The translations under genes were made by a program, and so were the position numbers. This document shows, one piece after another, positions 1-64,000 of a stretch of DNA of 64,000 nt (the first letter of the stretch is position 1; each line of letters opens with the position of its first letter). The DNA is from Paracoccaceae bacterium (GTDB lineage Bacteria; Pseudomonadota; Alphaproteobacteria; Rhodobacterales; Rhodobacteraceae), in assembly GCA_902543185.1 (NCBI GenBank), contig CACBXB010000001.1:62001-126000 (forward strand), given 5' to 3'. Below the pieces are notes generated by a model that was not told the DNA's origin, searched no databases, and saw only the letters and a list, made by a program, of their open reading frames with translations.

Positions 1-172
1 TGTTAACACGGCCACGCATGTAATTAGCGGCAAGCACTTCTTTTATAGTTACTATCACCTGATCGGGATGGGCTCCAATAGTTGAAGAGGCCGCATCTGT
101 CACGCGTTCTGCAAGTAATTTACGAGTTTTTTCTTCGTAACCCTTAATTAAAGTACATTCGATCATTGGCAT
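1..172 (-). CDS. 4-oxalocrotonate tautomerase-like protein (partial, C-terminus beyond window)
   Basis: Fifty-seven codons are visible from an ATG at 172 reading leftward off the window. The protein begins Met-Pro-Met-Ile-Glu, so removal of Met would expose the N-terminal proline that is the catalytic base of the 4-OT/tautomerase superfamily. The later stretch ANYMRGR matches the usual end of the second beta strand in small tautomerases. Family members isomerise unsaturated keto/enol acids in the cytoplasm. It is divergent from the catabolic cluster that starts at 277 and shares its intergenic region, so a role in the same pathway is inferred, not shown. Its full length is unknown because the gene is cut. 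Confidence 0.8.
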   Translation of the reverse strand, partial: MPMIECTLIKGYEEKTRKLLAERVTDAASSTIGAHPDQVIVTIKEVLAANYMRGRVN

Positions 173-185
173 TTTTAATCTCCGC

Positions 186-250
186 TTATGCGCATAAAAT
201 GTTTTCTTATTTTTGTACCACCTTTCATATAATGGAAAGATATTTCCATT
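186..250. promoter_or_regulatory. Divergent control region with two operator-like inverted repeats
   Basis: The roughly 100-bp gap between the tautomerase gene and the hydro-lyase gene contains a perfect 12-bp palindrome at 186-197 (TTATGCGCATAA) and an inverted repeat at 231-250 with 8-bp arms AATGGAAA/TTTCCATT around a 4-base centre. A perfect TATAAT lies at 228-233 and runs into the second repeat, as expected for a -10 box covered by a repressor. No good -35 box is obvious. No regulator gene is visible inside the window, so the binding protein is unknown. Confidence 0.45.
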
Positions 251-276
251 GGATGTTTTTGTGCTAGATTTAACCA

Positions 277-1545
277 ATGACTACACTTGCCCAAAAAATA
301 ATTGCGAATGCCTGTAAAAAATCCGATGTAGGGCCGGGTGAGGTTGTCGTTTGTAAAGTCGATTTAGCTATGATCCATGACTCTGGTGGACCGCGACGAG
401 TTAAACCTATTTTAGAAAAACTTAATCGAAAAGTTTGGGACGCTGAGAAGGTTGTAGTGGTAACAGATCACTATGTACCGATTGAAAGTGAAGAAACACG
501 GGCAATTCACGAACTCACAAAAAAATGGGTTCTTAATCAAGATATACAAAATTTTTATGACCAGCAGGGCATTTGTCACGTGGTTGTTCCAGAAAAAGGG
601 CATCTCAAACCAGGAATGTTTTGCGTAGGGGGCGATAGTCACTCTCCAACAGGAGGCGCATTCGGTGCTTATATGTTTGGTATTGGAGCCACTGAGATGG
701 CTGGCGTTTTAGCAACTGGAGAAATTTGGTTAAAAGTTCCAAAAACCATTTTTATAAAATGGAAAGGAAAACTTAACAATCTTGTAACTGCCAAAGATAT
801 GATGCTCGCAACTTGCCGCAAAATTGGGATGGGTGGCGGACAATATCAAGCTATTCAATATATTGGAGAAGCTATTTATGATCTCTCAGTCCAGGATCGC
901 ATGACTTTATCAAATATGGCTGCAGAACTCGGTGCACAAACTGGATTAATAGCTCCAGACGATAAAACTATTGACTACATAAAGAGCTCTGGTGGATTAG
1001 TTCCTGAAAACTGGAAGAGTTTTCGCTTAGATGAGCCCACTTCTGATGCTAGCGTTAATGAGTTTGATGCATCAACGCTATCACCCCAAATTGCTGCACC
1101 ACACTCACCTGAAAACTCTGAAAATGCAGATGAGTTTGCGAATACAGTTTTTGATGTTGCTTACATTGGTGCCTGTACTGGAGCTAAATATGTAGATTTG
1201 GCAGCTGCTGCTTCAGTTTTAAAAGGACGAAAAATTGCTTCAGGTATCTCTCTTAAAGTAGCGCCCGCTAGCCTAAAGGATGAAAAGCAAGCTTTCGAAG
1301 ATGGAATACTTAAAATTTTGCAAGACGCTGGTGCAGAATTTCTGCCAAATTCTTGTGGCATTTGTGCAGGGTACGGAAAGGACAGGCTAGCAGAAGGACA
1401 GGTATGTCTATCCTCGACCGCAAGAAATTTCCAAGGCCGAATGGGAGCTCCAACTTCGGAGGTTTACCTGGCTTCACCTTACACAGTTGCAGCCTCTGCG
1501 GTTGTCGGAAAAATGACAGATCCTAGAAAGCTAATGGTAAACTAG
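277..1545 (+). CDS. Aconitase-superfamily hydro-lyase large subunit (LeuC/DmdA-like)
   Basis: A 422-aa cytoplasmic [4Fe-4S] hydro-lyase subunit related to LeuC, homoaconitase and the 2,3-dimethylmalate dehydratase subunit DmdA. Visible motifs are GDSHSPTGGAFG near residue 118 and three cluster-ligand cysteines: one in IGACTG (about 300) and two in CGICAGYG (about 360 and 363), followed by a STARNFQGRMG segment that resembles the substrate-binding part of LeuC. The small subunit starts at the next base after the stop codon. No leuA or leuB is nearby and the next genes are a PEP-mutase-type lyase and HyuAB, so leucine synthesis is unlikely. Hydration of an alkylmaleate-like substrate followed by C-C cleavage is the best inference. 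The ATG at 277 has no strong ribosome-binding site. Confidence 0.85.
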   Translation: MTTLAQKIIANACKKSDVGPGEVVVCKVDLAMIHDSGGPRRVKPILEKLNRKVWDAEKVVVVTDHYVPIESEETRAIHELTKKWVLNQDIQNFYDQQGICHVVVPEKGHLKPGMFCVGGDSHSPTGGAFGAYMFGIGATEMAGVLATGEIWLKVPKTIFIKWKGKLNNLVTAKDMMLATCRKIGMGGGQYQAIQYIGEAIYDLSVQDRMTLSNMAAELGAQTGLIAPDDKTIDYIKSSGGLVPENWKSFRLDEPTSDASVNEFDASTLSPQIAAPHSPENSENADEFANTVFDVAYIGACTGAKYVDLAAAASVLKGRKIASGISLKVAPASLKDEKQAFEDGILKILQDAGAEFLPNSCGICAGYGKDRLAEGQVCLSSTARNFQGRMGAPTSEVYLASPYTVAASAVVGKMTDPRKLMVN

Positions 1546-2040
1546 ATGAGTAGACTTTGGCTTTTTGAGGAAACTATAAACACTGACGTTTTGGCGCCTG
1601 GTTTTTATATGAAATCGCCATTGGCCGAACTCTCACAACATTGCCTAGAAGCTGTGCGTCCAGAATTTGCCTCCAAAGTAAAAAAAGGTGATGTATTATT
1701 AGCTGGTGACAATATGGGGGTAGGGTCTTCTAGAGAACAGGCAGCAGAAGTTTTAAAGTTTCTTGGTATATCCTGTATTATTGCTAAAAGTTTTGCAGGT
1801 ATTTTTTATCGCAATGCAATTAATCTGGGTTTGCCTGCTTTTTTGTTGCCAAAAGATAGTCAATTACCCAAAGAATTTGTTGACGGCTCATCCGTAGTAT
1901 TTGATTTTGAAAATAGCATCCTTTTTTTAGAGGGTTCAGGTATCCAAATAAATTTAGACCCTTTACCAGCTTTCTTGCAGGAACTCATAAATGACGGCGG
2001 TTTGGTTCCTCATCTTGAAAAACGTTTTGATGAAAAGTAA
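1546..2040 (+). CDS. Aconitase-superfamily hydro-lyase small subunit (LeuD/DmdB-like)
   Basis: A 164-aa swivel-domain protein. It carries the family signature GDNMGVGSSREQA (about residues 54-66), whose Ser-Arg contact the substrate carboxylate in LeuD, and a following AKSFAGIFYRNAINLGLP stretch that is diagnostic of the small subunit. The start ATG directly abuts the stop of the large subunit, so the two are translationally coupled and must form the heterodimeric enzyme. The length is typical of archaeal-type LeuD and of DmdB rather than the roughly 200-aa proteobacterial LeuD of leucine synthesis, in agreement with a catabolic role. Confidence 0.85.
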   Translation: MSRLWLFEETINTDVLAPGFYMKSPLAELSQHCLEAVRPEFASKVKKGDVLLAGDNMGVGSSREQAAEVLKFLGISCIIAKSFAGIFYRNAINLGLPAFLLPKDSQLPKEFVDGSSVVFDFENSILFLEGSGIQINLDPLPAFLQELINDGGLVPHLEKRFDEK

Positions 2041-2049
2041 GGCCTTATT

Positions 2050-2898
2050 ATGCTCAAATCTATTATTAAAACAGAAACGCTTTTAGCCCCTGGTATATAT
2101 GATGCTCTTTCTGGGCTTATAGCGGAACAATCCGGAGCCCAAGCCGTTTACCTTTCGGGGGCTAGTATAGCATATACTAGGTTTGGAAGATCGGATGTAG
2201 GACTTGTTTCAGTTTCCGAAGTTCATGATACTCTTGCTGCTGTAACTGATAGAATAAAAATTCCTATTATCGTTGATGCAGATACAGGATTTGGTAATGC
2301 CCTAAATGTACAGAGGACAATCCGCAATTTTGAACGGGCCGGTGCCGCAGCTATCCAAATAGAAGACCAATCGTTTCCAAAGCGCTGCGGGCATCTCGAC
2401 GGAAAAGTCTTGATAAAAACAGATGAAATGGTTGGCAAAGTAAAAGCTGCCGTGGATGCTAGAAAGACAAGTGATACATTAATTATCGCAAGAACAGATG
2501 CTCGAGCTGTTGAGGGCCTTCAAGAAGCAATTGATAGAGCGCACACCTACGAGGAAGCAGGAGCAGATATCCTTTTCATAGAAGCGCCCCGTTCAGTTGA
2601 TGAATTGCAAGTAATCCGAAAATCATTCCACCTAAATACCCCTCTTTTAGCAAATATGGTCGAAGGTGGTAAAACACCTGTAAAAACTGCCGATGATTTA
2701 AAAAGTCTAGGTTTTAATATCGTTATATTTCCTGGGGGCGCAGTAAGAGCGGCCACTTTTCAATTGCAAGAGTATTATGCAGGATTATTAGAAAACGGCA
2801 GCAACGCAGAGTTTTCTAAACGGATGCATGATTTTGATAGCCTTAACGCAGTTATAGGAACTCCAGAACTTTTAAGTATAGGGAAAAAATACGAATGA
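2050..2898 (+). CDS. Isocitrate lyase/PEP mutase family C-C lyase (methylisocitrate or dimethylmalate lyase-like)
   Basis: A 282-aa single-domain TIM-barrel enzyme of the PEP mutase/isocitrate lyase superfamily. Visible motifs are DADTGFGN (about 76-83), which binds Mg2+, IEDQ (about 104), and the catalytic loop KRCGH (about 110-114) with its essential Cys, which marks lyases rather than phosphonopyruvate mutases. Close family members are 2-methylisocitrate lyase, 2,3-dimethylmalate lyase and oxaloacetate decarboxylase. Immediately downstream of a hydro-lyase pair, the arrangement copies the dmdA-dmdB-dml module of nicotinate fermenters, in which 2,3-dimethylmalate is split to propionate and pyruvate. 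The exact substrate cannot be read from the sequence. No prpB/prpC partner is seen here. Confidence 0.82.
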   Translation: MLKSIIKTETLLAPGIYDALSGLIAEQSGAQAVYLSGASIAYTRFGRSDVGLVSVSEVHDTLAAVTDRIKIPIIVDADTGFGNALNVQRTIRNFERAGAAAIQIEDQSFPKRCGHLDGKVLIKTDEMVGKVKAAVDARKTSDTLIIARTDARAVEGLQEAIDRAHTYEEAGADILFIEAPRSVDELQVIRKSFHLNTPLLANMVEGGKTPVKTADDLKSLGFNIVIFPGGAVRAATFQLQEYYAGLLENGSNAEFSKRMHDFDSLNAVIGTPELLSIGKKYE

Positions 2899-2925
2899 AA
2901 CCTTTAATAGCTTTTGGGCTTTAAT

Positions 2926-4587
2926 ATGGATGCTGTCACACTTGCTATTCTTAAGGGCAGACTAGAACAAATTGCTGATGAAATGGATGCAACTCTATTT
3001 CGTTCTGCCTTCAACCCTATAATTGCCGAGGCACATGATGCCAGCCACGGTATTTATGATGCCCATACAGGCGAAACTTTAATCCAGGGAAAGTCAGGTT
3101 TGCCCATTTTTGTTGGCGTAATGGCTTTTGCTGTTCAGGCCGTAATCGATAAGGTCTCCTCAGGAGATGACCTTAAAGAGGGCGATGTCTATATATTTAA
3201 TGATCCCTACGACGGGGGTACCCACCTTTCTGATTTTCGCTTGGTTAAACCTATATTCAGAAACGGTGCAGTTTTTTGTTATATAGCCTCTGTGGGTCAC
3301 TGGCACGATGTTGGCGGAAATGTGCCTGGGAACTATAATCCTGAGGCAACTGAAAGTTTCCAAGAAGGAATGTTAATTCCACCTGTCAAATTATTTAAAG
3401 AAGGAAAACTTAATCAAGATATAGTTAACATTCTGTCTGCAAATTCTCGCCTACCTAACTCGCTATATGGAGATTTAAATGGTCAAATAAATGCTCTTGA
3501 TTTGGGCGAGGAGAGATTACATTCGCTTTTAGATGAATATACGGAGGAAAAAATCACAAGTGCATTAAAAGAACTTCGTGAAAGAGCCGAGAAAATGATG
3601 CGGCAACACATAGGTACTTTGCCAAACGAAACAATTTCAGTCGAAGACTATCTTGATAATGACGGTGTTACAGACGATCCTCTTACTCTTGCGATCGACC
3701 TAACCATAAAAGATGATAAAATGACTATTGACTTTAGCAGGTCAAGCAATGCGTGCGCTGGACCAGTCAATATTTCTAAATCAACTACAATTGCCGCAAC
3801 TTATGTAGCTTTAAAGCATATATTCACTGATGTTCCCGCAAATGCCGGAGTATTAAAACCTGTTGAATTTATCATACCTGAAGACAGCTTTCTGAACGTT
3901 CGTGCACCAAAACCGGTTGGTGGTTACACTGAAACAATTTTACGCCTGATAGACGTGATCTTTCAGGCTTTTCAAAATTCAGCAAGCGATAGGGTTAATG
4001 GGTGTGCATATGGAACAATCAATGCATTATCCCTTTCTGGTTATCGTAAAAATGGAAGTAGGTGGGTCATGTTTTCATTCTTCGGCGGTGGTCATGGTGG
4101 TCACCCCGAAGGTGATGGCTTAAATCACGGTAATGCTCCAATTTCTACTGCAACCATACCACCACTTGAAATTCTTGAAGCAGCTTATCCAATTCAATTT
4201 ACCAAGTGGGGTCTCAGACCTAATTCAGGTGGAAAAGGAAAACACAGGGGGGGATTGGGCGCAATTTACGAAATAGAGTTGCTAGAGGAAGAAGCTAACG
4301 CTTTTCTGTTTGGAGAACGCGGAAAATTTGCTCCAAAAGGAGTTATAGAGGGCGAAGAAGGAGCATTGAACCAATTCTATTACGGTTATGAAGCAAATGA
4401 CCCTCCAGAAAAACAATTATCTCCTCCTCTAAAATCAAAAATAACTGGCATTAGCTTAAAAAGAGGTCAGCGTGTAAGGCTTGAGACTCCCGGAGGTGGT
4501 GGATTTGGAAAGAGTTCCGAAAGGCCTTTGGAAAAATTAAATTACGATCTTGAGCAAGGCTACGTGACGGAGACAAAAGATGACTGA
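2926..4587 (+). CDS. Hydantoinase B/oxoprolinase beta-subunit family protein
   Basis: A 553-aa HyuB-family protein starting at ATG 2926 (MDAVTLAILKGRLEQ), the family's usual beginning. An in-frame TTG at 2914 lacks a ribosome-binding site. Conserved landmarks are FNDPYDGGTHLSD near residue 100, the FFGGGHGGH segment near 385, and the C-terminal GGGGFG close to residue 525. HyuB proteins work with HyuA in ATP-dependent hydrolysis of cyclic amides (5-oxoproline, N-methylhydantoin, caprolactam) or in acetone/acetophenone-type carboxylation. The HyuA gene overlaps its last 8 bases, so the two subunits are co-translated. Substrate unknown. Confidence 0.88.
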   Translation: MDAVTLAILKGRLEQIADEMDATLFRSAFNPIIAEAHDASHGIYDAHTGETLIQGKSGLPIFVGVMAFAVQAVIDKVSSGDDLKEGDVYIFNDPYDGGTHLSDFRLVKPIFRNGAVFCYIASVGHWHDVGGNVPGNYNPEATESFQEGMLIPPVKLFKEGKLNQDIVNILSANSRLPNSLYGDLNGQINALDLGEERLHSLLDEYTEEKITSALKELRERAEKMMRQHIGTLPNETISVEDYLDNDGVTDDPLTLAIDLTIKDDKMTIDFSRSSNACAGPVNISKSTTIAATYVALKHIFTDVPANAGVLKPVEFIIPEDSFLNVRAPKPVGGYTETILRLIDVIFQAFQNSASDRVNGCAYGTINALSLSGYRKNGSRWVMFSFFGGGHGGHPEGDGLNHGNAPISTATIPPLEILEAAYPIQFTKWGLRPNSGGKGKHRGGLGAIYEIELLEEEANAFLFGERGKFAPKGVIEGEEGALNQFYYGYEANDPPEKQLSPPLKSKITGISLKRGQRVRLETPGGGGFGKSSERPLEKLNYDLEQGYVTETKDD

Positions 4588-6634
4588 AAAAATCGTCATT
4601 GGGGTAGATGTTGGGGGAACATTTACCGATATATTAGCCTTTGAAGAAAAATCAGGGCGTGTGTCTGTTGCCAAAACTCCTTCTACAAAAGAAGACCAAT
4701 CTAAAGGTTTCTTAGAAGGCATACTTAAAACTACGAATGATTTATCATTAGTGTCTACCATTATTCATGGGACTACAGTAGCGACCAATGCCCTTTTAGA
4801 GAGAAAGGGTGCAAAAACTGGAATTATTACTACTAGAGGTTTTCGTGACGTTTTGGAAATGCGTCGCCGCGATCGCCCAAAAACTTGGGGGCTTTGGGGA
4901 ACATTTACTCCAGTTGTTGAACGAAAAAATAGATTAGAGGTTAGTGAGAGAACTTTAGCAGATGGAACTATCAGAAGTCCAATTGATGAAAAGGAAATTG
5001 AAAATTGCGCAAAAACTTTACTTGAAAATGGATGTTCTTCTGTATGTTTATTTTTCATCAATGGTTATGCTAACCCCGAGAATGAAAGACGAGCTGCAAA
5101 AATTCTTCGATCGGTTTGGCCAAATAAGCATGTCAGTGTAGCAACTGAAATCTTACCCGAAATTAGAGAGTTTGAGCGTTGCTCTACTGCAACCCTGAAC
5201 GCATATTTGCAACCACCTGTAGCTAATTATCTTGAGCGGCTAGAAACGAGAATTTCTGAAGAGAGAAATAAGTCTGAAATTTTAATCGTGCAATCTAATG
5301 GTGGTGTGATGTCTGTTGAAACAGCAAAATCTCTTCCCATTAGAACGGCTCTTTCTGGACCAGCAGCAGGTGTTGTTGCCGCACGTCAGATTGCTAAGGC
5401 TGCGGGTTTTGAAAATATCATAACAGGCGATATGGGTGGAACATCTTTTGATATTTCCTTGATAGCTAACAATCAAAATATGCTTACATCACAGGCCAAT
5501 ATTGACTTTGGAATGACCATAAGAACACCTATGATCGAAATGACTACTATAGGAGCAGGTGGCGGATCTATAGCGCATATAGACTCAACAGGACTTCTTG
5601 AAATTGGTCCCGAATCTGCGGGCTCAGATCCTGGTCCAGCATGCTATGGTTTTGGAAACGATCGACCTACTGTTACCGATGCCAATTTAGTATTGGGAAG
5701 GATTGATGCAAGTAATCCAATTGGCGGAAAACAAAAATCACTGGACTATGATGCAGCAACTCGGGCCGTCGATAATCATATCGCAAAAAAACTGAACCTG
5801 TCTATTCATGACGCAGCCGAAGCAATAATTAAAGTTGCGAATGCAAAAATGAGTGGTGCTATCAGATTAATCTCAATAGAGCGTGGATATGATCCTAAGA
5901 AATTTGCCTTAATGCCTTTCGGAGGTGGAGGAGCTTTGCATGCTGGCGCTCTTATGAAAGATATTGGCCTATCCGCTTCTATAGTACCGCGGTATCCTGG
6001 AGTAAATTCGGCTCTTGGATGCATTATGTCCAATCTGCGTCACGATGAAGTTAGGACATTGAACATTTCTTTGGAAGAATTGGATTGTAAAAATCTGGCA
6101 AAAAATATTGAAGAAATTACAATTGAGTCAAAAAAGGTTATTGATCGGTCTAAAGCACCTTTAATTAAAAGAGAGCGAATTATTGAACTGGATATGTTGT
6201 ATTTAGGGCAAACACATTCAGTTCCAGTATCTGTTTCCGACGATTTAAAAAAATTAACAAGGCAGAATATAGCAAAAGCCTTTTTAGAAAGCTACGCCCG
6301 CGCCTACAGCAGACCACTTGAAGGAATAAGCATCAGGGTTTTAAATCTAAGGGTATCCATGATTGGCGTTCGGCCGGACATAGATATATCTGTTTTTTCT
6401 AAAGGCGAACGGGCAAAAGAAACTAGTGATTGTGTAATCTCAAAACAGAAAATTTATTCGAACGGAGCCTGGCATGAGGCTAAAATTTTCGATCGGTTAC
6501 TTTTGCCTGGTGGCTCCATAATTGCTGGTCCTGCATTGCTTACACAACCTGATGCAACAATTTTTATTGAACCCAAAATGAATGCAAAAGTAGATAGCTA
6601 CGGTAATATAATCTTGAGCGAGGAGGTGTTTTGA
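4580..6634 (+). CDS. Hydantoinase A/oxoprolinase alpha-subunit family protein
   Basis: A 684-aa HyuA-family, ASKHA-fold ATPase subunit. The N-terminal phosphate-binding motif GVDVGGTFTD is at residues 8-17, and a second one, GDMGGTSFD, is at about 283-291, giving the two halves of the actin-like nucleotide site. The hydantoinase/oxoprolinase domain follows with GAGGGSIA and GSDPGPACYG. It couples ATP hydrolysis to ring opening or carboxylation together with HyuB, whose end overlaps its start by 8 bases. Length is normal. Its place between a hydrolyase/lyase module and a flavoprotein is unusual for 5-oxoprolinase and suggests a dedicated catabolic substrate. Confidence 0.88.
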   Translation: MTEKIVIGVDVGGTFTDILAFEEKSGRVSVAKTPSTKEDQSKGFLEGILKTTNDLSLVSTIIHGTTVATNALLERKGAKTGIITTRGFRDVLEMRRRDRPKTWGLWGTFTPVVERKNRLEVSERTLADGTIRSPIDEKEIENCAKTLLENGCSSVCLFFINGYANPENERRAAKILRSVWPNKHVSVATEILPEIREFERCSTATLNAYLQPPVANYLERLETRISEERNKSEILIVQSNGGVMSVETAKSLPIRTALSGPAAGVVAARQIAKAAGFENIITGDMGGTSFDISLIANNQNMLTSQANIDFGMTIRTPMIEMTTIGAGGGSIAHIDSTGLLEIGPESAGSDPGPACYGFGNDRPTVTDANLVLGRIDASNPIGGKQKSLDYDAATRAVDNHIAKKLNLSIHDAAEAIIKVANAKMSGAIRLISIERGYDPKKFALMPFGGGGALHAGALMKDIGLSASIVPRYPGVNSALGCIMSNLRHDEVRTLNISLEELDCKNLAKNIEEITIESKKVIDRSKAPLIKRERIIELDMLYLGQTHSVPVSVSDDLKKLTRQNIAKAFLESYARAYSRPLEGISIRVLNLRVSMIGVRPDIDISVFSKGERAKETSDCVISKQKIYSNGAWHEAKIFDRLLLPGGSIIAGPALLTQPDATIFIEPKMNAKVDSYGNIILSEEVF

Positions 6635-6635
6635 A

Positions 6636-7241
6636 ATGTCATTTGATCCAAAAACGGCGGCCGTTTTAATTGTTGATTTGCAAAATGATTTTCTAGACCC
6701 AAAAGGTGCCTATGGGAGAGCGGGACAAACTAGCTCAGAAATTGCCGCTTTGCCATCTCGTATTTTGCCCCTTTTAAAAGCCATTAGACTGGCAGGAGGA
6801 TGGGTTGTTTCAACACAATTTACGCTTGTACCGGGCAAAGGCGGTGAGCCATTCATATCAAACCACCTTAAGAAACTGAGACCTTTCTTGGGAAAAGGTG
6901 ACTTTTCGCCAGCTTCATGGGGAAATTCACTTGTAGACAACCTACAGCCTGCAGACATAACTGTAGAGAAAATCGCATATTCTGCGTTCTACCAAACGCG
7001 GATGGAATATTCACTATCAAAAGCTGGTATTAAAACATTATTAGTATGTGGCATTGTAACAAATGGTGGCGTAGCATCAACGGTTCGCGATGCACACGTC
7101 AGGGACTTTCATACTATAACCTTGGAAGACGGATGTGCCGCATTTTCAAAAGATACTCATAATTTAGCAATCCAATCACTTAAAACAGTAGGAGAGGTAA
7201 TGAAAATAGCTGATGCTATTTCTCTAATAAACGGAAATTAA
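6636..7241 (+). CDS. Isochorismatase-fold hydrolase lacking the catalytic cysteine
   Basis: A 201-aa isochorismatase-superfamily protein. Asp14 (in IVDLQNDF) and Lys112 (before IAYSAF) of the family triad are present. In the third position, where amidases of this family (nicotinamidase, N-carbamoylsarcosine amidase, RutB) have TNxC, this protein has GIVTNGGV, so Gly145 replaces the nucleophilic Cys. The same change is found in true isochorismatases (EntB, PhzD), which hydrolyse a vinyl ether without a covalent intermediate. An amidase call is therefore not safe. The gene begins one base after hyuA ends, with a strong GAGGAGG ribosome-binding site, so it belongs to the cluster. No siderophore or phenazine genes are near. 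Confidence 0.8.
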   Translation: MSFDPKTAAVLIVDLQNDFLDPKGAYGRAGQTSSEIAALPSRILPLLKAIRLAGGWVVSTQFTLVPGKGGEPFISNHLKKLRPFLGKGDFSPASWGNSLVDNLQPADITVEKIAYSAFYQTRMEYSLSKAGIKTLLVCGIVTNGGVASTVRDAHVRDFHTITLEDGCAAFSKDTHNLAIQSLKTVGEVMKIADAISLINGN

Positions 7242-7243
7242 TT

Positions 7244-8641
7244 TTGACTGACGTGCTAATAAATGACAATTTTTCTGGAGACACAGAAATTGATTGCTTA
7301 ATCATTGGCGGTGGAGCTGCTGGCCTAACTGCCGCTTTGGCAGCTTCGGAGAGTGGTGCGGCAGTTTTAGTAGCTGAACGCGAAAACCGACTTTCCGGAT
7401 CTACAGCTTTATCATCGGGATTAATCCCAGCTGCAGAAACAAATGCTCAAAAAAGACAAAATATAAACGACTCAAAAAAAACTTTCTTTGCAGACATAAT
7501 GGAAAAAAATTGTAACTCTGCTGACCCTAATCATGTTAGTCTTTGCGTTGAAAATATAACTCTTGCCCTCGATTGGCTGGAAGCAGAGCATGGAATTCCA
7601 TTTCATGTTTTAGATGACTTTCTTTATCCAAATCACACTAATTTTAGAATGCATGCTGTCCCAGAAGTTACTGGCGAAGCACTGGTTAATTATTTGGAAA
7701 GAGCTGTTGCAGAACTCGATATTTACGTCAGTTGCAATCTCAAAATAGTAAATTTGGTCAAATCAAATAATGGAAGAATTTTGGGTGCAATTGGAGAGAG
7801 GCCGGACGGTTCAACTGAAGCAATATCGTCAAAAACAATTATCTTGGCTTGTAACGGGTATGGCGGAAATTCTGCATTAATAGCGGAAAATATTCCTGAA
7901 ATGCAAAATGCTATTTATTTTGGGCATGCCGGCAACCAAGGTGAAGCCGTTATTTGGGGTCGACAAATTGATGCCAAAATCGATCATCTATCAGGTTATC
8001 AGGGACATGGATCCGTGGCACATCCACATGGTATATTAGTTACCTGGGCACTGATGATGGAAGGCGGTATTCAAGTAAATACAAACGGCAAAAGGTTTTC
8101 AAATGAGCACAAAGGCTACTCTGAGCAAGCCGTTAACGTTCTTTCACAACCGGAAAAGATAGCTTTTAATATTTTCGATGAAAGGCTATGTGCACTTGGC
8201 CGAAAATTTGAAGATTTCCGTAAGGCAGAAAAAGCCAATGCTATTATCTCTGCAGATACTATAGAAGATTTGGCAAGTAAGCTTAATATAAGCATCGGCC
8301 ATTTATGTGAAACTATGCTAGAAATTGATGCTCTTGCCGAACAGAACGCAGTCGACACATTTGGACGCAATTTTAACTCTAAAAACCGTCTGCAGCCACC
8401 CTACTATGCTGTCAAGGTTACAGGGGCCTTATTTCATACTCAAGGAGGTCTTTTAATAGACAGTCAAGCGCGGGTTATTCAAAAAAATGGTTCATTTATT
8501 CAGGGGCTTTATGCATGTGGTGGTGCTGCTTGTGGTGTCTCTGGACCAGACGTTGCGGGTTACCTCTCAGGCAATGGATTATTGACAGCCATAAGCTTAG
8601 GATATGTTGCGGGAAAATCTATCAAAGCAATTGAATTATAA
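7244..8641 (+). CDS. FAD-binding fumarate reductase/succinate dehydrogenase-type flavoprotein
   Basis: A 465-aa soluble flavoprotein. The N-terminal dinucleotide fold has LIIGGGAAGLTAALAAS (about residues 20-36) and a second FAD contact is the C-terminal LYACGGAACGVSGPD. The middle contains HPHG and FHTQGGL segments like those of fumarate-reductase-family capping and active-site regions. Relatives include tricarballylate dehydrogenase TcuA, urocanate and fumarate reductases and ketosteroid dehydrogenases, so it probably adds or removes hydrogen next to a carboxylate. No heme or Fe-S domain is attached. The start is a TTG at 7244, two bases after the isochorismatase stop, with GGA upstream; no in-frame ATG precedes the FAD motif. 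Last gene of the cluster. Confidence 0.8.
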   Translation: MTDVLINDNFSGDTEIDCLIIGGGAAGLTAALAASESGAAVLVAERENRLSGSTALSSGLIPAAETNAQKRQNINDSKKTFFADIMEKNCNSADPNHVSLCVENITLALDWLEAEHGIPFHVLDDFLYPNHTNFRMHAVPEVTGEALVNYLERAVAELDIYVSCNLKIVNLVKSNNGRILGAIGERPDGSTEAISSKTIILACNGYGGNSALIAENIPEMQNAIYFGHAGNQGEAVIWGRQIDAKIDHLSGYQGHGSVAHPHGILVTWALMMEGGIQVNTNGKRFSNEHKGYSEQAVNVLSQPEKIAFNIFDERLCALGRKFEDFRKAEKANAIISADTIEDLASKLNISIGHLCETMLEIDALAEQNAVDTFGRNFNSKNRLQPPYYAVKVTGALFHTQGGLLIDSQARVIQKNGSFIQGLYACGGAACGVSGPDVAGYLSGNGLLTAISLGYVAGKSIKAIEL

Positions 8642-8743
8642 ATTCCATTATTATAAAACACATTTAATTTAAATTGGCCTTTTTGAATCAACTCTTTTAC
8701 AAGGCGCCCAATCCTACCCATAGCTAGTTTGGAAATAAAAAAT

Positions 8744-10957
8744 ATGGCAGAAATAACTAACCCCGAAATATTGTATACAATTGTAGACGAAGCTCCAGAG
8801 CTAGCAAGTGCTTCACTACTGCCTGTAATACGGTTTTTCTCAAAAGCAGCCGGAATTAATATTGGAAAAAAAGATATCTCCCTTGCAGGCAGAATAATCT
8901 CTGCTTTTCCAGAATACCTCACAGAAAATCAGCAACAACCTGACGACTTAGCTAATCTTGGAAAGATTGTTAAAACTAAAACTGCCAACGTAATAAAGCT
9001 ACCAAATATATCAGCTTCTGTCCCACAGCTTTTATCAGCCATAAGCGAACTACAAAATCAAGGGTATGATCTACCAAATTACCCAGAAGCACCAGAAACA
9101 GACGAAGAAAGAGAAATTCAAGCTCGATATGATGCTATAAAAGGATCTGCTGTAAATCCTGTTTTGCGTGAGGGTAATTCAGATAGGCGAGCAGCAAAAG
9201 CAGTTAAAAACTATGCAATGGCAAACCCTCACTCCATGGGCGCTTGGTCTAGTGAAAGCAAAACCCATGTCTCATCGATGACAGGAAATGATTTTTATTC
9301 AAATGAAAAATCCGCAACTATATCCTCAAGCCAAACAGGAAATGCAAAAATAGAGTTTGTTTCTGAAGATGGGACAGTAAATCTATTGAAAGATAATATT
9401 TATCTGGAAGAAGGTACCGTTGTAGATGCCACTTTCATGAGCTCAAAAGCATTACAGCTCTTCTTAAAAAGACAAATTGCTGAGGCAAAAAGTCAAAATC
9501 TTCTTTTTTCTGTCCATCTTAAGGCAACTATGATGAAAGTTTCTGACCCAATTATATTTGGACACGCCGTCTCATCATTTTTCGAAAAATCTTTTCAAAA
9601 ACACAATGTTGCTCTTGAAAAACTAGGGGCAAATCCAAATTTAGGTCTCGGTGATATTTTGGATAAAATTACTGTTGCTCCAGAAATACTCGAAGACTTT
9701 AAAGTTGAAATGAATGATGGGCCTAAAATGTATATGGTTGATAGTGACCAAGGTATAACAAACCTTCACGTTCCATCGGACGTTATAATAGATGCTTCAA
9801 TGCCCGCACTTATCAGAGCAGGAGGTAAAGGGTGGGGGCCAGATGGAAAGCCTTCAGATACAAAATGTGTTATTCCAGATAACTCCTATGCTCCTGTTTA
9901 TGATGAGGCCATCAAATACTTTAAAGAGACAGGTGCCCTTGATCCGAAAACCTCTGGTGCAGTTGCTAACGTGGGACTAATGGCTCAAAAAGCCGAAGAA
10001 TATGGCTCACACCCTACTACTTTTGAAATCAAGAAGAGTGGAGTGGTGCGCTATGTTCTGGAAAATGGCGAGGTTCTCCATGAGCACGAGGTAAACGATG
10101 GTGACATTTGGAGATCGTCTACCGCAAAAAAGGCACCAATCATCGACTGGATTAATCTTGCCATTACAAGACAAAAAGAAACCGGCTCACAAGCTATATT
10201 TTGGCTGGACAAAAATAGGCCACATGATGCTGAGCTTATTGAATACGTAAAATTTGCGCTTGAAAGCGAAAAGTTAACTGAAAAATTTTCAATTATGGCT
10301 CCACGAGAAGCTACCCGCCTTACGTTGGAAACTATAAGGCTGGGCCAAGATAGTATCGCTATTACAGGTAATGTTCTGAGAGACTATTTAACTGATTTAT
10401 TTCCCATATTGGAGCTAGGCACATCTGCAAAAATGCTTTCTGTTGTAAAATTATTAAGTGGTGGTGGCCTGTTTGAGACTGGCGCTGGTGGGTCAGCACC
10501 CAAGCATGTCCAACAATTAAAGCAAGAAAACCATTTACGATGGGATAGTCTAGGTGAGTTTTGCGCTTTAGGTGAAAGCCTAAACTTTTTTGCTAAAACT
10601 CACGATAATCCAAAAGCCGCTATACTAGGTGCAGCCGTTGAAATTGCTACACAAGAAGTTCTTAATAAAAACAAATCGCCCGCTAGAAAAGTCGGCGAGG
10701 AAGACAATCGGACTAGTCACTTTTACTTTACGCTTTATTGGGCAAAAGCGCTTGCTAAGCAAAACCAAGATTTAGAAATTTCAAGCTATTTTGAACAAAT
10801 AACAAATTCTCTTGAAGAAAATGAAGAAAAAATCATTGAAGAATTAATGGCGCTTCAAGGAGAGGGGGTAGATCTTGGAGGTTATTACCATACGGATCCA
10901 ATCAAAGTCCGAAAAATTATGCGACCAAGCAAAACTTTCAATCAAATTATTCCCTAA
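8744..10957 (+). CDS. icd: Isocitrate dehydrogenase, NADP-dependent, monomeric type
   Basis: A 737-aa protein of the monomeric isocitrate dehydrogenase family (usual length about 740 aa), which oxidatively decarboxylates isocitrate to 2-oxoglutarate with NADP+ in the TCA cycle. It begins MAEITNPEILYTIVDEAPELAS, the expected opening. Conserved segments include SSESKTHVSSM, IDASMPALIRAGGKGWGPDG and GTSAKMLSVVKLLSGGGLFETGAGGSAPKH. The ATG at 8744 is preferred over an in-frame TTG at 8729. It is separated by about 100 bases from the catabolic cluster and reads in the same direction; no terminator is evident between them. Monomeric IDH is common in marine Rhodobacterales. Confidence 0.95.
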   Translation: MAEITNPEILYTIVDEAPELASASLLPVIRFFSKAAGINIGKKDISLAGRIISAFPEYLTENQQQPDDLANLGKIVKTKTANVIKLPNISASVPQLLSAISELQNQGYDLPNYPEAPETDEEREIQARYDAIKGSAVNPVLREGNSDRRAAKAVKNYAMANPHSMGAWSSESKTHVSSMTGNDFYSNEKSATISSSQTGNAKIEFVSEDGTVNLLKDNIYLEEGTVVDATFMSSKALQLFLKRQIAEAKSQNLLFSVHLKATMMKVSDPIIFGHAVSSFFEKSFQKHNVALEKLGANPNLGLGDILDKITVAPEILEDFKVEMNDGPKMYMVDSDQGITNLHVPSDVIIDASMPALIRAGGKGWGPDGKPSDTKCVIPDNSYAPVYDEAIKYFKETGALDPKTSGAVANVGLMAQKAEEYGSHPTTFEIKKSGVVRYVLENGEVLHEHEVNDGDIWRSSTAKKAPIIDWINLAITRQKETGSQAIFWLDKNRPHDAELIEYVKFALESEKLTEKFSIMAPREATRLTLETIRLGQDSIAITGNVLRDYLTDLFPILELGTSAKMLSVVKLLSGGGLFETGAGGSAPKHVQQLKQENHLRWDSLGEFCALGESLNFFAKTHDNPKAAILGAAVEIATQEVLNKNKSPARKVGEEDNRTSHFYFTLYWAKALAKQNQDLEISSYFEQITNSLEENEEKIIEELMALQGEGVDLGGYYHTDPIKVRKIMRPSKTFNQIIP

Positions 10958-10973
10958 TACTTGAGTTCGCCTG

Positions 10974-11840
10974 CTAAAACTTTCGCTTAGACGTTTGAAC
11001 CATATATATACCCACCGTTATAACAATCACCCCCACGGCATCCATGTAACTAATGGTTTCCCTTAAAAACAGCCAAGCTATTACTACCCCAAAGAATGGG
11101 TTTAAAAAATGATAGGTTGCTGCCTTCACTGCGCCAATATGATTGACAAGCTTAAACCACACTACTGTAGCAACCAGCCCTGGAAAAATAGTAGTATATG
11201 CGAATGCCAAAACAAAAGAACTGTTTAAAGAAAAATGAATGTTCTCGAATAACAAACAAAATACAGCCAATACCGCAGAACCAACAAGCATTTGAAGTCC
11301 CACTATCATCATTATATTCCCCCCAGAACTAGCATCTTTAAGTGTGAGTGTAGCTACAGTAAGCGCTAGTGCCCCAATGACACAAAGCGCCAAACCAAAA
11401 ATGTCGACGCCGTGGTTTAATCTGGCCCACATAATTATCGTTACCCCAGAAAACCCAAGCACTAGACCAAGAACCCCATAAGACGAAAGACGCTCCGATA
11501 CAAATAACCAGCCTGTAAATGCCACCATAAGCGGCATAGTTGATGCAATTATCGCAGCAAGCGAAGCTTCAATGGACTGCATGGCGATAAAATTTAAACC
11601 GAGATAAAGAGCATTCTGACACAATCCAAAAACAAAAGTTGCGCGCCACTGCGATTTTGTAAGCTTAAAAGACTGTCCCAAAACTAAGGCTATAAAAACG
11701 CCTATTAAACCAGAAATGAGAAATCTAATTGATAATGCCGCTAACGGAGAAGAATATAAGACAATTATTCGAGCAGAAGTAAATGCTGATGACCAAATGA
11801 TCACAAAAATTAAGCCCAATAAAAGTGCACGAACATTCAT
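10974..11840 (-). CDS. EamA/DMT-family membrane transporter
   Basis: A 288-aa, very hydrophobic protein with about ten predicted membrane spans arranged as two EamA repeats (first half about residues 5-130, second half about 145-280). It starts MNVRALLLGLIFVIIWSSAF, the typical first helix with the WSSAF motif. Family members export or import amino acids, nucleotides or other small metabolites; the substrate cannot be inferred. It is convergent with the isocitrate dehydrogenase gene (16-base gap). Confidence 0.85.
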   Translation of the reverse strand: MNVRALLLGLIFVIIWSSAFTSARIIVLYSSPLAALSIRFLISGLIGVFIALVLGQSFKLTKSQWRATFVFGLCQNALYLGLNFIAMQSIEASLAAIIASTMPLMVAFTGWLFVSERLSSYGVLGLVLGFSGVTIIMWARLNHGVDIFGLALCVIGALALTVATLTLKDASSGGNIMMIVGLQMLVGSAVLAVFCLLFENIHFSLNSSFVLAFAYTTIFPGLVATVVWFKLVNHIGAVKAATYHFLNPFFGVVIAWLFLRETISYMDAVGVIVITVGIYMVQTSKRKF

Positions 11841-11880
11841 AAGTTATCTTTCAGCCTTATTACGTCCTATTAATATAAAT

Positions 11881-11917
11881 GAAAAAATAAAGGGGCCGCT
11901 AAAAGCGACCCCTTTTT
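11881..11917 (-). terminator. Rho-independent terminator downstream of hup
   Basis: An 11-bp stem (arms about 11889-11899 and 11905-11915) with a 5-base loop has one G-U pair when read on the minus strand and is followed there by TTTATTTTTTC. It lies 17 bases beyond the hup stop codon. On the plus strand the same stem is followed by TTTTT but has a C-A mismatch, so it fits the hup transcript better. Confidence 0.75.
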
Positions 11918-11933
11918 ACCAAAGATTTTAAGC

Positions 11934-12221
11934 TTAGCTATTTACGCTATCCTTTAATGCTTTAGCTATAGTCATCTTAACTACTTTATCTGCAGCCTTC
12001 ATGAACTGCTCTCCAGTAGCAGGGTTGCGAACCATTCTTTCTGGACGCGCACGGCACTGGATTTTTCCAACCCCCGGCAGCGTAACAGCTCCCCCGCCAG
12101 AAACTTCGCGAGTAATTAGGCTACATACTGCATCCAAAGCTGCGGCTGCAGACTTTTTATCTGAGCCCATCTCATCAGCCAGTGCTGCAACCAGTTGTGT
12201 TTTTGTCATTGGTTTAGACAT
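11934..12221 (-). CDS. hup: HU-family DNA-binding protein
   Basis: A 95-aa nucleoid protein of the HU/IHF family. It opens MSKPMTKTQLVAALADEMGS and has the beta-arm segment with the RNPATGE motif (about residues 65-71). HU dimers bend and wrap DNA in the nucleoid. The ATG at 12221 is chosen because an AAGGAG ribosome-binding site lies just upstream; the longer reading to 12296 would be a leader through a promoter palindrome. It is monocistronic, with its own promoter region and terminator. Slightly longer than the 90-aa E. coli HU and rich in Ala. Confidence 0.92.
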   Translation of the reverse strand: MSKPMTKTQLVAALADEMGSDKKSAAAALDAVCSLITREVSGGGAVTLPGVGKIQCRARPERMVRNPATGEQFMKAADKVVKMTIAKALKDSVNS

Positions 12222-12241
12222 TATACTTCTCCTTAGACTGC

Positions 12242-12300
12242 CCAAAATTTTGGACCTCGTTTGTCTATTGTAACTGTATATTGTGTCCCGACACAACTAA
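12242..12300 (-). promoter_or_regulatory. hup promoter/leader with two palindromes
   Basis: Upstream of hup, a perfect inverted repeat with 7-bp arms TTGTGTC/GACACAA and a 2-base centre spans 12281-12296. Read on the minus strand, TTGTGT could be a -35 box with TACAAT 18 bases downstream as -10, which would place the repeat over the promoter. A second perfect palindrome, CCAAAATTTTGG, lies at 12242-12253 in the probable leader. Both are operator-like; no binding protein is assigned. Confidence 0.4.
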
Positions 12301-12351
12301 TAGTGGTCAAAAACAACCTAAAAACAGCTTTTTTTATCATTTTTTTTCTAT

Positions 12352-13821
12352 TTAAAGGAAGGCTGTCTCATTAAAACTCCTCAATTTACGGCTTTGGAGA
12401 CGCCCTAATGGCATTTCTTGTAATATTTCCATTGTGCGAACACCTATGCTTAAATGTTGCGAAACTTGAGTTTTATAAAACTCTGAAGCCATTCCAGGGA
12501 GTTTTAGCTCCCCATGCAAAGGCTTATCAGAAACACATAAAAGAGTTCCATAGGGTATTCTAAAACGGTATCCATTTGCAGCCACCGTTGCACTTTCCAT
12601 ATCTAAAGCTATCGCTCGAGATTGGCTTAACCTATGAACAGGACCAGTCTGTTCGCGCAATTCCCAATTCCTATTATCTACTGTAGCTACCGTGCCAGTT
12701 CGCATTATCTGCTTTAAGTCATAACCTTTTAGCTGGGTGATGTCTGCGACTGCCTGCTCTAGAGCAATTTGCACCTCTGCCAGTGCAGGCACTGGTACCC
12801 ATGATGGCAAATCTTCGTCAAGAACCTTATCTTCCCTTAAATATGCGTGCGCGAGAACAAAGTCACCGAGCCGCTGACTATTTCGCAAGCCAGCACAGTG
12901 ACCTAGCATTAGCCAAGCTTGAGGCCTCAAAACAGCTATATGATCAGTTGCCGTCTTAGCATTACTTGGACCAACGCCAATGTTCACGAGAGTTATTCCA
13001 TTACCGTCAGATTTTTTTAGATGGTAGGACGGCATTTGAGGGAGTTTGTTTGGTTTAGGAATTTCGGATTGCGAAGAGGAGATTTCAAAGTTTTCTGGGC
13101 CTACAAAGCTCTCGTATCCACTTTCTGGATTGTTTAATGCCTTCCGAGCAAAACGTTCAAACTCATCAACATAAAATTGATAGTTTGTAAAAAGCACAAA
13201 ATTTTGAAAATGTTTCGGGTCAGTTGCTGTGTAGTGATCTAGTCTTGCCAAAGAATAATCAACTCTTTGAGCAGTAAAAAGACACAATGAACTTGGCTCT
13301 TCTTTGGAAGGTGATGCTGTTCCATTGACTATACTGTCATTTGTCGTTGATAAATCAGGCACGTCAAAAACGTCCCTTAGTGGAAATTCGTCTATTTCAT
13401 TGTTGGGGGTGGCGACCAGCTTGCCTTTCATTGCGAAGTGCAGTGGTATTGGTGTTTTTGAAACCCCTATCGTAATTGGAACATTATGATTTTCGATTAA
13501 TAGGGATATCTGCTGAATTAAATAGTTTTCAAATAATTCTGGTTGTGTAACTGTCGCAGAATAAATACCGGGCTCTGTAACGTGTCCAAAACTGAGCCTG
13601 CTATCAGTTGGAGCAAAGCTTTTTACCTCTATAAAAATCTCAGGATAGTACGCTCTATACCTTTCACCTTTATATCCGTTCTGAAGAAATTTATCAAAGT
13701 TCTCTCTTAAAAAATGTATGCTTTTTTCATAATCATCTACTAACCTTTTAACAGCTTTAGCAGGATCCCAAAATATTTCTGCTTTTGTTTTTTTAAGGGT
13801 TATTATTTTTTGTTTTTCCAT
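12352..13821 (-). CDS. amn: AMP nucleosidase
   Basis: A 489-aa AMP nucleosidase, which hydrolyses AMP to adenine and ribose 5-phosphate in the cytoplasm. The N-terminal Amn-specific domain (about 1-170) precedes a phosphorylase-like catalytic domain with NIGVGPSNAKTATDH, MLGHCAGLR and the acidic ALDMESATVAANGYR motif near the C-terminus. The ATG at 13821 (MEKQKIITL) with GGGGA upstream is preferred over a leader extending to 13887. Length matches the family (about 480-500 aa). Ribose 5-phosphate and adenine production fits with deoC and ALDH16 further on, but those are on the other strand and not co-transcribed. Confidence 0.93.
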   Translation of the reverse strand: MEKQKIITLKKTKAEIFWDPAKAVKRLVDDYEKSIHFLRENFDKFLQNGYKGERYRAYYPEIFIEVKSFAPTDSRLSFGHVTEPGIYSATVTQPELFENYLIQQISLLIENHNVPITIGVSKTPIPLHFAMKGKLVATPNNEIDEFPLRDVFDVPDLSTTNDSIVNGTASPSKEEPSSLCLFTAQRVDYSLARLDHYTATDPKHFQNFVLFTNYQFYVDEFERFARKALNNPESGYESFVGPENFEISSSQSEIPKPNKLPQMPSYHLKKSDGNGITLVNIGVGPSNAKTATDHIAVLRPQAWLMLGHCAGLRNSQRLGDFVLAHAYLREDKVLDEDLPSWVPVPALAEVQIALEQAVADITQLKGYDLKQIMRTGTVATVDNRNWELREQTGPVHRLSQSRAIALDMESATVAANGYRFRIPYGTLLCVSDKPLHGELKLPGMASEFYKTQVSQHLSIGVRTMEILQEMPLGRLQSRKLRSFNETAFL

Positions 13822-14013
13822 CCCTATCCCCAGGGTTAATGATTGAATGTGGTTCACGAAATCAACTATCGGAAGGGTCAAACCCAACCAATGATAGCAC
13901 AGGTATAATAAATTTTAGCTAATTTAATTTTTTCCTAGTTATTTTTATTAGTTGACGATTAGTATCTGTATATAAGCTTTGCTCTTTAAATTTATTTGAA
14001 CTTAAGGAAAATT

Positions 14014-14772
14014 ATGCCACTGGCCGAAGATAAAATACAAAATATTAGTTACTGGAAAGAACGTGTAGATCTTGCCGCAGCCTTCAGATGGGCGGCACGG
14101 TTCGATTTGCATGAGGGGGTAGCTAACCATTTTTCATTTTCAATAAATGATGACGGTACAAAATTTTTAATGAATCCCAATCAAGTACATTTCTCTCGCA
14201 TCAAAGCCTCTGATTTAATAGTTGTAGATGCCAATGATGCTAATACTCTTGATCTGCCCGGTGCTCCTGACCCAACAGCTTGGGGCCTACACGGTTCAAT
14301 CCATAGAAACTGTCTTCATGCCCGTTGTGCAATGCATGTTCACTCAATGTATGCAACCGTTTTGGCGAGTTTAAAAGATAGCTCACTACCACCAATAGAT
14401 CAGAATTGTGCTATTTTTTATAATAGATATGTAATTGACGAAAATTATGGAGGTTTAGCTTTTGAAGAAGAAGGGGAGAGGTGCTCTGAACTATTAAAGG
14501 ACCCACAAAAAAAGGTTCTTATAATGGGGAACCATGGTGTGATGATAACCGGAAGCTCTATCGCAGATACCTTCGATCGACTTTATTATTTCGAAAGAGC
14601 AGCCAAAACCTATATTAAGGCCCTGCAAACAGGGCAAACATTAAGAATTATACCTGATGATATTGCCGAGAAAACAGCATCTGAAATTGAAAACTATTCT
14701 GATCAAGAAGGTCGACATTTAGAAGAATTAAAGAAAATTTTAGATGATGAGGGTAGTAATTATGCCAGCTAG
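14014..14772 (+). CDS. Class II aldolase/adducin family protein
   Basis: A 252-aa protein of the class II aldolase/adducin N-terminal family. The metal-ligand histidines are visible as HVHSMYAT (about residue 108) and the later GNHGVMITG motif, and a GVANHFSF segment is near residue 35. Family members include fuculose- and ribulose-phosphate aldolases/epimerases and decarboxylating relatives; the substrate is not identifiable. The ATG at 14014 lies 7 bases after AAGGA, so it is taken instead of an in-frame TTG at 13996. Divergent from amn, with about 190 bases between them. Confidence 0.85.
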   Translation: MPLAEDKIQNISYWKERVDLAAAFRWAARFDLHEGVANHFSFSINDDGTKFLMNPNQVHFSRIKASDLIVVDANDANTLDLPGAPDPTAWGLHGSIHRNCLHARCAMHVHSMYATVLASLKDSSLPPIDQNCAIFYNRYVIDENYGGLAFEEEGERCSELLKDPQKKVLIMGNHGVMITGSSIADTFDRLYYFERAAKTYIKALQTGQTLRIIPDDIAEKTASEIENYSDQEGRHLEELKKILDDEGSNYAS

Positions 14773-14882
14773 TAAATTACAGAATCTCTCAATGTTTGGT
14801 CCTGTTTTATTTACAAATTAAGTCGTATTAATATCAAATATAAGCCCATTAATTGTTGAGGTCTAATTTTCAAAAAGGTTCC

Positions 14883-15872
14883 ATGGCTACAAAAAATAGT
14901 AAAAAATTAACGCTGCTTCCAAAGGCCATCATTCCTCGCAACACAGGGGTCGATTTAGATTTAGACTGGGTTTCGTCTATTCAAGCCAACACATCAGCAA
15001 TTGAAAGACGTGCCACCACTATAGCTTCAAGGAGATCTATTAAAAAGCAATACCAAGCTGCCTGGTTGATACAAGCAGTAAGGTGTATGGACCTTACAAC
15101 TTTAAGTGGTGATGACACAATTGGAAGAGTTAAACGTTTGTGCGCAAAAGCTAAAAAGCCTATTTCTAAGACGCTTACAGACAAACTTGGCTTAAACAAC
15201 GTAAAAGTCGGAGCTGTTTGCGTTTATCACGACATGATAGAAACAGCAGTATCAAAGCTTACAGGTTCCGGAATTCCGGTTGCGGCAGTTTCGACAGGTT
15301 TTCCTGCTGGGCTATCACCGCTACCTCTCCGCATAGCAGAAATAGAATATAGCGTTTCAGCTGGCGCAAGTGAAATAGATATCGTGATATCGCGTCGCCA
15401 TGTTCTGACCCAAAACTGGGGAGATTTATACGATGAAGTCCGATCTTTTCGAAAAGCTTGCGGCTCTGCTCATATAAAAACTATATTAGCTACCGGAGAG
15501 CTGGGAACATTGCGTAATGTAGCGCGTGCATCTGCAGTCTGTATGATGGCAGGAGCTGACTTTATAAAAACCTCTACGGGCAAAGAGCCTGTAAACGCTA
15601 CATTGCCAGTATCATTAGTTATGATGAGAGCAATTCGTGAATATCATGAAAAAACAGGTTTTAAAATTGGATACAAGCCAGCAGGTGGGATCTCTAAAGC
15701 TAAAGATGCTCTGACATACCTGAGCCTAGTTAAAGAAGAATTAGGTGATCAATGGCTTAGCCCTGATTTGTTCCGATTTGGGGCATCAAGCCTTTTGGGT
15801 GATATCGAAAGACAGTTGGAACATTACACAACGGGCGTATATTCCGCCTCTTATCGGCATGCTATGGGGTAA
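14883..15872 (+). CDS. deoC: Deoxyribose-phosphate aldolase
   Basis: A 329-aa DeoC, which cleaves 2-deoxyribose 5-phosphate to acetaldehyde and glyceraldehyde 3-phosphate through a Schiff base. The catalytic segments DFIKTSTGKEP (Schiff-base Lys) and KPAGGIS (second Lys) are intact. The roughly 80-aa N-terminal extension ahead of VGAVCVYHDM is typical of the long alphaproteobacterial form. The ATG at 14883 follows AAGG; an in-frame TTG upstream is not preferred. The aldehyde dehydrogenase gene begins two bases after its stop, so the acetaldehyde product is probably oxidised by the next enzyme. Confidence 0.94.
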   Translation: MATKNSKKLTLLPKAIIPRNTGVDLDLDWVSSIQANTSAIERRATTIASRRSIKKQYQAAWLIQAVRCMDLTTLSGDDTIGRVKRLCAKAKKPISKTLTDKLGLNNVKVGAVCVYHDMIETAVSKLTGSGIPVAAVSTGFPAGLSPLPLRIAEIEYSVSAGASEIDIVISRRHVLTQNWGDLYDEVRSFRKACGSAHIKTILATGELGTLRNVARASAVCMMAGADFIKTSTGKEPVNATLPVSLVMMRAIREYHEKTGFKIGYKPAGGISKAKDALTYLSLVKEELGDQWLSPDLFRFGASSLLGDIERQLEHYTTGVYSASYRHAMG

Positions 15873-15874
15873 AA

Positions 15875-18214
15875 ATGTCTGTTAAAGAAATTCTAGATAG
15901 TATGGACTATGGGGTTGCACCCGAAAGCGCGGGTGAAGCAAAAAAGTGGTTACTTAAACATAATTCCTCTTTTGGCCATTTTATTGGTGGTGCGCTTACT
16001 AGTCCAAAACATGGATTTAAATCTGTCAATCCCTCTAATGGAGAAGCCATAGCCAGCTTAAGTCAGGCCACTAATAAAGATGTCAATAAAGCAGTTAAAG
16101 CCGCTAAAAATGCTTTTAAAAGTTGGTCGGCAGTCAATCCTCACGAAAGAGCGAAGGTATTATACTCAATTGCGCGGCTTTTACAGAAAAATTCTCGTCT
16201 TTTTTCTGTTCTTGAGACAATCGATAATGGCAAGCCAATAAGAGAGTCTCGTGATATTGATATACCATTAGCACAACGTCATTTTTATTATCATGCCGGA
16301 ATTGCACAAATATATAAGAGCAAAATCCAAAATATGGAGCCAATAGGGGTATGTGGCCAAATAATACCTTGGAACTTCCCATTGCTGATGTTGGCTTGGA
16401 AAATTGCACCTGCTCTAGCGGCAGGTAATACAGTAGTTCTTAAACCTGCTGAGTATACTTCTTTAACCGCTCTTTTGTTTGCCGAAATCTGCTCAGAGGC
16501 CGGTGTACCAGACGGAGTAATAAACATCATAACCGGTGACGGTTGTGTTGGGGAAATGCTTGTTAATCATCCAGATATTGCAAAAATTGCGTTTACTGGA
16601 TCGACGGAAGTTGGCAGAGTTATCAGAGAAAAGACTGCTGGCTCTGGAAAATCTCTTACACTTGAATTGGGTGGAAAATCTCCATTTATTGTCTTTGACG
16701 ATGCCGATCTAGACAGCGCTGTTGAGGGCCTGGTTGACGCTATCTGGTTCAATCAAGGCCAAGTATGTTGTGCTGGATCCAGGCTTTTAATTCATGAGAG
16801 TATTGAAGATAAGTTTCACAAAAAAATTCGAAATCGGATGAATAAATTACGTGTCGGTGATCCTCTCGATAAATCGGTTGATATGGGGGCTATTGTAGAC
16901 AAATCCCAACTAACAAGAATAAAAAATCTGGTTTCTGAAACGGAAGGGCAGGTTTATTACGCTGAATGTGAAATACCGAAAAAAGGCCTTTATTATAAAC
17001 CTACTTTAATCACAGGCCTGTCTCCATCAGATAAATTGATGCAAGAAGAAATTTTTGGCCCTGTCCTAGTAAGCACAACATTTCGCACACCAAAGGAAGC
17101 CTGTGATTTAGCAAATGATACAACCTATGGATTAGCTGCGAGTATATGGAGCGAAAACATTAATTTAGCACTGGGTTTGGCGCCAAAAATAAAAGCTGGT
17201 GTCGTTTGGGTAAATGGTACCAACATGTTTGATGCAGCAATTGGCTTCGGTGGAGTTAAAGAAAGCGGTTTCGGACGTGAAGGAGGATGGGACGGTTTAA
17301 AAAGCTATCTAAAACATTCGATAAATTTTTCCGCAAATAAAGCTAAAATAAAACAAAGCCATTCTAATCAAGCCACCGTCAATTTAGATAGAACAGCAAA
17401 ACTATATATTGGTGGAAAACAAGCAAGGCCAGATGGGGGTTACTCACAAAAAGTTTTTGATGCCACTAACAACTATGCTGGACATGTTCCTTCTTCAAAC
17501 AGAAAGGATATTAGAAATGCTGTTGAAGCGATGAATAAAGCGTCTAACTGGTCAACATCTTCTGGGCATTTGAGAGCTCAAATAATTTATTTTATGGCCG
17601 AAAATCTTCATGCAAGAAGAGAAGAGTTTTCCAAGCGCATCGATCAAATGTCTGGTAATAAAAGTGGAAAAAAAGAAGTTGAGTTTTCGATTAGACGGCT
17701 GTTTTCCTATGCTGCTTGGGCAGACAAATTTGATGGCTCAATTAGTGGTGTTCCAGTAAGAGGTGTCGGCTTGACTATGCGAGAAGCAGTTGGAAACATA
17801 ATAGTCTTTTGCCCATCAAGTGAACCCTTGCTTTCTTTAATTTCTTGTATTGCTCCAGCAATCGCAATGGGAAACAGAGTTACAGCCATTTCACCTTTTG
17901 TTGGATCACTTACAGCAACAGACTTTTATCAGGTATTAGAAACATCGGACATTCCCCCAGGTGTTATAAACATTTTAACTGGCAATCACCTTGATCTAGC
18001 ACCACACGCATCCAGTCATATGGATGTGAATGCAGTTTGGTCTTTTTCTGAAGAAGAGGTAACAAAAACGATTGAGTTTGAAGCTGCAAAAAACATAAAA
18101 CGCACATGGTGCCTGAAAAACATTGATTGGTTTGATACAAGAGCGGAGGGAGAAATGTTTCTTGACGCAGCGACGGAGACAAAAAGTGTTTGGATTCCTT
18201 ATGGTGAGGGTTGA
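15875..18214 (+). CDS. Two-domain aldehyde dehydrogenase, ALDH16 type
   Basis: A 779-aa protein with a complete ALDH domain (about 1-480) and a second, degenerate ALDH-like domain (about 500-779). The first has Glu264 in LELGGKSP and the nucleophile Cys298 in GQVCCAG. The second retains Rossmann-like stretches (PSSEPLLSLI, IPPGVINILTG) but no catalytic Cys or Glu. This architecture is that of ALDH16, known from bacteria including Rhodobacteraceae, where the C-terminal domain is structural. It is fused in an operon with deoC (2-base gap), so oxidation of acetaldehyde or a related aldehyde to the acid is the likely job. The 3' end overlaps the convergent transglycosylase gene by 16 bases. Confidence 0.92.
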   Translation: MSVKEILDSMDYGVAPESAGEAKKWLLKHNSSFGHFIGGALTSPKHGFKSVNPSNGEAIASLSQATNKDVNKAVKAAKNAFKSWSAVNPHERAKVLYSIARLLQKNSRLFSVLETIDNGKPIRESRDIDIPLAQRHFYYHAGIAQIYKSKIQNMEPIGVCGQIIPWNFPLLMLAWKIAPALAAGNTVVLKPAEYTSLTALLFAEICSEAGVPDGVINIITGDGCVGEMLVNHPDIAKIAFTGSTEVGRVIREKTAGSGKSLTLELGGKSPFIVFDDADLDSAVEGLVDAIWFNQGQVCCAGSRLLIHESIEDKFHKKIRNRMNKLRVGDPLDKSVDMGAIVDKSQLTRIKNLVSETEGQVYYAECEIPKKGLYYKPTLITGLSPSDKLMQEEIFGPVLVSTTFRTPKEACDLANDTTYGLAASIWSENINLALGLAPKIKAGVVWVNGTNMFDAAIGFGGVKESGFGREGGWDGLKSYLKHSINFSANKAKIKQSHSNQATVNLDRTAKLYIGGKQARPDGGYSQKVFDATNNYAGHVPSSNRKDIRNAVEAMNKASNWSTSSGHLRAQIIYFMAENLHARREEFSKRIDQMSGNKSGKKEVEFSIRRLFSYAAWADKFDGSISGVPVRGVGLTMREAVGNIIVFCPSSEPLLSLISCIAPAIAMGNRVTAISPFVGSLTATDFYQVLETSDIPPGVINILTGNHLDLAPHASSHMDVNAVWSFSEEEVTKTIEFEAAKNIKRTWCLKNIDWFDTRAEGEMFLDAATETKSVWIPYGEG

Positions 18215-19233
18215 GAAAGCAATCTTTTAAAAATCGACCTATCCGGATGTCCGTCAGGTGTCTGCTTAACATCTTTCTGAAAATCAATTAAAGCTTTCTT
18301 TGAATTAAACCCGAACTTACCATCTATACCGAAAGTATTATAACCCAGCAGTGTCAATTGTTTTTGCATAACTCTTACTTCTGATGCGCTAATTCGCTCT
18401 CGGTTCTTTGGCCATAAAATTTTCTTTGGAGCTCTTATTAGGGCAGATGATAATATCCAAACGCCAAAAACATAAAGTTCTGACCTGTTGTAGTGGAAAA
18501 TTGCTGATGCATTCATATCAAATTCAAAATGAGGGCCAGAATGCCCTAAAGGGGCAATCAAGCCATTTTGGGTACCCAATGATAATCCTGCCTCCAAATA
18601 GTCCATCTCACTTAGTTTGCTTATTTTTCTTAGAATAAAACCGTCCCGAACCCAACCCATTGCATTTAAATAATGAGCTGCAGAAGCAAAAGAATCTAAC
18701 GGGTTATTTTTCTTCCAAATATTCGGGGTTTTTTTATGTTCAAATGGGTAAGAAAATTTCAAAAAAGTTGTTGGCATGAATTGCATATGACCAAATGCGC
18801 CGGCCCAGCTACCGAATAGGTTGTCTATCTCTATTCCCTTTTTATTTTTAATTTCTTCTAATGCTGAAAGCTCGGACTTAAATAACGCCTTTCGTTTCTC
18901 TCCTTCTGCTCCAAAAGCAAGGGTAGCTAAAGTGTCTACAACTCGATAGGTGCCAAGTTTCTCTCCAAAGTTTGTTTCGATTCCCCAGATAGCTATTATA
19001 ACTTCGGGCGGCACACCCCAAACTTTATGTATTTTTGCTAATTGGGTTTCCCAGGCTTTGAGATTTTCTTTTCCAGTTTTAATACGCTCTTTGGTAATGA
19101 TTTTATTCAGGTAAATTGGTAAGCTTAATGTAAATTCAGATTGGTTTTTATCTTTGATAAGAACATCCTCTTTAAAGTTCACTTCACCATTAAAAGATGG
19201 GAATTCGTTCTTTATAAAATCTTTAAAACTCAT
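18199..19233 (-). CDS. MltB-type lytic murein transglycosylase with peptidoglycan-binding domain, no visible leader
   Basis: A 344-aa SLT/MltB-family protein. The catalytic Glu86 is in AIWGIETNFG, followed by GSWAGAFGHMQFMPTTF and HYLNAMGWVRDGF, all family hallmarks. A PG_binding_1 domain occupies about residues 285-340. These enzymes cut glycan strands in the periplasm and need export, but this reading begins MSFKDFIKNEF with no hydrophobic signal or lipobox, and there is no start codon in the few codons upstream that adds one. The N-terminal domain also looks shorter than in relatives. It starts 7 bases after rnr ends. Either the leader has been lost or export is unusual. Confidence 0.85.
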   Translation of the reverse strand: MSFKDFIKNEFPSFNGEVNFKEDVLIKDKNQSEFTLSLPIYLNKIITKERIKTGKENLKAWETQLAKIHKVWGVPPEVIIAIWGIETNFGEKLGTYRVVDTLATLAFGAEGEKRKALFKSELSALEEIKNKKGIEIDNLFGSWAGAFGHMQFMPTTFLKFSYPFEHKKTPNIWKKNNPLDSFASAAHYLNAMGWVRDGFILRKISKLSEMDYLEAGLSLGTQNGLIAPLGHSGPHFEFDMNASAIFHYNRSELYVFGVWILSSALIRAPKKILWPKNRERISASEVRVMQKQLTLLGYNTFGIDGKFGFNSKKALIDFQKDVKQTPDGHPDRSIFKRLLSQPSP

Positions 19234-19240
19234 CTTAGCT

Positions 19241-21487
19241 TTATGACCTTTTGGCTTTCTTCTTTCTTTTTAAGGAACCTGATTTATTTCTGTTAATCTT
19301 TCGACGAATAGATCTAAGTGAACGCTTTTTTTGAATATTAGGTATTTTCTCACCATCTATGTTCAAAGCATCAAAAGCTATACCACCAGCAATTGGGTCA
19401 ACTTCCTTCAAACGCACTGTTGCTCTCTGTCCTAAGCCTATAATCAAACCAGTTTCGGACCCCCTTAGAGTATTTGTTTGATCATCATAATAGTAAAAGT
19501 CTGTACCAAGTGTTCTTACGGGCACTATGCCCTCCGCCCCACTTTCATTTAGCCTTACAAAAAAACCAAACTTTGCCACACCACTTATTTTTCCTTCAAA
19601 CTCATTTCCAACTTTTTCTGACAAATATGATGCAAGATAACGATCAGTAGTATCTCTTTCGGCCACCATGGACCTTCTTTCGGTATCTGATATATGCTTC
19701 GCTGTAACTTCAAGCTTTTCGGAATCCATTTCATTCAAGCCACCACAACCAAGCCCCAAAGAGCTTATTAAAGCCCGATGGGTAATTAGATCCGAATATC
19801 TCCTAATTGGAGAAGTAAAGTGAGCGTATTTTTTGAGAGCCAAACCAAAATGACCAAAATTTTCTCTACTATAATAAGCTTGAGACATCGATCGAAGTGT
19901 AGTCATGCTAATTAACTCAGAAAGATCGCTTTGTTTTGACTTTGTCAACAAATCATTCAAATGGCTTGTTTGCAAAACTTGACCTTTTGCTAAATTAAAG
20001 CCTGCTGATTTAGCAACCTCTCTAAGAGCGTTCAATTTTTCTGGTGTTGGCTCTTCATGAACCCTGTAAAGAAATTCACTTCTAGCTTTAGAAAGCTCTT
20101 CAGCTGCAGCAACATTTGCTAAAATCATAAATTCTTCTATGAGCCTATGGGAGTCAAATCGTTCCTTCAAGACAACTGCTTTTACTCTGCCATTTTTAAA
20201 CAGCTCTACTTTCCGCTCAGGCAGGTCTAAATCAAGTGGTTGGCGAACATCTTTAGATTTTTTTAAACAAAAATAAGATTCATAGAGAGGTTTTATAACA
20301 TTTTTAAAGTGTGGTTTCACCTTCTCATTTACTGTACCCTCAACTGATTTTTGAACTTCTTCGTAATTTAAAGACGCCACACTTTTTATTTTTGCTCGGT
20401 GGAATGTTTGTTTCAGTTTCTTACCCGACTTATCAATTGTCATGCATACCGCTAAACAAGGCCGCTCAATGCCTTCGTGAATACTACATAAGTCTCCCGA
20501 AAGCCTGTCTGGCAACATTGGAACAACTCTATCAGCAAAGTATGTTGAATTACCTCGCTTTCTGGCCTCTTTATCGAGTGCACCCCCTGGTTTAACAAAA
20601 TGGGCAACATCGGCTATCGCAACCCACAAAACATGGCCTCCAATATTAGAAGGGTCCTTATCAGGGTGGGAGTAAACGGCATCATCATGATCACGGGCAT
20701 CAGATGGATCAATTGTAACAAAGGGTATTTTTGTCAGATCTTCGCGCTTTGCGTCGACTGAGAAATGGCTATTCTCTGACTCATTTAATACATCCTCTGG
20801 AAATTGATGTGGAATTCCGTGTTGATGTATCGCTATCAGAGAGACGGCCTTTGGTCCTGATGGATCACCAACTATATTGATAACCCTGGCCGCATTTAAA
20901 CCAGACGCTCTCTGTCCTTTTATTTGCTCTGCCTCGACAAGTTCACCATCCTTGGCACCAAGAGCATCACTCAATTTGACGCTCCACTCCCTTCCTGATT
21001 TTTCTATTGAAAGTATGCGGCCGCCTCCTGAGGTTTCCTTGTAAATTCCTAAAGTGTTCTTTGGGGTTTTTTTCAAAACCCTAATAATCCGTCCCTCATA
21101 TTGGTATTGTTCATCGTAAACTATGGAAACTTTTGCAAGAACTCTATCACCATATGCTAATGCAGGATCAGATGAGCGAAAGACCATCAAAATAATCGGT
21201 GCGGGCACATCACCTTTCCAATCAACTGGCCTTGCAAAAAGATCACCATCGCTAGTACTTGCCATCATTTGCAAAATACAAACACTTGGAAGTTGGTTTG
21301 GATTCTTAAAAGACTTTTTATTTTTATCTATTTCCCCACTTAAAGTTAATTCTTTCAAAAATTGCTTCAACTCAACACGCATGGAGCCCTTTATTCTAAA
21401 AGCCTTAGCAATTTCACGCTTACTAGATTTTTTTGGGTTATCTTTAATCCAATCTAGGATTTGCTTTTTTGTTGGTAATTTGCTCAT
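19241..21487 (-). CDS. rnr: Ribonuclease R
   Basis: A 748-aa 3'-5' exoribonuclease of the RNase II/R family, which degrades structured RNA. The domain order is an N-terminal helix-turn-helix (about 1-70), cold-shock domains, the RNB catalytic domain with the metal-binding DPSDARDHDDAVY, and a C-terminal S1 domain (FEGKISGVAKFGFFVRL) followed by a Lys/Arg-rich tail typical of RNase R rather than RNase II. The ATG at 21487 is preferred over the in-frame TTG at 21493. It precedes the transglycosylase gene by 7 bases. Confidence 0.95.
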   Translation of the reverse strand: MSKLPTKKQILDWIKDNPKKSSKREIAKAFRIKGSMRVELKQFLKELTLSGEIDKNKKSFKNPNQLPSVCILQMMASTSDGDLFARPVDWKGDVPAPIILMVFRSSDPALAYGDRVLAKVSIVYDEQYQYEGRIIRVLKKTPKNTLGIYKETSGGGRILSIEKSGREWSVKLSDALGAKDGELVEAEQIKGQRASGLNAARVINIVGDPSGPKAVSLIAIHQHGIPHQFPEDVLNESENSHFSVDAKREDLTKIPFVTIDPSDARDHDDAVYSHPDKDPSNIGGHVLWVAIADVAHFVKPGGALDKEARKRGNSTYFADRVVPMLPDRLSGDLCSIHEGIERPCLAVCMTIDKSGKKLKQTFHRAKIKSVASLNYEEVQKSVEGTVNEKVKPHFKNVIKPLYESYFCLKKSKDVRQPLDLDLPERKVELFKNGRVKAVVLKERFDSHRLIEEFMILANVAAAEELSKARSEFLYRVHEEPTPEKLNALREVAKSAGFNLAKGQVLQTSHLNDLLTKSKQSDLSELISMTTLRSMSQAYYSRENFGHFGLALKKYAHFTSPIRRYSDLITHRALISSLGLGCGGLNEMDSEKLEVTAKHISDTERRSMVAERDTTDRYLASYLSEKVGNEFEGKISGVAKFGFFVRLNESGAEGIVPVRTLGTDFYYYDDQTNTLRGSETGLIIGLGQRATVRLKEVDPIAGGIAFDALNIDGEKIPNIQKKRSLRSIRRKINRNKSGSLKRKKKAKRS

Positions 21488-21514
21488 TAACAAAGACTGT
21501 TTCTTTTCTTTAAC

Positions 21515-22114
21515 CTAATGATTGGTTTTTGTTTTTAACGCTTCTAGATCAGCCAAACTGTCAACGTCCTGCAATATAGAAAGCGAAGAAAATGGTTGGT
21601 TTTCAAAAGTTTCAATTGTGTCTGATAATGTCCAAGGGGAAGACCACCTAACTCCTTCAAAGAGTTTTCTTGGAAGCTGTCCTTGATGGCCAATTAACCA
21701 AAACCCTCCATCCTCGGCTGGGCCAACAACAAAATTTCTTGATCCAAGTTTTCTGAAAGCTTTAGAAATCTCTAACTTTGTAATGTTTGGTATATCGCCT
21801 CCAATTATACAACTAGGGTGATTGGCAAAAAGCTTGAATATGTTTCGCATTTTCTGCCCCAAGTTACCTCTACCTTGTGGAATACAATTAATTTCAGGTG
21901 ACCAAAAGTTTCTTCTTTTAACAAAAATATCTGGGCTTAAAGACACGATTGTATCCCACCTAGGATCATTCAAATTTCTTATTGTTTTTTTTAACTGATG
22001 CCGAAACCACCAAGTGGCTACTGTAGAACCTACCTCTTTAGCTAATCTCGTCTTAACCTTTCCAGGTAAAGGCTCTTTTGCCATGATTACCAAGCAGGCC
22101 CTAAGTTTTCTCAA
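21515..22114 (-). CDS. TIGR04282-family glycosyltransferase-like protein (DUF2064)
   Basis: About 199 aa with the nucleotidyl/glycosyltransferase-like opening [18 protein letters not shown] and the later [13 protein letters not shown] motif, both hallmarks of the DUF2064/TIGR04282 family. Some members are linked to arsenosugar biosynthesis, but the general function is poorly known and no arsenic genes are here. There is no usable ATG before the first beta strand. The TTG at 22114 with GAGG six bases upstream is the likely start, overlapping the 3' end of dapE by 14 bases; another TTG at 22126 is possible. Confidence 0.75.
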
Positions 22115-23249
22115 AATATGCCTCAAGAATCCGAGTGTAAATTTCTTTCAACTGATAAATTTGCTTTGTTTCAACCTTTTCATCAACAGCGTGCATTGTT
22201 TTTCCAACCAAACCAAATTCGGTTACCGGACACATATCTTTTATAAATCTTGCATCTGATGTTCCACCCGTTGTTGATAGCTTAGGTGTTACACCAAGCT
22301 CTTGTTTTACTGCTTTAGAAATTAAATCGGATAATTCGCCAGGTGGTGTAATAAAACTTTCCCCAGATATTTTAAAATCAGTTTTAAATTTAATCCCATA
22401 CTCGGCAGATACTTTTTCTATTTCATCTTTTAGCCAAGAAACAATAGAACAGCCCGAATGGCTATCGTTAAACCTTATATTTATTGTTGCTTTGGTAACG
22501 GCAGGTATAACATTTGATGCCTTGTTGCCTGTGTCAACAGAGGTTATTGCTAGAGTGGATGGATCAAAATGTTCCGTTCCAGCATCAAGTTTATGCGATG
22601 CTAATTTATCCAATAGCTTTACCATCGCCACAATTGGATTATTGGATCGATCAGGATAGGCGGAATGACCCTGAATTCCTGTAGCTGTTATTTTTGCATT
22701 CATTGATCCGCGGCGTCCAATTTTCATCATCTCGCCCATTTGTGAGGGTGACGTTGGTTCGCCTACCAAACAGTGGTCTATCTTCTCACCATTTTGTTTC
22801 ATCCAATCCAAAATAGCTACTGTTCCATCTATAGCTTCATCCTCTTCATCTCCTGTAACGGTAATTACGATAGAACCGTCTGGGGGTTGATGGTTGACAA
22901 AATCAATTGCAGAAGCAACAAAAGCCGCTACGCCTGATTTCATATCGGTTGCTCCTCGACCATATAAATAGCCTTCTTTTATTTCTGCACCAAATGGATC
23001 AACCGTCCAGGATGATAAATCACCAACGGGAACGACATCAGTGTGGCCATTAAAACCAAAAACTCTTCCGTTTTTCCCAGTTCCCCATTTAGCGAATAGA
23101 TTGTTCACCTGCCCTCTTAATATTCTGGTACACGAAAAACCATTTTTCTCAAGTAATTGCTCTAATAAATCAATTGCGCCGCCTTCCTCAGGTGTAACAG
23201 ACGGGCAACGAACGAGATCGGCGGTTAGTGATACTGGATCAATTTTCAT
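22101..23249 (-). CDS. dapE: Succinyl-diaminopimelate desuccinylase
   Basis: A 382-aa M20-family metallohydrolase that converts N-succinyl-LL-diaminopimelate to LL-diaminopimelate and succinate in lysine and peptidoglycan precursor synthesis. The zinc-ligand and catalytic motifs [25 protein letters not shown] and GDEEDEA are present, with the dimerisation domain in the middle and [11 protein letters not shown] near the end. It is in the same minus-strand group as dapD (two genes upstream), and the HAD gene ends one base before its start codon. Confidence 0.94.
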
Positions 23250-23250
23250 T

Positions 23251-23910
23251 TTAATAATTCCTCAAGGGTAAAGCTTGCATAATATCGTTTGCAAAGTCCT
23301 CTGGGTTTTCAATTAGACAGCTTGCTCCTGAGTTCAAAAGCTCTTTTTTACTCCCGTATCCATAAAGCACACCTAAACCAAGCACTTTATTATTTTTTGC
23401 ACCAATCATATCGTAACTACGGTCGCCAACCATAACAGTGTCTTTGGGAGCTAAATTAATTTCTTTCAAGGCATAATTTATTAATTCTGTTTTGTCAGAA
23501 CGCGTTCCGTCTAATTCAGAACCAAACTCAAAATCTAAATAATCTGATGCTCCAAAAAACTTGGTTATTTTTCCAGCATAAGAAATTGGTTTAGATGTAA
23601 CCAGCGCTAATAAATAGCCTTGCGTTTTAAGAGTATTAAGCTGTTCTAAAATCCCAGGATAAAAGAGCCCATCATACATAGCGCCTTCAGTATAACACTT
23701 TCTATATAATGAAATAGCTTGCTCTAGCTCACTTTCTTTTATTCCAAGCTTAATAAAAGTTGGCCAAAGTGACGGGCCAACAACCCAAGAAGTATCACCT
23801 TGCAGCTTTGCATAACCTAAGTTTTCCAAAGCGTAATTGATAGATTTAATAATAGCTAAACCAGAATCTGATAAAGTGCCGTCTAAATCTATTAAGGCTG
23901 CTTTCGACAT
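23251..23910 (-). CDS. HAD-family hydrolase (phosphoglycolate phosphatase-like)
   Basis: A 219-aa HAD-superfamily phosphatase with the four motifs in order: DLDGTLSDS (Asp nucleophile, residues about 7-15), VTSKP (about 106), a conserved Lys region around SDKTEL, and [13 protein letters not shown] helical cap sits between motifs 1 and 2 (subclass I). It resembles Gph/YjjG-type phosphatases acting on small phosphorylated metabolites, but the substrate is unknown. It lies between a small conserved unknown gene and dapE on the minus strand with gaps of 6 bases and 1 base, so it is co-transcribed with lysine genes without an obvious pathway link. Confidence 0.85.
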
Positions 23911-23916
23911 TTGTTT

Positions 23917-24237
23917 TTAGTTTTCAAAAAATGGTGTCATTTGGGCTACAATTACGCTGTTTTCATTTTCTGCTCTCTCCATTAGATTTAATTCTTCGTC
24001 ACCAATTTCTTCTCCACCTGTTAATCGATCTTCAACCGTACCATGACCGGTAACATCTAATGGTGCCAGATCCGCCTGCTTTAAAATTGCCACGGTTTCT
24101 CTCACAGCTTCTGGTTCGTCGATACCACTTGCGTAACATAACAAACCAGCTCCTGTTGAGCCAGCTGGCAACCCATCGTTCTTAGAGCGGCCTACTTGAA
24201 CAACTAAAGTATAAACAGACTTTGTTTTGTTTGTCAT
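23917..24237 (-). CDS. Conserved protein of unknown function between dapD and dapE
   Basis: A 106-aa soluble, acidic protein with no recognisable catalytic motif. It begins with a VYTLVVQVGR beta strand and contains a GAGLLCYASG segment, EAVRETVAILKQADLAP and a DVTGHGTVEDR segment. From memory, similar proteins occur at this position next to dapD in other Rhodobacterales, which suggests a real, conserved gene; no function is known to me. It sits 31 bases downstream of dapD and 6 bases upstream of the HAD gene. Confidence 0.7.
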   Translation of the reverse strand: MTNKTKSVYTLVVQVGRSKNDGLPAGSTGAGLLCYASGIDEPEAVRETVAILKQADLAPLDVTGHGTVEDRLTGGEEIGDEELNLMERAENENSVIVAQMTPFFEN

Positions 24238-24268
24238 TTATTGTGACGCTAGAATGTTAAAACTACTA

Positions 24269-25096
24269 TTAATCTCTTAATAGCTCATTTATGCCAGTTT
24301 TACTTCGAGTTTTTTCATCAACACGTTTTACTATTACAGCACAATATAAACTGACATTATTTTTTGATGGCATAGAACCAGAAACAACTACAGAATAAGG
24401 TGGAACTTCTCCATAAATAACCTCTCCAGTTTCTCGATCTACTATTTTAGTAGATTGCCCTATATAAACTCCCATTCCCAGGACAGATCCCTCCCGGACT
24501 ATGCATCCTTCTACAACTTCCGATCTTGCCCCTATAAAACAATTATCCTCTATGATAGTAGGCCCTGCCTGCATTGGTTCCAAAACACCCCCAATACCAA
24601 CTCCCCCAGAAAGGTGAACATTTTTACCTATTTGGGCACAACTTCCTACTGTGGCCCATGTGTCAACCATTGTTCCCTCATCAACATACGCGCCTAAATT
24701 TACAAAGGAAGGCATTAAAACCACACCTGGTGCTATATATGCTGATTTTCTTACAACACTATTAGGGACAGCCCTGAAACCGGCCTTTTTCCAAGCTTCC
24801 TCACCCCAACCTTTGAATTTACTATCAACTTTATCCCACCATCCTGAGGACTGTGGTCCACCACTTTGAATCTCCATGTCTTTAATCCTAAAGCCTAGAA
24901 GCACCGCTTTCTTTGCCCATTGATTAACTTGCCAAACATTATCTTTTGTTTTTTCGGCTACGCGAAGTTTTCCTTTATCTAGAGCTTCCAAAGTTTCTTC
25001 TATGGCGTCGCGAACTTTGCCTTTAGTTTTAGGGCTTATTGACTCTCTTACACTCCACGCCGCCTCTATTTCACCCTCTAGTATAGCATTAGACAT
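24269..25096 (-). CDS. dapD: Tetrahydrodipicolinate N-succinyltransferase
   Basis: A 275-aa acyltransferase of the succinylase branch of lysine/diaminopimelate synthesis, moving succinate from succinyl-CoA to tetrahydrodipicolinate. The N-terminal helical domain (about 1-100) is followed by a left-handed beta-helix of hexapeptide repeats (about 105-235), visible as repeated I/V-G-x-N/G units such as [14 protein letters not shown]. It has a strong GAGGAG ribosome-binding site. It is first in the dap group and pairs with dapE. Confidence 0.96.
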
Positions 25097-25158
25097 CTTC
25101 TAGCTCCTCAAAATTTCCTGACGCTATAAACAGCGAAATAGAATGATACAATCCCAGA

Positions 25159-26079
25159 TTAAAATTCTGGTATTATATTTGGATTTGCCCCACAAATTAA
25201 GACAGCAAGTTTTTCATCAGTCTTTGGCTTATATTTTCCAGAAATAATTGCGGCCAATGCCACAGCTCCTGCCGGCTCTACAAAAATTCGATGGTTTTCC
25301 CACAGCAGTCTCCGAGCTGTTTCGATTTCATCATCTGATATAACCAAACTCTCTATCTGATTTTCTTTTGAAAGATTAAAGCAAATATTTCCAATTGATT
25401 TTGCCCCCAGTGCACTTGCTGCAACTCCAGATACTGAGACATTTGATGGCTTACCCTTTTTCAATGCTACGTTTAGAGCGGAGCAATTTTCAGGTTCGAC
25501 TGCCACTATTTTCTTTCTGTTTTGAAACCAGGAAATAGCGCCAGAAATTAATCCACCACCGCCAACGGCTATAATAATGGTATCTGCTTCCAGCCCTTGA
25601 TTTTCCCACTCACAAAAAAGTGTCCCTTGTCCAATAATCGTTTCCTTTGAATCATAAGCGTGAACCGATACGGCGCCTGTTTCTTTTTGGTGTCTGTTTG
25701 CTGCTTCTAGTGCGTCTGCATATGCCCCAGGTACTATTGTTAAATCAGAACCAGTTCTTTTAATTAAATCTATTTTTGTTTTACCAGATAGTTCTGGAAC
25801 AAATATATGCGATTTTATGCCAAGTTTTTTGGCAGCATAAGCAACGGCAGCACCATGGTTCCCGCCAGAAGCGGCAATCACTCCTTGTTTTGCTTTCTCA
25901 TTATCTAAAAGTGAATTAAATGCTCCTCTACATTTAAAACTGCCAGTGTGTTGTAACTGTTCCAACTTTAGATCCATTATTTGACCAAAAGATAATGTCT
26001 TAAACGTTGGTGTTGTAACAATATAAGGTCTTATTTTAGCAAGACTATCTTTGATTTCTTTTATAGGGTTTGCCGACAC
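25159..26079 (-). CDS. Threonine/serine dehydratase (PLP-dependent, fold type II)
   Basis: A 306-aa catabolic-type threonine dehydratase. The PLP lysine is in TGSFKCRGA (Lys49), the phosphate/substrate loop is SGGNHGAAVA, and the glycine-rich PLP phosphate cup is VGGGGLISG. There is no C-terminal ACT domain, so it is the short, probably feedback-insensitive form that makes 2-oxobutyrate or pyruvate plus ammonia. Related serine racemases and hydroxyaspartate dehydratases cannot be excluded. The start is a GTG at 26079 with AAGG upstream. Confidence 0.85.
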   Translation of the reverse strand: MSANPIKEIKDSLAKIRPYIVTTPTFKTLSFGQIMDLKLEQLQHTGSFKCRGAFNSLLDNEKAKQGVIAASGGNHGAAVAYAAKKLGIKSHIFVPELSGKTKIDLIKRTGSDLTIVPGAYADALEAANRHQKETGAVSVHAYDSKETIIGQGTLFCEWENQGLEADTIIIAVGGGGLISGAISWFQNRKKIVAVEPENCSALNVALKKGKPSNVSVSGVAASALGAKSIGNICFNLSKENQIESLVISDDEIETARRLLWENHRIFVEPAGAVALAAIISGKYKPKTDEKLAVLICGANPNIIPEF

Positions 26080-26203
26080 TTTCTTTGACCTTTTGATTTT
26101 TAAGCTTTACGTAACTGAAACTCTTTAGTCAGAAAATGACTAATAGTTGAGATTTAAATTTTTAAATTGTATGGCTTATCTAACACAAAGTAAGGATAGC
26201 AGT

Positions 26204-26887
26204 ATGGGCTTTGATCGTTCAATAAAAATAGCACCGTCTATTCTTTCAGCAGATTTTGCAAATTTTGGTCAAGAAATTGAAGCTGTAGAACGCCAAGGTG
26301 CAGACTTGATACATGTTGACGTAATGGATGGGCATTTTGTACCCAATATAACTTTTGGTCCACCACTTTGCACTGCTATTCGTTCCCACATAAAAACAAT
26401 AATGGACGTACATTTGATGATTTCAAATGTTGATGATTATATCACAACTTTTGCTAAAACAGGCGCAGATATAATAACTGCTCATATTGAAGCAGGAAAA
26501 CATTCACACAGAACCATGCAAGCTATCAGAGCCTCTGGGTGTAAGGCAGGAATAGCACTAAACCCGTCCACTCCCGCAGAGAGTATAGAATACCTACTGG
26601 ATGAAATTGATTTAGTTTGTGTTATGACAGTAAACCCTGGTTTTGGAGGTCAGAAGTTCATTCACTCACAGCTAACAAAGATAAAAACCCTAAGAGAAAT
26701 GATAGCAGATCGACCAATCCACTTGGAAGTTGATGGAGGTATAACTACTGAGACCGCTCCTCTTTCTGCTCAGGCGGGTGCAAACATACTTGTTGCTGGA
26801 TCTGCTGTATTTAAAAATGGATCAGTATTGAACCCTGATCCATATGGGGAAAACTTAAAATCTATTAAGGCCGCCTGTGAGGTTTGA
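26204..26887 (+). CDS. rpe: Ribulose-phosphate 3-epimerase
   Basis: A 227-aa TIM-barrel epimerase interconverting ribulose 5-phosphate and xylulose 5-phosphate in the pentose phosphate pathway. Signatures are [15 protein letters not shown] near the start, [17 protein letters not shown] (metal ligands), [13 protein letters not shown] and EVDGGI. The ATG at 26204 has AAGGA eight bases upstream and gives the normal family start; two upstream in-frame starts would add an unsupported leader. Divergent from the dehydratase gene. Confidence 0.95.
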
Positions 26888-26888
26888 T

Positions 26889-27371
26889 TTATTTCTTCAA
26901 CCAACCTTTCTTTTCTTTTTCAGGTAGAGCGGTCCCCTCAACTGTAGCTTTGAAGTTTTCAAAAAATTGATCAGCCATTTTTTTGGCAAAACCATCTATT
27001 ATTCTACTTCCTAACTGAGCAAGTTTTCCACCAACCTTTGCGTTTGCTGAATAAGATAAGGTGGTGATGTTGTTATCTTCCGATAAATTAACGGTCGCTT
27101 CTCCTTTAGCAAAACCTGCTGCACCTCCTTTTCCCTCTCCGCTCAGTTTTAAACTTTCTTCTGATAGAATATCCGAAAGCGTAACCTTCCCCTTAAAGGT
27201 TGCCTTAACTGGGCCTACTTTCTGAACAACTGTCGCTTCAAAGCCATCTTGTGGGTTGCCTGTCATCTGTTGGCACCCTGGAATGCATTGTGAAAGTACC
27301 TCTGATGACATCAAAGCGTTCCAAACGATTTTTTTTTGCGATTTTATAATTTTGTTTTCTGTCAGTTCCAT
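26889..27371 (-). CDS. CoxG-like SRPBCC-domain protein
   Basis: A 160-aa protein of the carbon monoxide dehydrogenase subunit G (CoxG) group of SRPBCC ligand-binding folds. It begins MELTENKIIKSQKKIVWNAL and has the conserved CIPGCQQ and KFKVTL-like segment, plus FAKGEATVNL. CoxG proteins help recruit form I CO dehydrogenase to the membrane, but no coxLMS genes are present here, so this could be a stand-alone relative. The ATG at 27371 has GGAT upstream. Convergent with rpe (stop codons 1 base apart). Confidence 0.78.
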   Translation of the reverse strand: MELTENKIIKSQKKIVWNALMSSEVLSQCIPGCQQMTGNPQDGFEATVVQKVGPVKATFKGKVTLSDILSEESLKLSGEGKGGAAGFAKGEATVNLSEDNNITTLSYSANAKVGGKLAQLGSRIIDGFAKKMADQFFENFKATVEGTALPEKEKKGWLKK

Positions 27372-27429
27372 TAACGCATCCAAAAATTTGTTCTTATTAT
27401 GTCTAGTGCTCTAATTTGCTTAGCTATAT

Positions 27430-27993
27430 TCATCGTTTTTTTCTTAAATATACATAAAAAGCGCCACCACCACCATGCCTAACGTGAGCATTTGTAATCT
27501 GAAGAATCTTGCTTGATAGGGGCTCCATAGAAAGCCAGTCAGGAACAGTGGCTTTTAAAACACCCTTCTTTTTGGGTATTACTCCGTAGTCTTCAGAGTT
27601 TCTTCCCTTTCCTGTTATTATGAGGATAAGTCTTAAACCCTTGCCATGAGCATCCAAAACAAATTTTGTTAAAATCGGCTGCGCTTGAGACAAGTTTAGT
27701 CCGTGTAAGTCTAACTTTGCTTCTGGTCTTATTTTGCCCTGTCGCATTTTAGTATGAAGTTTAGAATCCATACTCAATATAGGTAAGGCTGGGGTCTTCT
27801 CAACGTGCGCTGGGGTTTTTTGAACTCCCAAGAAATATTTTTCTTGGTCTTTTAAATTTACAGAGTTTATTCGTTTCTTTTTCGCAGGTTTTGTCTCGTG
27901 AGTTTTCTTGTTTTTATGTGGTAAGGGCTTGGTGGACTTAGAAAATTCTTTCCATAACTCTTTTTCATCATCGCTTAGATCGCGCTTTTTCAT
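27430..27993 (-). CDS. Smr-domain protein
   Basis: A 187-aa protein with a basic, low-complexity N-terminal half (many Lys) and a C-terminal Smr domain (about 95-185) with the LDLHGLNL motif and the ITGKG and HVRHGGGGAFYVYLRK segments. Smr domains have nuclease or RNA/DNA-binding activity; bacterial stand-alone forms include ribosome-collision nucleases such as SmrB. The ATG at 27993 is taken; an upstream TTG at 28008 is not supported. It follows the Tim44-like gene directly, as in other alphaproteobacteria. Confidence 0.88.
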   Translation of the reverse strand: MKKRDLSDDEKELWKEFSKSTKPLPHKNKKTHETKPAKKKRINSVNLKDQEKYFLGVQKTPAHVEKTPALPILSMDSKLHTKMRQGKIRPEAKLDLHGLNLSQAQPILTKFVLDAHGKGLRLILIITGKGRNSEDYGVIPKKKGVLKATVPDWLSMEPLSSKILQITNAHVRHGGGGAFYVYLRKKR

Positions 27994-28042
27994 ATCTTTC
28001 CCACCCAATGTCTGGGTAAAGCATTTAATTACTTTTTATGCG

Positions 28043-28696
28043 TTATTCACCGGTTGCAACTAATAGCCAATTTGGATCAGAGGATTTAATATCCTTAGAA
28101 AACGTCCAAGTGTCTTTTTGTCTTTTGATTTGCTTTGAGTCACCCTCGACTATTTCTCCAGAAGAATTTTTTACAACTGAAGTCATTTCTCCAATAAAAG
28201 ACACTGCTATCTCTGCTGTATTTGTTTTCGAGTTATAGTTAGCATCTACCAATTTCATTTCCCTAACACCGATGAATTCTGCTTCAATTGTCAAACCTTG
28301 CGAAATTCGCTGCTCTACTACTGAGTCAAATGCTTCAGCAACCTCTTCATTCAAAAGCCCTCTTATGTCATCAATTTCATTTTTTTCGAATGACATAAGG
28401 ATCCATTCATAAGCAGACCGCGCACCGGACAAGAATTCATTTACAGTAAAATTTTCATCTTTTTCTTTTATTGTTTTTAGAGCCTTTGCAGATGAGGAAT
28501 TTTTTTCCACATTGTCCGTAATGTCTTTGTCTTCACCACCATCTATCACCTTAAAATCTCTCTTGGGTGCATCATTTTTCGGCTTCATACGTGGTTTTTC
28601 AAACCCTTCCCGAGTTCCGAGAACACTCCTAAGTCTCAAAAATAAAAACACGGCTATTCCAGCCAGGATAATTAATTCTATTAGCGCAGGGTTCAT
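28043..28696 (-). CDS. Tim44/TimA-family membrane-anchored protein
   Basis: A 217-aa protein with one N-terminal membrane helix (residues about 5-22, IELIILAGIAVFLFLRLRSVLG), a charged linker, and a C-terminal Tim44-like domain (about 85-215) with FLSGARSAYEWIL and the conserved VATGE end. The mitochondrial relative Tim44 tethers the import motor; the bacterial protein is thought to be an inner-membrane adaptor, function uncertain. It is divergent from fxsA-secB, an arrangement typical of alphaproteobacterial genomes near oriC. Confidence 0.88.
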   Translation of the reverse strand: MNPALIELIILAGIAVFLFLRLRSVLGTREGFEKPRMKPKNDAPKRDFKVIDGGEDKDITDNVEKNSSSAKALKTIKEKDENFTVNEFLSGARSAYEWILMSFEKNEIDDIRGLLNEEVAEAFDSVVEQRISQGLTIEAEFIGVREMKLVDANYNSKTNTAEIAVSFIGEMTSVVKNSSGEIVEGDSKQIKRQKDTWTFSKDIKSSDPNWLLVATGE

Positions 28697-28797
28697 TTAA
28701 GCCTCAATCAAAGAATAAGTAGAAATTTTCTATCTCATTATCTATGTAGGTGCAAAGGCCCAACAAGTCCACCACCCGATAAATTGGAGATAAAAAT

Positions 28798-29283
28798 ATG
28801 TGGTTGTTATTGCTATTTATCCTTATACCACTTTTGGAGATTTGGCTTTTCATATTACTGGGTGGATTTATTGGTGTTTTTCCCACTCTTTTTATTGTCT
28901 TACTGACTGCTATCCTGGGTACAGTCTTAGTTAAGACACAGGGTATTAATGTTTTAAAAGAAATCCAAAGTAAATTTAATGAGTTAGAAAATCCCACAGA
29001 ACCAATAGCACACGGTGCAATGATTTTGTTTGCGGGTGCTTTGCTTTTAACGCCAGGGTTTTTTACTGATACCGTTGGGTTTTTATTATTATTACCAAGG
29101 GTTAGAAAAGCTGCGTTTTTTTGGTTAAGAAACAAGATCAATCTGGTAAAATACCCTCCCTCTGAAAGGAGCAGTTCTCATAAAAATAAATATTCAGATA
29201 TAGAAGTTGCAGACTACAAAGAAGTAGAACCAGATGAAAAATCACCGTGGACCAATGATAGTAAAATGCATAATAATGATTAA
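28798..29283 (+). CDS. fxsA: FxsA-family membrane protein
   Basis: A 161-aa membrane protein with three to four hydrophobic segments in residues 1-100. It begins MWLLLLFILIPLLEIWLF and has GAMILFAGALLLTPGFFTDTVGF, the FxsA signature. The C-terminal tail is charged and cytoplasmic. E. coli FxsA affects phage F exclusion of T7; its normal role is not known. A TTGGAG ribosome-binding site precedes the ATG. secB follows 38 bases later. Confidence 0.9.
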   Translation: MWLLLLFILIPLLEIWLFILLGGFIGVFPTLFIVLLTAILGTVLVKTQGINVLKEIQSKFNELENPTEPIAHGAMILFAGALLLTPGFFTDTVGFLLLLPRVRKAAFFWLRNKINLVKYPPSERSSSHKNKYSDIEVADYKEVEPDEKSPWTNDSKMHNND

Positions 29284-29321
29284 ATCAAATTATTATATTA
29301 AAGAGTGTCTTGGAGTTATAA

Positions 29322-29852
29322 ATGGGAAAGAAAAAACAGAATGTTCAACCGGATACGAAAAAACAGGCGATTCAGCCCAATACGAAGGTTTTGGCCCAAT
29401 TTATCAGGGATCTGTCATTTGAAAATATTTTAGCGCAAAAGGGACTAGACACCAACACACCCCCAGACATCAAAGTTAAAGTTAATCTTGATGCGAAAAA
29501 AAGAAAACCCGAAGACCAATATGAAGTGTTGATAAAATTATCGGTTGTTTCTTCAGCTAAAACAAATGCCACTGAACCTTCTAATGATAATGAAAACTCT
29601 GAGCTTTTTATATTAGAAATAGAATATGGAGGTATATTTGAAGTGACCGGTGTTCCTGAGGACCAAATCCACCCCTATTTAATGATCGAATGTCCAAGAA
29701 TTTTATTCCCATATCTAAGACGTATAGTTGGAGATGTGACGCGTGATGGTGGTTTTCCGCCCTTAAATCTTGAACAAATTAATTTTTTAGCTTTATACCA
29801 AAACGAAATTGCTCGGCGTCAACAAGAAGCAGAAAAAGCGACTAAAAATTAG
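29322..29852 (+). CDS. secB: Protein-export chaperone SecB
   Basis: A 176-aa tetrameric export chaperone that keeps preproteins unfolded and hands them to SecA. Diagnostic segments are FIRDLSFEN (about 28-36), the [11 protein letters not shown] beta strand and [32 protein letters not shown]. The C-terminal tail is helical and charged. The 3' end overlaps the convergent dnaQ gene by 11 bases. Its position next to dnaQ-coaE-aroE-maf is the common alphaproteobacterial origin-flanking order. Confidence 0.96.
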
Positions 29853-30546
29853 TTTTTGTAACTAATTTATTCCACATAGAATTGGTCCCTAGTTTTTGCA
29901 CAAATTCTGTATGAGCATCTTCATCGTTAACGGTTAAACGATTTTTTAGTGGCTTAGGCCGCTTAAATACTTGTCTTTTTTCATCGACTTTTGTTTCACC
30001 AGTGTTGTGTTCATTAGATAAACCAAAGTCTGGTTGACGACCGCCGATAAGCTCCAAATAAACCTCTGCCAATATCTCTGAGTCTAACAAAGCGCCATGC
30101 ATTGTTCTCGAGGAATTATCGATATTAAAACGCCTGCATAATGCATCTAATGAGGCTGGTGATCCTGGAAATTTTTTTCTTGCTATTCCCAGAGTATCTA
30201 TAGCTATATTGCCTGGCAGCCTGGTTTTTTTAACTAACGCCAATTCTGCATTTATAAATTTCATATCAAACGAAGCATTGTGTATGACCAGCTTTGAGTC
30301 TTTTATAAATGCCAAAAAATCATCTGCTATTTGAGAAAATACAGGCTTATCCTTTAAAAATTCCTCCGTCAAACCATGGACGGCCTGTGCTTCTTCGGGC
30401 ATGTTCCGCTCTGGGTTCAGGTATTTATGAAATGTTTTACCTGTGGGAAGGTGGTTCCAAAGTTCAATGGCTCCTATTTCTACTATTCTATCACCAGTTG
30501 CAGGGTCGAGCCCCGTGGTCTCTGTATCTAAAACTATTTCACGCAT
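29842..30546 (-). CDS. dnaQ: DNA polymerase III epsilon subunit (proofreading exonuclease)
   Basis: A 234-aa DEDDh 3'-5' exonuclease. Motif Exo I is [11 protein letters not shown] (residues about 5-15), Exo II is around [14 protein letters not shown], and Exo III is [14 protein letters not shown]. The C-terminal roughly 55 residues are linker that contacts the alpha subunit. It starts within the last 8 bases of coaE. Confidence 0.95.
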
Positions 30547-31129
30547 CTAAATAGCTTTCTATTTCTTTAATTATACTTACAACTTTTTTTTCAGTATCGT
30601 CTTTATTGTAGGTTTCTATAACGAAATCTGACAACCTACATTTCTCTTCTATTGGCATCTGTTGTTGATTTATTTTTTCTATTTGTTCTTCCGTCATGGA
30701 TTTTCGTGACAGTATTCTCTCCATTTGAATAGAGTTAGAGACATAAACACACGCTACTTTGTCCATAATTTTATTAGAACCAGTCTCAAACAACAACGGT
30801 ATGTCGAACACATTGATCTTATATTTTGTTTTTTCGATAAATTTTTCTCTATCTGCAGACACTAAGGGATGAACAATTTTTTCCAACAGGGTTATCTTAT
30901 CAAAATCTGCGCTCAGATATTTTTTTAGCGCTGTCCTATTTACCGAGCCCTCTGTTATAGCTTTCGGAAAATACTTAGCTATCGGCTTTACAGCATCACC
31001 ATCTTTTCCATAAAGTCTGTGAACAGCTTTATCAGCATCCCACACTCCGCAATTGTGTTTTTGGAACAAGATTGCTGTGCTTGTTTTACCCATCCCCATT
31101 GATCCTGTTAGACCAAGTTTGAATTTCAT
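30539..31129 (-). CDS. coaE: Dephospho-CoA kinase
   Basis: A 196-aa P-loop kinase that phosphorylates dephospho-CoA in the last step of CoA synthesis. The Walker A motif GSMGMGKTS is at about residues 9-17, and a [12 protein letters not shown] segment matches the family's nucleotide/substrate region, followed by DIPLLFETG. Translationally coupled to aroE (4-base overlap) and dnaQ (8-base overlap). Confidence 0.94.
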
Positions 31130-31959
31130 TTTATTAATATCTTTCTAAGTTCTTCAGTAACTAAAGGTTTTTGACCAAACCAAGCTTCAAAACCTGGTAC
31201 GCCCTGGTGAATTAACATGCCTAAGCCATCCACCGTTCTAGATCCTCTGTTTTTTGCCATTTTCAAAAAGTTTGTTTCTAAAGGTGTGTAAACTAAATCT
31301 GAGACAAGCGCCGTTTCAGGTATAGCGTTTGGATGGATAGCAATAAATGATTCATTATTCATACCCAGTGAAGTAGTGTTGATTATATTGGTACTGGAGG
31401 CCGCTACCTCATTTATATTTTTCCAAGACTCAACGGTGATTTTATTATCGTAATCTTCTTTAAGTGCTTCAGCCTTTTCAATAGTTCTGTTTAGAACTAT
31501 TATTTCTTTAGAACCTTCTAATAGTAACGCTGCGATGACAGCTCTACTGGCTCCTCCTGCTCCTAATACTACTGACGTTCCTTTTTTTGGATTCCAGTCT
31601 GGATATTTGCATTTTATGTTATTTATAAAACCGTAAGAGTCTGTATTATCTGCATATATTTTATTTTCTTGGGTGAACGTTAAAGTGTTCGCTGCACCAA
31701 TATATTGGGCTGTGCTTGAGCTTTCATCTGCTATCTTAAGAGCTGATAATTTATGTGGTATAGTAACATTAACTCCAGAAAATCCCATACTCACTAACGC
31801 TCGTATGGTTTCCTCAAAATTTTCTAGTTCAACTTTTATTGGTATATAATAACCATTTAATTTGTTTTGCTTTAACCAATAATTGTGCATTCTAGGCGAT
31901 TTTGAGTGCGATATTGGATTGCCTAAAACAGCTGCTAAGCGTGGCCTTACATCATCCAT
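31126..31959 (-). CDS. aroE: Shikimate dehydrogenase
   Basis: A 277-aa NADP-dependent enzyme that reduces 3-dehydroshikimate in aromatic amino acid synthesis. The substrate-binding SHSKSPRMHN, GVNVTIPHK (catalytic Lys) and nucleotide-binding GAGGASRAV motifs are intact, as is NTTSLGM. It overlaps maf by 8 bases and coaE by 4. Confidence 0.95.
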   Translation of the reverse strand: MDDVRPRLAAVLGNPISHSKSPRMHNYWLKQNKLNGYYIPIKVELENFEETIRALVSMGFSGVNVTIPHKLSALKIADESSSTAQYIGAANTLTFTQENKIYADNTDSYGFINNIKCKYPDWNPKKGTSVVLGAGGASRAVIAALLLEGSKEIIVLNRTIEKAEALKEDYDNKITVESWKNINEVAASSTNIINTTSLGMNNESFIAIHPNAIPETALVSDLVYTPLETNFLKMAKNRGSRTVDGLGMLIHQGVPGFEAWFGQKPLVTEELRKILIK

Positions 31960-32551
31960 CTATTACACCTCTGATACACAGGAAGTTTATAATTTCTAGT
32001 AATGGCATACCCAAAACAGAGAAATAATCACCGTTAATCTTTGAAAATAAACGGCAACCTTCTTTTTCTATTTTATACCCCCCCACACTGTGTTTAATAC
32101 TATTCCAATTTCTATTTACATAGTCAGAAATATATTCCTCACTATTATTTTTTAAAAATAAATCCGCTTTACCAACGAAACGCCAGATTGGTTTAGAGTT
32201 TTCGCATATAACCGCTGCAGAATACGCTCTATGCTTTTTTCCTGAAATTTTCATTAATTGCTGAACAGCTTCGTTTTTAGATGGTGGTTTCTCTAATAAA
32301 ATACCTTCAAATTCTAAAATCTGATCGCATCCCAATACCAAACTATCTGGGGTTTTTAAGGAAATCTTGCTAGCTTTCAATTCTGCCAATGCATCTGCTA
32401 TGTCGCGGGGTGAATAATTTTCGACCAATAAAGAGGATATTACAGCATCCTCGTCTATATTTGGCTTTACTGGCACGAAAGATATATTCGACTTTTCTAA
32501 TAGTTCTTTTCTCAATTCAGAAGAAGACGCTAGTATAAGTTCTTCGCCCAT
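31952..32551 (-). CDS. maf: Maf-family nucleoside triphosphate pyrophosphatase
   Basis: A 199-aa Maf/YhdE-like house-cleaning pyrophosphatase that hydrolyses non-canonical NTPs. It opens with MGEELILASSSELRKELL, has the DEDAV segment and the VLGCDQILEF motif with the catalytic Asp, and ends with GMPLLEIINFL. The ATG at 32551 fits the family start; another in-frame ATG at 32563 would add four residues and lies next to the DnaA box. It is the first gene of the maf-aroE-coaE-dnaQ operon, reading away from the putative origin. Confidence 0.9.
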   Translation of the reverse strand: MGEELILASSSELRKELLEKSNISFVPVKPNIDEDAVISSLLVENYSPRDIADALAELKASKISLKTPDSLVLGCDQILEFEGILLEKPPSKNEAVQQLMKISGKKHRAYSAAVICENSKPIWRFVGKADLFLKNNSEEYISDYVNRNWNSIKHSVGGYKIEKEGCRLFSKINGDYFSVLGMPLLEIINFLCIRGVIDG

Positions 32552-32775
32552 TAATAAATCCATGTATGGTTTTGTGGATAAAAAATGTTTTGTTTCACTG
32601 TATTTGTTAACATTATATTTTTTTCTTATGTTTTTAATTTATTCTGTTCTTTATAATAAATAAATTACATTTTATCCTTTGTGATTATGAACTTTAATAA
32701 TAACCCACAAATTGTTAATTAAATTTTTTTTTTATATTTTTTAATTACTTACAATAAAATTTTGTTTGATTAATA

Positions 32776-32797
32776 TGTGGATTAAATTTAATCCACA
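32776..32797. repeat. Perfect 22-bp palindrome made of two head-to-head DnaA-like boxes
   Basis: TGTGGATTA (32776-32784) and its exact reverse complement TAATCCACA (32789-32797) flank AATT, making a perfect 22-bp palindrome. Each half differs from TTATCCACA at one position. In the context of the putative oriC it is likely a paired DnaA-binding site. Confidence 0.7.
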
Positions 32798-32872
32798 CCT
32801 TTTTCGATACCTACTATATCTTCTACATCTTATATAAATATTATTTTAATATTGATAAAAGTTTTTTATTTT

Positions 32873-33006
32873 TCTTCTAACTAAATAGAAGAGCTAATGA
32901 GTATAAATTTCTAAAGAAGTTGACTCAATTTGGTACACAGTGTACCGGAATTACACAGCACTGTTCTGTGTTGTTTTTCAATAATTTATTATTAGCAGGT
33001 ACCGGT
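32873..33006 (+). promoter_or_regulatory. rho 5' leader with alternative stem-loops
   Basis: Upstream of rho, three hairpin-forming elements are visible: TCTTCTA/TAGAAGA (32873-32879 with 32886-32892), GGTACAC/GTGTACC (32932-32938 with 32940-32946), and ACACAG/CTGTGT (32953-32958 with 32966-32971) followed by TGTTTTTC. ACAGTG at 32937-32942 can instead pair with CACTGT at 32959-32964, which excludes the last two hairpins. rho genes are often autoregulated through leader attenuation, so this is a candidate attenuator. Confidence 0.4.
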
Positions 33007-34278
33007 ATGTCTTCTACTCGATTAAATCTATCTGATTTAAAGGTTAAGAGACCTAAAGATCTTCTTTCTATGGCCGAAGAATTAGAAATAGAAAATGCAT
33101 CAACTATGCGCAAGGGTGAAATTATGTTTCAAATCTTACGCGAAAGAGCCGATGAAGGCTGGGAGATTGCGGGAGATGGTGTTCTTGAAGTTTTACAAGA
33201 CGGGTTTGGTTTTTTAAGGTCGCCTGAAGCTAACTATTTACCAGGTCCAGATGATATTTACGTATCCCCAGAAATGATTAGAAAATACTCATTGAGAACA
33301 GGTGATACGATAGAGGGATTAATAAAAGCACCAGAAGATAACGAAAGGTACTTTGCTTTAATTGAAGCGCATCAAATAAATTTCCAAGATCCCGATAAAG
33401 CAAAACACAAAATAGCTTTCGATAATCTTACACCACTATATCCGGATGAGCGCCTTATTATGGAAATAGAAGATCCAACGGTTAAAGATAAATCAGCGAG
33501 AGTTATAGATTTAGTAGCACCTATTGGTAAGGGCCAACGGTCGCTTATTGTTGCACCACCAAGGACTGGTAAGACAGTTATCCTGCAAAATATAGCTCAC
33601 AGTATAGAGCAAAATCACCCAGAGTGTTATCTTATAGTTCTTTTGATAGATGAGAGACCAGAAGAAGTTACTGATATGCAGAGATCAGTAAAAGGAGAGG
33701 TGATATCTTCAACATTCGATGAGCCCGCAGCTAGGCATGTTGCAGTATCAGAAATGGTGATAGAAAAAGCAAAGCGACTTGTTGAACATAAGCGGGATGT
33801 TGTTATTCTTTTGGATTCTATAACTCGATTAGGTAGAGCATTTAACACCGTAATACCCTCATCAGGTAAAGTTTTAACAGGTGGAGTAGATGCAAATGCT
33901 CTTCAAAGACCAAAACGTTTCTTTGGGGCTGCTCGAAACATAGAAGAAGGTGGCTCGTTAACCATCATATCTACAGCTTTGATAGATACAGGTAGTAGAA
34001 TGGATGAAGTTATCTTCGAAGAATTTAAAGGAACAGGCAACAGTGAAATCGTGTTAGACAGAAAAGTTGCCGATAAAAGGGTTTTCCCAGCTATAGATAT
34101 ATTGAAGTCTGGCACACGAAAAGAAGACCTTCTTATAGATAAAATTGATTTACAGAAAACATTTGTTTTGAGACGTATTCTAAATCCAATGGGAACGACG
34201 GATGGGATTGAATTTCTTTTATCAAAATTAAAACAAACAAAGACAAATTCTGAGTTCTTCGATTCTATGAATACCTGA
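33007..34278 (+). CDS. rho: Transcription termination factor Rho
   Basis: A 423-aa hexameric RNA helicase. The N-terminal helix bundle and RNA-binding cold-shock domain ([17 protein letters not shown], about 55-71) precede the ATPase domain with Walker [10 protein letters not shown], the [10 protein letters not shown] segment and [14 protein letters not shown]. The ATG at 33007 ([12 protein letters not shown]) gives the normal family start. The reading frame stays open upstream to a TTG at 32920, but that region is leader structure. First gene of the rho-mnmE-mnmG-rsmG-parA-parB run. Confidence 0.96.
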
Positions 34279-34292
34279 TCTAGGGATTTTTT

Positions 34293-35582
34293 ATGGCTGA
34301 TACTATTTATGCGCTTGCCACACCACAGGGACGCGCAGGAGTTGCAATTGTTCGGATTTCAGGTCCAGATGCTTTTATGTCGTTAAATGTTTTGTGTAAC
34401 GATATTAGAATTAAACCAAGTAAAACAATACTTTGTAACTTATACACACAAGAAGGATTACATATTGATAAGGCTTTAGTGCTTCCCTTTAAAGGCCCTC
34501 ATAGTTTTACAGGTGAGGATGTCGTTGAATTGCATCTTCATGGCAGTATAGCTGTGATAAAAAAGACTATAGAAACGCTTTCAAAAATCGCTAATTTTCG
34601 ACAAGCACTACCTGGAGAGTTTACACGGCGGGCTTTTTCAAATGAAAAGCTTGATTTAGCAGAAATAGAAGGTCTTGCAGATCTTATAGAGGCTGAAACA
34701 GAAGCTCAAAGAGTACAGGCTTTAAAAGTTCTTTCGGGCAAATTAGGGGAACGTGCCCAAGAATGGCGCTCCATGATAATTAAAGCAATGGCTTTAATTG
34801 AAGTAACTATAGACTTTGCTGACGAAGAGGTTCCTACAGATGTTTCTGAAGATGTAATATCTATTTTATCCAATATTATCAATGACTTAAGTTTTGAGTC
34901 TACCGGTATAAATGTTGCAGAGAGAATAAGATCAGGCTTTGAAGTGGCTATAGTGGGTAAACCAAATGTTGGTAAGTCTACACTTTTAAATGCACTAGCT
35001 GGTAGAGAGGCTGCAATCACATCAGAACAAGCTGGAACGACTAGGGACATCATAGAAGTAAAGATGGATTTGGGCGGTCTGCCTGTAACGATGCTTGATA
35101 CAGCTGGATTGAGAGAGACAAACAATTTGATCGAAACAAAAGGTATTTATAAGGCTATTGAAAGAGCTAATTCGTCAGATCTGGTTATCGTGCTTACAGA
35201 TGATGGTAAAAAACTGCCAGAAATAAAGAACCCAAACATTTTAACTTTTATATCAAAATGTGATGATGGTGATATGAAAAATGGTCTTTCAGCTGTTACA
35301 GGTTTTGGCATAGATAAAATGATAGACTCTATTAAAAACGCATTAGGAAATAATTTGCAAAACCAGGGTATTGCAACAAGGTTTCGGCATAAGGAAGCCA
35401 TCGATAGATCTATAAATAAGCTAAAAACAGCAAAAAAATTTGTAACTGATGGTCCAGGCTTTTATGATCTGGCGGCAGAAGAATTAAGACAAACTGCCTA
35501 CACCTTAGATGAATTGTTTGGTAAAGTAGATGTAGAAAAAGTTCTTGATGAGATTTTCTCGTCTTTTTGTTTGGGAAAGTAA
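34293..35582 (+). CDS. mnmE: tRNA modification GTPase MnmE
   Basis: A 429-aa GTPase that, with MnmG, makes the 5-carboxymethylaminomethyl modification of wobble uridine in tRNA. The N-terminal folate-binding domain begins MADTIYALATPQGRAGVAIVRISGP; the G domain carries GKPNVGKST (about 222-230), AGTTRD and DTAGLRET; the C-terminal catalytic CLGK (Cys426) is intact. It lies 14 bases after rho and ends just before the mnmG ribosome-binding site. Confidence 0.96.
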   Translation: MADTIYALATPQGRAGVAIVRISGPDAFMSLNVLCNDIRIKPSKTILCNLYTQEGLHIDKALVLPFKGPHSFTGEDVVELHLHGSIAVIKKTIETLSKIANFRQALPGEFTRRAFSNEKLDLAEIEGLADLIEAETEAQRVQALKVLSGKLGERAQEWRSMIIKAMALIEVTIDFADEEVPTDVSEDVISILSNIINDLSFESTGINVAERIRSGFEVAIVGKPNVGKSTLLNALAGREAAITSEQAGTTRDIIEVKMDLGGLPVTMLDTAGLRETNNLIETKGIYKAIERANSSDLVIVLTDDGKKLPEIKNPNILTFISKCDDGDMKNGLSAVTGFGIDKMIDSIKNALGNNLQNQGIATRFRHKEAIDRSINKLKTAKKFVTDGPGFYDLAAEELRQTAYTLDELFGKVDVEKVLDEIFSSFCLGK

Positions 35583-35586
35583 GGAG

Positions 35587-35602
35587 TGTTTCACGTGAAA
35601 CA
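35587..35602. other. parS: parS site 1 (ParB-binding centromere) at the start of mnmG
   Basis: A perfect 16-bp palindrome TGTTTCACGTGAAACA identical to the canonical bacterial parS. It lies directly after the mnmG ribosome-binding site AAGGAG (35581-35586) and includes the GTG start codon at 35595-35597. ParB, encoded 3.3 kb downstream, is expected to load here and spread. Confidence 0.93.
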
Positions 35603-37460
35603 ATTTGACGTGATCGTGGTTGGTGGTGGACATGCAGGTAGTGAGGCTGCTGCGGCTTCATCGAGGATGGGTGCCAGTACAGCTCTCGTTACGCTGAAAT
35701 CCTCTGATCTCGGTATAATGTCATGTAATCCTGCTATTGGTGGCCTTGGAAAAGGTCACTTGGTGCGTGAAATTGATGCGCTGGACGGTATTATGGCGCG
35801 TTCGGCGGATCAGGCGGGTATTCAGTTTAGATTACTAAATCGCAAAAAGGGACCTGCCGTTCAAGGGCCGCGGGTTCAGGCCGACCGATTGTTATATCAA
35901 AACTCAATAAAAAGAGCTTTAAAATCAATTGAAAACCTCTCCATCGTAGAGGGTGAAGTTGTCGATCTTGTTGGTTCACATGATGAGGTAAGGGGTGTAA
36001 TTTTAGCCGATGGTTCTGAAATTTTAGCAAAATCAACCATTATAACTACCGGAACATTTCTTCGAGGAAAGGTTTATATAGGAGAGGTTTCATACTCAGC
36101 TGGCCGTATGGGCTCAAATCCATCATTAAAACTTGCGGAAAAGATTGAGGGTTTTGGTCTAAAACTGGGTAGATTAAAAACGGGAACACCTCCACGATTA
36201 AATGGAAAATCTATAAATTGGGAAGAGCTAGAAAGGCAGCCTGGCGATGTTGACCCAACAATGTTTTCCTTTTTATCAAAAAACCCAACAGCAGAGCAAA
36301 TTTCATGTGGAATAACCTTTACCAACGAGAAAACGCATGAGATTATAGAAAAAAATCTCTCAAAATCAGCAATGTATGGAGGTCATATAGACGGCGTGGG
36401 TCCTCGATACTGTCCTTCTATAGAAGATAAAATAGTCAGATTTAGGGATAAAAGCTCACATCAGGTGTTTTTAGAGCCAGAAGGTCTTTCGGTAGACACT
36501 ATATATCCTAATGGAATTTCTACATCACTTCCAGAAAAAACCCAAAAAGAATATGTGCGCTCAATAAAAGGATTAGACAAAGTTGAGATTTTACAACCAG
36601 GCTATGCGATAGAATATGACTATGTTGATCCTAGGTCATTATCACTAACTTTAAGCGTTAATGGTGTAAGCGGTCTCTATCTTGCAGGTCAAATCAATGG
36701 AACAACAGGCTATGAAGAGGCTGCGGCTCAGGGATTGGTTGCTGGATTAAACGCAGCGGCAGCATCAAGTGAAGAAGAAACAATTACTTTTTCGAGGTCA
36801 GATAGTTATATAGGTGTTATGATAGATGACTTAATTTCTAAAGGTGTAAGTGAGCCTTATAGAATGTTTACGTCTAGAGCGGAGTTCAGGCTTTCATTGC
36901 GTGCTGACAATGCAGATCAACGATTGACCCCAAAAGGCATAGAAATAGGCTGTATATCGAAATTTCGAAAGGAAGCATTCTTAGATAAAGTCGACAAAAT
37001 AGAGGAATGCAATAAAATACTTTCTGAAAAAGAGTTTACTCCAAACCAACTGATAGCCCAGGGTATTTTGGTGAGCCAAGATGGGAATAAAAGAAACCTG
37101 AAACAAGTATTGGCATTTCCAAATATAACCTTTGATAACATAACAGTATTTGATAACAGGTTGTCAGATATAGAAATTGAAATTCAACAGCAGGCCCATA
37201 GAGACGCGCTGTACTCAAACTATATCGACAGACAGAAGAAAGATATAGAAGCTGTCAAAAGAGACGAAGCAATCAAAATACCATCTAATTTTGATTATAA
37301 GTCAATGTCTGGCCTATCCAACGAATTAAAAAATAAATTATTTTCTCAAAAACCAAAAAATATAGCTCAAGCTTCCCGTATAGAAGGAATGACGCCGGCA
37401 GCTCTTTTTTTAATATTATCAAAAGTTAAACAGGGTCAAAATCAGATTAAGGCCGGATGA
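35595..37460 (+). CDS. mnmG: tRNA uridine-5-carboxymethylaminomethyl(34) synthesis enzyme MnmG
   Basis: A 621-aa FAD- and NADH-dependent partner of MnmE. The dinucleotide motif [12 protein letters not shown] is close to the N-terminus, and [22 protein letters not shown], the family signature, follows (about 48-69). The C-terminal helical tRNA-binding domain ends with KVKQGQ. The start is taken as GTG 35595 because AAGGAG is eight bases upstream; the earlier GTG at 35586 overlaps that ribosome-binding site. A parS site covers the start. The stop overlaps the rsmG start (ATGA). Confidence 0.95.
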
Positions 37461-38071
37461 AAGATGATATTCTAATAGATGTTTCACGTGAAACAATAGT
37501 ACTCTTACAGCGGCTTGGGTTACTTGTTGAAAAGTGGAATAAGAGTATAAATCTAATCTCTAAAAAAACTGTACCTGAAATATGGAATCGTCATATTTTA
37601 GACTCAGCCCAGATTTTTTATGCTAACAACAAAAGTTTTAAAAAATGGTTGGATATGGGATCTGGGGCAGGATTTCCTGGACTGGTCGTGGCAATTCTTG
37701 CTCAGGACAAAAATATTGGTTGTGAGACAGTCTTGGTTGAAAGCGATAAAAGAAAATGTGTTTTTCTCAGCACTGTAAAAAGAGAATTAAATTTAAATTT
37801 ATCTATTATAAACAATAGGATAGAGAGGTGTGATAGGCAGCAGGCTGATGTAATATCAGCTAGGGCTCTAGCTGATTTACCCAGTCTTCTTGATTTATCA
37901 TGTAACCATTTGAGTGATAATACCACTCTTATATTTTCAAAGGGAAAGTCTTGGAGAGAAGAATTGGTTGCTGCAGAGAAAACCTGGAACTTTAGTTGGG
38001 AAGCAGTTACCAGTATAACTGATGAAAAGTCAGTGGTTTTGAAAATAGGAGAGCTTTCGCGTGCCAGCTAA
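37457..38071 (+). CDS. rsmG: 16S rRNA (guanine527-N7)-methyltransferase RsmG
   Basis: A 204-aa SAM-dependent methyltransferase modifying G527 of 16S rRNA. The SAM-binding motif [12 protein letters not shown] is at about residues 61-72 and the N-terminal [19 protein letters not shown] segment is typical. Codons 8-13 (DVSRET) are written in the second parS sequence. Start and stop overlap mnmG (4 bases) and parA (11 bases). Confidence 0.95.
37480..37495. other. parS: parS site 2 inside the rsmG coding sequence
   Basis: A second perfect copy of the 16-bp palindrome TGTTTCACGTGAAACA, 1.9 kb from the first, within rsmG codons 8-13. Its full identity to parS site 1, despite coding constraint in a different gene, supports function as a ParB-binding site. 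Confidence 0.93.
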
Positions 38072-38855
38072 TAAGTCCAAAACTGCAAAAATAATTTCAG
38101 TGACAAATCAAAAAGGCGGGGTTGGTAAAACAACTACAACGATTAACTTAGCAGCGGCATTGTCAGAATTAGAAAAGAAAGTTCTAATAATAGACTTAGA
38201 TCCCCAAGGAAATGCATCCACTGGTTTGGGTGTAGAGGTAGAGGATCGAGAATTATCGACATATGAATTTTTGGTTGAGGGTGTTCCACTAGAAAAGGTC
38301 GCAATGGAAACAGAAATATCAGGTTTGAGCATTGTTCCTGCAACGATAGATTTGAGCTCTGCAGACATAGACTTGATATCAAATGAAAAAAGAAGCCATC
38401 TATTGTACGAGGCACTACGAAAAAAGCAAGAAAACAAACAAAAATATGACTATATTCTGATTGACTGTCCACCTTCTTTAAATATTTTAACGGTTAACGC
38501 AATGGTAGCATCGCACTCTGTTTTAATACCATTGCAGAGTGAGTTTTTTGCGCTCGAGGGCCTCTCACAACTTTTATTAACAGTTAAAGAAGTACGTCAA
38601 AATGCAAATGAGAGCCTTCGAGTTGAAGGGATAATTTTAACAATGTTTGATGGAAGAAATAATTTATCTAAACAGGTAGAGGCTGATGCTAGGAGCAATC
38701 TAAAAGAACTAGTTTTTAAAACGATTATTCCACGAAATGTACGGGTGAGTGAAGCGCCTTCATATTCAATGCCCGTTTTAACTTACGATCCTTCCTCAAA
38801 GGGTTCAAAAGCATATATGGATTTGGCCAAAGAGTTATTAGCAAATAATTCTTGA
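38061..38855 (+). CDS. parA: Chromosome-partitioning ATPase ParA
   Basis: A 264-aa ParA/Soj ATPase. The deviant Walker A KGGVGKTTTT is at about residues 18-27, Walker B is DYILIDCPPS, and DPQGNASTGLG is the family's A' motif. It dimerises on ATP, binds the nucleoid non-specifically and moves ParB-parS complexes. The start is GTG 38061 inside the rsmG end; parB follows 12 bases after its stop. Confidence 0.95.
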   Translation: MPANKSKTAKIISVTNQKGGVGKTTTTINLAAALSELEKKVLIIDLDPQGNASTGLGVEVEDRELSTYEFLVEGVPLEKVAMETEISGLSIVPATIDLSSADIDLISNEKRSHLLYEALRKKQENKQKYDYILIDCPPSLNILTVNAMVASHSVLIPLQSEFFALEGLSQLLLTVKEVRQNANESLRVEGIILTMFDGRNNLSKQVEADARSNLKELVFKTIIPRNVRVSEAPSYSMPVLTYDPSSKGSKAYMDLAKELLANNS

Positions 38856-38867
38856 TAGGAGATTTTG

Positions 38868-39764
38868 ATGGTAGAAAGAAAAGGTAAACCACGAGGCCTT
38901 GGAAGAGGATTGTCGTCTTTAATGGCTGACATTAATAACGATCCCATAAGTAGTAGCATAAACTCAGAAAATCAGACACTCGAGAAGCTCGTACCGGTTG
39001 AAAAAATATATCCAAATCCAAATCAGCCTAGGAAAACGTTTCAAGAAGAAAAACTTATCGAATTGGCTAATTCGATTAAAACAAAAGGAGTAGTACAACC
39101 TCTGATTGTAAGAAAAAAGCAAGGAACCAAAGAAAGCTTTGAAATTGTTGCTGGAGAGCGTCGCTGGCGTGCGGCCCAAAGAGCACAAATTCATGAATTA
39201 CCAGTTATTGTAAGAGAGTTTACTGATACAGAGGTTCTAGAAACAGCCATAATTGAAAATGTACAAAGGGCTGATTTAAACCCTGTAGAAGAAGCGCTTG
39301 GATATAAGAATTTAATGGATAACTTTAATCATACCCAAGAAGGTCTTTCTAAAGAAATTGGGAAAAGCAGGAGCCACATAGCGAATTTGCTAAGACTGCT
39401 CAATCTTCCAGCAGAGGTACAAGATTTTCTAATTTCAGGAAAATTGACAGCCGGACATGCCCGGGCCTTGGTAACATGTGATAACCCTCTGGCGTTAGCA
39501 AAACAGATAATTTCACAAGGCCTTTCAGTTAGAGATGCAGAACTTTTAGCTAAGAAAGCGATTCTAAAAGAAGCAAAAACCAAGAATAAGACAAACGAAA
39601 AACCAGCTGATACAATTATCTTAGAGTCTGATCTGTCTGCAGCATTAAAAATGAAGGTGTCAATTAATCATGAAGAGGGCAAAGAAAAAGGTTTACTTTC
39701 AATAACTTATAAGACTTTGGATGAGCTCGATCGTATTTGTGAAAAACTTTTAAAGAGTACTTAA
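38868..39764 (+). CDS. parB: Chromosome-partitioning protein ParB
   Basis: A 298-aa CTP-dependent DNA clamp. The N-terminal KPRGLGRGLSSLM peptide stimulates ParA; the CTPase/ParB domain has IYPNPNQPRKTF and the GERRWRAAQ motif (GERR box); the helix-turn-helix is visible in LSKEIGKSRSHIANLLRLL; a C-terminal dimer domain follows. It recognises the two parS sites upstream. The ATG at 38868 has AGGAG upstream. Confidence 0.96.
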   Translation: MVERKGKPRGLGRGLSSLMADINNDPISSSINSENQTLEKLVPVEKIYPNPNQPRKTFQEEKLIELANSIKTKGVVQPLIVRKKQGTKESFEIVAGERRWRAAQRAQIHELPVIVREFTDTEVLETAIIENVQRADLNPVEEALGYKNLMDNFNHTQEGLSKEIGKSRSHIANLLRLLNLPAEVQDFLISGKLTAGHARALVTCDNPLALAKQIISQGLSVRDAELLAKKAILKEAKTKNKTNEKPADTIILESDLSAALKMKVSINHEEGKEKGLLSITYKTLDELDRICEKLLKST

Positions 39765-39773
39765 AAATAACCG

Positions 39774-40931
39774 TTAATTTAAAAGTTCTGTAAGAACAGA
39801 GTTTAAAACTTTTCTTCCAGAATTAGTTGTGGCTATGTATCCGTCTTTTTGTTTGATGAGATTTAAGTCCTTCAAAAAATTAAGTTTTGTTTTAGAGAAA
39901 GTAGAACCTGATAAGTCTTTGAACCTTTGATAATTAATTCCCTCCTTCAATCTTAAGCCCATCATGACAAATTCGGCAGCCTGCTGTTGATCTGTTAACT
40001 CAACAGAATTTGACTCTCCTGATCCATCACATTCTACCTTTTTAAGCCAAGCTTCTGGCGACAAGACTGTCTCGGTAGCGTATTTTTTTCCATCAATAGT
40101 AAGACGACCATGAGCACCTGGCCCTATTCCAATGTAGTCTCCATAGCGCCAGTAAATGAGGTTATGTATGCTTTCGTAGCCTTCGTGAGCATAATTAGAT
40201 ACCTCATAAGATACGAGTCCGCGATCTTCACATAAGCTTAAAGTCAGATCATACATATCTGCAGAAGTATCATCATTAGGTAAGCCTTTTAACAACCCCC
40301 GATTGTAACGGTTGCCAAATGCTGTTCCCTGCTCAATAGTTAATTGATATAAAGACATATGGCTTGCCTCTAAGCTCAAGGCTAAGCTTAATTCTTTTTC
40401 CCACTGACTAATATTCTGGTTTTGTCTTGCATAAATTAAATCAAAGCTTACGGCTTTGAAGTTTTGTCGAGCTATTTCAAAAGCAGCTAGTGCTTCTTCA
40501 ACAGTATGAGTTCGGCCTAGGGCTTTTAAGTCTTTTGTATTGAGAGACTGAATTCCCATAGACGCGCGATTAACACCGGCTTCTTTATATGCGTTAAAAT
40601 TTTTAGCATCGACTGAACCTGGGTTTGCTTCTAACGTAACCTCAAAGTTATTTTTTGTTTTCCAATGTTTTTGGATTTCGTTTAATACATCACCAATAAT
40701 TGATGGCTCGATGAGGCTTGGTGTGCCGCCCCCAAAGAAAACAGAATTTAATATTCGGTTGGGCGTTTTTTCTGAGACTCTCTTTATCTCATTCAAATAA
40801 GCCTTAAGCCATTGTTTTTGATTAATATTACTTCTAACATGACTGTTGAAATCGCAGTAAGGACATTTCGCTGTGCAGAAGGGCCAATGGATATAAATCC
40901 CAAACCCACCATTTTCCCAGTCCTCAGTCAA
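39774..40931 (-). CDS. hemW: Radical SAM heme chaperone HemW
   Basis: A 385-aa radical SAM protein of the HemW/HemN-like family. The [4Fe-4S] motif CTAKCPYC (Cys19, Cys23, Cys26) lacks the extra Cys typical of HemN, marking the heme chaperone rather than coproporphyrinogen dehydrogenase. GGGTPSLI and the C-terminal HemN domain (GLRLKEGINYQRF) are present. It overlaps rdgB by 8 bases and is convergent with parB (9-base gap). Confidence 0.9.
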   Translation of the reverse strand: MTEDWENGGFGIYIHWPFCTAKCPYCDFNSHVRSNINQKQWLKAYLNEIKRVSEKTPNRILNSVFFGGGTPSLIEPSIIGDVLNEIQKHWKTKNNFEVTLEANPGSVDAKNFNAYKEAGVNRASMGIQSLNTKDLKALGRTHTVEEALAAFEIARQNFKAVSFDLIYARQNQNISQWEKELSLALSLEASHMSLYQLTIEQGTAFGNRYNRGLLKGLPNDDTSADMYDLTLSLCEDRGLVSYEVSNYAHEGYESIHNLIYWRYGDYIGIGPGAHGRLTIDGKKYATETVLSPEAWLKKVECDGSGESNSVELTDQQQAAEFVMMGLRLKEGINYQRFKDLSGSTFSKTKLNFLKDLNLIKQKDGYIATTNSGRKVLNSVLTELLN

Positions 40932-41532
40932 AACAAGCTCTGGCTAGTTTTTTAAAAGCAACAGATCGATGGCTTATCCTATTTTTTTCTTCGAAACTCA
41001 TTTCCCCACAGGTAATGCTATATCCCTCAGGTTGAAAAATTGGATCATAACCATGACCGTCCAAACCTCGTGGTGGCCAAACAACTTGACCATCCAGGGT
41101 TCCCTCAAACACTTCGTCATGGCCATCTGGCCAAGCTAAAACTAAGGTACATCTAAACTGGGCTTTTCTCGGATAGGGTGCGGATTTTTCCTCTAAAGCT
41201 CGATATGTTTTTTCCATCGCAACGAAAAAATCTCTACCGGCCGGCGTTTCAGCCCAATCAGCAGTATACACTCCTGGTGATCCGTTTAGAGCGTCAATAG
41301 TAATACCACTATCGTCAGCAAGAGCAGGTAGTTTGGTAATTTTTGATGCTGAATGCGCTTTTATGCGCGCATTTCCAATGAAAGTATCCTCTGTTTCCTT
41401 GGGTTCTGGTAGATCAAGTGATTTACTACTTAGAATTTTAACTGACTTATTTGCAAACAGTGCACGTACTTCTTCTAATTTTCCCTCATTATGAGTAGCA
41501 ACCACTAATTTTTCCCCATGAAACTTTCGCAT
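40924..41532 (-). CDS. rdgB: dITP/XTP pyrophosphatase RdgB
   Basis: A 202-aa HAM1/RdgB house-cleaning enzyme that hydrolyses dITP and XTP. VVATHNEGKLEEV (about 10-22) and the LADDSGITIDALNGSPGVYTADWA segment are diagnostic, as is the C-terminal SHRSVAFKKL. The ATG at 41532 overlaps the rph stop by one base (TGATG). Part of the rph-rdgB-hemW operon. Confidence 0.95.
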   Translation of the reverse strand: MRKFHGEKLVVATHNEGKLEEVRALFANKSVKILSSKSLDLPEPKETEDTFIGNARIKAHSASKITKLPALADDSGITIDALNGSPGVYTADWAETPAGRDFFVAMEKTYRALEEKSAPYPRKAQFRCTLVLAWPDGHDEVFEGTLDGQVVWPPRGLDGHGYDPIFQPEGYSITCGEMSFEEKNRISHRSVAFKKLARACFD

Positions 41533-42245
41533 CAATGTCTGGCTGCCCGTTGTATGTCAAAGAGTTCTGAGGTACCCTTTTCTGCCAAATCTATAAGGCT
41601 ATTTAACTGATCTCTAGAATATGTGGCGCTCTCGGCGCTTATTTGGGTTTCTATCATATTACCGTTTTCAAGCATAATAAAGTTTCCATCCACGCCTGCT
41701 TCACTATCTTCAGAGTAATCAAGATCTAAAACAGGTTGTCCTGCATAAATACCACAACTAACAGCTGCAACTGGCGAAACCAAAGGGTCAGTTAGAATTA
41801 AATTAGAGTTCATAAGATTATCTATAGCAAGCCGTAGTGCCACCCAGCCTCCTGTTATTGAAGCACAGCGCGTTCCACCATCTGCTTGTATTACGTCACA
41901 ATCGATTGTTATCTGTCTTTCACCTAAAGCAAGCCTATCAACACCGGCTCGTAAAGATCGTCCGATAAGCCTTTGGATCTCGACTGTTCTACCACCTTGC
42001 TTACCTGAAGCGGCTTCCCTTCGCATTCTGGAACCGGTTGATCTTGGTAACATACCATATTCAGCAGTGACCCACCCCATACCAGATCCTTTGATAAATG
42101 GTGGTACTCTGTCTTCTACTGTCGCGGTACATATAACATGAGTATCGCCCATTTTAATTATGCAGCTTCCCTCAGCATGCATAGTTATGTTTGTTTCTAT
42201 TGAAACGTTTCTCATTTCGTCAAGTTTTCGACCAGATGGGCGCAT
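41532..42245 (-). CDS. rph: Ribonuclease PH
   Basis: A 237-aa phosphorolytic 3'-5' exoribonuclease that trims tRNA 3' ends. It begins [17 protein letters not shown] and has [14 protein letters not shown], the active-site [14 protein letters not shown] and a [10 protein letters not shown] segment with the metal-binding acidic residues. The ATG at 42245 has AAAGGA six bases upstream. Divergent from hrcA. Confidence 0.95.
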
Positions 42246-42357
42246 TTTAAATCCTTTCAACTTTAAATTGGAAATACATCTCGATTAAGTGAATTTGCAA
42301 CCCTGTTTGAAGTTTTTCATTAGGCTAATTGAAATATATAAGCTAAAACACGTCCCG

Positions 42358-43428
42358 ATGATTGAAAAAAAAGAAATTCTTGAGGAAATGAACAACCGCT
42401 CGCGCGAAGTATTTCGTAGAGTGGTAGAAGGCTATTTGGCAGATGGTGAGCCTGTTGGATCAAGAACCCTTTCGCGTGAATTCAGTGAAGATATTTCAGC
42501 CGCAACAATTAGAATTGTTATGCAAGATCTAGAGTTTTTAGGACTACTAGGAAGCCCACACACAAGTGCCGGAAGAATACCAACCCAGCAAGGTTTAAGA
42601 ATGTTTGTGGATGGTATTTTGGAGGTATCAGAGGTTGACAAAAATGATAGAAAAAAAATTGATAAGATAGTTTCAGATGAAACCAATCAGGTCGACGAAA
42701 TTCTAGATGACATTTCCACAACATTATCGGGTGTGACACAAGGAGCTTCTCTGGTCTTAACACCGAAACGCGAAGCTCCAATTAAGCATGTGGAGTTTTT
42801 ACCTTTATCAATAAGCCAAGCCCTGGTTGTCTTAGTTTATGCTGATGGTCATGTTGAAAATCGACTATTTAAGCCCCCACCGGGTCAAACGCCAAGCTCT
42901 ATGAAAGAGGCGGCAAATTTTTTAAATGCTCTTATGGAGGGGAACACATTAAGCGAAGCTAAAAAATTAATCAAAAATGAAATTGATTACCGACGGCAAG
43001 AACTCGATACTTTGGCTCGCGACTTGGTGCAGAGCGGTCTAGCACTTTGGGAAGATACTGAAGAACGGCACGAACGATTAATTGTAAAAGGAAGAGCAAA
43101 TCTTCTAAATGAATCTTCACAACAAGAAGACTTAGAAAGAATAAAAAATCTATTTGACGATTTGGAACGAAAACGCGATATAGCAGACTTCTTAGAGCTT
43201 ACTGAAAAAGGCGAAGGGGTAAGAATTTTTATAGGATCGGAAAACAAACTTTTTTCTTTGACGGGTTCATCTTTGGTTGTCTCCCCTTATATGAACTCAG
43301 ATCGTAAGATTATTGGTGCTGTAGGAGTAATAGGTCCTACAAGATTAAACTATGGGCGAATAGTTCCGGTGGTGGATTATACCGCGCAACTGGTTGGAAA
43401 AATGATTTCTGACCGAAATAAGAGGTGA
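42358..43428 (+). CDS. hrcA: Heat-inducible transcriptional repressor HrcA
   Basis: About 356 aa. An N-terminal winged helix includes GEPVGSRTLSREF and the recognition segment SAATIRIVMQDLEFLGLL; the GAF-like HrcA domain carries GRIPTQQGLR, and the C-terminus has GAVGVIGPTRLNYGR. HrcA represses groE/grpE genes at CIRCE sites in many bacteria. No CIRCE repeat is seen upstream of this hrcA. The start is uncertain: ATG 42358 is chosen, ATG 42388 has a ribosome-binding site too close, and the frame is open back to 42289. grpE follows 3 bases after the stop. Confidence 0.9.
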   Translation: MIEKKEILEEMNNRSREVFRRVVEGYLADGEPVGSRTLSREFSEDISAATIRIVMQDLEFLGLLGSPHTSAGRIPTQQGLRMFVDGILEVSEVDKNDRKKIDKIVSDETNQVDEILDDISTTLSGVTQGASLVLTPKREAPIKHVEFLPLSISQALVVLVYADGHVENRLFKPPPGQTPSSMKEAANFLNALMEGNTLSEAKKLIKNEIDYRRQELDTLARDLVQSGLALWEDTEERHERLIVKGRANLLNESSQQEDLERIKNLFDDLERKRDIADFLELTEKGEGVRIFIGSENKLFSLTGSSLVVSPYMNSDRKIIGAVGVIGPTRLNYGRIVPVVDYTAQLVGKMISDRNKR

Positions 43429-43431
43429 TGA

Positions 43432-43992
43432 ATGGCTGAGCAAAAAAAAGAAGAATTCGTGGATGAAGTAGAAGAATCTGAATTAGATAAAGATGAATTA
43501 ATAGATATTGATGCAGAGGCAGCTGAGCTAGAAAAACTAGATGAAGTTACAGCAGAGCGAGATGAATATCGTGAGAGGTTTATGAGAGCGCTTGCCGATG
43601 CAGAAAATGCCCGAAAAAGGGCAGATAAAGATCGAAAAGAGGCAGAGAACTACGGTGGATCTAAATTGGCGAGGGATCTTTTGCCGATATATGATAATAT
43701 GAAAAGAGCTGTTGATTCTATTACTGCTGATCAAAAAGAAATCGTTGGTTCCGTGATTGAAGGCGTTGAGCTTACGATGAGAGAATTATTGAATGTTTTT
43801 TCAAAACACGGGATAAAACCCATATCTCCAGAAATTGGTGATAAATTCGATCCGCAGCTACACGAGGCCATGTTTGAGGCCCCTGTTCCGGGCACAAAAG
43901 CCGGTGATATTATCGAAGTTTCTTCTGAAGGTTTTATGTTACATGATCGCCTGTTGCGCCCCGCACATGTAGGAGTGTCATCGAACAACTAA
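43432..43992 (+). CDS. grpE: Nucleotide exchange factor GrpE
   Basis: A 186-aa DnaK cochaperone. A very acidic N-terminal tail (residues 1-45) leads into a long helix (about 35-90, coiled-coil dimer) and a C-terminal beta domain with FDPQLHEAMFEAPVPG, the family signature. It exchanges ADP for ATP on DnaK. Coupled with hrcA. dnaK and dnaJ are not in the window. Convergent with mutS (4-base gap). Confidence 0.95.
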   Translation: MAEQKKEEFVDEVEESELDKDELIDIDAEAAELEKLDEVTAERDEYRERFMRALADAENARKRADKDRKEAENYGGSKLARDLLPIYDNMKRAVDSITADQKEIVGSVIEGVELTMRELLNVFSKHGIKPISPEIGDKFDPQLHEAMFEAPVPGTKAGDIIEVSSEGFMLHDRLLRPAHVGVSSNN

Positions 43993-43996
43993 CATT

Positions 43997-46618
43997 TTAA
44001 TGTTTTAGGGTTTCTTTTAACTTGTAGAGAAACTCCAAGGCGTCCCTGGGTGATGTGCTGTCTAAATTAATGTTTTTTATTTCTTCGTGAAGTGGGTCTA
44101 CTTTTTTATCTGTAGGGTCATGGGAGTTTTGGTCGTTAGAAAATAAAGGAAGATCACTAACTAGTCCCTTTAAGTTTGATTGGCCCTGGTAGTGCCCCTT
44201 TTCAAGTTTTTCTAATATAAGTTTTGATCTTTTTATTACATTTTCCGGCAATCCAGCGAGCTTGGCGACTTGAACGCCGTAGGACCGATCAGCAGCGCCT
44301 CTTCTAACTTCATGTAAAAACACAACCTCACCTTCCCATTCTTTGACTTCGACAGTAGAGTTTTCTAGTCGATCCATTTCAGCCGATAAATGCGTTAATT
44401 CATGGTAATGTGTGGCAAATAGTGCTCGTGCCTTATTTACATTATGCAAATGTTCTAAAGTAGCCCAAGCGATGGATAGGCCGTCATACGTTGCTGTTCC
44501 TCTGCCAATTTCGTCCAGTATTACAAAAGAGTTTTCATCAGCCTGGTTAAGGATAGATGCGGTTTCCACCATTTCGACCATAAAGGTAGATCGACCCCTG
44601 GCTAAGTCGTCTGACGCACCAACACGGCTAAAAAGCTGCGATACAATACCTATTTTGGCTGAAGTGGCAGGAACGAAACAACCAATTTGAGCCAATAAAA
44701 CGATGATAGCATTTTGTCTCAGAAAAGTTGATTTTCCAGACATATTTGGCCCAGTAAGCAGGCAGATTTTTCCATCGCTTAAGACACATTCATTTGAGAT
44801 AAATGCCTTACCCTCTTTCTTCAAAGCGTCTTCAACTACAGGATGGCGTCCACCAGAAATCTCAAAACTTTGTGACAAATCAACGGCGGGCTTAACCCAA
44901 GACTGATTTTTAGCTAATACAGAAAAGGCAACAGCGAGGTCTATTTCTGATAAATAACTGGCAACATCGGCGATACATTGGCCAAACTTTAATATTCTAT
45001 CGCATAAATCTTTGAAGGTTTGCTTTTCTATCTCCAAAGAATGACTAGCTGCGTTTAAAATCTTAGTTTCAACCTCAGAAAGCTCAACAGTTGAAAAACG
45101 AACTTGATTTGCTGTTGTTTGTCTATGGATAAAGGTATCAGATAAAGGGGGCGATAACATGCGCTCGGCATGAGTGGCTGGTGTTTCGATAAAATATCCG
45201 AGAACATTGTTATGTTTTATTTTAAGAGACTGAATGCCAGCGGTTTTCATATAGCCCATTTGCATCTCAGCAATGATCTTTTTCCCTTCATTTTTTAGTC
45301 TTCTGGCTTCATCTAATTTGGGATCAAAACCCTCTCTAATAAATCCGCCATCTCTTGCCAATATAGGTGGCTCATCCACAAGGGCTTCAGAAAGTAAATC
45401 TAAAAATTTATCTTGTTCTGGAAAAATAGCCAACTTCTCTTCTATGAGTTTTGGCAAAGCGAAACGTGAAAGCATCTTTGATATAATGGAGGATTGAAGC
45501 AATCCATTTCGAATAGAAACCAAGTCTCTTGGGCCAGCCCTGTCCAATGAAATTCTGGATAATGCCCTATCTAAATCAGGAACTTTTCTGAGCTCTGACC
45601 GAAGGCTAGACGATAAGTCTGCATCAGCTATCATAAAATCTAGACCGTTTAATCTTTTTTCTATTTCATCTAGATTAGTAGAAGGGGCGGACACTCTCTT
45701 TTCTAATAATCTTGCCCCACCTGATGTTAAAGTATGATCAATTACTGAAAGAAGTGAACCAGATTTATTTCCAGAAGAAAGCCCCCTTGTTAGCTCTAAG
45801 TTTTTTCTAGTTGCTGTATCTATAGTCATAAAGGATGCGTTTAGTTCGCGCCTTGGTCTTGATAATAATGGGAGCTTGCCCTTTTGTGTTATTTGTAAAT
45901 ATTCTATGATGGCTCCCATAGATGATAGTTCGGCCCTATTAAAGTTTCCCAAGCCATCGACGGTCTCAACGTTAAAGATTTTTTTTAAACGTTCTCGTGC
46001 GGAGCTGCTGTCAAAAGCAGAATTTCCAAGCTCTGTGACACTGATACCAAACTCCTCTGCTAGATCCCGATGCGCTTTTGCTAAATCTTCAGAAAGCAGA
46101 ATTTCACTAGGAGAAAGCCTGGTTAATTCCGAGGCTAATCTTTCTGGCTTTATGCTGGAAATGTAAAAAGAACCAGTTGAAATATCGATCCAAGAAACTG
46201 ATGCCTCTCCATGTACTAAAGAATAAGCAGCAAGGTAGTTACTTTTCTTAGCGTCTAACAAGTTATCTTCTGTTAAGGTTCCAGGAGTGACTAGCCTTAC
46301 AACCTCTCTTCTAACTACAGCTTTGTAACCTCTTTTTTTCGCTTCTTCTGGGCTTTCCATTTGTTCACAAATTGCAACGCGAAAACCTTTGTTTATTAAT
46401 GTGTAAATATAGTTTTCTGCAGAATGATGAGGGACCCCACACATTGGTATATCTTCTCCACTATGCTTTCCTCGTTTTGTTAAAGCGATATTTAAAGCAC
46501 TTGCTGCAACTTTAGCATCTTCAAAAAATAACTCATAGAAATCGCCCATTCTGTAGAATAATAAAGCCTCAGAATAGTCAGATTTAATTTCCATGTATTG
46601 CGACATCATTGGTGTCAC
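43997..46618 (-). CDS. mutS: DNA mismatch repair protein MutS
   Basis: An 873-aa MutS1. The N-terminal mismatch-binding domain has the Phe-x-Glu region in MGDFYELFFEDA (about residues 24-35), and the ATPase carries Walker A TGPNMSGKSTFLRQ, Walker B FVILDEIGRGTATYDG and the ATHYHEL switch. The start is GTG 46618, supported by GGAGG six bases upstream; ATGs 9 and 12 bases later lack such a site. mutL is not nearby. Confidence 0.96.
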   Translation of the reverse strand: MTPMMSQYMEIKSDYSEALLFYRMGDFYELFFEDAKVAASALNIALTKRGKHSGEDIPMCGVPHHSAENYIYTLINKGFRVAICEQMESPEEAKKRGYKAVVRREVVRLVTPGTLTEDNLLDAKKSNYLAAYSLVHGEASVSWIDISTGSFYISSIKPERLASELTRLSPSEILLSEDLAKAHRDLAEEFGISVTELGNSAFDSSSARERLKKIFNVETVDGLGNFNRAELSSMGAIIEYLQITQKGKLPLLSRPRRELNASFMTIDTATRKNLELTRGLSSGNKSGSLLSVIDHTLTSGGARLLEKRVSAPSTNLDEIEKRLNGLDFMIADADLSSSLRSELRKVPDLDRALSRISLDRAGPRDLVSIRNGLLQSSIISKMLSRFALPKLIEEKLAIFPEQDKFLDLLSEALVDEPPILARDGGFIREGFDPKLDEARRLKNEGKKIIAEMQMGYMKTAGIQSLKIKHNNVLGYFIETPATHAERMLSPPLSDTFIHRQTTANQVRFSTVELSEVETKILNAASHSLEIEKQTFKDLCDRILKFGQCIADVASYLSEIDLAVAFSVLAKNQSWVKPAVDLSQSFEISGGRHPVVEDALKKEGKAFISNECVLSDGKICLLTGPNMSGKSTFLRQNAIIVLLAQIGCFVPATSAKIGIVSQLFSRVGASDDLARGRSTFMVEMVETASILNQADENSFVILDEIGRGTATYDGLSIAWATLEHLHNVNKARALFATHYHELTHLSAEMDRLENSTVEVKEWEGEVVFLHEVRRGAADRSYGVQVAKLAGLPENVIKRSKLILEKLEKGHYQGQSNLKGLVSDLPLFSNDQNSHDPTDKKVDPLHEEIKNINLDSTSPRDALEFLYKLKETLKH

Positions 46619-46698
46619 GATGGTCCTCCCAAGCTTTAAAATAGTCTAACACTTGTTTCGCTGGGTAAAAGCTGAAAAACTTCGACCATTAATGTTTG

Positions 46699-47355
46699 TC
46701 AATTCAAGAATGCATCTTTGCCCCAAACCTCTTTGAGGCGCTCATCTCTCCCGCAGGCGGAACGGTATCTTTTGTAAGCATTTTTCTGTTTGATTGGGCC
46801 AAATCTAGTCAACACTAGGTTCTCGCCCTTGTAATAGTCTTGATGATATTTCTCGGCAGTAAAAAATTTGTTAACTTCCAAAATGGGAGTAACAATCTTT
46901 TCACCCAGAACTTTTTCTGCCTCTAGGATGGCATTTTTTGCAATTAAAATTTGATTTGGTTTGGCAAAGATAGCTGACTTATAGCTATGACCCCGATCAC
47001 AGAACTGTCCACCAGCATCAGTAGGGTCTATAGAACGAAAAAATTTATATAAAATATTTTTTGTTGTAATTATTTTGGGATCAAAGTGAATAATGACGGC
47101 TTCATAGTGTCCTGTGCCACCTTTTACGACCTGTTTATAGGTTGGGTTTTCTACAAACCCACCAGTGTAACCAGAAATGACCTCACTGACCCCGTTCACT
47201 TTTTCAAAATCAGCTTCCACACACCAAAAACATCCACCAGCCAAGATTATAGAGTCTTTTGATTGTGCGTGTAGATTAAGGTTGCCTAAAAAAGGACATA
47301 CTTGTGTTGTTAATGTTAAAAATAAAATAAAGACAGTTTTTAATATTTTGCGCAT
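46699..47355 (-). CDS. msrA: Peptide-methionine (S)-S-oxide reductase MsrA, exported
   Basis: A 218-aa MsrA that reduces methionine S-sulfoxide. The catalytic Cys42 is in AGGCFWCVEADF, followed by SGYTGG and GHYEAV. Residues 1-30 form a Sec signal (basic MRK, then a hydrophobic ILFLTLTTQVCPFLG run, cleavage near LHAQS), so the enzyme acts outside the cytoplasm, repairing envelope proteins. Most MsrA are cytoplasmic, so the leader is notable. Resolving cysteines of the C-terminus are visible as SACGRDER. Confidence 0.92.
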   Translation of the reverse strand: MRKILKTVFILFLTLTTQVCPFLGNLNLHAQSKDSIILAGGCFWCVEADFEKVNGVSEVISGYTGGFVENPTYKQVVKGGTGHYEAVIIHFDPKIITTKNILYKFFRSIDPTDAGGQFCDRGHSYKSAIFAKPNQILIAKNAILEAEKVLGEKIVTPILEVNKFFTAEKYHQDYYKGENLVLTRFGPIKQKNAYKRYRSACGRDERLKEVWGKDAFLN

Positions 47356-47493
47356 GAAACTTTCCTGTGATCGTTAAATATAGGCATAGGGTAAAAAAAG
47401 CTTTTGCCAACCTAGAAATTTTGAAAGACCAATGAGAAATAATTCTTGGCATAAATTAACTTACCTAATAGCAATATCGAGAAAGGGGTAAAA

Positions 47494-48402
47494 ATGATAG
47501 AAACCGTTTCTACACACCAATCAGAGGAAGATATCAGAAATGAAGATATTTCAATCTATTTAAACGGAAAAATATTGCCAAAAAATGAGGCGGTGGTAAG
47601 CGTTTATGATAGTGGATTTATGTTGGGAGACGGCGTTTGGGAGGGATTAAGGCTATATAATAATAGATGGGCTTTTTGCGATGAACATATAGATAGGCTA
47701 TTTGAGGCAGCATTAGCGATAGATTTAGATATAGGTTTAAGTAAATCAGATGTTATTGACGCTCTTATTAAGACCCAAAACTCTAATGGTATGGTAAACA
47801 ATGCCCATGCTAGGCTTATGATAACTAGGGGACCTAAAAAAAGACCCTTTCAACATCCGGCATTATCACAAGATGGACCTACTTTTGTTATTATTATGGA
47901 GCACTCTGTTCCCAAAATACCAAGGCCTATATCTTTAGCGACAGTGCCTCACTTGAGGGGCTTACCAATGACGCAAGACCCAAAGTTAAATAGCCATTCA
48001 AAACTTAACTGCATATTAGCTTGCATAGCAGCAGAGAAGGCTGGTGCGGATGAGGCGCTAATGCTTGATATTAATGGCTTTGTGAATACGACGAATGCCT
48101 GTAATTTTTTTATAGTTAAAAAAGGTGAAGTCTGGACTAGCACAGGTGACTATTGCATGAACGGAATTACTAGGCAAAAGGTGATAGATATATGTCGATC
48201 AGACGGTATACCAGTGTACGAAAAAAACTTTTCTTTAGTCGATACATACAGTTCGGAAGAGGCTTTTCTTACGGGTACTTTTGGGGCACAAACCCCAGTG
48301 GGATCTATTGACGGAAGAAGTATAGGTAAAGGCGAATTAGGTCCAATCACAGAACACATCAGAAAGCTATATAAGCTATTAATAAAAAAAGAGTGTGTAT
48401 GA
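47494..48402 (+). CDS. Class IV aminotransferase (branched-chain/D-amino-acid aminotransferase-like)
   Basis: A 302-aa fold-type IV PLP enzyme. It has YLNGKILPKNEAVVSVYDSG, GDGVWEGLRLY, the PLP lysine in NSHSKLNCILA, and NTTNACNFF with GITRQKVID, matching the IlvE/Dat/PabC superfamily. The substrate class cannot be fixed. The next gene, overlapping by 4 bases, encodes a sulfotransferase-like P-loop protein; a similar pair is fused as the branched-chain-aminotransferase-like proteins of eukaryotes, so the two probably act together. A GAAAGGGG ribosome-binding site precedes the ATG. Confidence 0.83.
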   Translation: MIETVSTHQSEEDIRNEDISIYLNGKILPKNEAVVSVYDSGFMLGDGVWEGLRLYNNRWAFCDEHIDRLFEAALAIDLDIGLSKSDVIDALIKTQNSNGMVNNAHARLMITRGPKKRPFQHPALSQDGPTFVIIMEHSVPKIPRPISLATVPHLRGLPMTQDPKLNSHSKLNCILACIAAEKAGADEALMLDINGFVNTTNACNFFIVKKGEVWTSTGDYCMNGITRQKVIDICRSDGIPVYEKNFSLVDTYSSEEAFLTGTFGAQTPVGSIDGRSIGKGELGPITEHIRKLYKLLIKKECV

Positions 48403-49115
48403 TTAATTTAGCAGTGTGGTCTGGACCGAGAAATATATCGACAGCTTTAATGTACTCATTTGGTAATCGAGATGATTTTGAAATAATTGATGAACCATTT
48501 TATGCAAATTATCTGATTGAAACAGGCCTAGATCATCCAATGCGAGAAGAAATTATATTATCGCAACCAGAAAGTGTCTCAGGCGTGGTAGATAATTTGA
48601 CAAAGGACAGATCAATTATTGGCAAAAATTTATACCAAAAGCATATGACACACCACATGGTTTTATCAGTTCCACTAGGTTGGCTTGACCAAGTAAAGCA
48701 CGTTTTTCTACTTAGACATCCCGCAAGAGTAATTTCAAGTTTTGAAAAAAAATACAATAAGATAAGCGAGCAGGACATAGGTTACAAAAAACAAGTAGAG
48801 TTGTTTTTGGAGGTTACAAAACGTGGCTTGAATCCTGTTGTTGTAAACTCTGAAGACATTAGAAAGAACCCTGAAGAGACACTTACAAAACTATGCAACA
48901 AAGTTAATTTAGGATTTCAAAAGTCTATGTTATCGTGGCCAAAGGGTGGACATAGAAAAGACGGTGTTTGGGCTTCACATTGGTATGGGTCAGCACATAA
49001 ATCTACCGGGTTTTCTGGTCCAGAAGATATCTTACCAAATTTGAAAGGAAGAAATGCAAATCTGGCTGAGGCTTCGATGCCTCTTTATAGCTCTTTATTA
49101 AAGTTTGCTATCTAA
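48399..49115 (+). CDS. Sulfotransferase-like P-loop protein
   Basis: A 238-aa protein opening INLAVWSGPRNISTALMYSF, which resembles the PAPS/phosphate-binding loop of sulfotransferases, with FLLRHPARVISSFEKK as the second (3'-phosphate) motif and GVWASHWYGSAHKSTGF near the C-terminus. The reaction is unknown. It starts in an ATGA overlap with the aminotransferase gene. The start at ATG 48399 is preferred over the in-frame GTG two codons earlier. Confidence 0.78.
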   Translation: MINLAVWSGPRNISTALMYSFGNRDDFEIIDEPFYANYLIETGLDHPMREEIILSQPESVSGVVDNLTKDRSIIGKNLYQKHMTHHMVLSVPLGWLDQVKHVFLLRHPARVISSFEKKYNKISEQDIGYKKQVELFLEVTKRGLNPVVVNSEDIRKNPEETLTKLCNKVNLGFQKSMLSWPKGGHRKDGVWASHWYGSAHKSTGFSGPEDILPNLKGRNANLAEASMPLYSSLLKFAI

Positions 49116-49121
49116 CAAAAA

Positions 49122-49810
49122 ATGAAATCCGTTTTTCCAACATCTGAACCACCGCTGCTCAAAGTTATAGGAAGAAACTATGGGTATCCAGTAAGAAGAA
49201 TTTTCTGTGTTGGTAGAAATTATGTTGAACATGTTCTCGAGCTTGGGAATGAGGTAGAAAAAACACAGCCGTTTTATTTTACTAAATCATTATTTTCATT
49301 ATTGGGTTCCGAAAAAACCTTACCTATCCCCCTATGACAAATGATCTGCATCACGAGGTAGAGTTGGTTGTTGCTATTGCAAAACCACTTCAAAAAGCAA
49401 ACAGGGAAGATTTAAAGGTTTCTATATTTGGTTATGCTTGCGGACTAGACATGACTAGGTGTGATTTGCAAAGTATAGCAAAAAAACAAGGTAAGCCCTG
49501 GGATATGTCAAAAGACTTTGACGGTTCCGCTATAATAGGGAAAATCACAGAGGCTAAAAAAGTTCCTGATATAAGAAAAGCAAACCTCAAGTTGTTTTTG
49601 AATAATAGACTTCAGCAGCACGGACAAATATCAGACATGATCCACTCTGTTGATGAAATACTTTTAGATTTATCAAAATATACTCAATTAATTCCTGGAG
49701 ATTTTGTAATGACTGGCACACCTGCAGGCGTTAGAGCAGTGAAACAAGGTGATTTGTTGGGTGCGCAAATAGACGGCTTAACAGAATTAAAAGTAAAAAT
49801 AACGGAATAA
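49122..49810 (+). pseudogene. Fumarylacetoacetate hydrolase (FAH) family protein, interrupted by a one-base frameshift
   Basis: Two reading frames together give a complete FAH-family protein. The first (49122-49337, 71 codons) has the N-terminal YPVRRIFCVGRNYVEHVLELG; the second (49334-49810, 158 codons) continues with MTNDLHHEVELVVAI, GLDMTRCDLQ, GKPWDMSKDFDGSA and FVMTGTPAGV. Restoring one base in the A6 run at 49312-49317 would read GSEKNLTYPPMTNDLHHE and yield 229 aa, a normal length for this family, which cleaves C-C bonds in acylpyruvates. The first stop and second ATG overlap as ATGA, so a split, coupled product is possible. Sequencing error, recent pseudogenisation and slippage cannot be told apart here. 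Confidence 0.8.
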
Positions 49811-49814
49811 TAAT

Positions 49815-50642
49815 CTAACTTGAAAGGCCTAGTAAATTTCTAGCTTCTTGTGGTGTCGCAACTGGTCTTTTGTACTGTTCACATAATTTAACAGCTCGTT
49901 TAACAAGTGCTGCATTAGATGGTGCTAGAGTTTCTTTATCAAGCCGAACATTATCCTCCAGGCCAACTCTTGTATGTCCACCGGCTCTAATAGACCATTC
50001 GTTAACTAGGATTTGGTTTGCACCTATTCCCGCTCCACACCATTCTGATTTGGGCGCACGTTTCTGCATTAATTCGACATAAAAATTGAATATAGTTTCA
50101 TCTGCTGGCATAGCATTTTTTACACCCATCACGAATTGAATATACAAATCCCCAAAAAGAAGTCCCTTAGAGTGCATATCGATGGCGTTTATTATATGTG
50201 AAAGATCAAAAGCCTCTACTTCAGGCATAACTTTGTGAATACACATTTGCTCCGCTAACCAAAGTATTAGTTCTGGCGAGTTTTCATAAACTCGTGTTGG
50301 GAAATTGTTAGAACCCACTGACAAAGATGCCATATCTGGTTTTAATGGCAGCATCCCTCCTCGTTCTTTTCCCGAACCAGATCTTCCCCCTGTTGAAAAC
50401 TGAATAATCATATCTGGGCAGTACTTTGAAATACCATCCTTCAGTAAAGAAAACTTTTCTGGATCAGATGTTGGAGTCTCATCTTCATTTCTGACATGAG
50501 CGTGGCATATTGTTGCCCCAGCTTCGAAAGATTCATGCGTGCTTTCTATCTGCTCAGATATTGAAATCGGCACATTAGGGTTGTCTTTCTTAGTTGGAAC
50601 AGATCCAGTGATTGCAACACAAATAATACATGGTTTGCTCAT
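49815..50642 (-). CDS. Beta-keto acid cleavage enzyme (BKACE/DUF849 family)
   Basis: A 275-aa TIM-barrel, zinc-dependent enzyme of the BKACE family (named for Kce, 3-keto-5-aminohexanoate cleavage enzyme), which condenses a beta-keto acid with acetyl-CoA to release acetoacetate and a CoA ester. The zinc site ATICHAHVR (about 42-50) and later GGHTRVGLEDN are diagnostic, with QFSTGG for substrate binding. The substrate is not predictable from sequence alone. Convergent with the FAH gene (4-base gap). Confidence 0.88.
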   Translation of the reverse strand: MSKPCIICVAITGSVPTKKDNPNVPISISEQIESTHESFEAGATICHAHVRNEDETPTSDPEKFSLLKDGISKYCPDMIIQFSTGGRSGSGKERGGMLPLKPDMASLSVGSNNFPTRVYENSPELILWLAEQMCIHKVMPEVEAFDLSHIINAIDMHSKGLLFGDLYIQFVMGVKNAMPADETIFNFYVELMQKRAPKSEWCGAGIGANQILVNEWSIRAGGHTRVGLEDNVRLDKETLAPSNAALVKRAVKLCEQYKRPVATPQEARNLLGLSS

Positions 50643-50728
50643 TAAGCTTTTTCTACTTTCAATAATGATTTATTTTTATTGTGGGACCACTAAACCATTT
50701 TACATAAATTCGAGCAAGGTCGAGATGT

Positions 50729-51601
50729 ATGTTAAACAATAAAAGCCTTTCAATTTTAGCAGTGATTTTAGCGGCAACTTTGTGGGGTATGACTGGAACC
50801 ATTCAAGCGCTTATTCCTGAATATAAAGAGCCTTTGGTCGTAGGTGCTATACGTCTCTATTTAGCAGCAATTTATTTATTTTTAATATCGATATTGTTTG
50901 ATAAAAATCTATTTTCTGCCATTTCTAAGTCCCCTGTTTTAATAGCCTTTTCTGGCCTATTTATGATGTTATATAACATGACTTTTTTTGCGGCTGTTTT
51001 GATTTCTGGTGTGGGCGTAGGAACAGCGATTACTATTGGAAGTGCGCCTATTTGGGCAATTTTATTTGAGTTTATTATATTAAAATCAACACATGGTTTT
51101 AATAAACTAATTGGCGCAATTTTGGCCGTGACTGGTATTTGCGTATTAATGCTTTTTGATGATAATACTGACTGGTCAAACTTAGGTGCTTTTTTAGCTC
51201 TACTTTCAGGTTTGTCTTATGCGCTTTATTCACTGTCTACATCTAGGATAGTTAAGAAGCTTTCACACCATAATACGGCTGCTTGGACGTTTTTAATAGC
51301 TGCTTTTTTTTCTACGCCAGTATTTATTTTTTTTCCATCATCTTGGGTGTTTTCCCACGATGCAATTTACTATCTAATTTTTCTTGGAGTGTGTGCTACC
51401 GGTATTGCATACTCTTTTTTCACGTTTGGATTAAAATATTTGACCTCTTCAACCGCAGTGACGTTGTCACTAGTAGAACCAATAACCGCTGTAATTTTGG
51501 CAATAATAATTTTAGGGGAGTTTTTTTCTATGAGCCAATATCTAGCTATCATGGTAATAATTATAGGATTATATTTTACATCTAAAAGCGAGGCTGATTA
51601 G
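50729..51601 (+). CDS. EamA/DMT-family membrane transporter
   Basis: A 290-aa membrane protein with about ten hydrophobic segments in two EamA repeats. It begins [20 protein letters not shown] with the typical first helix, and has [16 protein letters not shown] near the C-terminus, the second-repeat signature. Substrate unknown; its place beside BKACE and the aminotransferase suggests a metabolite of that pathway, which is only an inference. The 3' end overlaps the convergent aroC by 4 bases. Confidence 0.84.
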
Positions 51602-52701
51602 CCTATTTTTCCTCTGTTTTCACCTATTTGGCCCCGGTGCAAAAGATAATGGTCAAGAAGAACGCAGGCCATCATGGCCTCGCCAACTGGAACAGCCCGA
51701 ATACCCACACAAGGATCATGCCGACCCTTAGTTATAATTTCAGTTTCTTCGCCTTTTTGTGTTATTGTTTTTTTAGGTGATAGGATTGAGGAAGTTGGTT
51801 TAACTGCAAACCTGACAACAATATCTTGTCCAGTGGAGATGCCGCCAAGTATACCGCCGGAATGGTTTGACGAATATCGAGGTCCGTTTTTTCCATCCAT
51901 GAAAATCTCATCCGCGTTTTGAGAACCTAAAAGCGATGCGGCATTCATACCTTCGCCAATCTCCACACCCTTAACGGCGTTTATTGACATCATCGCAGCC
52001 GCTAAGTCAGTATCAATTTTTCCATATATAGGAGCTCCTAAACCAGGAGAGACATTTTTAGCTATAATTTCGATTATGGCTCCAACAGAGTCCCGAGACT
52101 TTCTTATATTTTCTAAATAGTCTTTCCATCTGTTAACAGCTTTAAAATCGGGACACCAAAAAGGATTATTTTCAATTTGATTTAAATCAATTCTGGATCT
52201 ATCAATTTTCTGATCGCCCATTTGCGTCATATAACCATATATTTCAAGATCGGGCACTAGATTTTTCAGCACAAGTCTAGCTACTCCGCCCGCAGCCACT
52301 CGGGCAGCAGTTTCTCTAGCTGACGATCTGCCGCCACCACGATAATCTCGGATGCCATATTTCTGCCAGTAGGTGATGTCTGCATGACCAGGTCGAAAAG
52401 TCTGAGCTATTTCGCTGTAATCCTTTGATCTTTGATCGGTGTTTTTAATCATTAATTGGATAGGTGTCCCTGTCGAAACCCCCTCAAAAACACCAGATAA
52501 TATTTCAACACTATCTGGTTCTTTTCTTTGGGTTGTATATTTGCTTTGACCCGGTTTTCTTTTATCCATCCAAACTTGTAATTTGTTCTGATCGATATCT
52601 ATGCCCGGAGGGCATCCGTCTATAGTTGCGCCAAGACTTGGACCGTGGCTCTCGCCCCAGGTTGTCACCTTATACATATGTCCAAAAGAATTTAGGCTCA
52701 T
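51598..52701 (-). CDS. aroC: Chorismate synthase
   Basis: A 367-aa FMN-dependent enzyme that converts EPSP to chorismate. Signatures are [18 protein letters not shown] (about 16-33), [29 protein letters not shown] and [17 protein letters not shown]. It is a single gene between convergent eamA and the thiBPQ control region; it reads away from the riboswitch. Confidence 0.97.
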
Positions 52702-52854
52702 TTAACGATAACTTTCTATTATAATCATCCTGATACTGTCTCTTATTGCGCTGGGCAAGTCTTACACAAAAGTAAATTTTATTATGTTTTTCCAAAATAA
52801 AAAAATCCCTTTTGTTTCTTGACCTTAATAAAATTTATGATAATCCATCAAGAA

Positions 52855-52968
52855 CCTCGGGGAGCCGAAAATTGGCTGAGATGCGCAAGCGAACCCGTAG
52901 AACCTGAACCGGATAACGCCGGCGGAGGGAAGGATAAACTTCTTTAAGTTTGAACTTGCTCTCCCCGA
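52855..52968 (+). promoter_or_regulatory. TPP riboswitch (THI element) with translational expression platform
   Basis: The conserved THI-box core is visible: CGGGGAGCC near 52858, GGCTGAGATG at 52874-52883, ACCTGAACCGGATAA at 52902-52916 and GCGGAGGGAAGG at 52922-52933. It lies 50 bases before thiB, a thiamine importer gene. Downstream, CTCCCCGA (52961-52968) is exactly complementary to the 5' strand TCGGGGAG (52857-52864), and TCTCC at 52960-52964 can alternatively pair with the ribosome-binding site GGAGA. With TPP bound the 5' strand is held in P1, leaving the C-rich segment to block the ribosome site, which fits repression by thiamine pyrophosphate. Confidence 0.93.
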
Positions 52969-52986
52969 AAAAGTGAGGAGATTAAA

Positions 52987-53964
52987 TTGAGATTTTTTAT
53001 ATTTTTGACGGGTATTTCTTTGGCAACATTAGCTTCTGCTAATAAGCCAGTACTTACAGTTTACGCGCCTGATTATTTTGTATCAGAGTGGGGTCCTGGC
53101 CCCTCTATAGAAGAAGCATTTGAAAAAACTTGTGAATGCGACGTTAAGTTTTCAGCAGGGGATTTGGTGCCGCGATTGATTTTAGAAGGATCCAGTACAG
53201 AGGCTGATATTATTATAGGTTTAAATACAGACGTAACAAAAAAAGCTCGGGAAACGGGTTTGTTCGCACCTCATCAGCAAAATAATGATGCTTTGTTTTT
53301 ACCTATACAATGGAATGATGATACTTTTTTACCGTTCAATTGGTCGTATGTTTCATTTGTGTATGACGAAACAAAGATTTCTCAGCCACCAAAAAGCTTT
53401 GATGAATTAGCAAATATGAAAAACGCTAAAATAGTCATACAAGATCCACGAAGCTCAATATCTGGTTTGGCCCTCGTACTGTGGGTCAAAGAAATTTATG
53501 GTGACAAGGCAGAAGACTATTGGTCGAAACTGGCACCAAAAATTCTGACAGTAACCAAGGGCTGGTCCGAAGCTTATGGGCTTTTTACTTCTGGTGAAGC
53601 AGAAATGGTGTTATCTTTTAACACTTCGCCTGCCTACCATATTTCTGTGGAAGAAGATCAGACAAAAAAAGCGGCTATTTTTGAAGAGGGACACTATGCT
53701 TATTTTGAATTGGTTGGGAAATTGAAAAGCTCAAATCAACCTGAATTAGCAAATAAATTTATGCAATTTGTTCTTTCTGGCGAGTTTCAGTCTCTAATAC
53801 CATTTACCAATTGGTCTTATCCCGCAGCACAAGATAGATCAAAGTGGCCAGAAGTGTTTTCAAAACTTCCTTATCCAGAAAAAGCGTATTTTCTGGACGA
53901 AGATAAGGCTGATAAGATGCGCAAAAAGGCTATAGAAGAATGGCGCGCAGCACTGTCGCAGTAA
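52987..53964 (+). CDS. thiB: Thiamine ABC transporter, periplasmic binding protein
   Basis: A 325-aa exported binding protein for thiamine/TPP. A signal peptide occupies residues 1-18 (RFFIFLTGISLATLASA), followed by VLTVYAPDYFVSEWGPGP, the ThiB-type start of the mature domain. The start is a TTG at 52987 with a strong GAGGAG six bases upstream; no in-frame ATG precedes the signal. Controlled by the TPP riboswitch. Overlaps thiP by 25 bases. Confidence 0.93.
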   Translation: MRFFIFLTGISLATLASANKPVLTVYAPDYFVSEWGPGPSIEEAFEKTCECDVKFSAGDLVPRLILEGSSTEADIIIGLNTDVTKKARETGLFAPHQQNNDALFLPIQWNDDTFLPFNWSYVSFVYDETKISQPPKSFDELANMKNAKIVIQDPRSSISGLALVLWVKEIYGDKAEDYWSKLAPKILTVTKGWSEAYGLFTSGEAEMVLSFNTSPAYHISVEEDQTKKAAIFEEGHYAYFELVGKLKSSNQPELANKFMQFVLSGEFQSLIPFTNWSYPAAQDRSKWPEVFSKLPYPEKAYFLDEDKADKMRKKAIEEWRAALSQ

Positions 53965-55442
53965 TTAGCTCTATGTTTGTAGTGGGCCTGTTATTGGGCC
54001 CACTCATTTCTCTAATAAATTTTAGTGGCTTATCATTAAGCTTATCTATTTCGGATATAGCTGCGATAAAATTTACATTTGTTCAGGCTGCCTATTCAGC
54101 AACGTTGTCGACAGCTCTTGCTATTCCTGTAGCCAATGCGCTTCTAAGGCAAAAATTTTGGGGAAAAAGCTTCGTAGTTTTAATTCTAGGAGCACCTTTT
54201 ATTTTACCAGTAATTGTGGCTGTTTTGGGACTAATTTTAGTTTTTGGTAATAATGGCATAGTGAATAATCTTCTGAATTTAATTGGTCTTGGTTCTATTA
54301 AAATTTATGGTTTTTGGGGTGTAATTCTTGCACACGTATTTTTCAATCTTCCTCTAGCAATTAGGATTTTACTTCAGGCTTTTAATGATATGCCTGGTGA
54401 ACAATATAGGCTCGCTTCGTCTTTAAAATTGTCTTCTGCTCAAAAATTCTTTGTCTTGGAGTGGCCCGTTTTGAAAAAGGTTTGTCCAGGTGTTTGGGCA
54501 GTTATATTTGCAATTTGTCTTTCTAGTTTTGCTGTAGCTTTAACTTTGGGTGGAGGCCCGAAGGCCACAACTGTCGAATTAGCTATTTATCAGGCATTTT
54601 TTTACGATCTAGACTTTTCAAAAGCTGCACAATTAGCATTAATCCAAATTGTTTTAGTATGTAGCGTGGTTTTCGCCAGCCAATTTATAGTCAAACCAAA
54701 AACAGTTTTTGGTCTTGATATTAAAATCTCAAATCAAAACCCCTCTAATATTCAAAAAACCATGGATGCATTGGTTATAATTATAACACTACTTTTTATT
54801 TTTATCCCAATACTAGTGATTTTTTTCTATGGTTTTGCTGACGTTTTCTTTCTGCCATTTTCCGTATTTCAAGCGGCAGGCCTATCAATACAAATAGCCA
54901 TGCTGTCATCTTTTTTGTCTGTTTTTCTCGGTTTGTGCTTAACGACAAATATGGGAGAAATGTTTGGCTCTCTTGGTATAGCAATCTCTCCGATAGTTAT
55001 AGGAGCAGGTACTTTTTTGATGCTAAAAAACTTTGGAAACCCTTACTTATTGGCAGTACCAATTACAGCTATTGTGAATGCACTAGTATCGCTACCCTTT
55101 GTAATTCGCATATTAAAACCATCAGCTTTAGAGATAAGAACGGAGTTCGAAAATTTATCTCGTTCCATTGGTCTGACGGGCATTTTTTGGGTCTGGTGGG
55201 TTTATCTTCGGAGGCTTAAAAGGCAAATAGGTTTTTCTCTTGGCGTGGCCTCAGCGCTTTCTATGGGCGATTTGGGAGTGATAGTACTATTTGGTTCAGG
55301 AGAAATAGCTACTTTACCTTTGAAAATTTACCAATTCATGGGATCCTATAGAGTAGATGAAGCTCTAGCTTCTGCTCTCTTGTTGTCTTTGTTGGCATTT
55401 GGAAGCTTTGCATTTTTTGATAAATTGGGTCGCATTCTATGA
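53940..55442 (+). CDS. thiP: Thiamine ABC transporter permease
   Basis: A 500-aa integral membrane protein with about 12 hydrophobic segments in two homologous permease halves. The EAA-type cytoplasmic loop of each half is visible, for example FNLPLAIRILLQAFNDMPGEQYRLASSL (shown by positions about 135-162) and LSRSIGLTG near residue 405. It forms the channel of ThiBPQ in the inner membrane. Ends in a 4-base overlap with thiQ. Confidence 0.92.
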   Translation: MARSTVAVISSMFVVGLLLGPLISLINFSGLSLSLSISDIAAIKFTFVQAAYSATLSTALAIPVANALLRQKFWGKSFVVLILGAPFILPVIVAVLGLILVFGNNGIVNNLLNLIGLGSIKIYGFWGVILAHVFFNLPLAIRILLQAFNDMPGEQYRLASSLKLSSAQKFFVLEWPVLKKVCPGVWAVIFAICLSSFAVALTLGGGPKATTVELAIYQAFFYDLDFSKAAQLALIQIVLVCSVVFASQFIVKPKTVFGLDIKISNQNPSNIQKTMDALVIIITLLFIFIPILVIFFYGFADVFFLPFSVFQAAGLSIQIAMLSSFLSVFLGLCLTTNMGEMFGSLGIAISPIVIGAGTFLMLKNFGNPYLLAVPITAIVNALVSLPFVIRILKPSALEIRTEFENLSRSIGLTGIFWVWWVYLRRLKRQIGFSLGVASALSMGDLGVIVLFGSGEIATLPLKIYQFMGSYRVDEALASALLLSLLAFGSFAFFDKLGRIL

Positions 55443-56122
55443 TCAGATTTGAAGATGTCATCATAAAGATAGGTGATTTTCAGTTAGCTGCGAATATGAC
55501 TGTGCCAAAAGGTTTTACATCAGTGATTGGGCAATCAGGCGCCGGAAAGTCAACCTTTTTATCGTCCTTGAGCGGACATAGATCCTTAACCTCTGGAAAA
55601 ATTTTTGTAGATAAAACTCGCATAGATTTACTGCCTTCAAATAAACGTCCGTGTTCAATTATATTTCAGGAATTCAATTTATTCCCTCACCTGTCCATAG
55701 TCCAAAATTTAAATTTAGTTTGTGGAAATAAATTTTTTGTTTCAGAATCTTCCAGAGAAAAAATAAAAAAAGTTTTAGAAAAAGTTGGTATAGCTGAATT
55801 AATTGATCGCCTGCCCTCTGAAATGTCTGGTGGACAACAAAGTCGCGCTGCGCTAGCTCGAGTGCTTTTACAGCGAAACCCCATTTTGCTACTTGACGAA
55901 CCATTCTCTGCGCTTGGTCCCAATCAGAAATCAGAGTTAATTGACTTGGTTGATAGCTTATCAAAAGAGCAAGATATTTCGGTACTGCTGATTACTCACG
56001 ACCCAAAAGATGTCCGACAAATTGCAGGCCATTGCATAGTGGTTAAAGATCAAACGGTATTGGGCCCATTTGAGACATCAGCAGCGTTAGATGAAGATGG
56101 GCCATTGAAAGGTTACCTGTAA
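55439..56122 (+). CDS. thiQ: Thiamine ABC transporter ATPase
   Basis: A 227-aa ABC ATPase. Walker A is GQSGAGKST (about 34-42), the signature is MSGGQQSRAALAR and Walker B is ILLLDEPFSALG, with the H-loop in LLITHDP. It starts in an ATGA overlap with thiP and completes the riboswitch-controlled thiamine importer. Convergent with hslU (3-base gap). Confidence 0.93.
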   Translation: MIRFEDVIIKIGDFQLAANMTVPKGFTSVIGQSGAGKSTFLSSLSGHRSLTSGKIFVDKTRIDLLPSNKRPCSIIFQEFNLFPHLSIVQNLNLVCGNKFFVSESSREKIKKVLEKVGIAELIDRLPSEMSGGQQSRAALARVLLQRNPILLLDEPFSALGPNQKSELIDLVDSLSKEQDISVLLITHDPKDVRQIAGHCIVVKDQTVLGPFETSAALDEDGPLKGYL

Positions 56123-56125
56123 GGG

Positions 56126-57433
56126 TCAAAGAACATATCTGCTCAGATCAGTACTTTTACTTAGCTCCCCAACATGCTGTTCAACAAAAGCAACGTCAAC
56201 TTTTACTTTTGAACCTGAATTATCGGGTGCAGTAAACGAAAGCTCCTCGAAGACACGCTCCAGAACAGTATATAATCGTCGGGCACCAATATTTTCTACT
56301 GAATGATTAACCTCAGCCGCAATTTTTGCTAACGCTTGGATTCCATCATCTGAAAAAGAAACCTCTACACCTTCAGTTCCCATAAGTGCTGAATATTGTC
56401 GAGTCAAAGCGTTATCTGTTTCAGTTAGAATTCGGACAAAATCATCTTCTGTCAGAGCTCTTAATTCTACACGGATTGGAAGGCGCCCCTGTAACTCTGG
56501 CAATAAGTCGGAAGGTTTGGCCACATGAAACGCTCCTGACGCGATGAAAAGAATGTGATCTGTTTTAATTGGGCCATGCTTTGTGCTGACAGTTGTTCCT
56601 TCAATAAGTGGCAGAAGGTCGCGCTGGACACCTTCGCGGCTCACGTCAGCTCCCCTTGCATCGCTTCGGGCACATACCTTATCGATTTCATCTAGAAATA
56701 CGATGCCATTTTCTTGAACAGCTTCCAAGGCAGCGCGAGTGACAACCTCATCATCTAATATTTTGTCAGCCTCTTCGCTTAATAAAATATCATGGCTTTC
56801 AGAAACAGTCATTTTGCGGCGAGTTTTTCTTCCACTCATAGCTTTACCGAATATATCCCCAATATTCATCATTCCCATCTGCGACCCTGGCTGTCCTGGT
56901 ATATCAAACATTGACATCGGGTTGGAAGTATCGTTCACGTCTAATTCGATCTCGGTCCCGTCTAGTTCACCATTAAGAAGTTTTTTTCGAAACATTTCGC
57001 GTGTTGAGTCACGAGCATCAGTGCCCGCTATAGCGTCTAAAACACGATCTTCGGCAGCTTTTTGAGCCTTAGCTTTTACGTCTTCCCTCATATATTCTCT
57101 GGTATCATTAATAGCCGCATCTACTAAATCCCGTACTATTTGTTCTACATCGCGGCCTACATATCCAACTTCAGTGAACTTTGTTGCCTCAACTTTTATA
57201 AATGGGGCACGTGCTAACTTTGCTAAGCGTCTACTAATTTCTGTTTTTCCTACACCAGTAGGCCCGATCATTAGAATATTTTTTGGATAAACTTCATCGC
57301 GCAAGTCGGTGGATAATTGTTTTCTTCTCCAACGCGATCTTAACGCTACAGCCACAGCGCGCTTTGCATCATTTTGCCCAATAATAAAACGGTCTAGCTC
57401 CGAGACGATTTCACGTGGTGTAAGGTCTGTCAT
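56126..57433 (-). CDS. hslU: ATP-dependent protease ATPase subunit HslU
   Basis: A 435-aa AAA+ unfoldase that feeds substrates to HslV. Walker [10 protein letters not shown] (about 54-62), Walker [11 protein letters not shown] and the inserted I-domain (about 110-235) are visible, and the C-terminus ends DLSRYVL, the tail that docks into HslV. A strong GAGG ribosome-binding site precedes the ATG. Follows hslV with a 65-base gap. Confidence 0.96.
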
Positions 57434-57498
57434 TTATTCCTCTAGATTAATTTTTCTGGTAATTTTAGGCGGTTAATATATTTTTTAATAAACTATCT

Positions 57499-58050
57499 TT
57501 AAAGAGTTTCTATAGTTAGATTCCCATTAGTGTATACACAAATATCAGCTGCTATAGCCATCGCTTCGCGTGCAACAGCCTCTGCAGACTTTTTAGTATT
57601 CATCATTCCTCTAGCCGCTGCCAGAGCATAATTTCCACCTGATCCTATGGCCGCAACATTGTGTTCAGGCTCTAAAACGTCGCCGGCTCCGGTTATTACT
57701 AATAGACTGTCACCGTCGGTGACAATGAGCATTGCTTCTAATTTTTGAAGATACTTGTCGGTCCGCCAATCTTTTGCAAGTTCAACAGATGCTCTGGCAA
57801 GCTGGCCTGGCATTGCTTCTAGTTTGGCCTCTAAGCGTTCTAAAAGAGTAAAGGCGTCTGCAGTTGATCCTGCAAACCCACAAACAACATCAAAACCACC
57901 AGGTGATATTTTGCGAACTTTTTTAGCGCTGCCCTTTATGACGGTTTGACCTAGGCTAACTTGTCCATCTCCAGCGATAACAACCTTACCCTCTTTTTTG
58001 ACGCCAATGATTGTCGTTCCATGCCAGTTTGGGAAATCACTTGATGACAT
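57499..58050 (-). CDS. hslV: ATP-dependent protease peptidase subunit HslV
   Basis: A 183-aa threonine protease. The nucleophile is Thr12 in [10 protein letters not shown], exposed after removal of an 11-residue propeptide; the dodecamer forms the proteolytic chamber with HslU. The GDGQVSLG and [14 protein letters not shown] segments are family hallmarks. Strong GAGGA ribosome-binding site. Upstream gene is trxA. Confidence 0.96.
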
Positions 58051-58079
58051 AATATGTCCTCAAAATTACAATTATATTG

Positions 58080-58400
58080 CTAAATGCTATCGTCTATCCA
58101 GCTTTGAAGTGCTGCTTTAGGGGCGGCGCCTGCTCTATTAGATACAACCTCACCATCTTTGAAAATGAACAATGCGGGAATTCCTCTTACACCCATGGAA
58201 GCTGCAGCGTTAGGGTTTGTATCTACATCAACCTTTGCAATTTTTACTTTACCTTCGTATTCGGCGGACAATTCTTCCAAAGCAGGTCCGATTTGCTTAC
58301 ATGGACCGCACCACTCAGCCCAGAAATCTACAACAACTGGTATTGTTGAATTGCGGACTTCTGTTTCAAATGTATCGTCTGTTACTGCTACTGTACCCAT
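58080..58400 (-). CDS. trxA: Thioredoxin
   Basis: A 106-aa thioredoxin with the redox motif WCGPC (Cys31, Cys34) and the cis-proline [11 protein letters not shown]. It reduces disulfides in ribonucleotide reductase and other cytoplasmic enzymes. AGGAG precedes the ATG at 58400. It lies between addA and hslV, all in one direction. Confidence 0.96.
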
Positions 58401-58453
58401 TCATTTACTCCTGATTTTTCTTATTTTTAAAGTAAGAAGTGCAAAGCAAAACG

Positions 58454-61400
58454 TCAAGATGTGGAAACATCTAGATTGTCATAATCTAACAAATCTTCTT
58501 CCAGATGGTCTATTTTTTTGATTGCGGTCCATAAAATGTAGCAGCTTACTTCTTTACCTGGGTATATATCCTCTATAGCTAATTTGTAGGTGCTCATTTG
58601 CCTTAAGATTCCAAGTGGAATTTTATTTGCTGTTTTTGGAACGGTCGAATTGGTTTTGAAATCTATAATTTGGACATTGTTGCTTCCAACTATAAGGCGG
58701 TCGATAATACCATAGATTTTCTTATTTTTTAAATTGGGCAACTGGGCTGAGAAAGATACCTCGCTCAGGACGTCTTTAGCAAAAATATATGAAAACTTTG
58801 GGTCATTCAAAACTGATAATGCTTCTTTAATAGCGTTTTCGACATTTGGGGGTCCATCAAATAGCCTATTGGCCTTGAGCATTTTTAAAGAATATTCGGG
58901 CCAATTCTGAGAAGAATACTTTGGAAGTAACTCAAGTAATTTATGCACACGCGATCCATGAAGCGCAGCCTCTTCTTCGCTTAACCCGTTTCCTTTTGAT
59001 AATGTTTTGGAGCCGCCTAAGTCCGATGGAACAAGATACTTTGGTTGCACTTTGTTTTCAAAACTTACCTTTTTGATCCAATCGGGTAATTTATTTCTTG
59101 ATTTTTTTGACTGGCACTCTTTTTCTGCTATTGCAAATGTCCAGTTTCCTTCTTCAAGCCGTAGTCCTTCCCCAGTAGGGAAAATTTGCTTTTTTGCTTT
59201 AGACGATTGCAGACTATTTTTTATTTTCTCATACCAACATTTGTCGTCTAATTGACCTGCAGACATTGCAATGAACCAAGTTTCAGCTCTGGTGATTGCA
59301 ACATAGAGAAGCCGGCTCCTTTCGGCTTCTAGCGCCTGTATTTTTTTTAATTTAATTTCTTCTTCGTTACGAGAAGCTTCGCCCTTTTTATTATTCCACA
59401 CCGCGATTTTTTCCCCTACTAGGATTTTGTCGCGCAGCTCAACTTTTCTTTTTTGGGTCTCTGGCAATATAACAATTGGAGACTCGAGACCTTTTGCGCC
59501 GTGTATAGTCATTACTCGTATTTGGTTTTCTTGTTTTGTCAGCTGTCTTTTTATTTCAAAACCAGAGGTTGAAACCCATGATAAAAAGCCTACAAGGCTG
59601 GGTGTTTCTTGCTTTTCGTAATCAATTGATAAAGAAAGCAAAGCATCTATAGCGTCTTCTGCTTCTGCTCCTAAGCGTGATATCAGATTAGCCCGTCCGC
59701 TATATTGGTTGAGTATTTTTTCAAGAAGTTCATAAGGCCTCAGATAATCAATACTGGCTAGGAGATTATTCAAAACCAAATACTCATGTGTAAATATATC
59801 CGACCTTTTTTTAAGTTCTTCCCATAAAAATTTATCTTCTCGATTATGTGCTAAGTCAAAAAGCTCCCTCTCACTCCAGCTAAATAGAGGTGATTTTAGT
59901 ACAGTGGCTAACGACAAGTCATCCTGTGGAGACGATAAAAATGATAGCAAAGCAATAAGGTCTTTAACCGCAATCTCGTCCATAAGCTTTAAGCGATCAG
60001 CTCCTGAAATAGGCAGGCCTCTTTTTTTGCATGCTTTGATTATCTCATGAAATAAAACTGATCGGCGCTGGACCAGTATTAAAAAATCGCCAGCGCTAAT
60101 TTTACGCATAACATAATCATTTCCAGTTCTTTCTGGAATTAAACTGTTAGAAGATATTAACGTGTTAATTTGGTTAGCTATTAGGTATGCCAACCTTACC
60201 CTTTCATCTTCTTTTCCTGGCATATCTACAGGGCTTTGCCACTCTGTATCTTTTGGTTGCTCGGCCTTTTCTATAGAGGGCCAAAGATCAACTCGGCCCG
60301 GTAATTTAGAATAAAATGATATATGATTTTCCGTGCTTTCTAGCTCACTTTCATTCTTACTTTCAGGTTTTTCTAGAATGCTATCAACAAACCTTAGAAT
60401 TGTAGGAGATGATCTAAAAGAATATTGTAAACTTAATTCTTTTAGGGGTTTGGCCGCCTCGTCAAATCGTTTTTTAAATTTTTTTTGAATTCGATTGAGC
60501 TCAAAAGTGTCGGCGCCTTGGAAAGAATAAATTGATTGCTTTTTATCACCAACAACGAATAGGGTCCGGTTTATTTTATCTCTAGAACCGTCTCCGGCAT
60601 AAAATTCTTGCGATATTTTTTCTATAATTCGCCATTGTGTAGGGCTAGTATCTTGTGCCTCATCAATGAGTATATGATCGATGCCTCCATCTAAACGATA
60701 TAATACCCAAGCTGCTATAGTAGGATCTATCAAAAGTTTTTGGGTTTTTAAAATGAGGTCTTCAAAATCTAACCAACCACGGAGTAATTTTTCATTTGTA
60801 TAATGATTAAGAAAAATTCGTGAGAAATCGTAAAGAGCACAGATTTTCTCCGACGTTTCATATGAAATTCTTGTTTGCCGAAAAACTTCTATTCTCGCTG
60901 CTAATTTGTTTACTTGCTCTATCGAAGAATTTAAAAATTCGTTTAGGACAGTTTTAGAGGCAAAACTATTAGTTTTTGCACTATATTCGGGTCGCTTTTC
61001 CGTACTGCCTTTGTACAATAAAATATCTTCTAACGTTTTTATAAATTCTAAATCGATAGATTTTATATTTGAGAGTTTTTTGGCAGCTGCTTTGTCTCGG
61101 ATACCACCATTTTTCATGCGCTCCTGTAGAATTTTTATAACCTTAAGGTCTTTACTGTCGAAGTTTTTATTTAAGCATTCTTCAAAAGATACGTTGCCAT
61201 TTAATCCAAACTCTGAACAGATTTCAGAATGACTTTTAAATTTGGACAAAACAGTACGATTCTTCAAAATATCTGTCAGCAGGTCTGTCAAATTAACATC
61301 ACTTAGAAATTTTGAAACATCAGCTAAGGAGATTGATTCTATTTCATCAGTTGATATTTTTTCTAAAATTTCTGTGCAAAGTGCTTGGGCTGTCCATTCA

Positions 61401-61846
61401 TCAATTTCTGTGAAATTTGGAGAAACACCTGCTTCAAGAGGAAAACGTCTGAGTAACGAAGAGCAAAAAGAGTGAATTGTTTGTATCTTTAAGCTTCCCG
61501 GCACCTCAATTGCTCGAGCGAACAGAGTTCTTGCTTGCTTATATGTTTGTTTGTTTAATCTCTGTTCTAGGCCTAGTTTAGTAAGGCTATTTCTGAGATT
61601 TCTGTCATCAAGCATAGCCCACTTACCCAAGCGCTCAAATAAGCGGTTTTGCATTTCTGACGCAGCGGCTTTTGTATAAGTTAAGCATAAAATATTTTCA
61701 GGTGACACGCCTTCTAGTAGCAATCTAGCAACCCTATCGGTTAAAACACGCGTTTTGCCAGAACCTGCGTTAGCAGAAAGCCAAGTAGAGCTATCTGGAT
61801 TAGATGCACGGATTTGAGCGAGAGTTGCCATGTTATGGTTTTTCAT
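58454..61846 (-). CDS. addA: Double-strand break repair helicase-nuclease AddA
   Basis: An 1130-aa alphaproteobacterial AddA, an SF1A (UvrD-like) helicase with a RecB-family nuclease at the C-terminus. Walker A is SANAGSGKTRVLTDR (about 24-38), helicase motif II is HILIDEAQDTSPTQW, motif III includes FVVGDKKQSIYSFQGAD, and motif VI is YVAITRAE. The nuclease motif VQIIDFKTN is near residue 1065. With AddB it processes DNA ends and responds to Chi-like sites. The start overlaps the addB stop (ATGA); an ATG five codons later is an alternative. Confidence 0.95.
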   Translation of the reverse strand: MKNHNMATLAQIRASNPDSSTWLSANAGSGKTRVLTDRVARLLLEGVSPENILCLTYTKAAASEMQNRLFERLGKWAMLDDRNLRNSLTKLGLEQRLNKQTYKQARTLFARAIEVPGSLKIQTIHSFCSSLLRRFPLEAGVSPNFTEIDEWTAQALCTEILEKISTDEIESISLADVSKFLSDVNLTDLLTDILKNRTVLSKFKSHSEICSEFGLNGNVSFEECLNKNFDSKDLKVIKILQERMKNGGIRDKAAAKKLSNIKSIDLEFIKTLEDILLYKGSTEKRPEYSAKTNSFASKTVLNEFLNSSIEQVNKLAARIEVFRQTRISYETSEKICALYDFSRIFLNHYTNEKLLRGWLDFEDLILKTQKLLIDPTIAAWVLYRLDGGIDHILIDEAQDTSPTQWRIIEKISQEFYAGDGSRDKINRTLFVVGDKKQSIYSFQGADTFELNRIQKKFKKRFDEAAKPLKELSLQYSFRSSPTILRFVDSILEKPESKNESELESTENHISFYSKLPGRVDLWPSIEKAEQPKDTEWQSPVDMPGKEDERVRLAYLIANQINTLISSNSLIPERTGNDYVMRKISAGDFLILVQRRSVLFHEIIKACKKRGLPISGADRLKLMDEIAVKDLIALLSFLSSPQDDLSLATVLKSPLFSWSERELFDLAHNREDKFLWEELKKRSDIFTHEYLVLNNLLASIDYLRPYELLEKILNQYSGRANLISRLGAEAEDAIDALLSLSIDYEKQETPSLVGFLSWVSTSGFEIKRQLTKQENQIRVMTIHGAKGLESPIVILPETQKRKVELRDKILVGEKIAVWNNKKGEASRNEEEIKLKKIQALEAERSRLLYVAITRAETWFIAMSAGQLDDKCWYEKIKNSLQSSKAKKQIFPTGEGLRLEEGNWTFAIAEKECQSKKSRNKLPDWIKKVSFENKVQPKYLVPSDLGGSKTLSKGNGLSEEEAALHGSRVHKLLELLPKYSSQNWPEYSLKMLKANRLFDGPPNVENAIKEALSVLNDPKFSYIFAKDVLSEVSFSAQLPNLKNKKIYGIIDRLIVGSNNVQIIDFKTNSTVPKTANKIPLGILRQMSTYKLAIEDIYPGKEVSCYILWTAIKKIDHLEEDLLDYDNLDVSTS

Positions 61847-64000
61847 TGGGCCTTATCCTGAGTAGACCACTCCCCAAAACGAGATATTCCATCATAATCA
61901 GAAATATCTTCAACCTGAAACATAGCTCGCCTTGCGGTAAAGCCTTGGTCTGGATTGAGATATGTCTCAATTAGTAAGTGGAATTTGCTGCGGTGAGTTT
62001 CTAAAGATTCTTGATCAAATGGAGCAAAAATTTCTTTTTTATTGGTAAGATCAATAAAGGAAGCATTAGAAACACTTAAAGGCGCAATATCTGAAAAACC
62101 ACCATCTTCAATAATTAAAGCAAGTAAGAAAAGTTGCTTATCAAAATGCAACTGGACATTTTTATTTGGCACAGCGCCTGTTTTATAGTCATAAATTATA
62201 GCTTTACCGTCCTGATTAATATCAACTCGGTCAACTTGCGCAGTGAGTTTAAAGCCTAGGCTTGGGATAATAATTTGCCCTTTCTTTTCTAACGCTATGG
62301 GCTTACTCAAAGTCCTTCTGTTTGCTTCTTCCGAAACAAACCAGTCTGCTATTTTTTCAACTCTAGAAAACCAAAAAAGCTGTGCAGTAGGTGAAGCAAC
62401 TTTTTTTATTAATTGCTCTTTTGTTATATTTAACAAAAGGTTTTTTTGATCAAGCAATGAAGCGTCTTGTTGCCAATTCCTAACAAACTGCTCAAAAATT
62501 TTGTGTATTATAACTCCCCTTAATAAAGGATCAGCCGTTCGATGTAATGGCTTAAGAGGTTTAAATTTTAAGATATGTTTTGCGTAGATAGCGTAAGGAT
62601 CTCGAATAAGAGTTTTTATCTCTGTTACGGATAGTTTTTTAGGGCGTGTGTTTTTTGGTGGTTTGGGAGAAGGCCTTTTTGCTGGTTTCGTTGGAGTAAA
62701 GATTTTTGTTTCATTGGCCCAGTCTAGCCACTTTGTGCCACGACCTTTCATTTTTTCAATTGCCTCGGGACCATTATTTCCGGAAAGCCCATTTAATAGG
62801 TTCAAAAGTCTATTTAACCATCTGGATGGTATCGTTTCCGCTTCGTTATCCTTGGTACTTCTAGTTATTAACACATTAGAGCTACAGACTGACTGCTGAT
62901 AATCGTGTGCCGATAGGCCTATCCGTCTCTCAGGAGAGAGTAATCCAACCTCTTTTCGCATTTTTCTATTCAACCATGGATCTATTGCAGCAGGAGCTGG
63001 CCAAGAGCCTTCATTCATACCGGCTAAAATCAAAACCTCGGCATTATGTGCTCGAGCCTCTAAAGTTCCCCAAATCATAATATAGGGATGAGTAGGATTT
63101 ATTTCTGGTACGTGTTCCTCGGCCAGTATCGAATTAAAGACGTCTGCATATCTTGATGCTGATATGGAACTAGCAGTTGGAGAGGCCTCCTTTATTTTTT
63201 CAATTATTTTAAAACAATGGTGGCCATTATTTTGTTTCCATAATCCACCAGAACTGTTTGTCTCATTTTGGTCTGGACCAGACGCCAAGTTGTTGGCAAT
63301 CTCAACGTGTTTATCAAGAATTTCTTCAAAAATATGAGAATCCTGCAACTTAAACATTTCTAAAATATTGCAGACCCAAGACGCCCACTTTGAGGCATAT
63401 GGATTCTTTACTTCTCGTAACCAAATAGAAATGCTTTCTGCAGAAAATATACTGACATCGGCGGTTCTAAAGAATAGTTCGAGGCTTTGAACAAATACTA
63501 AATGATCGTTTCTAAATTCCCCGCCACTGTGAGTTAAGGGATGCTTTAATAAAGCGAAAATTTTTGTTGTTGTCATAGGTCCTGTAAAAAGAGAAACCAC
63601 TAAGCGTAGAAATCTACCCGATGGTGTTAGTTGTAAAGGAACTCCAGCACTGTCATCAGGAACAATATTCCAATTAGACAGGTAGGCAGAAACCATTCTT
63701 GTCAACTTTCGGTTTGGTGATATTAAAATTAGACTTTGCTCTTCTTTAACGGCAGAAATTATTCTGAATGATATAGCCAGAGCCTCATCCCTAATGCTAT
63801 CAGCCTCAACCAGGCTTATTTTTTCTGTGATATCTGAAACATTGCCCAATTTTGGGCCTTCTTCTAACCAGCAGTCAGTAACAGGTGCTGGCCTTAAAGA
63901 TAGACCAATTAAATTTTGTAATGGCATATTAGATTTTTCTTTTAGGTACCATTTTTGTAGTTTTTCTTGCCGCAGCCCTAAGGTAAAAAATGTTTTCAAA
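61843..64000 (-). CDS. addB: Double-strand break repair protein AddB (N-terminus beyond window)
   Basis: The visible part is about 718 residues; alphaproteobacterial AddB is about 980 aa, so the missing N-terminal part lies past 64000. Recognisable stretches are LILAGMNEGSWPAPAAIDPWLNRKMR (by position about residues 325-350 of the visible part) and the C-terminal nuclease motif AIIYDYKTGAVP, with the LSVTEIKTLIRDPYAIYAK segment that opens the nuclease domain. AddB forms the second nuclease and Chi-recognition subunit with AddA, and the two genes overlap by 4 bases. Confidence 0.93.
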   Translation of the reverse strand, partial: LKTFFTLGLRQEKLQKWYLKEKSNMPLQNLIGLSLRPAPVTDCWLEEGPKLGNVSDITEKISLVEADSIRDEALAISFRIISAVKEEQSLILISPNRKLTRMVSAYLSNWNIVPDDSAGVPLQLTPSGRFLRLVVSLFTGPMTTTKIFALLKHPLTHSGGEFRNDHLVFVQSLELFFRTADVSIFSAESISIWLREVKNPYASKWASWVCNILEMFKLQDSHIFEEILDKHVEIANNLASGPDQNETNSSGGLWKQNNGHHCFKIIEKIKEASPTASSISASRYADVFNSILAEEHVPEINPTHPYIMIWGTLEARAHNAEVLILAGMNEGSWPAPAAIDPWLNRKMRKEVGLLSPERRIGLSAHDYQQSVCSSNVLITRSTKDNEAETIPSRWLNRLLNLLNGLSGNNGPEAIEKMKGRGTKWLDWANETKIFTPTKPAKRPSPKPPKNTRPKKLSVTEIKTLIRDPYAIYAKHILKFKPLKPLHRTADPLLRGVIIHKIFEQFVRNWQQDASLLDQKNLLLNITKEQLIKKVASPTAQLFWFSRVEKIADWFVSEEANRRTLSKPIALEKKGQIIIPSLGFKLTAQVDRVDINQDGKAIIYDYKTGAVPNKNVQLHFDKQLFLLALIIEDGGFSDIAPLSVSNASFIDLTNKKEIFAPFDQESLETHRSKFHLLIETYLNPDQGFTARRAMFQVEDISDYDGISRFGEWSTQDKAQ

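Follow-up and report, generated by a model that had tools for sequence, protein, structure and literature searches.

The operon and its gene content

At the left end of the window, by which we mean the whole stretch of 64,000 nucleotides of Paracoccaceae DNA that was analysed, seven packed plus-strand open reading frames (A, B, L, HyuB, HyuA, I and F) lie beside a divergent tautomerase gene, T, and the question they raise is which compound such a set would break down. A first-pass annotation had described this gene set, and the reading frames and families match its description. A (277..1545) is the large subunit of an aconitase/homoaconitase-type hydro-lyase, like homoaconitase and DmdA, by the Pfam Aconitase model and NCBIfam subfamily models. 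B (1546..2040) is a hydro-lyase small subunit of the LeuD/DmdB family by the NCBIfam model LEUD_arch, and L (2050..2898) is a lyase of the isocitrate lyase/PEP mutase superfamily by profile scores, motifs and a tree. HyuB (2926..4587) is a hydantoinase B/oxoprolinase-family subunit (Pfam Hydantoinase_B, 557 bits); comparison with relatives favours its ATG start at 2926, a TTG at 2914 also being possible. HyuA (4580..6634) matches ATP-dependent hydantoinase/oxoprolinase subunits in the PDB, I (6636..7241) is an isochorismatase-fold hydrolase by Pfam, and F (7244..8641) is an FAD_binding_2 flavoprotein with the flavocytochrome c/fumarate reductase fold, a dehydrogenase/reductase by profile and structure matches. 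Because the gaps from A to F are so small (0, 9, 15, -8, 1 and 2 bp), these genes are likely a single transcription unit, and no tRNA or Rfam feature was found inside it. T (2..172, minus strand; Pfam Tautomerase) starts at 172 and runs past the window's left edge, so that only its N-terminal part is present; the full protein has 185 residues in the window's own genome. Relatives are tautomerase-SnoaL fusions; in the one at locus L033 the tautomerase domain comes first, and the SnoaL-like domain behind it scored 27.3 bits with SnoaL_2 against a cut-off of 27.

Recurrence and module replacement

The first-pass annotation had named co-occurrence in other genomes as a check, and the linkage was indeed found. 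The gene set recurs in alpha- and betaproteobacteria. Among 337 sampled genomes of the class, I was present in 22 and L in 42, and L was present in 21 of the 22 I-bearing genomes, in 17 of these within 10 kb. Plasmid records contributed 30 with I and 38 with L at the thresholds used. The locus search kept the best 80 of at least 578 loci. A chance, decayed or one-off cluster was ruled out, because both the genes and their order are found again in distant genomes.

We counted the families around L at 119 loci, a set that excludes nine loci of the window's genus and in which a genome may count twice if two collections contain it. HyuAB was present at 66 of these loci, 63 of them with I. A PuuE-type protein was present at eight (seven with a Cys amidase), a dihydropyrimidinase/allantoinase-type (hydantoinase-type) protein at four, AtuA at six and an amidase at four; a RutA/SfnG-like monooxygenase variant also exists. 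For the AtuA and amidase variants, imide opening is not obvious. No locus of the 119 held two ring-opening modules at the thresholds used, an exclusivity that depends on threshold because distant amidohydrolase/amidase relatives (28-41%) lie near HyuAB at L038, L086, L042 and L140. The 31 loci with no module include 10 with a hydratase, and some of their contigs are short. F was missing near 13 of the 66 HyuAB loci, and some loci also have genes of the hydantoin racemase family and for tautomerases. The hydratase is replaceable as well, being A/B, a LeuCD-type pair or MmgE/PrpD. Since alternative families replace HyuAB and A/B around L, the outline first suggested for the cluster (ring opening, nitrogen loss, alkylmaleate hydration and cleavage) is partly supported.

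The hydro-lyase pair and the lyase

A exceeded the cut-offs of two NCBIfam subfamily models, hacA_fam (443 bits, cut-off 386) and IPMI_arch (412, cut-off 410), as did B that of LEUD_arch (148, cut-off 109). Both fell below the NCBIfam equivalog cut-offs for the leucine enzymes, homoaconitase and AcnD; for homoaconitase the scores were 396 against 550 bits for A, and 147 against 230, 119 against 230 and 138 against 229 bits for B. We propose that A/B is an alkylmaleate hydratase. Homoaconitate carries the same propionate arm as the substrate proposed below. Lys23 of B aligns with the Arg of the YLRT loop of M. jannaschii homoaconitase (structures 2pkp, 3vba and 1v7l), and the position is basic (Lys or Arg) in 76 of 82 aligned rows, with other residues in six. 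The accessible part of PMC7308503 gives this loop of the homoaconitase small subunit a role in substrate recognition; the accessible part of PMC8184944 says nothing about the loop residue.

L carries the catalytic motif KRCGH, the subfamily signature AYTRxGR, and EGG where PrpB has EFG. The rows used for residue conservation leave out six loci of the window's genus (L016-L021) and two isochorismatase rows below 45% identity, and for the other genes rows were removed if they fell below the identity limits, were too short or contained internal stops. KRCGH was present in 121 of 123 L rows and KKCGH in two, and the metal-binding acids (both Asp of DxD and the ED pair) were present in all 123. Arg44 was found in 106 and Arg47 in 110 of these rows. 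The pair was absent from all 18 L paralogues compared, where a single Arg occurred at position 44 in four and at position 47 in two. Judged by alignment, these basic residues (Lys23 in B, the two Arg in L) suggest that the substrate carries an additional carboxylate.

The earlier view that L is distinct from 2-methylisocitrate lyases was borne out by two results. L scored 297 bits with the PrpB model TIGR02317, below the cut-off of 354, and in the tree PrpB and MICL fell in a separate group (support 96/98) from the 72 operon lyases. The latter formed one group (support 94/48, the second value being weak), and they had been chosen by similarity to the window's L, which favours their unity. The motif EGGKTP is common to L and the petal death protein, a lyase that acts broadly on 2-alkylmalates, although in the tree this protein has a long branch and falls outside the group of L.

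Proposed ring opening and amide hydrolysis, and the flavoprotein

HyuA matched N-methylhydantoinase (410 bits) and 5-oxoprolinase (356) in the PDB, as well as acetophenone carboxylase (276 and 181) and acetone carboxylase (230 and 227). The best NCBIfam models for HyuAB were those of caprolactamase (the beta subunit for HyuB), under cut-off. On these scores HyuA appears nearer to the hydantoinase than to the carboxylases. Hydrolysis is favoured over carboxylation for HyuAB, because L loci without HyuAB can carry other cyclic amide/imide families. The first-pass annotation had kept carboxylase chemistry as an alternative, under which HyuAB would be an ATP-dependent enzyme of the acetone/acetophenone type and the operon would assimilate a ketone-like compound. 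The HyuAB family does include such carboxylases, and HyuA matches them at 181-276 bits, but it is far closer to the hydantoinase and oxoprolinase, and hydrolases take the place of HyuAB at other A-B-L loci; we consider this alternative very unlikely.

I has Gly145 at the position of the catalytic Cys and retains Asp14 and Lys112. Among 75 family rows, the window included, Cys was present in none, Asp in all and Lys in at least 71. A sporadic loss in the window's genome was therefore rejected, and the absence of Cys, previously taken to weaken the amide step, is instead an invariant trait of the family. EntB and PhzD are among the weaker matches of I, and these true isochorismatases also lack the catalytic Cys. 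F shares its fold and FAD domain with TcuA (tricarballylate dehydrogenase) and the flavocytochrome c fumarate reductases, but the invariant Tyr292 and Tyr440 of F replace two active-site Arg of the fumarate reductases, which we take to be their catalytic Arg.

Linkage to glutaryl-CoA genes

Five lineages carry a glutaryl-CoA dehydrogenase (GCDH) gene within the operon or next to it, accompanied in two of them by a succinate-glutarate-type CoA-transferase. This link was noticed post hoc at L109 and then counted across the 337-genome sample. The L109 protein scored 572-594 bits to the nearest named solved GCDH, with the next class at 234, and 648 bits to 4w9u, which is named only as an acyl-CoA dehydrogenase. 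The other cases are L028 and L203 (one genus), L065, three genomes of one genus that includes Tistrella mobilis, and B. plantarii, whose plasmid p1 carries imidase-like genes, an amidase, A, B, F, L, ETF, GCDH and CoA-transferase within 15 kb. The p1 GCDH (L217) scored 735 bits against 237 for the next class, and with the succinate-glutarate model the p1 CoA-transferase reached 542 bits. This and a second linked CoA-transferase (535 bits) had a clear best model (next models 318 and 293), under the curated cut-off of 750; the CoA-transferases at L067 and L069 reached only 251 and 260 bits.

GCDH was not nearby at 115 of the 119 L loci and is usually encoded elsewhere in the genome; in genome G000 it lies on contig C3. 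L or I was present in 43 genomes; gene surroundings were examined in 41, and the remaining two (G181 and G279) have GCDH on another contig. With at most five candidates scored per genome, no GCDH among the matches listed reached threshold in five of the 42 L genomes (G049, G123, G151, G226 and G255), of which G255 is rated complete. Among 20 further operon-linked neighbours, mostly unrelated genes, no propionate-handling gene was recognised by Pfam. About 65 neighbour proteins were scanned and the gene names in 12 annotated plasmid stretches read, and none of these neighbours could be recognised as a tetrapyrrole gene. The pyruvate first suggested as a cleavage product is retained as likely, and the operon-linked glutaryl-CoA genes make glutarate likelier than propionate as the second product.

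A proposed pathway and its alternatives

Hematinic acid, 2-methyl-3-(2-carboxyethyl)maleimide, arises from oxidised heme, bilins and chlorophylls. Our preferred reading, held tentatively and at somewhat less than an even chance, is that the operon degrades a propionate-armed dialkylmaleimide-type five-membered imide, most likely hematinic acid and its dihydro form, to pyruvate and glutarate. We infer the substrate, every reaction and their order. F would adjust the redox state of the ring from succinimide to maleimide, and HyuAB would open the imide using ATP. I would free ammonia from the half-amide without a Cys nucleophile; plausibly, the neighbouring carboxylate of the maleamate acts as nucleophile while Asp14 and Lys112 transfer protons. 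A/B would hydrate the resulting methyl-homoaconitate, L would split methyl-homoisocitrate into pyruvate and glutarate, and glutarate would enter metabolism through the CoA-transferase and GCDH.

We weighed this reading against others that draw on the same genes. A different ring, whether a six-membered imide, lactam, hydantoin or enamide, could lead to the same acids with I as an enamine/vinyl-type hydrolase. The Gly of I at a position where EntB and PhzD also lack Cys fits this proposal, as do the hydantoin racemase-family and tautomerase genes at some loci; against it, the Cys amidase of the PuuE variant performs the matching job, and the natural substrate of A/B would be a maleate-type double bond between carboxylates, probably best supplied by an opened five-membered imide. 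We regard it as unlikely. Alkylmaleimides that lack the propionate arm, such as dimethyl-, ethylmethyl- or vinylmethylmaleimide, would follow the same outline and yield pyruvate with propionate or butyrate, on the model of nicotinate breakdown in E. barkeri; they seem quite unlikely substrates. A/B and L do resemble DmdAB and Dml in role, and L shares EGGKTP with the petal death protein, though not its place in the tree. Against this reading stand the glutarate-serving genes found with the operon in some lineages, the lack of recognised propionate-handling genes among the 20 neighbours, and the additional carboxylate suggested by Lys23 and the Arg pair.

That leucine-biosynthesis or methylcitrate-cycle genes simply adjoin here by chance is extremely unlikely. 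A, B and L are members of the superfamilies concerned, related A/B pairs are publicly annotated leuC/leuD, and genome G000 (75% complete) yielded a single lyase-family gene; however, the HyuAB and I linkage recurs widely, and the missed LeuC, LeuD and PrpB equivalog cut-offs, together with the position of L apart from PrpB in the tree, tell against A, B and L as leucine or PrpB enzymes.

As far as we found, the operon is widespread but undescribed. Among the matches listed from open-access full text, there was no report of a pathway with this gene set, nor of bacteria using hematinic acid or alkylmaleimides. A "dimethylmalate lyase" in one supplementary legend of PMC9804861, in the part available, belongs to a methylcitrate cluster and not to the present operon. 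The bolder claim, that this is the first genetic route for bacterial growth on hematinic acid, by way of methyl-homoaconitate and a carboxylate-assisted, Cys-free amidase, is in our judgement doubtful; if true, it would connect the decay of tetrapyrroles with central metabolism in soil, in lakes and in the sea. The operon is common in environmental proteobacteria, also on plasmids, and its genes are annotated piecemeal and misleadingly as leuCD, 'cysteine hydrolase' and 'oxaloacetate decarboxylase'. Once their class of substrate were defined, such gene sets would be explained and could serve as a marker for turnover of nitrogen-containing ring compounds, and I, as a proposed Cys-free amide hydrolase, has a mechanism that allows direct testing.

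Comparison with known systems

In the accessible part of PMC9304392, nicotinate use in Aspergillus nidulans includes a cyclic imidase related to PuuE, HxnM, which opens a cyclic imide to a half-amide, followed by the amidase HxnN. The present pathway would likewise open an imide and then hydrolyse the amide, and PuuE relatives occur in variant operons; the A. nidulans route, as given in that part, differs in its six-membered imide and in having no hydratase-lyase tail. The methylcitrate cycle (PrpD/AcnD, PrpB) also hydrates a methylated aconitate and cleaves the product to pyruvate and a dicarboxylate, and PrpD-family proteins replace A/B at some L loci. L differs from PrpB in its EGG and AYTRxGR motifs and in falling into a group of its own, and the proposed product, glutarate, is one carbon longer than succinate. 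The N-methylhydantoin and caprolactam routes share an ATP-dependent HyuAB followed by an isochorismatase-fold hydrolase, which in the N-methylhydantoin route is N-carbamoylsarcosine amidase; here, I lacks the catalytic Cys and the downstream half is the cleavage of a carboxylic acid. In the nicotinate tail of E. barkeri an amidohydrolase (enamidase) opens the ring, and the hydro-lyase pair DmdAB and the lyase Dml finish the route. The likeness, judged by role, lies in ring opening, a maleate-type hydro-lyase pair and an isocitrate lyase-superfamily lyase, whereas the present operon, with no B12 mutase or methylitaconate isomerase seen there, has an ATP-dependent HyuAB, a Cys-less I, a flavoprotein and glutaryl-CoA genes.

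Results

Seven plus-strand genes, A to F, with gaps of 0, 9, 15, -8, 1 and 2 bp between them, and a divergently oriented gene of the tautomerase family occupy the first 8.6 kb of the window. Family scans agree on an aconitase-superfamily hydro-lyase pair (A/B), a lyase of the isocitrate lyase/PEP mutase superfamily (L), HyuB and HyuA, an isochorismatase-fold protein (I) and an FAD_binding_2 flavoprotein (F). The tautomerase gene is cut by the left window edge; the full gene in the window's own genome (2.0 Mb, 75% complete) encodes 185 aa, and its relative at locus L033 is a tautomerase-SnoaL fusion. The closest named relatives among the matches listed were Rhodobacteraceae bacterium AG-390-A18 and AG-343-P20, with 98% identity in L.

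Several other features were also recorded. F is followed by a gene of about 742 aa (8729-10957, plus strand), found in the same place in most loci of the genus, which we take to resemble monomeric NADP-dependent isocitrate dehydrogenase. Left of the window, beside the tautomerase gene (L016, 1-7618), sequence starts suggest urate/purine degradation genes: apparent OHCU decarboxylase, hydroxyisourate hydrolase, xanthine dehydrogenase and PuuE-like genes. Equal-size ORFs lie at this position in three genomes (G001, G008 and G015), and because the neighbors differ in G014 and G006, the purine set beside the tautomerase gene seems to be a chance junction. The sole Rfam match in the window at the gathering threshold was a TPP riboswitch (52848-52947, plus strand).

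From a contig search for relatives of L, we kept the best 80 of at least 578 confirmed relatives. Among these 80, the named ones were mostly Alphaproteobacteria and Burkholderiales, with genera including Achromobacter, Variovorax, Polaromonas, Limnohabitans, Stappia, Roseibium and Phaeobacter. The window's group and many other Alphaproteobacteria have the order A-B-L-HyuB-HyuA-I-F and many Burkholderiales A-B-HyuB-HyuA-I-F-L, while the roseobacter order is tautomerase gene-HyuB-HyuA-I-L-F with a divergent alternative hydratase pair. The first-pass annotation had staked its reading on these genes occurring together in other genomes, and they do. At the thresholds used, I was present in 22 and L in 42 of 337 genomes of the class sample; L occurred in 21 of the 22 genomes with I versus 21 of the 315 others (Fisher p-value = 9e-21), and in 17 of the 21 genomes carrying both, the two genes lay within 10 kb.

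We surveyed the modules around L at 119 loci, the nine loci of the window's genus being excluded. HyuAB was present at 66 loci, 63 of them with I, 53 with F (F was not near the other 13) and 57 with a hydratase. Elsewhere its place was taken by other proteins: paired PuuE/NodB-type proteins at 8 of the 119 loci (7 with a cysteine hydrolase resembling N-carbamoylsarcosine amidase), a dihydropyrimidinase/allantoinase-type amidohydrolase at 4, an amidase at 4, and AtuA (DUF1446) at 6 (L056, L062, L067, L071, L095 and L103), four of which add DUF4387 and an SDR. Cyclic imidases are akin to PuuE (PMC9304392). At 31 loci none of these modules was found, and at the thresholds used two modules occurred together at 0 of 119, with distant amidohydrolase or amidase relatives (28-41% identity) near HyuAB in L038, L086, L042 and L140. 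On Variovorax sp. RA8 plasmid 2 (L219), the front end pairs a RutA/SfnG-like flavin monooxygenase with a flavin reductase and adds an isochorismatase-fold protein in which, by eye, alanine occupies the cysteine position. The hydratase role is likewise filled variously by A/B, a LeuCD-type pair or MmgE/PrpD. Because both front end and hydratase are displaced around one lyase, we infer a fixed reaction chain in which a cyclic amide or imide is opened and a maleate-like acid is hydrated and then cleaved.

Some loci show further arrangements. AtuA precedes A-B-F-L, occupying the place that HyuAB has in other loci, and in L219 the monooxygenase set, L and the LeuCD-type pair lie between transposase genes as a compact variant. 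Asp/Glu/hydantoin racemase-family genes accompany the operon in L214, L221 and L033-L035 (two in tandem in L214 and L221), as do SnoaL or tautomerase genes in L221 and L033-L035; cis-trans isomerase or racemase steps are possible roles for these companions.

The hydro-lyase and lyase have distinctive residues. Lys23 of B aligns with the arginine of YLRT in Methanocaldococcus jannaschii homoaconitase, where the isopropylmalate counterpart of that organism has YLVY, and lysine or arginine occupies this position in 76 of 82 rows. According to PMC7308503, which cites Jeyakanthan et al. 2010, this small-subunit loop governs substrate choice in the family. L carries the motif KRCGH (121 of 123 rows; KKCGH in 2) and has EGG at the EFG position of PrpB. 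Arg44 and Arg47 are present in 106 and 110 of the 123 rows, respectively, and occur together in 0 of 18 paralogues from related genomes, with the first alone in four and the second in two. In a tree, 72 thinned operon lyases formed one group (94/48, the second value weak) apart from PrpB and MICL (96/98), a unity that is partly built in because the rows were chosen by similarity.

In I, Asp14 and Lys112 are retained and Gly145 stands at the cysteine position (TNGG in 74 of 75 rows, TNGA in one; 53 of 53 TNGG in an earlier, smaller set), so public names such as "cysteine hydrolase" are misleading. F retains His255 and His398, and has tyrosine at the fumarate reductase arginine positions (Tyr292 in 75 of 75 rows and Tyr440 in 73 of 73 gap-free rows). 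Ketosteroid dehydrogenases act on carbonyl-activated rings. By analogy, the tyrosine pair in place of arginine suggests a ring of this kind as the substrate of F, not a free dicarboxylate, and we infer that F acts on the imide.

We also found glutaryl-CoA dehydrogenase (GCDH) genes near L. At L109 a clear GCDH gene is divergent from A-B-L; its product matches the closest proteins named GCDH at 572-594 bits, the next class at 234, and 4w9u, which is named just acyl-CoA dehydrogenase, at 648. L028 and L203, from one genus, have the same arrangement, and in L065 the gene lies downstream of F; GCDH was absent beside L at 115 of 119 loci. In three genomes of one genus, including Tistrella mobilis, the operon itself contains GCDH, placed together with a CoA-transferase between I and the hydratase, and each of the three carries a second GCDH elsewhere. 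Linkage was found in 2 of 12 annotated plasmid stretches, those of Tistrella and of Burkholderia plantarii plasmid p1, which is typed conjugative. On p1, two PuuE-type genes and a cysteine amidase are divergent from the remaining operon, which comprises GntR, A, B, F, L, a porin, ETF subunits, GCDH (735 bits) and a CoA-transferase. Against the succinate-glutarate model, the CoA-transferases of L143 (a Tistrella relative) and B. plantarii scored 535 and 542 bits, missing the cut-off of 750, with next-best models at 293 and 318.

Of the 43 genomes in the class sample that have L or I, five, from two genera, carry GCDH within 10 kb, where about 0.2 would be expected by chance. At one GCDH copy per 4.5 Mb, two linked cases have a probability of 1.6e-2 and five of 1.5e-6; at two copies the values are 5.6e-2 and 4e-5, the fairer count being two independent genera for a lead spotted post hoc. 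Two GCDH copies were found in 5 of the 43 genomes versus 3 of 294 others (p-value = 0.001), three of the five being one genus. GCDH was present anywhere in 37 of 42 genomes with L versus 151 of 295 others, with genome size a confounder. In the window's own genome it lies on contig C3 (73% identity to that of L109), and three CoA-transferase III genes show 30-35% identity. In G255, a genome rated complete that has L and I, no GCDH was found at the threshold used.

Discussion

An L-type lyase yields glutarate only if the substrate has a CH2CH2COOH arm beside the cleaved bond. Homoaconitate carries this arm. Given in addition the methyl group that ends up in pyruvate when a PrpB-like lyase acts, it becomes methyl-homoaconitate, which is hematinic acid (2-methyl-3-(2-carboxyethyl)maleimide) after ring opening and nitrogen removal. 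In our proposed route, HyuAB and ATP would open the hematinic imide, or its dihydro form by way of F, and I would release ammonia. Dialkylmaleamic acids hydrolyse very fast through their own carboxyl group, so a fold supplying proton transfer alone could suffice in I. Hydrolysis by the substrate's own carboxyl would also explain why no I was found in the loci of the hydantoinase-type variant in the 119-locus survey. A/B would then add water, L would split the product into pyruvate and glutarate, and CoA-transferase and GCDH would convert glutarate to crotonyl-CoA.

The first-pass annotation had outlined opening of a dialkylmaleimide- or lactam-like ring, nitrogen loss, hydration and cleavage to pyruvate and an acid; module exchange partly supports this chain, now sharpened, and the tetrapyrrole source it speculated on is still a best guess. 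Every enzyme family in the operon is already known, and we found no published description of this combination in the open-access full text searched. In its presumed working, the operon couples a tail of the methylcitrate type to a front end that opens imides.
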